Positions 1 through 33,681 of a stretch of 33,681 nucleotides of DNA are shown in pieces. The stretch comes from Candidatus Uhrbacteria bacterium. Its GTDB lineage: Bacteria; Patescibacteriota; Patescibacteriia; UBA9934. The notes under the pieces are model-generated. The model saw only the letters and a program-made list of their open reading frames with translations, ran no database searches and was not told the DNA's origin. The stretch's first letter is position 1, and every line of letters starts with the position of its first letter. A program made the translations under genes and the position numbers. The DNA lies in assembly GCA_943357745.1 (NCBI GenBank), contig CALRGN010000004.1, positions 1 through 33,681 on the forward strand, read 5' to 3'.

Positions 1-1515
1 CCCACACCGCTTACTACTTCTACGCTCCAACAAGAGGCAAATACTAGATTAGGATTTGGTGCCAAGCAGACCATGACAATTGCGCAACACCTTTATGAAA
101 CCGGTTTGATTTCTTACATGAGAACGGATTCAATGACGCTTGCTGAAGAATTTTTATCAGCCGCTCAAACTTTTATTAAGAAGAACTACGGAGCAGAATA
201 CGCTCTGGGAGCTAAACGGTATCACACTAATAAACCCGGTGCCCAAGAAGCCCATGAAGCAATCCGTCCCACTGATCCAGCGCTAACTCCGGAGCTCATG
301 AAAGCAAAGTTGGATAGTGGCGAAGCGAGATTGTACAATTTGATCTGGAAACGAACCATGGCTTCACAGCTCCCACCAGCGGTGCTATCAAGACAGACCG
401 TTGATCTGTTGGGTGAAAGACTAGTATTTAGAGCGGTGGGAAGCAAAGTGCTATTTCCGGGATATATGCGCATCTGGCTTGCTAGCGAAGATAAGATTCT
501 GCCAAAAATGGCGGTGGGTGATGGAGTGGGTTCACCGGTAGTTAAAGCGGAGCAACATTTCACCGAACCATCGGCTAGATATTCAGACGCTACTTTGGTG
601 AAAATTTTAGAAGAACATGGCATTGGTAGACCGTCAACTTACGCCCCCACTATCAGCACGATTATTGATCGGGGATATGTAGAACGGGATGATAATAAAA
701 AACTTTTCCCTACGGAGATTGCCATGATTGTAACTGATTTATTGACCGAGCATTTTCCTAATGTTGTGGATTATAATTTTACGGCGGAGGTGGAAAAAGA
801 TTTAGATGCGGTGGCAGACGGTGAGAAAAAATGGGAAAAAGTGATAAAGGAATTCTATCAGCCGTTTCATAAAAATTTGCTTGAGAAAACCGCCCATTTA
901 ACGCGAGCGGAGGTGATGAAGGAAACGGTGATTGGTACCGACCCCAAGACTGGACTCACAATCATCGCGAGAACGGGAAGATTTGGACCGTATGTACAGG
1001 TGGGTGAAGTATCAGATGAAAATCCAAAACCACACCGAGCCTCATTAGAAAAAAATCAGTTGATACAAACTTTAAAGCTTGAGCAAGCGTTAAAACTATT
1101 GGCGTTGCCTAAAAGTTTAGGGGTGATGAAATCCGGCGAAGAATTGGTGGTGGCCAAGGGCCCGTTTGGATTGTACTTAAAAGGTGGGAGCGTAAATGTA
1201 TCATTGCCGGAGGGAGTTGATCCTCACAGTTTGAGCTTAATGGAGGGAGAGAGATTGTTTATGGCGGGAATGTCGGAAAAAGCGGAGCGATTAAAACCAT
1301 TGGCCGAACTTGGCGTGGATCCCACAAGTAAAGCGATAATTACCGTGAAAGATGGTCGGTTTGGTGCCTATGTAACTGATGGTGTTATCAACGCCACCGT
1401 ACCCAAAAAACGGGATCCGTTAACAATTACATTAGAAGAAGGTTTGGCCTTTCTGGAGAAAAAGCGGAAAGCGCCAAAACGCGCTTGGGGAAAACGCCGC
1501 TCAATTACCTTATGA
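1..1515 (+). CDS. topA: DNA topoisomerase I (type IA), 3' part; gene begins upstream of window
   Basis: Frame 1 is open from base 1 (PTPLTTSTLQQEANTRLGFGAKQTMTIAQHLYETGLISYMRTDS, the type IA Tyr motif region); HGIGRPSTYAPTI motif; C-terminal FGPYV/FGLYLKGG/FGAYVTDG repeats; ends TGA. Confidence 0.95.
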   Translation, partial: PTPLTTSTLQQEANTRLGFGAKQTMTIAQHLYETGLISYMRTDSMTLAEEFLSAAQTFIKKNYGAEYALGAKRYHTNKPGAQEAHEAIRPTDPALTPELMKAKLDSGEARLYNLIWKRTMASQLPPAVLSRQTVDLLGERLVFRAVGSKVLFPGYMRIWLASEDKILPKMAVGDGVGSPVVKAEQHFTEPSARYSDATLVKILEEHGIGRPSTYAPTISTIIDRGYVERDDNKKLFPTEIAMIVTDLLTEHFPNVVDYNFTAEVEKDLDAVADGEKKWEKVIKEFYQPFHKNLLEKTAHLTRAEVMKETVIGTDPKTGLTIIARTGRFGPYVQVGEVSDENPKPHRASLEKNQLIQTLKLEQALKLLALPKSLGVMKSGEELVVAKGPFGLYLKGGSVNVSLPEGVDPHSLSLMEGERLFMAGMSEKAERLKPLAELGVDPTSKAIITVKDGRFGAYVTDGVINATVPKKRDPLTITLEEGLAFLEKKRKAPKRAWGKRRSITL

Positions 1516-4455
1516 TTTTGGTTCTTCAAAATAACCTCCGTTCATGAGTTGAGCTTGTGTCAGTGGCTCTCCGGCACTGGTTGTAAAATTTACGTGCCAT
1601 TTGTTATCAAAAGCTTTAATTGGAGAAATGTGAATTGATCCGATTGCCTTGGCACTCAACCAAACATTTAGCAACTGGTCGGTTTTGGCCATCTCCTTGG
1701 CTAATCTAATAATTTGTTGATCCCTAATACTGGTATCCGCGCTAACTGTTAGCCCATACTGGCTTGGATTTTTATTGATCACTCTCACCAAAACTTGAGT
1801 AATGCCATCTCCCCGACTCACAACCTTAGCATTAACCATCGCTTCCGGCACGGTGATGATGCCAGCTTGATCCGGAACTGGCGAATCGTCCACCACACCG
1901 GTGGTAGTGGTGGGAGTAGTTTCTGGCGGAGTAATTACTGTTGCAACATCATCTTCAGCTTCATCGGTATCAACCGCATCGTCACTCAAACCAGGATCCC
2001 CTGGTTCATACACAGAAGCCACGTGCTCAAGGGTTTGATTAATATTTTCCCCAGAATCCGGACCTTCAGTAATTCTATTCTCCACCCCAGCGCCGGCTGC
2101 GACAACGAGTCCGATCATCTTTGCACCCCGCACTAAGGCCTGGCGCTGCTCTCTTAATGCCTGTTTGGTTCTTCCACCGCCTAAAGTGAGCGCGCCCCAA
2201 TACTTTGTAAAGCCGGCTTTGATTCTAGTGCCGATCCCCTGCTCGGCTCTTTTCTTATCTCCGGTTTGTTTGGTCTCGGTGGCCAATCGACCAGTCAAGT
2301 AACCGCCCAACCAACCAACCGGTTGTAACGCGCCGATCCAAGTATTCTTACCGAACAATTCAAAAATTTGATTGCCCAAAACGATTGCTGAATTACCGGA
2401 TTCGGCGCTAACTTCGGGGCGATTGAGTCTTGGTTCCAATACCTTGGTGAAGACCTGCATGGAAGTGGTTAAGAAAGATTCCCCATTTACAGTTTGAGTT
2501 CTTAAATATTCTTCAACATGCCTAGCTAAAGACTGCTCTAACTCCGTTTTGACCACTTGGTCCACCTGGAGATTGGCGATTTTATTTTTAATTACTGCCG
2601 TCTCCTCCTCAATAATATCCATCAGTTGCCCTCTAGCCTCAATTAAAAGTTCGTCTTCATCATCCGCTATCTCATCCCTGATCTCCTCAAGCCGGTTGAT
2701 AGTATGATTAAGAGTATTTTCAAGAATGGCCAGTTCGCTATAAAACTTCTTGGCCTCCGAACCCTGCATTTTTTTGGCGAAATTTTTGGCGAGTTCAATT
2801 CCTAGCTGTACCCCGCCATAAGTTGCCAATCCTTGCGTGGCGGCAGAAGCCAGACCGAATACGAGATTTCCAGCTACCCTCCGTTTAGAGACTTCGGGTT
2901 TTGTTTCGGTGCCATATCCATTGGGGTGGATTAGTTCCGGAGCCGCGCTTGATGGGGATGGGCGTGATTTTGAATAACCGAAAATACGCCGTGATGTTCT
3001 ACTGAGCATCCCCCATAACCCACCAACCACCGCACCACCGGCCATCTTTACTACCTCCGGATGGGGGTCGGGATGGAATGAGTCACCTTCACGACCATTC
3101 CAATCCCTCGGGTTAGTCGCCCAAGTGGACTCATCATCGGAATCCTCGTCTAATCTTTCAATTACCACCGCTTCAAGCGGTTCATCCGGTTTATCCGGTT
3201 CAATCGGTTCAATCGGTTCATCAGGAAGTTCCTCAATATTGGCATCATCAATAAATGGGACGCCGATATTTTCCGCTCGCTGATTCTCAATTTCTGCATG
3301 AGCCGTTATGGTATTCCGATAAAATACCCCGATCGAATCAACATCTTCATCTAGCGCCGTTTGTTGAACAGCGTTTAAACTGCCCTTAGAGTTTTTGAGT
3401 GCGACTTGAAGTTCCCTAAAACGTGCAGTCGCTGTATTTTTCAACCTCTGGACTTCGCTTTCGGCAGGATGCTCACCAGCTACTAGTCTCTGAACAATCG
3501 CATCAAAATCGGTGATCGCTGCACTAGTTTTGTCAACTAATGCATTCAACTCCGTAAGTGGTGATTCAACGCCGGAATCTGCATTCTCGACCGCTGGCAA
3601 TGTGCCCTCACCGGCTGGTTCACCATCCACAGTTTTGACCGATGCCACAACACCAAGTGCTCTTAGGTCTCTCTGTTTTCTAGCGGCTAGTATTTGGTTG
3701 ATTTGTCTTTGTTGAGCGGCAAGTAACGGTTTTAATCGATTCAATTCTTGAGTGAGCGGAGTTTTGAGTGAGCGTTGCGCGGGCGGGAATTTCACTTGTA
3801 AGGCTTCAGTAGCTTCTGAGAACAGTTCATTATTGGCTCCGAACTCTTGGTTGTAATCCAACTTGTACAAATCTTCACCATTGTAAAAAACTTTACCATC
3901 GTTTAGTTGTTTAATAAATTCAGCGAATTTAGCAGAATTGTTGCCAATCGTCCGCAACAGATCCTTGATGCGACCGCAGTGCGCAGCACATTCAGTCGGA
4001 GTTAGTGTAGTAGTGGTGACTTTTTCAATTGTTGGTGCTGGTTCGGGTGCTGGTGCTGGTTCGGGGGTTGGTTCTGGGCTGAGCACGGGAACGAGTGAAG
4101 ACACACTACCAGTGAGCGATCTTTTCATGTCCTTAGCGGTGAACAACAGCCCTGCAATTGGCGGATCATGCCTAAAATCGCGATTAGTTTTAATAAAATT
4201 ATTAATTAGTACCAAAAGAGCATCGGCGCGGATTTGATTGCTGGGATCAGTTGGTAATAATTCACACAAAGCTAAATGATTGCTGACCTGTAGTTCAAGA
4301 TCTGATAATTCATTATTTAATCTCCGAATAAGGTCTTTGCGCTCAAATTCAGCCTGGAGATGTTTGGATCGTTCAACTGAATCCCGCCTCGCTTCAACCG
4401 CTCTGGCTAAGTTACGAGCAAGTCCATCTAATCTGGTTTCAAACGGTTTTTGCAT
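1510..4455 (-). CDS. uncharacterised 981-aa protein: helical/coiled-coil N-terminal half, Pro/Glu low-complexity linkers, several Gly/Ala-rich hydrophobic segments, distinct C-terminal domain
   Basis: Long ORF with start 14 nt downstream of the 594-aa gene; hydrophobic stretches GGAVVGGLWGML, VAGNLVFGLASAATQGLATYGGVQLG, MIGLVVAAGAGV; no family recognised. Confidence 0.85.
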   Translation of the reverse strand: MQKPFETRLDGLARNLARAVEARRDSVERSKHLQAEFERKDLIRRLNNELSDLELQVSNHLALCELLPTDPSNQIRADALLVLINNFIKTNRDFRHDPPIAGLLFTAKDMKRSLTGSVSSLVPVLSPEPTPEPAPAPEPAPTIEKVTTTTLTPTECAAHCGRIKDLLRTIGNNSAKFAEFIKQLNDGKVFYNGEDLYKLDYNQEFGANNELFSEATEALQVKFPPAQRSLKTPLTQELNRLKPLLAAQQRQINQILAARKQRDLRALGVVASVKTVDGEPAGEGTLPAVENADSGVESPLTELNALVDKTSAAITDFDAIVQRLVAGEHPAESEVQRLKNTATARFRELQVALKNSKGSLNAVQQTALDEDVDSIGVFYRNTITAHAEIENQRAENIGVPFIDDANIEELPDEPIEPIEPDKPDEPLEAVVIERLDEDSDDESTWATNPRDWNGREGDSFHPDPHPEVVKMAGGAVVGGLWGMLSRTSRRIFGYSKSRPSPSSAAPELIHPNGYGTETKPEVSKRRVAGNLVFGLASAATQGLATYGGVQLGIELAKNFAKKMQGSEAKKFYSELAILENTLNHTINRLEEIRDEIADDEDELLIEARGQLMDIIEEETAVIKNKIANLQVDQVVKTELEQSLARHVEEYLRTQTVNGESFLTTSMQVFTKVLEPRLNRPEVSAESGNSAIVLGNQIFELFGKNTWIGALQPVGWLGGYLTGRLATETKQTGDKKRAEQGIGTRIKAGFTKYWGALTLGGGRTKQALREQRQALVRGAKMIGLVVAAGAGVENRITEGPDSGENINQTLEHVASVYEPGDPGLSDDAVDTDEAEDDVATVITPPETTPTTTTGVVDDSPVPDQAGIITVPEAMVNAKVVSRGDGITQVLVRVINKNPSQYGLTVSADTSIRDQQIIRLAKEMAKTDQLLNVWLSAKAIGSIHISPIKAFDNKWHVNFTTSAGEPLTQAQLMNGGYFEEPKS

Positions 4456-4469
4456 ATCAGATGATGATT

Positions 4470-6254
4470 TTAGGATTCAATTGGCTCGGAGAATGAACTG
4501 ATCTTTGGTAGCATTTCCTCAATCCCATTTAGAAGCTGCCTCACCGCTTCTGGGATTGAACCAAGATTCACCTCCATGCGAGCTAAAACTTCAAACGGCT
4601 CAATATGAGCAGCAAGCAAAGCACCTCTACCAGCGAGTAGACGGTTAGTGGTTAATAATTGATCCCGATAAAGCTCAAATTGCCTAAAGTCTAGATCTGA
4701 TTGGGGCGTGGCCGGATTATCAGTAGATGCTTGCAGACGAACTAACCAATCTTGACCCGCCTTTTCCAATCCATCAATATTAGGCAACACGGTCTCTAAC
4801 GCCTTGAGATGTTCAAAAACTTCGCCCGTGCTAAGAATGTCAGTGGTAAATCTAGCATCGCTAGCCAACTGCTGGAGTTCAAAGTATCTAGGTAATCGGT
4901 CACGACCGGCTTGATATAGTTCCTCAAAAACTTGATTAAGGTTATGCCGACGAGTTTGAGCGTTATTGTCCGAACCTAGGATAGACGCCACGGTTTGTTT
5001 TTTAACACGATTATAATCCGCAATCAAAGCGTCGCTATAAACTCTCTGACGATTGGAGACAAAATGGAATGAATTGGGGTCTATCAGACTCCGGAAAAAC
5101 TTTGTAACGACCAGCTTTAAAGCCTGATTATTAGAAGGTAGAAATCTTAAAATTTCTTGCTGCAGCGGTAAAAGTTCGGCAAGAATCAAGTTCATTTCTG
5201 CCTTGATGGCCTTGTTTAATCCTTCAACAATTTCAGCTTTAGAAAGCTCTGGTAGCCGCTGACTTTCAGGCTTAACTTTCAATGATTTCTTTAGTTCATC
5301 TTTTGCTAACTGGAACGCAGAAACCCCTGTTTGTGCTGGCACTATTTCTGGTTGAGGCAACGATGGAGATGAAACTAGCACGAGGCTTTCGGGGGCGGGG
5401 GTGCGGTGGGGGGCGGAGGCAATTTCTACTCCCCCTCTTTCATAGCGACTTATAGCGCCGGTGAGTTGAATTCGACCTTCCGAATCTTTTTTCTGAGTAT
5501 AAGAAGCTAAGATTTGCTCCAATAGGAGCTTTCTACTGGCCTTGATTGACTTCCTAATGGAGTCCGTTTTAGTGGTCTTAATTATTTCGTTTAGTTCCAT
5601 TAATTGGTCCAGCAATAGTTGGAATTTTTTTATGGCTTTTTCTCTAGCTGATCCGGCTGTTTGGAACTGAGCTGGAAGATGGGCTAGGAGATAGTCGGGG
5701 AGAGCCGAAGGGGTAACGAGTGCATTCTCTACTGTGGTTAAGCGATCTTGTTCTTGATCTGCAACCACCGACCCAACGGCTACTGCGGAAGCAGGGTCAG
5801 TGGCGGAATCGGGGGTGGCGGGAGCGGAATCTGGGACAGTGGCAAGGTCGGGGGCGGTATTGGTTTTAGGTTTCTCAATGTCAGCTGCTTCCGGTTGCTT
5901 ATAAAATTCACGAGTAATCGTTTCTAATACATTCAAAAATTCTGCGGTTTTTTCTGGAATTACGAAGGATAATAGCTCTTCTTTTTCTGGGGTTTCTAAA
6001 GTTTCTAGATATGCCATTATTTTGCCTAGCATTTGATCAGAGCTAAGTTTTGCTTTTCCGTCCGGTGTAGTATCTACATATTCAAAGGCAGAGATTCGTT
6101 CTGAATGATTTTCAAAAGCGGCAAACTTATTAAACTCTTTAAATACTTTCTTCAGTTCTGCCAGGTTTATTGGTCTAATAACTTCAAGGCCGGGTTTAAG
6201 TTCTGGAGTTCCTGAATCAATGAGCATGCCGACTGATGCATCTTTTTCTAACAT
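4470..6254 (-). CDS. uncharacterised 594-aa helix-rich protein with Pro/Ala/Asp-rich linker regions
   Basis: Long ORF, 3 nt downstream of the 114-aa gene, same strand; no recognisable family. Confidence 0.85.
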   Translation of the reverse strand: MLEKDASVGMLIDSGTPELKPGLEVIRPINLAELKKVFKEFNKFAAFENHSERISAFEYVDTTPDGKAKLSSDQMLGKIMAYLETLETPEKEELLSFVIPEKTAEFLNVLETITREFYKQPEAADIEKPKTNTAPDLATVPDSAPATPDSATDPASAVAVGSVVADQEQDRLTTVENALVTPSALPDYLLAHLPAQFQTAGSAREKAIKKFQLLLDQLMELNEIIKTTKTDSIRKSIKASRKLLLEQILASYTQKKDSEGRIQLTGAISRYERGGVEIASAPHRTPAPESLVLVSSPSLPQPEIVPAQTGVSAFQLAKDELKKSLKVKPESQRLPELSKAEIVEGLNKAIKAEMNLILAELLPLQQEILRFLPSNNQALKLVVTKFFRSLIDPNSFHFVSNRQRVYSDALIADYNRVKKQTVASILGSDNNAQTRRHNLNQVFEELYQAGRDRLPRYFELQQLASDARFTTDILSTGEVFEHLKALETVLPNIDGLEKAGQDWLVRLQASTDNPATPQSDLDFRQFELYRDQLLTTNRLLAGRGALLAAHIEPFEVLARMEVNLGSIPEAVRQLLNGIEEMLPKISSFSEPIES

Positions 6255-6257
6255 AGA

Positions 6258-6602
6258 TTAGGTTTTAGAAAACTGATTGATCTTTTTTCTCAGTTCTTTA
6301 AGAGCGTTTTCAAATTGGATGGTGGCGGCGTGGCGTTTTAAAGCAAAAGCATTGGCATAGCTCGCGATGGTTAGGCGGAGACCTTCGGTCTGTTTTAGGG
6401 CTTGGCGTTTGGTATTGGCTTGGAGCAATCGGTCCAACTTTTGAAGTTGCACAAAACTCATTTGTGGGACCATTTCTCCCAATAAGACCTTGATATCTTC
6501 AGGATAGTCGGCAATCTTTAGCGATCGAGCGAGGTGAATGCCGTGCTGGTTTGCTAATTTGTAGATTCGGTCTAAAGTAGCTTTCTTGGAAGCAATGGGC
6601 AT
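6258..6602 (-). CDS. uncharacterised 114-aa basic helical protein
   Basis: ORF directly upstream of the 594-aa gene; candidate -10 TACAAT (6613-6618, minus) 10 nt before ATG. Confidence 0.75.
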   Translation of the reverse strand: MPIASKKATLDRIYKLANQHGIHLARSLKIADYPEDIKVLLGEMVPQMSFVQLQKLDRLLQANTKRQALKQTEGLRLTIASYANAFALKRHAATIQFENALKELRKKINQFSKT

Positions 6603-6657
6603 AATATAGAGTATTGTACTACAGTAGGGTGATGAGAGTTGTGTTAAACTAGGAAAG

Positions 6658-8142
6658 TTGGTGATAACTATGGCTTTAACATTTCACGATCTAATGACCT
6701 GTTTGGATGCCCGATACACCGCGGATGATTTGGCGTTGCTCAAGCGCGCGTATGAATTTGCCGCCACTGCTCATGCCGGTCAATTTAGACTAACGGGGGA
6801 CCCTTATGTGGTGCATGAATTGGAGGTGGCTAAAAAATTGGCCAAGCTAAAATTACCGGTAGAGATTATTGCCGCTGGCCTCTTACACGATATTTCTGAA
6901 GACACGGCCGTAACGATTGAGGATTTGGAGCGAGAATTTGGGGCCGATATTGCCGGAATGGTGAGTTCGGTTACCAAGCTCAAAAAAATTAAATATAGAG
7001 GGGTGGACCGGTACGTGGAAAATCTGCGGAAAATGTTTATTGCGATGGCGCAAGATGTGAGAGTAATTTTCATAAAGTTTGCCGATAGAATGCATAATCT
7101 TGAAACTTTGTACGCTCAACCAGAAGCAAAACGGATTAGAATTGCTCAAGAGGTGATGGAGATTTATGCGCCCATCGCCGGACGATTGGGTATGGGTGAC
7201 TACCGTGGTAATTTTGAGGATTTTGCCTTTAAGTATTTGCATCCTAAAGAATATGCCTGGACAGAACACTTACTGCAAGAGCGGGTAAAAAAGTTTGGAC
7301 CAGCTTTGCAGAGAGCGTTAAAAAATGTTGAGTTTGAGGCCAGAAAAAATGGAATCAGCCAGATTACCATTCATGGACGATTGAAACATTGTTATAGCTT
7401 GCACCGAAAGTTGGTGAAATATAAAAATGACATTAGCAAAATTTATGATCTGGTGGCCTTGCGAATTGTGGTGCCGGATGTTCCCTCTTGTTACGCCATC
7501 CTTGGAATCTTGCATGGAATGTATAATCCTCTACCGGGAAGAATTAAGGATTATATTGCCCAACCAAAACCGAATGGCTATCAATCACTTCACACCACTG
7601 TTTTTGATGAGCAAGGTTCCATTTTAGAATTTCAGATTAGAACGGAGACGATGCATGAGGAAAATGAATTTGGAGTGGCGGCGCACTGGAAATACAAGGG
7701 AACGGATAAGCATAAAGATCGGCATGTAAAATGGCTCTCTGAATTGGCGCAGATCCAAAAAGAACTTTCCACCAGTGACTTCATGCAACATTTGAATGAG
7801 TTAAAGTTGGATATGTTTAAGGATCGGATTTTTGTCTTCACCCCGCAAGGAGATGTGATTGATCTTCCAGAGGATTCAACTCCAATTGATTTAGCTTATT
7901 CAATTCACTCAGAGATTGGTAATAAAGCGGTGCAAACTAGAGTCAACGGAGAGATCGCCACTTTGGATAAGCCCCTAAAATCTGGCGATATGTGTGAGAT
8001 TATTACGGATAAAAACCGCACCGCTCCAAACGAGCAATGGTTGAAATCGGTAAAAACAAGACACGCTAGAGAGAAAATTAAAGACGCACTAAGAGGTACC
8101 AAAACCGGATTGTGGACCAGTTTAATGAAACGAGTGCGTTAG
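6658..8142 (+). CDS. RelA/SpoT-type (p)ppGpp synthetase/hydrolase (HD + synthetase + TGS, no C-terminal ACT region)
   Basis: HD motif AGLLHDISED, DRMHNLETL, synthetase IYDLVALRIVVPDV...KPNGYQSLHTTV, EFGVAAHWKYK, TGS FVFTPQGDVIDLPEDSTPIDLAYSIHSEIGNKA. The true start may be GTG 6661 or ATG 6670. Confidence 0.93.
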   Translation: MVITMALTFHDLMTCLDARYTADDLALLKRAYEFAATAHAGQFRLTGDPYVVHELEVAKKLAKLKLPVEIIAAGLLHDISEDTAVTIEDLEREFGADIAGMVSSVTKLKKIKYRGVDRYVENLRKMFIAMAQDVRVIFIKFADRMHNLETLYAQPEAKRIRIAQEVMEIYAPIAGRLGMGDYRGNFEDFAFKYLHPKEYAWTEHLLQERVKKFGPALQRALKNVEFEARKNGISQITIHGRLKHCYSLHRKLVKYKNDISKIYDLVALRIVVPDVPSCYAILGILHGMYNPLPGRIKDYIAQPKPNGYQSLHTTVFDEQGSILEFQIRTETMHEENEFGVAAHWKYKGTDKHKDRHVKWLSELAQIQKELSTSDFMQHLNELKLDMFKDRIFVFTPQGDVIDLPEDSTPIDLAYSIHSEIGNKAVQTRVNGEIATLDKPLKSGDMCEIITDKNRTAPNEQWLKSVKTRHAREKIKDALRGTKTGLWTSLMKRVR

Positions 8143-8186
8143 CGGGTGCGTTAGCGAGCGCGTTATCGGGTGCGTTAGCGAGCGCG
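8136..8186. repeat. 12-bp imperfect tandem repeat (about 4 copies, gcgttagcgggt/gcgttagcgagc) spanning both convergent stop codons
   Basis: gcgttagcgggt gcgttagcgagc gcgttatcgggt gcgttagcgagc gcg. Confidence 0.9.
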
Positions 8187-9116
8187 GAGGTTTTTTAAAA
8201 GTTCTTGCAGATCTTCTGACGAGTAATAGAAAACGGAAATTTTGCCTGTTTTTAGATTGCCTTCAACTTTAACTTTGGTGGAGAACAACTGACGGAGATT
8301 GTTTTCTAGTTCTTGAATATTGGGGTCTTGAGCACGCGAGCGCGGGGTTTTGGTGCGGAGTTTTTGTTCTGCCATGCGCACACTCCCCCCTGATTTGAGC
8401 AATTCTAAAAAGATCGTTTGACGACGGGCGAGATTGGTTTCACTCAAGAGGGCGCGAGCATGACCGGCAGAAATGTCACCTCTCACGATCGCAGCTAGAA
8501 TTTCTGGATCCAGCTCTAGCAATCTAATTGAATTGGTAATGGTAGAGCGCGCCTTCCCCACCCGGCCGGCGATCTCCAACTGGGTTAGTGAGAATTCTTC
8601 AGACAATACTTGGTACGCTAGTGCCTCCTCCACCGCGTTTAAGTCAGCGCGTTGAATATTTTCTATCAGAGCTAGCTCCAATTTGGTTTGATCTGAGGTG
8701 GGTGGTCTAACAATAACTGGAACGGTGGCCAGTCCAAGATCAAGGCTAGCTCTTAAACGGCGCTCACCAGCAATGAGTTCATAGCGAGGTTGGTGAGTAG
8801 TGCCATTTGCTCCCAAGGTGGTGACCACTAATGGTTGCAAAAGACCGTGCTCCAAAATGCTGGCCTTCAAATCTGAAAGTGCCTCCGGATCAAAATATTT
8901 TCTTGGTTGCCGAGGATTAATTTCAATGATGTGAGGATCAAGGTGTTGGAAAGAGATCCCGTCAGTCGCTAGTGACTGATGGGGCTGGTGGACAAAATTA
9001 GAACCGGATTGAGCCGAACTGACCGTTGATGCCACTGGGGTTGGGCTCGATACAAAATCTGAACTTGAGAGCAGTGCCCCAAGTCCTCGGCCTAATCCTC
9101 CTTTAGGTTTGTTCAT
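8175..9116 (-). CDS. parB: chromosome partitioning protein ParB/Spo0J
   Basis: GLGRGLGALL N-terminus, IEINPRQPRKYFDPEALSDL, GERRLRA motif, HTH region; 4-nt overlap with parA. Confidence 0.95.
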   Translation of the reverse strand: MNKPKGGLGRGLGALLSSSDFVSSPTPVASTVSSAQSGSNFVHQPHQSLATDGISFQHLDPHIIEINPRQPRKYFDPEALSDLKASILEHGLLQPLVVTTLGANGTTHQPRYELIAGERRLRASLDLGLATVPVIVRPPTSDQTKLELALIENIQRADLNAVEEALAYQVLSEEFSLTQLEIAGRVGKARSTITNSIRLLELDPEILAAIVRGDISAGHARALLSETNLARRQTIFLELLKSGGSVRMAEQKLRTKTPRSRAQDPNIQELENNLRQLFSTKVKVEGNLKTGKISVFYYSSEDLQELLKNLRAR

Positions 9117-9919
9117 ATTGCTCTTTCTGTGGTCTGATCCGTTTCTTTGGTCTGATCTAATTCTTTATCTAAAAATTCTCGTGCCAAACGCTCATAGGCT
9201 TTGGCCGCCTTAGAGGCTGGATCATAATGCATTATAGACTGTCCGTAGCTAGGCGCTTCAGCCAAGCGGATACTTCTGGGGATTACTGACCGAAATATTT
9301 TTCCGGGAAAGTGTTTGTACAATTCTTGTAAAACTTGATTGGAGAGATTGTTCCTAGGATCAAACATAGTAATCACCGCACCTTTGATTTCTAGCTGGGG
9401 TTGTAAATGTTGTTTAACCAAAGTAACGGTTTTCATGAGCTGACCCAGCCCTTCTAGGGCGTAATATTCGGCTTGCACCGGCACAAGCACAGAATCACTG
9501 GCGGTGAGACCGTTAATGGTTAGCAGTCCTAGCGAAGGTGGGTTGTCAATCAGGATGTAATCATAATCAGCTCTGACGAGTGAGAGGGTGGTGGCCAAAC
9601 GCCGTTCCCGATTGATTTCACCCACCAATTCAACCTGCGCTCCCGCCAGATCGGCACCACCGGCGAGAATTTTTAAAGTGGGATGGGCGGTGGTTTGAAT
9701 TAGCGCCGCCACCTCTGATGGCTCGCCCTGCAAGGCCTGATAAGTCCCCGGAGTATTGTTTGAATCCAAGCCCAATCCGCTAGTGGCGTTACCCTGGGGA
9801 TCAAGGTCAACAATCAAAACTTTTTGACCAAGTTCAGATAGAAACGCGCCCAAATTCATGGTGGTGGTGGTTTTGCCCACTCCCCCTTTTTGGTTTACGA
9901 CCGAAATGATTTGTCCCAT
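9113..9919 (-). CDS. parA: chromosome partitioning ATPase ParA/Soj
   Basis: MGQIISVVNQKGGVGKTTTTMNLG deviant Walker A, DYILIDNPPSLG; the ORF track extends to 10030 but the MGQII start fits the family and follows a -10 TAGAAT by 10 nt. Confidence 0.95.
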   Translation of the reverse strand: MGQIISVVNQKGGVGKTTTTMNLGAFLSELGQKVLIVDLDPQGNATSGLGLDSNNTPGTYQALQGEPSEVAALIQTTAHPTLKILAGGADLAGAQVELVGEINRERRLATTLSLVRADYDYILIDNPPSLGLLTINGLTASDSVLVPVQAEYYALEGLGQLMKTVTLVKQHLQPQLEIKGAVITMFDPRNNLSNQVLQELYKHFPGKIFRSVIPRSIRLAEAPSYGQSIMHYDPASKAAKAYERLAREFLDKELDQTKETDQTTERAI

Positions 9920-9995
9920 AGCTTTGCTAATTCTAACACGGCTTGACTCGGTGGGAAAATGAACAGTCCACCGGCATAAATATTTACCGGCAGAT

Positions 9996-10024
9996 TTGCA
10001 GAGTCCGGTGAATACTGGTACAAT
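9996..10024 (+). promoter_or_regulatory. candidate promoter for the tRNA-Leu/tRNA-CAU pair (TTGCAG-N17-TACAAT, extended TGG)
   Basis: TTGCAG 9996-10001, TACAAT 10019-10024, TG at 10016-10017. Confidence 0.55.
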
Positions 10025-10084
10025 TGCCACGGTTATTTACTGGTAGGTGATCCACCGATTACTACTCGTTAAAAGGATTTATTA

Positions 10085-10170
10085 GCCGGGATGGCGGAAT
10101 GGTATACGCGACGGACTCAAAATCCGTTTCTAGTGATAGATTGAGGGTTCGAGTCCCTCTCCCGGTACCA
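10085..10170 (+). tRNA. tRNA-Leu (anticodon CAA)
   Basis: GCCGGGA/TCCCGGT acceptor stem, anticodon loop CTCAAAA, variable arm, GGGTTCGAGTCCC T-arm, encoded CCA. Confidence 0.93.
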
Positions 10171-10226
10171 GTAATCTCTACGGATCACAGATTGTTAATT
10201 TTACCTTTGGGTGAGTTTAATAGCTT

Positions 10227-10303
10227 GGCTGGGTAGCTCAGTTGGTTAGAGCGAGGGACTCATAAGCCCTAGGTCGGCGGTTCGATCCCGCCCTCAGCCA
10301 CCA
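10227..10303 (+). tRNA. tRNA with CAU anticodon (elongator Met, or Ile2 if lysidine-modified)
   Basis: GGCTGGG/CTCAGCC acceptor (G-U pair), D-arm GCTCAGTTGGTTAGAGC, loop CTCATAA, T-arm GGCGGTTCGATCCCGCC, encoded CCA. Confidence 0.9.
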
Positions 10304-10382
10304 TGATCATTTTTTTTACAGATCTGCTGTTGATTATTAGATGTTGATTTATGTTTAGCTGAATGCTGACCGGCCGATTATT

Positions 10383-11234
10383 CTACTTCTGACAGCTGGG
10401 ACAATAATGTGTGCCTCTGCCTCCAAGGCGGATTTTTTTAATTGGAGTGGCGCAAGTTTGGCACGGTTGATTGGTATGACCAAAGACGGCTAAATAATTG
10501 TAGTTATAGCCAGCCTCACCGGTACCATCCACAAAGTCTTTGAAAGTTGTACCGCGATTTTTGACCGCTTGCGTGATCACCGTATTGATAGCGGAAAAAA
10601 GTCGCTGTTGTTGGACGAGGGTAATGGTAGTAACAATCTTGGTGGGTAAAACACCGGCCGTAAAACAGACCTCATCCACATAGATATTACCAAGACCAGC
10701 AATTAGTTTTTGATTCAATAAAAATGCTTTTAGATTGGTTCGACGACCGCGAAAAAGAGGTAAGAAATTTTCTAAAGTGAAGTTGGGGGTGAGCGGTTCA
10801 ATCCCAAATGTTTTCTCTAAATAATCTGATAGAGTTTTTTGGTCCACCAATTTTAAGTAACCAAACCGCCGCAAATCATTGAAACGGAGTAATGAGCTGT
10901 TTTTAAAAGTTATGATGACTCTGGTAAAGCGTTCCGACCAATCATCTTGATTGCCATGGGAATGACCGCCAGCGACCGGTGTTGACTGGTTTGTAAGATA
11001 AATTAATTGCCCGGTCATCTTGAGATGAATGATTAAATGACCGCCGGAGGACAGGTCCATTATTAGTAATTTGCCGCGGCGGCGGACGGCAGTGATGGTT
11101 TGGCCGGGGAGTTGAGTGGTGAGATCAGGGGAGGCTCGCTCATTATCTAGGATAAAAACTGTGGCAATGGTTTGATTCATGAGCACCGGTTCCAAATCAC
11201 GACGAATGGTTTCTACCTCGGGGAGTTCTGGCAT
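10383..11234 (-). CDS. mutM: formamidopyrimidine-DNA glycosylase
   Basis: N-terminal MPELPEVETIRRDLEP (the ORF-track start at 11243 is 3 codons too early), C-terminal Zn finger CQTCATPIKKIRLGGRGTHYCPSCQK. Confidence 0.95.
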   Translation of the reverse strand: MPELPEVETIRRDLEPVLMNQTIATVFILDNERASPDLTTQLPGQTITAVRRRGKLLIMDLSSGGHLIIHLKMTGQLIYLTNQSTPVAGGHSHGNQDDWSERFTRVIITFKNSSLLRFNDLRRFGYLKLVDQKTLSDYLEKTFGIEPLTPNFTLENFLPLFRGRRTNLKAFLLNQKLIAGLGNIYVDEVCFTAGVLPTKIVTTITLVQQQRLFSAINTVITQAVKNRGTTFKDFVDGTGEAGYNYNYLAVFGHTNQPCQTCATPIKKIRLGGRGTHYCPSCQK

Positions 11235-11237
11235 ATC

Positions 11238-11286
11238 AGCCAATATTATAAAGTTTAAAAAATTGCCTATTTGACGACAGATCCAT
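11238..11286 (-). repeat. partial second copy of the 12139-12300 palindromic element, containing the candidate fpg -10 (TATAAT)
   Basis: Minus strand ATGGATCTGTCGTCAAATAGGCAATTTTTTAAACTTTATAATATTGGCT matches + strand 12139-12187 ATGGGTCTGTCGCCAAATAGGCAATTATTTAAACTTTATAATTTTGGCT at 45 of 49 positions. Confidence 0.85.
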
Positions 11287-11333
11287 AATAGCAGGGGAAA
11301 TTATTGAAGTCTAGAAAAGTTGATCAAATGAAA

Positions 11334-11408
11334 TGACCGCCATCACCTCATCCTTCAGCTGCATGGAAGACACAGGAGGTTGCAAGAGGGTTTTGGTGAT
11401 GGCGGTCA
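11334..11408. repeat. 14-bp perfect inverted repeat with 47-nt loop, at the left border of the GC-rich segment
   Basis: tgaccgccatcacc (11334-11347) / ggtgatggcggtca (11395-11408). Confidence 0.85.
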
Positions 11409-11432
11409 CGAAACGGTGGGCGCGCGAACGAC

Positions 11433-11807
11433 CTAAGGGGTCGGTCGCGACGCCGATTGGGGCCGGGCGAGCGGAGTGGCGGGTCGGAAAACCCGATAGG
11501 CCGGCCAGAGGGCCAGACCACCGAGCCCGATCACCACCGTAGCCTGCATTAGCAGGCTGGCACCAAGGAATGCTCCTCGGGCCATGGTGGCCAGCACCGC
11601 CAGAGCGATGCCGGCGGCGGCGATCCGACCGGCGGCGGACTTCAGCTCACCGGAATCGAGCATATGCCCAATTCCATAGCCCGCGATCGCCGGAATGGCG
11701 ACCGCACCACCGATCGAGGCCAAAGGGGCTCCGAGAACGGTGGCAAGCCCGAGGGCGGCGAAAATTGCAATGACGGGAAAATTCCCGCCAGTTTTTTTCT
11801 GACTCAT
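11433..11807 (-). CDS. small GC-rich hydrophobic membrane protein, unknown function
   Basis: MSQKKTGGNFPVIAIFAALGLATVLGAPLASIGGAVAIPAIAGYGIGHML...; SD AGGAG upstream of ATG at 11807; own promoter. Confidence 0.7.
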   Translation of the reverse strand: MSQKKTGGNFPVIAIFAALGLATVLGAPLASIGGAVAIPAIAGYGIGHMLDSGELKSAAGRIAAAGIALAVLATMARGAFLGASLLMQATVVIGLGGLALWPAYRVFRPATPLARPQSASRPTP

Positions 11808-11830
11808 GGTGTCTCCTAAGTGACCGTTTA

Positions 11831-11859
11831 ATGATATCATTTTTTGATGGAAAAGTCAA
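11831..11859 (-). promoter_or_regulatory. sigma70-like promoter TTGACT-N17-TATCAT for the GC-rich gene, -10 overlapped by 12-bp palindrome AATGATATCATT
   Basis: Minus strand TTGACT (11854-11859), 17 nt, TATCAT (11831-11836); palindrome 11830-11841. Confidence 0.7.
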
Positions 11860-11960
11860 GGTTTAGAGGCTATTTATTGGGTAAATCGTAATATTTCTGA
11901 ATATCGGCCATAAAATGACCATCACAATGGACCACAAAATAAGCAGTAATCGGATTAATC

Positions 11961-11990
11961 AAAAAACCTCATCCGAAGATGAGGTTTTTT
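11961..11990 (-). terminator. intrinsic terminator of tRNA-fMet: AAAAAACCTCATC-TTCG-GATGAGGTTTTTT
   Basis: 13-bp stem with UUCG tetraloop and T-tract, abutting the tRNA CCA end. Confidence 0.9.
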
Positions 11991-12066
11991 GGTTGCAGGG
12001 GTAGGATTTGAACCTACAACCTCCGGGTTATGAGCCCGGCGAGCTGCCTGGCTGCTCTACCTTGCG
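11990..12066 (-). tRNA. initiator tRNA-fMet (CAU)
   Basis: Minus strand CGCAAGG...CCGGGCTCATAACCCGG...CCCCTGCAACCA; C1:A72 mismatch and GGG:CCC in the anticodon stem are initiator hallmarks; CCA encoded. Confidence 0.92.
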
Positions 12067-12138
12067 TTAATTTGGTCTATCACTAAACGGCTTCTAGCTA
12101 AACTTTCTTATTGACGGCAGTATAATAACCTGGCTATC

Positions 12139-12300
12139 ATGGGTCTGTCGCCAAATAGGCAATTATTTAAACTTTATAATTTTGGCTATAATCATCTTAA
12201 AATTTTTCAGCTTAGCCCAGCTAAACCTCTAAATTTATAAGTTGATTCTATCGCAAAATTCTAAGGTTTACCTTAAATTGCTATTTGGCGACAGACCCAT
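12139..12300. mobile_element. MITE-like 162-bp imperfect palindrome with 20-bp perfect terminal inverted repeats
   Basis: atgggtctgtcgccaaatag (12139-12158) / ctatttggcgacagacccat (12281-12300); arms remain similar inward to a central TTAGC-CCA-GCTAA hairpin; no transposase ORF. Confidence 0.7.
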
Positions 12301-12306
12301 TATAAT
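12278..12306 (+). promoter_or_regulatory. candidate promoter TTGCTA-N17-TATAAT, -35 inside the palindrome's right end, -10 at its flank
   Basis: TTGCTA 12278-12283, TATAAT 12301-12306, ATG at 12317. Confidence 0.55.
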
Positions 12307-12316
12307 AGCGTGAATT

Positions 12317-12799
12317 ATGACCTTAACTTTTCATGTTGTTTCAGGAGCGGCTCTAGGAACGGTGATTGGGAATCCGGTGGCCGGTTTTTTGTTGGGAATT
12401 GCCTCGCATTTACTACTTGATATCATCCCCCACGGTGATACCGGTATGGCCAATAAGTACGAAAATAAAACAAACAAAACCGCTCAAAGTGTTGCCAAAG
12501 CTTACGTTTCAATTGATGCCGCGATTGGGATCATGGTATTAGCCATTCTCTCCGCCATACTACCGCCGGCTCTCACCGATCTAGCCTATTCCCTCACCAT
12601 CATGGGTGCAATTTTGCCGGATCTGTTGGTGGGGTTGGCGGAATTATTTAAACGATCAGTGGTATTAAGAAAAATCAAAACGGGCCACTTTGTTTTTCAC
12701 AACTTAATTTCTAAAAGATTTGGCGATATTCCCCTCTCGCTTGGTTTGAGTTTACAGCTGGTAGCGATGATCATTATTTTTGATCGAATATTGTTCTAG
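12317..12799 (+). CDS. small multi-pass membrane protein, possibly YdjM-like metal-dependent hydrolase family
   Basis: HVVSGAALGTVIGNPVAGFLLGIASHLLLDIIPHGD-type N-terminus. Confidence 0.75.
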   Translation: MTLTFHVVSGAALGTVIGNPVAGFLLGIASHLLLDIIPHGDTGMANKYENKTNKTAQSVAKAYVSIDAAIGIMVLAILSAILPPALTDLAYSLTIMGAILPDLLVGLAELFKRSVVLRKIKTGHFVFHNLISKRFGDIPLSLGLSLQLVAMIIIFDRILF

Positions 12800-12835
12800 G
12801 TCACAAAATAATCCTAGCCGCACTGCCCATGCCCG

Positions 12836-13324
12836 TTAAAGTGCGATTATTCCCAGCCCGATCGCCACAATTAAACTAGCGCTTAAAGAGAGACCGATCA
12901 AGGCGCTTAAGGCTGACCCTTTCCATGGCAGTTTAAGAGCACTCGCCACTAGTGCGGCCGACCAAATCCCCGTTAAAGGTAACGGTATAAAAACGAAAAT
13001 TGCTAAACCTAAATAGCCGTAAGCATTGTAATGTTTTTCTACGACCAACTGTTTTTTGGCGATCCATTGGTCAAACTTAATGAGTAAGATGGGGTGAGCT
13101 AGTAAGGCCAATGCCCGAAGTTTATTAAAGCCAAAATAAAGGGGGAGAAAGGGCGTGAAACTGCCCAGAATCGCACCGAGAAGAATCACCTGCCAAGACT
13201 CGGGCCAGCTAATTAAACCAAACGGGATGCTCCCCCGCCATTCAATGATCGGCAAGAGGGAGATGCTATAAATTCGCCAGAAAATTTCCAGGGATGATAA
13301 CTCAAGGCCAGATAAAGGAGTCAT
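12836..13324 (-). CDS. COG2426-like small multidrug-export-type membrane protein
   Basis: LPIIEWRGSIPFGL motif and four hydrophobic segments; 23-nt overlap with the upstream gene. Confidence 0.7.
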   Translation of the reverse strand: MTPLSGLELSSLEIFWRIYSISLLPIIEWRGSIPFGLISWPESWQVILLGAILGSFTPFLPLYFGFNKLRALALLAHPILLIKFDQWIAKKQLVVEKHYNAYGYLGLAIFVFIPLPLTGIWSAALVASALKLPWKGSALSALIGLSLSASLIVAIGLGIIAL

Positions 13325-14312
13325 AAGCCCAATCGGCTAATAATAAAGAGTCTTCAAACCGGCTCGGCTTTGAATCAGCGCCCAGCACCACCACTAAAAT
13401 CTCGTGATCGTCTTTTACAAACTGACTCACAAAACAATAGCCAGCCGCCGGAATATATCCGGTCTTCCCCCCTTCAATCGCAAAGTCTCTCAGTTGATAG
13501 TTGTGACGATAGATCTCATTGGTGCTGTTAACGGTGATTGGTGAACGAGTGGAGGTGAGGGTCCACTGGTTGGCGGCCAAATACGGACGAAGAATCGGCT
13601 CTCGACTCACCTGATAATACGCCCAAGCTACATCTCTGGCGCTGGCTTTATTGTCAGCGCTCAAACCGGTAAGATCGGTAAAATGGGAGTCATTAAGCCC
13701 AAGCTCAGAGGCTAAGTTATTCATTCGCTCCACATATTCTGTTTCAGTTAGGCCCACTAATTTGGCGAGCGCATTGGTGGCGGTGTTATCTGACCCCACC
13801 AAACTAGCGGCCAGAACATCTTTGGAAGAAATATTTTGGTACAACGGAAGATAATTTTTACCATTATAATCTTGGTCCACTTCTTTAATCATCACCGTAC
13901 CGGTTAGTTCTGGATTTAATCTAACAAACACTAAGCCCGCCACTAATTTAGTGATACTGCCGATTGGTGCTGGCGTGCCACCGTCTTTAGCATACAACGC
14001 GTAGCCACTGGAGAGATCAAAAATAACGGCGTGCTTTGATGAAATGAAAGGACCAAAGTTAGCATCTTTCACCTTGGTTGGAATGATGATTTCTGCAGGG
14101 ATGGTAGTTGCCGATGAACGGTCAGCAGTTTGGTCAACCTGGAGATCCATTTGATTACCAGCTAACACTGATTTGGGAAAATGATGCACGCCGCTAATTG
14201 CCGCTGGGGGAAAATTTCTGAGACCGGCTTTATATTCATAATATGCAGGATCAATCGGAAGAAGTTCCAAAGATAAAATGCTGAGAAAACTTTGAATTAG
14301 AATTTGAAGCAT
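13302..14312 (-). CDS. D-alanyl-D-alanine carboxypeptidase (peptidase S11)
   Basis: SxxK as GSITKLVA, SDN, and GGKTGYI motifs. Confidence 0.9.
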   Translation of the reverse strand: MLQILIQSFLSILSLELLPIDPAYYEYKAGLRNFPPAAISGVHHFPKSVLAGNQMDLQVDQTADRSSATTIPAEIIIPTKVKDANFGPFISSKHAVIFDLSSGYALYAKDGGTPAPIGSITKLVAGLVFVRLNPELTGTVMIKEVDQDYNGKNYLPLYQNISSKDVLAASLVGSDNTATNALAKLVGLTETEYVERMNNLASELGLNDSHFTDLTGLSADNKASARDVAWAYYQVSREPILRPYLAANQWTLTSTRSPITVNSTNEIYRHNYQLRDFAIEGGKTGYIPAAGYCFVSQFVKDDHEILVVVLGADSKPSRFEDSLLLADWAYDSFIWP

Positions 14313-14313
14313 G

Positions 14314-14853
14314 TTATGGTTGGCTAATTGTGCCGGTTATCATAAACCGCTCTGCATGATACTCATTGTAGTCTGGGAGATCAGTGATTGCAGATAAACC
14401 TAGTAAAGTTAAGGCCTCAATGGTAAGACTAAAGTGTGGGATCGCCAACTCCCCCACCGGCTCTTCTTTGATCAATCCCCTGATCATTAGATTCCTCAAA
14501 CTCAAAGCGCAGTTAACACCACGGAGGGATTCTAGTTCTGCCTTGGTAACTGTTGAAAGATAAGCCACGGCGGTAAGGGTTTCTAGGGCGGGACGCGTTA
14601 GCTCTGCTTTCACCGATCGTTCGGTGAGATTAGCAACCGCCACCCTGGCTTCTGGCGCAATCACCAATTGCCATTCTGTCCGGTCGGTTACCAAGCGCCA
14701 ACCGCTATCCGAGGCGATTAGTTCTTGTTCCCAAACCGATAACGCTTCTTCCACTAAGGCGGGAGTGCTCTCACAGGCTTGAGCTAATTGATTGCTACTG
14801 ACCGGTTCTGATTGAGTAAGTAGACAAGCTTGTATTAATGAGATTAGCTTCAT
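14314..14853 (-). CDS. scpB: segregation and condensation protein B
   Basis: Winged-helix ScpB pattern (TRPALETLTAVAYLSTVTKAELESLRGVNC), adjacent to scpA. Confidence 0.88.
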   Translation of the reverse strand: MKLISLIQACLLTQSEPVSSNQLAQACESTPALVEEALSVWEQELIASDSGWRLVTDRTEWQLVIAPEARVAVANLTERSVKAELTRPALETLTAVAYLSTVTKAELESLRGVNCALSLRNLMIRGLIKEEPVGELAIPHFSLTIEALTLLGLSAITDLPDYNEYHAERFMITGTISQP

Positions 14854-14858
14854 ATGAT

Positions 14859-15566
14859 TCAGGATTGAGAAAGTGAAATCTCACCAAATTGCTCCGATTG
14901 ATTCACCACGATCTCTCCCCGGCGCCATAATTCCAAAACTGAAAGGAAGTGAACAACTAAATCTCCCTTGCTCGCAAAATCTCCACAAAATTCCGTAAAA
15001 GAAAAGGCTTTGAGACGAGCGAGGTGACTAGTTAACCGCGCCACTCCTTCTGCTAAGGATATTTTATTTACCGCATGCAAAGTGGCGCGCGGTTTGAGCC
15101 ACAAACTTATTCCCTGATAAAGGTTGAGCCATAGTGCATGAATGATTGAAACACTAATGCCAAGCTCGGCGGCGGAGAGATTGAGCGGAACCGTGGGGGT
15201 GAACTTAGTAGTTGGTACACCAACTATCACTCCAAGTTCTGCAATTTTTTGGAGGCGATTTGCCGCCGCTACTAAGGCTTGATATCTAGCCAGGCGATCC
15301 TCTAATTCTCCCGCCATTAATTCTTCTTCTATTTGAGGGTTAGGAAGCAAGTGGCGGGTCTTTAGATAGACCAACCGAGCAGCGATCCAAAGAAATTCTG
15401 CCACATCTTCATAATTAATCGCCTCTAGCTTGGCTAGATAAGCCAAATAATCATCACAGAGATTGGCGAGATTTAGCTCCAGAATGGTGAGCTTAGATTT
15501 TTGAACTAAAGAGAGCAGAAGTTCTAGTGGTCCCTTAAAATTAGTGGCGTTAACTTCAAAGGACAT
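14859..15566 (-). CDS. scpA: segregation and condensation protein A
   Basis: FKGPLELLLSLVQKSKLTILELNLANLCDDYLAYL; EFLWIAARLVYLKTRHLLP. Confidence 0.92.
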   Translation of the reverse strand: MSFEVNATNFKGPLELLLSLVQKSKLTILELNLANLCDDYLAYLAKLEAINYEDVAEFLWIAARLVYLKTRHLLPNPQIEEELMAGELEDRLARYQALVAAANRLQKIAELGVIVGVPTTKFTPTVPLNLSAAELGISVSIIHALWLNLYQGISLWLKPRATLHAVNKISLAEGVARLTSHLARLKAFSFTEFCGDFASKGDLVVHFLSVLELWRRGEIVVNQSEQFGEISLSQS

Positions 15567-15583
15567 AGCTAAACTTGTGGGTA

Positions 15584-16981
15584 TTAAATCAACTTAATAT
15601 GAAGATCTCTTAAGGCCTGATCTGATAAGGGTGATGGCGCCTTCAACATATGATCGTTGGCGTTGCCATCTTTGGGGAAGGCCATCACCTCTCTAATGTT
15701 GGGCTCATTGGCTAACAGCATCACAATCCGATCAATTCCTGGAGCAATGCCACCGTGGGGAGGGGCGCCAAAATCAAGGGCCTCCAGCATATGACCAAAT
15801 CGCCGATTGATATTTTCTTCATCTAATCCCATTATTTCTAAAACCGCTTTTAGGGCGGGGGCTTGATGGTTGCGAATGCTACCGCCACCAATCTCATAGC
15901 CATTGAGAACGATATCATATTGGGTGGTCATGATGTTGTTGATGTTCTGTTTGGCCATTAAGTCTGCAAGAAATTCTGACTTCGGAGCGGAGAATGGGTT
16001 GTGAGTAAATGTCCAGCCGCCGGTTTCTGTTTTTTCAAAGAATGGGAAATCAAGCACCCAGCAGAAGGCCAAAAGATTGGGGTCAGCTTTATCTTCCCGT
16101 AGATCTGGTTTGTCGTTACCATATTTAGCCATTGATTCTTGATAGGAAAGACGAGGAAAGGGAATTTGTTGGATCTTCTTTTCTGGGGTGCAGTGTTTTA
16201 CCATAGCAATCATCATCGCTTCAACAAGTTGGAGCACATCTTCTCGCTCCACAAAGGAGATTTCAAGATCAAGTTGCGTGAAATCTGGCTGACGGTCCCC
16301 ACGCTGATCTTCATCTCTAAAACAGCGGGCAATCTGGAAGTAGCGCTCAAAACCGGCCACCATCAGCAATTGCTTAAATTGCTGAGGTGATTGGGGAAGG
16401 GCGTAAAAATTACCGGGGTGAAGCCGGGATGGCACCACAAATTCTCTGGCACCGGTCTCACCCGTACTCTTAGTGAGTAGTGGCGTTTCAATTTCTACAA
16501 ACTTTTCGGCGTGCAAATATTCTCTGAAGAAAGTTACCACCTGATCTCTTAATCTAATATTTTTTTGCAAGCGTTCAGACCTAAGGTCAAGATAGCGGTA
16601 TTGCAATCTAGTCTCTTCATTGATCTGTCTGGTATCTTGGTCTAATTCAAACGGAGGAGTTTTGGCTTGATTCAAAACGGTAATAGAGGAAGCTAATAGT
16701 TCCACGGTTCCGGTGGAGATTTTATCATTAATTTGTTTTGCACCTCTAGCCTGAACGGTGCCGGTAAAAGTTACCACCCATTCTGAGCGCAATTTTTGGG
16801 CAAGCTCTGCACCTTCTCCAAGTTCCGCTGGCACCGCCACAATCTGAAGGATTCCGGAGGCATCTCGCAAATCAAAAAAAGCAACCTTTCCCATATCTCT
16901 ACGAGCGTGAATCCAGCCTGATACTATGACCTGCTCCCCCACCTTGGCCACACATTCGCTCACCAAAATTCGGTTTGACAT
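15584..16981 (-). CDS. aspS: aspartyl-tRNA synthetase, compact (no apparent GAD insertion)
   Basis: SGWIHARRDMGKVAFFDLRD, motif 2 FRDEDQRGDRQPDFTQLDLE, motif 3 GIAPGIDRIVMLL; 465 aa. Confidence 0.95.
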   Translation of the reverse strand: MSNRILVSECVAKVGEQVIVSGWIHARRDMGKVAFFDLRDASGILQIVAVPAELGEGAELAQKLRSEWVVTFTGTVQARGAKQINDKISTGTVELLASSITVLNQAKTPPFELDQDTRQINEETRLQYRYLDLRSERLQKNIRLRDQVVTFFREYLHAEKFVEIETPLLTKSTGETGAREFVVPSRLHPGNFYALPQSPQQFKQLLMVAGFERYFQIARCFRDEDQRGDRQPDFTQLDLEISFVEREDVLQLVEAMMIAMVKHCTPEKKIQQIPFPRLSYQESMAKYGNDKPDLREDKADPNLLAFCWVLDFPFFEKTETGGWTFTHNPFSAPKSEFLADLMAKQNINNIMTTQYDIVLNGYEIGGGSIRNHQAPALKAVLEIMGLDEENINRRFGHMLEALDFGAPPHGGIAPGIDRIVMLLANEPNIREVMAFPKDGNANDHMLKAPSPLSDQALRDLHIKLI

Positions 16982-17049
16982 AAAGTTTAAATTCTTTTAA
17001 TCAGGTAAAGTCTGCTTTCCCAACCTGATCCCTAACTGACACCAACATA

Positions 17050-17856
17050 TTACATCACGGCACCACTTGGTGACAAATCCACCGTACCTAAAATACCCTG
17101 CCAATACTCTTGATTTAAGTACCCGGGAACATGATAGCGCCACAAGTCATGAACGCATAAAGTAAAATCGGTAACATGCTTGGCCTCTAGAGACGGCTTA
17201 AGCCAATCGGTATAGGTGGATTTTTGACTTAGAAGTAACAGTGAATAAATCTCGGCCTCTAGCGGTTTAGATCCTTGAACGGCATTAGCATTGGTGAGTA
17301 AACAACTGGTGCAAATTAAACCCCCTCGCCCCTCATGCCATCTGATTGCTAAGGGATGAAGGGACGCCTGACAAGAGAGACAACGGGTGAGTTCAATGCT
17401 GTAACCTAGAGTGGTTAATAGTTTCATTAAAAATCCGCCTAGGATGAAGGTTTGTCTAGTTGGTCCACCAACTGAAGTCCGGTTTAAAAACCCAAGCCAC
17501 TCGCGCCAGATTTCATATAGTTCCGGCTCACCAGATTCTGTTCTAGTAACCTGATCAATCACTCCGGCGAGAGTTAGTGCTAAAATTCGTTTAGACAGTT
17601 CTTGGCGTAAATCTGGATAAGCAGCCAATTTTTCCACGCCAATAATTGACCATCCAGCGCGACCCTTGATTAGCTCTAGTTTTAGCAAAGAAAATGGTTC
17701 TAAATGAGGGGATAATTTTGCCTTAATTTTAGCGGCGCCACGGCCAAGGACTTCTAGTTTGCCAAAATCCTTGGTGAGGATACTGTAGAGCCGATCCGCC
17801 TCTCGCCACGGTTTATCGGCAATAATGATTCCTTCGGTTTTGACATTGGTCCACAT
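17050..17856 (-). CDS. recO: DNA repair protein RecO
   Basis: TEGIIIADKPWREADRLYSILTKDFGKLEVLGRGAAK; CLSC...CTSC zinc motif. Confidence 0.9.
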   Translation of the reverse strand: MWTNVKTEGIIIADKPWREADRLYSILTKDFGKLEVLGRGAAKIKAKLSPHLEPFSLLKLELIKGRAGWSIIGVEKLAAYPDLRQELSKRILALTLAGVIDQVTRTESGEPELYEIWREWLGFLNRTSVGGPTRQTFILGGFLMKLLTTLGYSIELTRCLSCQASLHPLAIRWHEGRGGLICTSCLLTNANAVQGSKPLEAEIYSLLLLSQKSTYTDWLKPSLEAKHVTDFTLCVHDLWRYHVPGYLNQEYWQGILGTVDLSPSGAVM

Positions 17857-17859
17857 AAC

Positions 17860-18372
17860 TTATTTATTATCATGGTGCTGACCGATGGCGCCGTCATGGT
17901 GCTGACCGATGGCGCCGTCATGGTGCTGACCGATGGCGCCGTCATGGTGCTGATCGGGATCAGCCGCCCGCTCACCATCTAAAAATGCTTGGAGGATAAT
18001 CATGGCGGCAAGAGCGTCTTCAGAAACTTTAGAGCCCAGTTCCGATTGAATCCGTTTTGCCTCAGCGGAACTAAACTGTTCATTGATAAAGATCACCGGT
18101 AGAGCCGATTGCGCTTCTAACGCCCGGGCAAATAAGACGGTTTTATCCAGCTGACTAACTCCCTGTTGAGAATCAGTGGGAATTGGTAGTCCAACCACCA
18201 GTTGATCAATCCGTTCTTCCTTGATGAGGCTGCAAAGTCTTAACACCAAATCCTCTCCGCCCGGAATCAAACCCCAAGGAACAGCGGTGGCAGAATCCGC
18301 ATCGCCAATGGCGAGGCCGACCTTTTTTAATCCGTAATCAATTCCTAATAGTTTCACAGCTTTGTTGATCAA
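17860..18372 (-). CDS. ruvX: Holliday junction resolvase RuvX/YqgF with repeat-expanded His-rich C-terminus
   Basis: LLGIDYGLKKVGLAIGD, VVGLP, INEQFSSAEA, DALAAMIILQAFL; TTG start overlaps the map stop. Confidence 0.9.
   Translation of the reverse strand: MINKAVKLLGIDYGLKKVGLAIGDADSATAVPWGLIPGGEDLVLRLCSLIKEERIDQLVVGLPIPTDSQQGVSQLDKTVLFARALEAQSALPVIFINEQFSSAEAKRIQSELGSKVSEDALAAMIILQAFLDGERAADPDQHHDGAIGQHHDGAIGQHHDGAIGQHHDNK
17871..17942. repeat. three perfect 24-bp tandem repeats (catggtgctgaccgatggcgccgt) plus a partial fourth copy
   Basis: Units 17871-17894, 17895-17918, 17919-17942, partial from 17943; encode (QHHDGAIG)n. Confidence 0.97.
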
Positions 18373-19151
18373 TCTAAACCGGGCACAACTGGTTCTGGCG
18401 TGATTAAAAGTGGCCCATCTGGAGTGATAGCAATGGTAACCTCAAAATGTGCAGACCAACTTTGATCTTTGGTGAGAATGCTCCAGCCATCGGGCCCAAG
18501 AGTTACTTCTGAAGTTCCTAGAGTGAACATTGGTTCTAGCGCTAAACACATCCCAGCTTTAAGGGGAATTTTAGTACCAGCACTGGTGGGATAGTTGGGA
18601 ACATTAGGAGGCTCATGAACGGCATGGCCAACGCCGTGTCCCACCAATGACCTAACTACACCGTAATTTTCTGATAAAGCGCTCACCGCTACGCCAATGT
18701 GATTGATATTGTTGCCAATCGTGGCGGCAGTGACTCCAGCACGGAGTGCGGCCCGGGTGGCGATGAGGAGGGCAAGATGGGCGGGGGTGATTTTACCAAC
18801 GGGGACGGTAACGGCCATATCGGTGCACAGCCCCTCATACCAGCAACCGATATCTAAGCCAACAATATCGCCATCTTCTAGTTTGATTTTTCTGGTGCCA
18901 ATCCCGTGAACTACTTCTTCATTTCTTGAAATGCAAAGCGTGGCCGGAAAGGGAATTGAAGCACCGGAACGATAACCCCTAAAAGAGGGGCTGCCACCAG
19001 CCTGTTCAATGACTGATGTGGCGATTTGATCCAGGTCGGCCATAGTTACGCCGGGACGAACGGCATTGACGGCGGATTGAAGGGCGGCAGTTAGAATCGC
19101 TCCCCCTCTGACCATGGATTGAATTTCTGCCGGAGTTTTTATTAAGGACAT
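18369..19151 (-). CDS. map: methionine aminopeptidase type I
   Basis: SISRNEEVVHGI-type motif (LCISRNEEVVHGIGTRKIKLEDGDIVGLDIG), VGHGVGHAVHEPPNVPNY. Confidence 0.95.
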   Translation of the reverse strand: MSLIKTPAEIQSMVRGGAILTAALQSAVNAVRPGVTMADLDQIATSVIEQAGGSPSFRGYRSGASIPFPATLCISRNEEVVHGIGTRKIKLEDGDIVGLDIGCWYEGLCTDMAVTVPVGKITPAHLALLIATRAALRAGVTAATIGNNINHIGVAVSALSENYGVVRSLVGHGVGHAVHEPPNVPNYPTSAGTKIPLKAGMCLALEPMFTLGTSEVTLGPDGWSILTKDQSWSAHFEVTIAITPDGPLLITPEPVVPGLD

Positions 19152-19156
19152 ACAGT

Positions 19157-19699
19157 TTATCTAAATAGCGCGGCGATTTGGGCCTCTACTTCTGGAATTG
19201 GCCCTGAACCGTCAATCTCCCTTACCAAGCCTCGGCTCCGATACATTTCAATCACTGGGACGGTTTCTTTATAAAATATTTGAAGCCGATGTTTAATAAT
19301 GACTAAATTATCGTCTTCTCTACCCTCTAGCACCGCCCGCTTTAAAAGCCTAGCAATGGATTCCTCTTGACTGATCTTAATATAGATCACTAGCGTGGGC
19401 TGAATAGTCTTATCGAAGGCCAAAAACTGTCCGATCTCTCTTGGGAAACCATCTAAAATAAAACCGGTGTGGGTGTCTGATTGACTGAGTCGATCTCCTA
19501 AAACCTTCATAGCGATCTCGTCTGCAACTAAATTTCCGCCTGCAATTATTTTGGCGATCTCTTGACCGGGATCTTGCTTGACAATTTGACGGAGCAGGTA
19601 ACCCATGGAGAACTGTGGAATGCCAAGCCGTCTGGATAAAAGAGCGGCTTGAGTTCCTTTACCACACCCTTGAGGACCGTGAATTAAAATTTGATGCAT
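19157..19699 (-). CDS. adk: adenylate kinase (short-LID form)
   Basis: MHQILIHGPQGCGKGTQAALL, GFILDGFPRE; short LID RAVLEGREDDN. Confidence 0.92.
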   Translation of the reverse strand: MHQILIHGPQGCGKGTQAALLSRRLGIPQFSMGYLLRQIVKQDPGQEIAKIIAGGNLVADEIAMKVLGDRLSQSDTHTGFILDGFPREIGQFLAFDKTIQPTLVIYIKISQEESIARLLKRAVLEGREDDNLVIIKHRLQIFYKETVPVIEMYRSRGLVREIDGSGPIPEVEAQIAALFR

Positions 19700-19710
19700 A
19701 ACACCGATCC

Positions 19711-19740
19711 ATTATACCGCTATCTACCTAAACATCGTAA
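19711..19740 (-). promoter_or_regulatory. candidate internal promoter for adk (TTACGA-N18-TATAAT)
   Basis: Minus strand TTACGA (19735-19740), TATAAT (19711-19716), ATG 11 nt later. Confidence 0.45.
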
Positions 19741-20978
19741 GCGCGCATGGAAAGTTGGGCTTGAGTTTGCTTAATGAGATCAACTACCACAGAGACAATA
19801 ATGATTACAGAGGCACCGCCCACAACCAGGTTGGTATTGCCTGTGAAACCCTGAACGACTATCGGTAGCACGGCCACACTGGCCAAGAAAAAGGCACCAG
19901 CAAGAAGAATGCGATTAACCACCCAAGTGAGATAAAGAGCGGTTTGTTTCCCGGGCCTAATGCCCGGAATAAAGCCACCTTGCTTTTGCAAATTCTCGGA
20001 GATCTGTTCTGGTCGGAAAACTACCGAGGCATAGAAGAAGGTGAAGATACCGACCAGTAGGAAATAAGCGATTCCGTAAAAAAGTTGATTGGCGAATAAT
20101 TCCGAAATGAAGATTGCGATCTCTTTGACCGCCTCAGTGCGAGCGGCCACAAAGAATTGAGCAATGAGCGGGGGCAGAGACATTAAAGACAAAGCAAAAA
20201 GGATAGGGATCATACCACCCAAGTTAACTCTTAGCGGAAGGTTTGACATCACTTTACCGGACGCTCCCCCGCCACCACGAGCATATTGTACTGGTAAGTT
20301 GCGTTGAGCTTCATTGATCGCTACTACGGCCCCAATGGTAACTACAGTTAATCCAAGAAATACCAACACTTCAATCAGATCCGCCCGAGTATAGGTGGCG
20401 GCATAATTAGCCACAAAGGAAGGGACACCGGCGATGATACCAGCAAAGATTAGTAAACTAATACCGTTACCTAACTTTCTCTCTGAAATCAATTCTCCAA
20501 GCCACATCAAAAATACTGTGCCAGCGGTGAGAGATATAAGAGCGAAAAAGAGATTCAGACCGACAATCGCTAATCCGGCTTGTTGATTTACTAAAGCTAC
20601 TAAGCTGAATCCTTGAAAGATGGCTAAAGGGATGGTGGCTAGTCTGGTGTAGGCATTCATCTTTTGGCGTCCTTGTTCATCTTTCTGTAACTCTTCTACG
20701 CTAGGGAAGATCATGCCCAATAGCTGAAATACAACCGATGCCGTGATGTATGGTGCTAGGCCTAGAGCTACAATGGAAAAGCTCTCTAAAGTTCCTCCGG
20801 AAAAAAGGTTCAATAGACCAAGGAATTGGTTGCCATTGATGAGACTTTCTAAACTGCCAGAATCGATTCCCGGAACGGGGATATGAGCCGCCAACCGAAA
20901 GATAGTTACCAGACCAATGATGATTAAAAACCCGTTCCGTAACTCCTTAGAACGAAGGATTAATTTTATGGTTTCCAT
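19728..20978 (-). CDS. secY: preprotein translocase subunit SecY
   Basis: Ten hydrophobic segments; HIPVPGID, GIRPGKQTALYL. Confidence 0.96.
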   Translation of the reverse strand: METIKLILRSKELRNGFLIIIGLVTIFRLAAHIPVPGIDSGSLESLINGNQFLGLLNLFSGGTLESFSIVALGLAPYITASVVFQLLGMIFPSVEELQKDEQGRQKMNAYTRLATIPLAIFQGFSLVALVNQQAGLAIVGLNLFFALISLTAGTVFLMWLGELISERKLGNGISLLIFAGIIAGVPSFVANYAATYTRADLIEVLVFLGLTVVTIGAVVAINEAQRNLPVQYARGGGGASGKVMSNLPLRVNLGGMIPILFALSLMSLPPLIAQFFVAARTEAVKEIAIFISELFANQLFYGIAYFLLVGIFTFFYASVVFRPEQISENLQKQGGFIPGIRPGKQTALYLTWVVNRILLAGAFFLASVAVLPIVVQGFTGNTNLVVGGASVIIIVSVVVDLIKQTQAQLSMRAYDV

Positions 20979-21018
20979 ATTTTCAGTAGACCGTTACTTA
21001 TTTTCAGTGGATCGTTGA

Positions 21019-21450
21019 CTAGAAGCTTCCGCCAGCGGCGATAATCTTAGCCTTAGCGGATTCTGATGTGGCACAGTTTTTAATTTTTAGAGCGACCGTG
21101 ATCTCACCTTTACTCAAAAGCTTTACGGGAGCGTTGGCGTCCTTGATTAATCCCTTGGCAAGTAAAGTTCTGGGTGTAACAATTTCTCCAGCTATAAAAC
21201 GCTTAGATAATTGAACCAGATTCACTACTTGTGACTTGTCATTAAGAGAGGTGAAACCACGGCTCTTTGGAGTGGCTAGCAACATGTGGCGCATACCAAG
21301 TCGCTTCAAACCACCTACTCCAGAGCGAGAGCTTTGACCTTTCTGTCCTCTACCGGCGGTGGTTCCTTTAGAGCCCAATCCTCGGCCAACCCGTTTTTTA
21401 TCTTTTCGGGCTCCGGCCCGGGGCCCAAGTTGTGATAATGTAATTGCCAT
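21019..21450 (-). CDS. rplO: ribosomal protein uL15
   Basis: LGPRAGARKDKKRVGRGLGSKGTTAGRGQKGQSSRSG. Confidence 0.96.
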   Translation of the reverse strand: MAITLSQLGPRAGARKDKKRVGRGLGSKGTTAGRGQKGQSSRSGVGGLKRLGMRHMLLATPKSRGFTSLNDKSQVVNLVQLSKRFIAGEIVTPRTLLAKGLIKDANAPVKLLSKGEITVALKIKNCATSESAKAKIIAAGGSF

Positions 21451-21470
21451 ATATTTTTTTTATTCTGTAA

Positions 21471-22067
21471 TTAACGCTTGGGTGCAATTGATCGTAAAGC
21501 TAGAAAAGTGGCTTTGGCGTTATTGATTTTGTTCTTAGAACCCATGATCTTACTAACGGCATTGGGAACTCCGGCTAATTCTAGGACAAGTCTGGTGGGT
21601 CCGCCACACTTAAGTCCGCTACCGATTGGAGCGGGTTTGATCATTACAATCGCCGCTGCAAATTTAGCATGGACATCATGAGCAATAGACTCATTGACCA
21701 ATTCTAGTTTGATCATATTTTTCTTGGCTTGGCGGAAAGCTTTTTCAATAGACATCGCTACATCAGCTCCTTTAGCAACACCAAATCCCACTCTACCCTT
21801 ACGATCGCCAATCACTAAACTAGCGCGGAAACGCATTCTTTTACCGCCTTTGGTTACTCGGGTAACCCGAGCTAATTCTAAAAGCTTTTGTTCAAATTCT
21901 TTGGGTTCACGACCACGATTATCGCCACCTCCGCGGGAATGGCCACGGCTAGGGCGCTTATCGTCTGAAGACGCTCCAGACTCACCGCGTTTGCGGCTCC
22001 GTCCGACTACCAATCGTGAGGTGTTAGCGCCACTAGGGGCGTGTGTATTTGGTTTGCCAATTTGCAT
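21471..22067 (-). CDS. rpsE: ribosomal protein uS5 with low-complexity Arg/Gly/Ser N-terminal extension
   Basis: ARVTRVTKGGKRMRFRASLVIGDRKGRVGFGVAKG. Confidence 0.96.
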   Translation of the reverse strand: MQIGKPNTHAPSGANTSRLVVGRSRKRGESGASSDDKRPSRGHSRGGGDNRGREPKEFEQKLLELARVTRVTKGGKRMRFRASLVIGDRKGRVGFGVAKGADVAMSIEKAFRQAKKNMIKLELVNESIAHDVHAKFAAAIVMIKPAPIGSGLKCGGPTRLVLELAGVPNAVSKIMGSKNKINNAKATFLALRSIAPKR

Positions 22068-22084
22068 AGTTTTATTTGAGGGAT

Positions 22085-22459
22085 CTAGAATTTAATACCG
22101 CCCGCTCTAGCGGCTTCTGCCAAGGCCTTCACTCTACCATGAAACAGGTAGGAACCCCGATCAAAAATTACGGTATCAATCCCTTTAGCTAAAGCTCTTT
22201 CTGCGATTAGCTTTCCCACCGCGGCAGCGCGATCTGATGGTTTGCCAGTAAGTTTATCGGCTAGATCCCCAGCGGAAAGAAGCGTGCGACCGGTTTGATC
22301 GTCAATAAACTGAGCACTAATGTGTTTGATTGATCTAAAAACAGAGAGACGAGGTCTCGCGGGGGTGCCAACTATTTTGGCTCTGACTCTTTTAGCACGA
22401 CGCTCGGCTTGAGCGCGTTTAGCAATGATTTCACTTCTTTTCATATAGATTATTTTCAC
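22085..22459 (-). CDS. rplR: ribosomal protein uL18
   Basis: [46 protein letters not shown]. Start probably the internal MKRSEI (22444). Confidence 0.95.
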
Positions 22460-22461
22460 CT

Positions 22462-23016
22462 TTACTTTTCACCTTTAGCGGCTTTACCAGCTTTGCGGCG
22501 AACAATCTCATCAATGTATCTAAACCCCTTCCCCTTATAGGGCTCTGGTTTTTTAAGTGCTCTGATTTCAGAAGCAACGGCGCCCACTGATTGCGCGCTG
22601 TTTGAGCTTAGAATCAAAAGGTTGTTCTCTATTTTGGCACTTACATCTGCCGGCAATTGATAAACCACCTCATGGGAAAACCCTAGAGCCATGGTGAGTT
22701 TCTGACCTTGTAAATTCATTTTGAAACCAACACCGTTTAACTCTAAAGTTTTTGAATATCCGATTGTACACCCAAGCACTGCTTGCGCTAAAAGCGCCCG
22801 CATTGTTCCCCAAATTGCCTTATCTTCATCTTCAGGAGAAAGTACACTCACTGAAAGAGTGTTGGCTCCATCTACCGTTTCCATAGTCACAGAGGCATGT
22901 GGGTGCAAAGAGACGGTTAAACTGCCCAGAGGGCCAGTAAAAACTACCTCATTTGAAGCAATAAGCGCGGTTACTTGAGCAGGTAGGCTGATAGGTTTTC
23001 TTCCAATACGAGACAT
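22462..23016 (-). CDS. rplF: ribosomal protein uL6
   Basis: [25 protein letters not shown]. Confidence 0.96.
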
Positions 23017-23036
23017 ATATGTTCAGTTAATTGACC

Positions 23037-23432
23037 TTAGTAAACTTCACAAATCAACTCACCACCAAGGCTCCGTTTGCGAGCTTCCTTAGCGGTCATT
23101 AAACCATTGGGGGTGGAGATAATTGCGATCCCAAATCCAGATCTAACCGGTCTGAGATCAGTAGCCTTCTTGTAGACCCTAAGACCAGGCTTGCTGATCC
23201 TAGTAATTGCCTGAATCTTTGGAATACCCGCATCCCCTACAGCGAACTTTGCTTTAAGAAGTTTGCGTGGGCCCACTTCAACAATATGAACATTATCTAA
23301 AAATCCCTCGGTCTCTAGGATTTTCGCCAAAGCAAATTTTAGCTTTGAGCCGGGGAGCTCAATTTGTTTATGCCCCGCCATAATGGCGTTCCGTAGGCGA
23401 GTTAACATGTCTGAGATTGGGTCGGTCATCAT
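23037..23432 (-). CDS. rpsH: ribosomal protein uS8
   Basis: DPISDMLTRLRNA; GFGIAIISTPNGLMTAKEARK. Confidence 0.96.
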   Translation of the reverse strand: MMTDPISDMLTRLRNAIMAGHKQIELPGSKLKFALAKILETEGFLDNVHIVEVGPRKLLKAKFAVGDAGIPKIQAITRISKPGLRVYKKATDLRPVRSGFGIAIISTPNGLMTAKEARKRSLGGELICEVY

Positions 23433-23437
23433 ATAAT

Positions 23438-23623
23438 TTACCAGCTAGCTTTACGAATTCCAGGAATTTCTCCTACATTGGCCAATTCTCTGAAGCAGAT
23501 TCTACAAAGACCAAAGTCTCTCATGAAGAATCGCTTTCTGCCACAGCGCCAGCACCGGAGTACTAGCCTGGTCATGAACTTAGGAATCTTTTTGGATTTT
23601 GCGATTTGATTAGTGGTTGCCAT
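23438..23623 (-). CDS. rpsN: ribosomal protein uS14, zinc-binding type
   Basis: CWRCGRKRFFMRDFGLCRICFRELA. Confidence 0.96.
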   Translation of the reverse strand: MATTNQIAKSKKIPKFMTRLVLRCWRCGRKRFFMRDFGLCRICFRELANVGEIPGIRKASW

Positions 23624-23625
23624 AT

Positions 23626-24174
23626 TTATTTAGTTTTTTTGGTGACGATTGGGAAGCCCAAACCCCTGAAAATGGCGAGACCAACCGGCCGGCTGTGGGC
23701 GGTGGTGGTGATGGTTACTTGAACCCCATGGAGAGACTCAATTTCATCGGGAGCAATCTCTGGAAAAGCGGTGTGCTCTGTGAAGCCAAAATTAAAGTTG
23801 CCATCTTTATCAACCACTGTATCTGGCAAGCCTTGAAAATCTCTAACCCGAGCAAAAGCGACATTAGCAAGCTTGTCTAGGAAGCTCCACATTTTCTCTC
23901 CACGCAAGGTTACAAAAGCCCCAACAATAGAACCCTCTCTTAGTTTGAAACCAGCAATAGACTTTCTTGCCTTGGTTTTAACTGGTTCTTGTCCAGAAAT
24001 TCTCCTGAGAGTGGTTACAATGGTTTCAATAAATTTAGGGTCTCTACCCTTACCAATCCCAACATTGATGGTTACCTTGGTAATGCCAGGAAGGGCGAGT
24101 TTATTTTTGTACCCAAAATCCGCTTGGAGTTTGGGAGCAACAACTTTGATCATTTTATCTTTGACGATTGACAT
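23626..24174 (-). CDS. rplE: ribosomal protein uL5
   Basis: KVTINVGIGKGRDPKF; SIAGFKLREGSIVGAFVTLRGEKMWSFLDKL. Confidence 0.96.
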   Translation of the reverse strand: MSIVKDKMIKVVAPKLQADFGYKNKLALPGITKVTINVGIGKGRDPKFIETIVTTLRRISGQEPVKTKARKSIAGFKLREGSIVGAFVTLRGEKMWSFLDKLANVAFARVRDFQGLPDTVVDKDGNFNFGFTEHTAFPEIAPDEIESLHGVQVTITTTAHSRPVGLAIFRGLGFPIVTKKTK

Positions 24175-24183
24175 AAAAGGTAT

Positions 24184-24399
24184 TTAGGTGACTATGGTGA
24201 GATTTTCACTCCGGAGCGGCGCATCAAAAGTGATTTTTTGGCCGGCATTCTGACCACGCTTTTTGAGATGCTTGGTGCGTTTGTTGATTCCTTCAACCAC
24301 CACTAAACCAAGCCGAGGAAAAACCTGACTAACTTTCCCCTGCTTGCCTCTTTGGCTACCACTTATGACTTTAACGGTATCACCGGTTTTAATTTGCAT
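24184..24399 (-). CDS. rplX: ribosomal protein uL24 (short, 71 aa)
   Basis: MQIKTGDTVKVISGSQRGKQGKVSQVFP. Confidence 0.92.
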   Translation of the reverse strand: MQIKTGDTVKVISGSQRGKQGKVSQVFPRLGLVVVEGINKRTKHLKKRGQNAGQKITFDAPLRSENLTIVT

Positions 24400-24413
24400 A
24401 TTAGATAACCTTA

Positions 24414-24785
24414 TTAAACCACCTCTGGGGCGAGGGAGATAATTTTAGTAAACCCGGCGGCGCGGAGCTCTCTTGCAACTGGGCCAAAGATTCTAGTCCC
24501 GCGGGGATCTTTAGTGGCGCGGTTGATTAATACTCCAGCGTTCTCATCAAATCTAATGTAAGAACCATCCGCTCTTCTAACTTCTTTTCTGGTTCTAACG
24601 ATAACTACATGAACCACATCGCTCTTTTTCACCTGATTATGGGGAACGGCGATTTTTACTACGGCCGTAACCACATCGCCAAGCCGAGCATAGCGCTTTT
24701 TATAGCCACCATGAACTCTAATTACTTGGAGCTTTTTGGCACCGGTATTGTCGGCCACCATTATCATTGATCGATGTTGCAACAT
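24414..24785 (-). CDS. rplN: ribosomal protein uL14
   Basis: [26 protein letters not shown]. Confidence 0.96.
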
Positions 24786-24786
24786 A

Positions 24787-25059
24787 TTATAGAGAGGCTA
24801 CGCCTGCTTTGATTTCAACCACGCGCCAACGCTTGAGGGCAGACATTGGTCTGGTTTCTTCTATTACAACTGAGTCCCCTGGCTTAGCGGCGCTAGCTTC
24901 ATCATGAGCTAAATATTTAGCACTCTTGGTATAGCGCTTGCCATATTTAGGATGAACCACGGTGCGATCAACCTTAACCGAGACCGTTTTGGTCATTTTG
25001 TTAGAGATCACAACGCCGCGTAGCTGGCGTCTGGTGGAGATTTGTTGATTGATAGACAT
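24787..25059 (-). CDS. rpsQ: ribosomal protein uS17
   Basis: [28 protein letters not shown]. Confidence 0.95.
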
Positions 25060-25099
25060 ATTGTTTTGACTTTGGGGCTCAAGTTTTTAGGCTCTAAAG

Positions 25100-25288
25100 T
25101 TAGGTTACTGATTGACCAAGACCTAGTTCTCGGAGGAGGTTAGCGATCCGTTTTCTGGTTTCTCTTACAGCTCTCACATCTGGCTGTTGGTTGAGACGAA
25201 TTCTTGTTCTAAGATGACTAAGAGCGATCTGCTCATCTCTTAAAAGACCAGTGAGTTCTGTTTTGGTTTTTTGGTTTAGGTCTTGCAT
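25100..25288 (-). CDS. rpmC: ribosomal protein uL29
   Basis: Position in operon; short helical LRTRIRLNQQPDVRAVRETRKRIANLLREL. Confidence 0.9.
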   Translation of the reverse strand: MQDLNQKTKTELTGLLRDEQIALSHLRTRIRLNQQPDVRAVRETRKRIANLLRELGLGQSVT

Positions 25289-25323
25289 AGATGAAAATCA
25301 AGGAATGGTTATACACTAAAAGA

Positions 25324-25737
25324 TTAGTCTTTGCAAATTATCTTGGTCTTCACCGGCAATTTGTGGGAGGCGAGTCTAAAGGCCTCCGCGGCTACTTCAC
25401 TGGTAACACCGTCCATTTCAAAAAGCACAGTGCCGGCTCTCACGGGAGTCATGTAGTAATCTACTCCTCCTTTTCCTTTACCCATTGGTGCTTCCGCACC
25501 ATGGTTGGTGACCGGATGATCAGGGAAAATTCTGATCCAAACCTTGCCACCACGCTTGATGGCTCGGGTCATAGCCCTACGCGCGGCTTCAATTTGACGA
25601 GCGGTGATCCAAGACTCCGTAATCGCTTTGAGACCAAAGGCGCCAAAAGAGACGGTGGTTTTCTGGGTGGCAACGCGGTCCCCTTGAGTGTGCCGCTTAT
25701 GCCACTTACGGTATTTCATTTTCTTTGGTAGCAACAT
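25324..25737 (-). CDS. rplP: ribosomal protein uL16
   Basis: [44 protein letters not shown]. Confidence 0.96.
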
Positions 25738-25746
25738 ATATTTTGC

Positions 25747-26469
25747 TTAATTTTTGGCTCTAACTATTCTTGATTTATCGGCCAGTTGAGAAACAGTCTC
25801 CTCATCATCATGGGCGGGCTTGTTGGTGGTTGTGAAAATTTCGCCACGGTAAATCCAGACTTTAATACCGATCACGCCATAAACGGTGTTAGCTCTAACG
25901 CGGGCGAGATCAACATCAGCGCGTAAGTTGTGGAGCGGAATTGAACCTTGTGAAAGGGTTTCTGTTCTAGCTATCTCTGCTCCGTTTAATCTCCCTGATA
26001 AAGTGATCTTAATTCCTTTGGCACCAGCTTTCATAACACGCTCAATGGCCATCTTCATTGAACGACGGAAAGGTAAACGCTTCTCAATGTCTAAGGCAAT
26101 CTGTTGACCGACTACTTCTGAAGCGAGGTTTGGTTTGGCTAATTCTTTTACATTGATATTTAAAGTTACCCGTCGTCCTTGATAAAACTTTTTCAAAAGT
26201 TTCTTTTTCAACTCTTCTACGCCGGCACCGGAACGGCCGATTACTACACCCGGCTTAGCAACATGTAAAGTGACGACGAGATTTTTTGGAGTGCGCTCAA
26301 TTTCAACCGAATTAAGACCAGCCTCTTTTAGGAGGGGGCGCAAAAACTCTCGCAACTCAACATCTTCTTGGAGCGCGCTAACAAATTGTTTGCCTCGTCT
26401 AAACCACTTGGAATCCCAAGTATAAATAGTGGCAAGCCGGAAAACTTTTGGATGGACTTTATGACCCAT
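25747..26469 (-). CDS. rpsC: ribosomal protein uS3
   Basis: MGHKVHPKVFRL; GVVIGRSGAGVEELKKKL; KITLSGRLNGAEIARTE. Confidence 0.96.
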   Translation of the reverse strand: MGHKVHPKVFRLATIYTWDSKWFRRGKQFVSALQEDVELREFLRPLLKEAGLNSVEIERTPKNLVVTLHVAKPGVVIGRSGAGVEELKKKLLKKFYQGRRVTLNINVKELAKPNLASEVVGQQIALDIEKRLPFRRSMKMAIERVMKAGAKGIKITLSGRLNGAEIARTETLSQGSIPLHNLRADVDLARVRANTVYGVIGIKVWIYRGEIFTTTNKPAHDDEETVSQLADKSRIVRAKN

Positions 26470-26472
26470 AGG

Positions 26473-26856
26473 TTAGGATTGAATTGAGTTAGCGACCTGT
26501 TTCTCAGCGACTGCCTTAGCGACCTGTTTCTCAGCGACTGCCAAAGTAATATGGCAGGTTCTAAGTCTAATGGGGGTAGCTCGGCCCATTGCTTTGGGGG
26601 TGGAGCGCTTTAACTTAGGACCCTCATCAACTTTAACAATGGCAACATAGAGCTTCTCGGCCGTTAACCCGTGGTTGTTGGTGGCATTGGCTACGGCGGA
26701 GTTAAGCGCTTTGAGCATTGGGTTAGCAGCATTCTTAACAGAAAGAGTGAGCTGAGTGCGAGCTTCAACGATATTCTTGCCTCTAATTAACCCGGCCAAA
26801 AGCCGAGCCTTCCTAGGAGCAATCGGGATAAATTTAGCACGACAGTATACTTCCAT
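26473..26856 (-). CDS. rplV: ribosomal protein uL22 with duplicated C-terminal tail
   Basis: KFIPIAPRKARLLAGLIRGKNI; tail AVAEKQVAKAVAEKQVANSIQS. Confidence 0.95.
   Translation of the reverse strand: MEVYCRAKFIPIAPRKARLLAGLIRGKNIVEARTQLTLSVKNAANPMLKALNSAVANATNNHGLTAEKLYVAIVKVDEGPKLKRSTPKAMGRATPIRLRTCHITLAVAEKQVAKAVAEKQVANSIQS
26489..26542. repeat. 27-bp perfect direct tandem duplication at the 3' end of rplV
   Basis: ttagcgacctgtttctcagcgactgcc at 26489-26515 and 26516-26542. Confidence 0.97.
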
Positions 26857-26857
26857 A

Positions 26858-27193
26858 TTATCGGGTTAGTTTTTTGGCGGGAGCGGCGGCGGCCGGTTTG
26901 GCGCTGGGAGCGGCGGCGGCGGCAGCGGCGGCAGCGGTTTTACCAGCGTGTCTCACAAACTTTCTGGTAGGAGAAAATTCTCCCAGTCTGTGGCCCACCA
27001 TATTTTCTACAGCACGCACTTGAATAAAGTCTTTTCCGTTATGAACACCAAAGGTAAACCCAACCATCTCGGGAGTGATGGTTGAAGCTCTAGACCAGGT
27101 TTTGACCACGGTCTTATCTCCTGGTCTCAACTTAGCCACCTTTTTTAAGAGGTGGTCGGCCACGAATGGACCTTTTTTTAAACTTCTAGTCAT
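26858..27193 (-). CDS. rpsS: ribosomal protein uS19 with Ala/Pro-rich C-terminal extension
   Basis: [38 protein letters not shown] followed by [25 protein letters not shown]. Confidence 0.96.
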
Positions 27194-27201
27194 AAAATAA
27201 A

Positions 27202-28044
27202 TTAGCCTTGTTTCTTATAATTCCGGTGACGAACAATGAATTTATTGGAGCGCATATTCCTTCTGGTCTTAACGCCATGAGCGTGCTTACCAGTGGGGGT
27301 TTTAGCGTACTTCAAACCGATTGGGTTTCTAGCTTCACCACCGCCGTGAGGATGGTCAACCGGGTTCATAGCCTTACCTCTAACGGTGGGTCTGATGCCG
27401 CGGTGGCGCATTCTGCCGGCTTTTCCCCAACGGACAAGGTGCCAATCAGGATTGGAAACGATACCAATCGTAGCCATGCAGGTTGCAAGAATTTGTCTTA
27501 CTTCTCCGGAAGGTAGCTTTAAAGAAGCGTAGTGGTTTTCTAGAGCCACCAATTCTGCCACGGTTCCGGCACCTCTAACCATCTGACCGCCTTTACCGGG
27601 TTGAAGTTCTACATTGTGTACTTGGGTGCCAACGGGAATGTGAGCCAATTGAAAACGATTGCCAATGTTTGGATCCCCTTTCTTTAAAGATGAAATTATT
27701 TTATCACCAACCTTTAGAGTTGCCGGAGCGAGAATATAACTCTTGGAGCCATCAGCGTAATTTAACAAGGCAATTCTTGCGCCGCGATTAGGATCATATT
27801 CAATCGTAGCGATTCGTGCTGGAATATCAAATTGGGTACGCTTCCAATCAATGGCGCGCAAATGAGTTTTAGCGCCACCGCCACGATGCCGAACAGTAAT
27901 TTTACCCATGTATCCCCTACCGGCTTGCTGTTTGCGAGCTTTCAATAAAGATTTATGAGGCTTGTTGGTGCTGAGGTCGGCAAAAGACTGAACGCTGGAA
28001 TGGCGTTGACCGGCAGTAGTTGGTTTATAGACTCTAATGGGCAT
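27202..28044 (-). CDS. rplB: ribosomal protein uL2
   Basis: GRNNGKIT-equivalent region, [23 protein letters not shown]. Confidence 0.97.
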
Positions 28045-28046
28045 AA

Positions 28047-28361
28047 TTATTTAGTAGTTTTCTCAAATAAATCAACCCGCTCGCCAGCGTTTAAGTAAAC
28101 GATTGCTCGTTTCAGGTCTGGTCGGCGGGAGATAGCTCTGCCAAAGCGGTGTTCCTTGCCATGAGTGATGAGCATGTTTACTCTTTTTGGTGTGAGCCCG
28201 TAAATATTTTTAAAGGCTTGAGCGACTGATACTTTGGTGGCATGTTTAGGGACCACAAAAACATAGGCGCCGGTTTGAGCCAAATTGGCACTCTTCTCCG
28301 TAATCACCGGAGTGAGCGGAGTGGCGATAGTATTTGCACTGATGGTTTTAGTTTGAGCCAT
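28047..28361 (-). CDS. rplW: ribosomal protein uL23
   Basis: PVITEKSANLAQTGAYVFVVPKHATKVSVAQAFKNIYG. Confidence 0.95.
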   Translation of the reverse strand: MAQTKTISANTIATPLTPVITEKSANLAQTGAYVFVVPKHATKVSVAQAFKNIYGLTPKRVNMLITHGKEHRFGRAISRRPDLKRAIVYLNAGERVDLFEKTTK

Positions 28362-28366
28362 AAAAA

Positions 28367-28996
28367 TTAGAGAACGAAAGTCTCCGCCATAACCTCAATT
28401 GCTCGCTTGGAGAATACCAGGTGGGACGCTTTAAGGAGATCAGTTACATTCAAGCTGTGAGCGTTGATCACCGCGGTTCTCACAAGATTTTTAGCGGACT
28501 GCTTTAATGTCTTATCTTCAGTGGTAGCCACAAATAAAACCGAACCGGTGCCAACTAGTGCTTGTTTTAACACCGAGGCAAACTTTGTTTTGGCCTCTGG
28601 GAAATCAAAGTTCTCTACTGCTGAAGCCGTGCCGTGATTTAGTTTGTCTGTTAGTACCATGGCCAGTGCGGTGCGTTTGAGTTTCTTATTTACTTTAACG
28701 GAGAAGTTAGTGGTATTTCTAGGACCGTGAGTAACACCTCCACCCACCCAAATTGGTGAACGCGAAGATCCATGACGAGCTCTACCGGTACCTTTTTGTT
28801 TCCAAGGCTTTTTTCCGCCACCTCGCACCTCACTTCTATCTTTACTATGAGCAATGTTGTCTCTAGAGTTAGCAGATTGTCCAACCATTACTTCATGTAT
28901 AACCGCCGCTTTTGGTTTAATATTAAAAAGCTCATTTGGAACCGGTAATGTTCCAATCTCCACTCCCTGATTAGAATATAATTTTAATTCAGCCAT
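28367..28996 (-). CDS. rplD: ribosomal protein uL4
   Basis: GGGKKPWKQKGTGRARHGSSRSPIWVGGGVTHGP. Confidence 0.96.
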   Translation of the reverse strand: MAELKLYSNQGVEIGTLPVPNELFNIKPKAAVIHEVMVGQSANSRDNIAHSKDRSEVRGGGKKPWKQKGTGRARHGSSRSPIWVGGGVTHGPRNTTNFSVKVNKKLKRTALAMVLTDKLNHGTASAVENFDFPEAKTKFASVLKQALVGTGSVLFVATTEDKTLKQSAKNLVRTAVINAHSLNVTDLLKASHLVFSKRAIEVMAETFVL

Positions 28997-29607
28997 ACAT
29001 TTCCACCAAAGGGAGTTAAGATGATTTGTCCGCCCCGAGCTCCCGGAAGCGCACCCTTAATAGCAAGGAGATTCTTTTCTACATCAACAGCCATCACTAC
29101 CAGATTCTTAACGGAAACTTTATCATTTCCCATTCTGCCAGCCATTCTCATACCCTTGAAAACTCTTTGAACACCACCAGCGCCAATAGAACCTGATTTT
29201 CTCACCTGATCTTTGTGTCCGTGAGTGGTTGGATGACCATGAAAACCATGACGCTTTACTACTCCCTGGAAACCTCTACCCTTACTTACTCCAGCGGCCA
29301 TCACTAAATCTCCAACCTGAAAAGCGGAGGCGTCCCAACTATCGCCAACGGCTGGTGTTTCTCCAGATTTTATTGGAACTTGGGTGATAGTGCCACCATC
29401 TTTCAGTTCAGGATAGGCGATTGATTGCGGTTTGTTGGCCTTGGTTTTATCTTTTGATAAAACTAAAACCACCGGTTGGCCGGCGGAATCGGTTTGAATA
29501 CTCAAAACACTATGAGGAGTTACTTCCACATAAGTGACAGGAGTGACTTCACCGCTAGCGGCGAAGACCTGAGCCATTGCTAATTTTTTTCCAACTAAGT
29601 ACTTCAT
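28984..29607 (-). CDS. rplC: ribosomal protein uL3
   Basis: MKYLVGKKLAMAQVF; GFQGVVKRHGFHGHPTTHGHKDQVRKSGSIGAGGVQRVFKGMRMAGRMG. Confidence 0.97.
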   Translation of the reverse strand: MKYLVGKKLAMAQVFAASGEVTPVTYVEVTPHSVLSIQTDSAGQPVVLVLSKDKTKANKPQSIAYPELKDGGTITQVPIKSGETPAVGDSWDASAFQVGDLVMAAGVSKGRGFQGVVKRHGFHGHPTTHGHKDQVRKSGSIGAGGVQRVFKGMRMAGRMGNDKVSVKNLVVMAVDVEKNLLAIKGALPGARGGQIILTPFGGNVWLN

Positions 29608-29691
29608 AATAATTGTTCATGTTTGCAAACAGAGGAACGCAAGTAAATAAGAGGAACGGGAGTAATTGGATATTTGGTGCCCTGATAAAAG

Positions 29692-29726
29692 AAAAAACCA
29701 GAATCCGACTGGTGTCAGAATTCTAG
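29692..29726 (-). terminator. intrinsic terminator-like hairpin upstream of rplC (CTAGAAT-U-CTGAC-ACCA-GTCGG-ATTCTGG-TTTTTT)
   Basis: 12-bp stem with one bulge followed by six T on the minus strand. Confidence 0.75.
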
Positions 29727-29988
29727 CCAAAAGAAAGACAACATCTAAACTTTTGGAATTTTTAACTTTTAATAGTCACTCCTTTTAGATATTAGCCCAG
29801 AAAGCGTCGGAGAGGTTTTCCGCCCGAGGGTGGATCTTTCTTTCCGGTTCTTGTACTAATCAGTTGGCTCTTTAGGGACCTCTACAAAAAGCGATCTTTG
29901 TCTTTTTGAGAGGTTCCTTAGCAACTGTCCTAGATACTTTCTCCAGTGGGAGACAGTAACGGAGACAGCTGCTAAAGAACCGTTAAAA
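29727..29988 (-). ncRNA. candidate structured leader/attenuator RNA between rpsJ and rplC
   Basis: 18-bp stem 29912-29929/29964-29981 (two G-U), 13-bp bulged stem 29878-29914, stem 29797-29804/29840-29847, 7-bp stem 29727-29733/29750-29756, then terminator. Confidence 0.6.
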
Positions 29989-30399
29989 TTACATTTTAAT
30001 TTCTAGATCAACGCCGGCGGGAAGGTTCAAACTCATTAAGGCGTCAATTGTTCTTTCATTGGAATTAACGATGTCTACTAATCGCTTGTGAACTCGCATC
30101 TCGTACTGATCTCTAGAGGTCTTATCAATAAAGGTGGCTCTGTTCACAGTGTAGCGCCTGATCTCAGTGGGAAGTGGGATTGGACCAACCGCATCGGCTC
30201 CACTTCTCTCCACTGTTTTAATAATAGTGGTGCAAGCGGAATCAATCAGCTTATGATCGTAGGCCCGAATCTTAATTCTGATCCGTTGCTTTACTTCTAC
30301 CACCAGCTTAGCCTTTGAATCTGGCTTAGCTTTAGGCTCTGTTTTTACCTTAGGCTCTGGGCTATCTTTGAGCTCTGGTTTGATTTTGGCGGTGGGCAT
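29989..30399 (-). CDS. rpsJ: ribosomal protein uS10 with Lys/Pro-rich N-terminal extension
   Basis: QRIRIKIRAYDHKLIDSACTTIIKTVERSGADAVGPIPLPTEIRRYTVNR. Confidence 0.96.
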   Translation of the reverse strand: MPTAKIKPELKDSPEPKVKTEPKAKPDSKAKLVVEVKQRIRIKIRAYDHKLIDSACTTIIKTVERSGADAVGPIPLPTEIRRYTVNRATFIDKTSRDQYEMRVHKRLVDIVNSNERTIDALMSLNLPAGVDLEIKM

Positions 30400-30461
30400 A
30401 TAAAGGACAAAAAGATCAGATGGTGGGTTCAGCGGATTTTATCCAGCTGAACCCAGGGTAC

Positions 30462-31655
30462 TTATTCATGAATCTTAACCACCACACCAGCACCAACCGT
30501 GCGACCACCTTCTCTAAGAGCGAAGCGCTGTTTCTCTTCTAGAGCGACTGGGCTCATCAGCGTTACTGTGCAATTAGTGGTATCTCCGGGCATCACCATC
30601 TCAACTCCTTCCGGAAGGGTGATTTCACCGGTAACATCAGTGGTTCTCATGTAGAATTGGGGTTTGTAACCTTTGAAGAACGGCTTGTGTCTACCACCTT
30701 CATCTTTGGTGAGAGCGTAAAGCTCGGCCTCAAACTTGGTGTGTGGGGTAACGGTATTTGGTTTTGCTAGAACTTGACCGCGCTCAACATCTTCCTTTTT
30801 AACACCGCGCAAAAGAATACCAGCGTTATCACCGGCGATTCCCCTATCCAACGATTTGTTGAACATTTCAATACCGGTTACGATTGATTTAGCGGTGTCT
30901 CTTAAACCAACAATAGCAATTTCATCATTGATGTTGATTGTGCCGCGTTCAATTCTACCAGTTACCACGGTGCCTCTGCCTTCAATCGAGAAAACATCTT
31001 CTACTGGCATTAGGAATGGCTTGTCGGTATCTCTTATTGGATCAGGAATAAAGGAATCCAAAGCATTCATTAGTTCAATTATCGGCTTAGCGGCGGCCTC
31101 ATCGCTAGGATTAGCAAGAGCGGCGGAAGCAGATCCTTTGATGATTGGGGTGGTGTCACCAGGATATTGATATTTGTTGAGGAGATCTCTGATTTCTTGT
31201 TCCACCAAATCTAGCAGTTCTGGATCATCCACTAAGTCAACTTTATTTAAGAAAACCACAATAAATGGTACACCCACCTGACGAGCGAGCAAAATGTGCT
31301 CACGAGTTTGAGGCATAGGGCCGTCGGCGGCCGATACAACTAAAATTGCTCCGTCCATTTGAGCAGCACCAGTGATCATGTTCTTTACATAATCAGCGTG
31401 ACCCGGACAATCAACGTGAGCATAATGCCGCTTCTCAGATGAATACTCAACATGAGAGGTGGCGATAGTAACTATTTTGGAAGAATCTCTAACCGTACCG
31501 CCTTTAGCGATATCAGCGTATTCCTTCCGCTTTCCCATGCCACGAGCAGCCGCAACAGCGGTAAGCGCGGCCGTTAAAGTGGTCTTACCATGGTCAACGT
31601 GGCCAATTGTACCAACGTTTACATGTAGCTTCTCACGATTAAATTGCTCGGCCAT
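30462..31655 (-). CDS. tuf: elongation factor Tu
   Basis: [65 protein letters not shown]. Confidence 0.98.
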
Positions 31656-31682
31656 AAAAGTTTATAAATTATAGGTGGCAGT

Positions 31683-31711
31683 AGTATAGCAAAGCCCAAT
31701 AAATCATGCAA
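31683..31711 (-). promoter_or_regulatory. promoter of the tuf-rpsJ transcription unit (TTGCAT-N17-TATACT with extended TG)
   Basis: Minus strand TTGCAT (31706-31711), 17 nt ending TTTGC, TATACT (31683-31688). Confidence 0.7.
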
Positions 31712-31770
31712 GGGCAATGGTGTACAACTTTGATCTTGAAGGATTTAGAGTTTGATTAGAGAAAATACCG

Positions 31771-32238
31771 TTATAAATAAAACTGCTCTTCTGCCCTCCC
31801 TTTAGCCACTAAATCTTGATTTTCTTGGGGTTTTCTCTTAATTAATTTTCGATCAGCTGGCAATCTTAGATCTATTGCCGGCGGGATGGCACTATTCAAA
31901 TTATCCATCAACTCCCCCATCTGTTCAAAATCAACTTCGGCCTCGGGGGGATCAATCTGATCAGTGGGGGCGAGGTCGATTGGATCGATCGTGACCAGGT
32001 CTGGATTGTTTTGATCGTAACTACTATCACCCTGGGTTAGTGGTTGATAGGTTGGGGATACTGATTCTAATGGGGAAATTTGCTGGACCAAATTAACTGA
32101 CCCATTATTGCTGGACAAAACTTCAAACTGCGCCAAAGTTAAGAGAATGATCGGCTCGGCTACGGTTCCATCCCAAATCACCACTCTTTCCCCGTTTTTA
32201 GCTAACTTGATTAGTCGATCAAAATTTCTGTCCGCCAT
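31771..32238 (-). CDS. uncharacterised 155-aa protein; N-terminus weakly reminiscent of Phd/YefM-type fold, acidic disordered middle
   Basis: ORF between fusA and tuf; FDRLIKLAKNGERVVIWDGTVAEPIILLTLAQFEVLSS. Confidence 0.75.
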   Translation of the reverse strand: MADRNFDRLIKLAKNGERVVIWDGTVAEPIILLTLAQFEVLSSNNGSVNLVQQISPLESVSPTYQPLTQGDSSYDQNNPDLVTIDPIDLAPTDQIDPPEAEVDFEQMGELMDNLNSAIPPAIDLRLPADRKLIKRKPQENQDLVAKGRAEEQFYL

Positions 32239-32394
32239 ATATTGGGTAGCTTAGGGGGAGCAAGGACGGGAGTCAAGGGAGTATTCAAAAATGTACTTAA
32301 CAAATAAAGTTAGAGTGCGGGGAGAAATGTGAACTGGACAATTCTTATAAAAAATGGTACTTTGCGCGGTCCGGAATGATCTGGATCCAACATT

Positions 32395-33681
32395 CTATTT
32401 ACTGCCGTTGCGGTCTTTGATAATTTGTTCTGAGACATGGCGGGGGACTTCTTGATACTCGCCAAATTCCATGGAATAGCTGGCGCGGCCCTGTGAGAGT
32501 GAACGAACGTTGGTAGCGTAGCCAAACATTTCTGCTAGTGGGACGATCGCTCTAACGGTTTTGATATTGCCTCGCTCCCCCATTTCTTGAATTTGACCGC
32601 GCTTAGAATTTAGGTCGCCAACAATTGTACCCATAAATTCTTCCGGAGTTACTACCTCAACTTTCATCACCGGCTCTAATAACACCGGCTTAGCTAAACG
32701 CACCGCCGCTTGGAAAGCCATTGAACCGGCCATTTTGAAAGCGGCTTCATTGGAGTCAACATCATGGTAGGAACCGTCATACACGGTGACTTTAGCATTG
32801 ATGATTGGGTAACCAGCCAAGACACCACGATCACAGGCTTCTCGAGCGCCCTTGTTGATTGGGGTAATGTATTCTCTAGGAATTGAGCCGCCTTTAATTT
32901 CATCAAAGAATTGATAGCCAGTATTTTCTGGATCTTCATTCATCTCAACTCTCAACCAACAATGACCGTACTGACCACGACCACCGGACTGTTTGATGTA
33001 TCTTCCCTCCCCCTCGGCCATACCTCTGATTGCTTCTCGGTAAGAAACTTGTGGCTTACCAACCGTTACTTCTACTCCGTATTCCCGCTTCATCCGATCA
33101 ACCATAATTTCTAAATGCAGTTCTCCCATTCCGGCGATGATGGTTTGATTAGTTTCAGTATCCGTATGCACCTTGAAAGTAGGATCCTCTTCCATGAGTT
33201 TACTCAAGGCTACGCCCATCTTTTCTTGATCAGCTTTGGTTTTAGGTTCAATCGCTTGAGAGATAACTGGCTGGGCAAATTTAATTTCTTCCAGAACAAT
33301 TGGATGTTCCGGATCACACAAAGTGTTACCGGTGGCGGTACCTTTTAATCCCACGGCGGCGGCAATCTCACCTGCGAAAACTTGGTCCACCTCTTCTCTT
33401 GAATTAGCATGCAAGCGGACGATTCTGGAGATGCGCTCCTTTTCACCGGTGGTGGCATTGAGTACATAGGTTCCTGCCTTGAGGAAGCCAGAATAAACCC
33501 TAAAGAAAGCAAGTTTACCTACAAAGGGATCACTCGCAATTTTAAACGCTAAGGCGGCAAAGGGGGCGTCATCTTTTGGCTCACTCGTAAGCACGATTTC
33601 TGGATTGGCGGGATTGAAACCTTGAACCGGCGGTCTATCTAGCGGAGAAGGAAGGTAATCAACCACGGCATCAAGCATCAT
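32395..33681 (-). CDS. fusA: elongation factor G, C-terminal part; gene continues beyond the window
   Basis: [84 protein letters not shown]. Confidence 0.97.

Follow-up and report, generated by a model that had tools for sequence, protein, structure and literature searches.

The gap between rpsJ and rplC in a Candidatus Uhrbacteria bacterium holds a conserved RNA core supported by covariation and, downstream of it, a conserved intrinsic terminator, and in the relatives where we detect the core it keeps the same place between these two genes. We think it quite probable that this gap is an internal attenuator of a fusA-tuf-rpsJ-rplC-... transcript, at which a ribosomal protein (r-protein) from the downstream block raises termination. 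On sequence comparison, we would assign the rpsJ-rplC element to a new structural class among r-protein leaders, one of the Uhrbacteria/ABY1 lineage and in an unusual position within an operon; we take the Uhrbacteria to belong to the ABY1 group of Patescibacteria. The window, by which we mean the whole stretch of DNA analyzed, is 33,681 nucleotides long (contig CALRGN010000004.1), and all of the features located in it below lie on its minus strand.

The rpsJ stop codon and the rplC start codon are 381 nt apart (29608 to 29988). An earlier note, made from the letters of this DNA alone, had pointed to the gap as unusually long and free of open reading frames; the coordinates agree, and no minus-strand ORF of at least 50 amino acids lies inside it. 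The neighbors, identified by tblastn, are rpsJ (uS10; 29989 to 30399), which lies 5′ of the gap and outside the part that would be attenuated, and rplC (uL3; 28984 to 29607), the first gene past the putative attenuator, which is followed by rplD, rplW, rplB, and the remaining cluster. Taken whole, the gap has a minimum free energy (MFE) of −110.9 kcal/mol, compared with −85.8 kcal/mol in dinucleotide shuffles (4.9 standard deviations lower; z = −4.9; 0/100 shuffles). A BLAST search of the gap against a phage collection gave no match.

We placed rplC in 96 of 97 related genomes and took rpsJ-rplC gaps from most of them. Gaps of about 200 to 450 nt proved to be the norm in the order and frequent in the class. 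In other Patescibacteria classes, the rpsJ-rplC gap ranges from 0 to several hundred nucleotides, with terminator-like hairpins in some; at six loci from these classes, some gaps were long and carried terminator-like hairpins, and others measured 11 to 36 nt.

Within the order, 46 gaps share the motif GAAC...GAAGAAAGAUC(n)GAAAACCUUC...GCUUC. This motif belongs to a core domain at 29784 to 29872, defined by a covariance-model match and by covariation, that forms a three-helix hairpin. Its helices are P1a (29856-29860/29791-29795), P1b (29847-29850/29801-29805), P2 (29840-29845/29809-29814), and P3 (29830-29834/29819-29823), with strong covariation in P1b and P2, and an internal loop made of AAAGA (29835-29839) and AAAC (29815-29818) separates P2 from P3. 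The 46 gaps were aligned with plain MAFFT, without a structure model. In that alignment, the pairs with the highest mutual information are nested and belong to helices P2, P3, and P1b, and the pair-count covariation score was 0.324, compared with 0.127 for shuffled alignments, with all slid registers scoring lower. A model-aligned set of 70 sequences, 69 of them distinct, gave a covariation score of 0.432 against 0.147 (0/500 shuffles), a value that leans toward the structure because the alignment was itself fitted to it. In this set, double changes occur in 14 of the 15 core pairs, so that the compensatory changes which the earlier note had proposed to look for in homologues are present, and the core has the covariation-backed secondary structure that marks an r-leader. 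The internal loop is compact and purine-rich, its nucleotides are conserved, and it is closed by a noncanonical pair that covaries from A.A to U.U.

For the same part of the gap, the earlier note had drawn a helix between CCGGAAAG and CUUUCUGG (29840-29847/29797-29804). This is indeed the MFE helix in the window, but it lacks covariation in the 46 relatives, where it pairs in 60% of cells and scores 0.128, compared with 0.109 when shuffled, and we rejected it as the conserved fold. In the window, P2 itself contains a single A.C mismatch, and in this species the RNA may therefore alternate between the MFE helix and the conserved fold.

The core is specific to its locus. A covariance model, R1, built from the 46 relatives and thus trained on the order alone, found a single match in the window's genome (E = 2.9e-11), at the core. 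Over 288 genomes of the class, R1 never matched more than once in a genome, and every one of the 30 matches examined for position sits between rpsJ and rplC, including those in genomes outside the training order. Model R2 gave 55 class matches with E < 0.002, one per genome. Although the class-wide covariance search was blind to position, all 55 lie at rpsJ-rplC, in one case (G078) with only the rpsJ side visible since the contig stops before rplC, and the best R2 match elsewhere had E = 0.009. A consistent location before r-protein genes, as expected of an r-leader, is thus seen in 55/55 matches at that threshold. An exact-pattern scan of named genomes returned 37 stretches. Of these, 30 lie at rpsJ or rplC, mostly under the label Candidatus Uhrbacteria, which places the organism with that group; the other 7, from outside the Patescibacteria, lie away from both genes and were discarded.

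At E ≤ 0.1, the core was detected in 60 of the 288 class genomes, about one-fifth of the sample. Four weak matches outside the class in the phylum sample were also set aside, none being at rpsJ-rplC and their number being that expected by chance. With the core seen within the class and no match at the locus beyond it, the recognizable core belongs to some members of a single class. The 228 class genomes without a detectable core have gaps that are mostly long, with a terminator at the end. We looked at six loci of this kind in class members, and their gaps were structured and terminator-ended; further divergent leader types may therefore exist at rpsJ-rplC. At least one class member (G092; locus at contig C9, 36500-40100) has lost the element, its gap being only 10 nt. 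A terminator-like hairpin occurs instead in the tuf-rpsJ gap of that genome.

Downstream of the core, at 29687 to 29726, lies an intrinsic terminator hairpin (P5) with a U-run, just where the earlier note had placed one. The sequence of its basal stem, CUAGAAG/CUUCURG, is conserved, and a C.A mismatch at the eighth pair recurs in 28 of 46 gaps. A hairpin plus U-run was found downstream in 77 of 82 homologous gaps, compared with 18 to 24 in shuffles, so that an intrinsic terminator stands between the leader and the first gene that would be regulated. No genome has more than one match to the exact stem pattern, and every match checked for position lies at rpsJ-rplC; we therefore rejected the idea that CUAGAAG/CUUCURG is a general, genome-wide terminator signature.

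The terminator is adjoined by a further hairpin, P4 (CCAAAAG/CUUUUGG; 29727 to 29756). The earlier note had read this pairing as an antiterminator that occludes the 5′ arm of the terminator. P4 does not exclude the terminator, however, and the complementarity of the terminator 5′ arm to the upstream leader is at chance level (−9.2 kcal/mol, compared with −9.1 kcal/mol in shuffles). Abutting hairpins upstream of the terminator are found in many relatives, with a mean stem of 5.6 compared with 5.1 in shuffles, slightly above chance. The complementarity scan of leaders from the relatives thus gave no mutually exclusive antiterminator. Such an antiterminator is typical of many attenuators but is dispensable where a protein stabilizes the terminator. 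The earlier proposal of an attenuator after S10 consequently stands as regards a conserved leader and a terminator placed past rpsJ and before rplC, but not as regards the alternative pairings and the antiterminator.

Two more hairpins predicted in the earlier note, both 5′ of the core, form as described. The first is a long hairpin immediately past the rpsJ stop (29912 to 29981), with 18-bp arms at 29964-29981 and 29912-29929. Many relatives have long hairpins of unrelated sequence just past rpsJ, and in others, whose core begins 4 to 33 nt past rpsJ, the hairpin is absent. We regard it as accessory, possibly an mRNA 3′-end or processing stem. The second hairpin (29879 to 29913) was seen in the window's genome alone among the genomes inspected, no counterpart being recognized in the gaps of the relatives. 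An alternative pairing of GGUUCUUUAG with CUAAAGAGCC, also put forward in the earlier note, can form in the window, but the relatives show no conservation of the region 5′ of the core.

Immediately 3′ of the core is a Shine-Dalgarno (SD)-like GGAG (29779 to 29782) with no start codon behind it. GGAG occurs 15 to 30 nt past the core in 41 of 64 leaders, compared with an expectation of 6.6 taken from other stretches of these gaps, and the organism's 16S rRNA retains CCUCCU. An ATG, GTG, or TTG codon follows 3 to 11 nt behind the GGAG in only eight leaders; with the start codon this inconsistent, we rejected a leader peptide. The SD sequence of rplC itself is present in 3/64. Closer to rplC, at 29615 to 29638, the window has a hairpin, GUUCCUCUG...CAUGAAC, that is restricted to one family. 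In nine genomes of this family, it takes the form GUUCCWCUG...CAUGAAC and lies 7 to 12 nt before the rplC ATG, and it is possibly a translational control element of rplC.

The spacing of the element bears on how rplC is transcribed. The distance from the end of the terminator to the rplC start is 8 to 30 nt in 28 of 62 leaders, and 15 genomes have a core that begins no more than 35 nt past the rpsJ stop. Eight genomes are tight at both ends, with the core at most 33 nt past the rpsJ stop and the end of the terminator at most 30 nt before rplC, leaving no room for a promoter before the core or past the terminator. RNA polymerase must then cross the terminator to reach rplC, presumably coming from tuf-rpsJ, and attenuation is the natural reading; a promoter within the leader itself is the remaining loophole in this argument. 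An independent rplC promoter, which the earlier note had named as a threat to its proposal, is excluded downstream of the terminator by the spacing in many relatives. These distances also tell against the terminator being the boundary of a tuf-rpsJ operon, with an rplC promoter in the gap and a core that is a 5′ untranslated region element or an artifact of the promoter region. The length of the gap would suit such a boundary, as would a single sigma-70-like sequence in the window, a weak match (9/12) in the correct orientation, but the number of promoter matches there is about that of chance (3, compared with 1.7 expected), and we regard this explanation as very unlikely.

A terminator that is crossed might also be unregulated, with constitutive partial termination setting the stoichiometry of the genes from rplC onward relative to tuf-rpsJ and no ligand involved. 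EF-Tu is required in excess over r-proteins. An archaeon uses internal terminators within its r-protein operons to set such expression ratios (PMC10450193). The finding of no antiterminator and the retention of terminators in class members without a recognizable core would agree with an arrangement of this kind, but it leaves unaccounted for a separate upstream domain with a conserved loop, strong covariation, and a constant place in 55 genomes, and we think it unlikely. More specific, and in our view doubtful, is an attenuator with two domains, whose protein-binding site extends into the terminator hairpin and at which uL3 controls termination by direct stabilization, without an alternative fold. 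This would explain why the terminator stem is conserved in sequence, conserved C.A mismatch included. We know of no r-leader for uL3. The core might, on the other hand, be an aptamer whose ligand is no r-protein but, for example, a small molecule, or a sensor of translation status, with the GGAG recruiting the 30S subunit. The compact, conserved internal loop would fit an aptamer, as would a GGAG that is enriched in one position, has no start codon behind it, and occurs in an organism with an intact CCUCCU. However, the element is found solely ahead of r-protein genes, a setting in which the ligand of a known r-leader is a protein from the block itself (PMC7247131), and another kind of ligand seems to us highly improbable.

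In the regulated attenuation that we favor, RNA polymerase arriving from tuf-rpsJ would transcribe core helices P1 to P3 and then terminator P5, ahead of rplC. An r-protein in excess over rRNA would bind the core, possibly together with the conserved stem of the terminator, leading to more termination; expression of the S10-spc block would be lowered, and production of EF-Tu and S10 would continue. Since we found no mutually exclusive antiterminator, the protein may stabilize the hairpin or a paused polymerase, with no switch between two structures, as uL4 may do with NusA in E. coli. That the terminator is functional and regulated, and that its ligand is an r-protein, we infer. Several results count against this reading: the antiterminator scan at chance level, the failure to find a convincing rRNA-like site, the many class genomes in which the core was not detected, and the loss of the element in G092. 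By analogy with known leaders, control is probably autogenous, through an r-protein of the block from rplC onward. Precedent makes uL4 the likeliest candidate, followed by uL3 as the product of the first gene, and the "prior ligand" rule for r-leaders also favors uL4 (PMC7247131). The element would probably let the cell shut off a large r-protein block while EF-Tu and S10 are still made, since a feedback point past rpsJ separates these two from the rest of the S10-spc block and would spare them. S10 is also the antitermination factor NusE. The regulation of ribosome synthesis is almost unstudied in Patescibacteria, and our searches of open-license papers found no described r-protein leader for this group. 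The element offers a testable target for work on RNA-protein recognition and on the balance of ribosome components in reduced genomes with few regulators.

We compared the element with known systems. No Rfam 15 covariance model matched the gap at gathering or relaxed thresholds, which answers a check suggested in the earlier note; the E. coli S10 leader is likewise without an Rfam family, so this absence alone is no proof of novelty. The E. coli S10 operon is controlled by uL4-mediated attenuation (PMC10931766). Its leader resembles the Uhrbacteria element in serving the same gene block (rplC-rplD-rplW-rplB...) and in combining a structured RNA with a downstream attenuator hairpin and its U-run, and its logic, r-protein feedback on transcription (PMC10931766), is likely the same here. 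The E. coli leader, however, lies upstream of rpsJ, and the E. coli rpsJ-rplC gap is 32 nt, whereas the Uhrbacteria element lies past rpsJ and S10 would escape control. A candidate Firmicutes S10 r-leader in the same gene neighborhood (PMC7247131) also differs in sitting before rpsJ, in the tuf-rpsJ gap. R2 found only noise in the E. coli S10 region (best score, 6.6 bits) and in the Bacillus pumilus tuf-rpsJ region (best score, 11.2 bits, inside rplC), and thus no homologous structure in either.

The B. subtilis rplJL leader, at which the r-protein complex L10(L12)4 exerts autogenous attenuation at an intrinsic terminator (PMC4538822), works as we propose for the Uhrbacteria leader. It belongs to another operon and is another RNA, however, and it has a defined antiterminator and anti-antiterminator, neither of which we detected here. 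Similarly placed is a candidate Archaeoglobi L4 r-leader ahead of rplC-rplD-rplW-rplB, which was rated borderline and assigned to L4 by precedent (PMC7247131). It is archaeal and, like the Uhrbacteria element, precedes rplC. Full-text searches of the open-license literature returned no description of an rpsJ-rplC element, and a description elsewhere is possible.

We also looked for rRNA mimicry. Scans of the organism's 23S and 16S rRNAs for the core internal loop gave no convincing site, nor did the Rfam 23S alignments, which were covered apart from model positions ~2003 to 2151 and some alignment ends. A permuted likeness of the core to 23S helix 97 (AUAA/GAAG) was weak, and a helix-97-like loop pattern occurred in 1/14 core-less gaps, compared with 1.2 in shuffles; as this is at chance level, we make no claim of mimicry. 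The organism's 23S gene (contig C8, 14877-18660) is itself long, at 3784 bases, compared with a model of 2925 positions, and has a large insert near locus positions 2250 to 3080 that is probably an intron or an intervening sequence.
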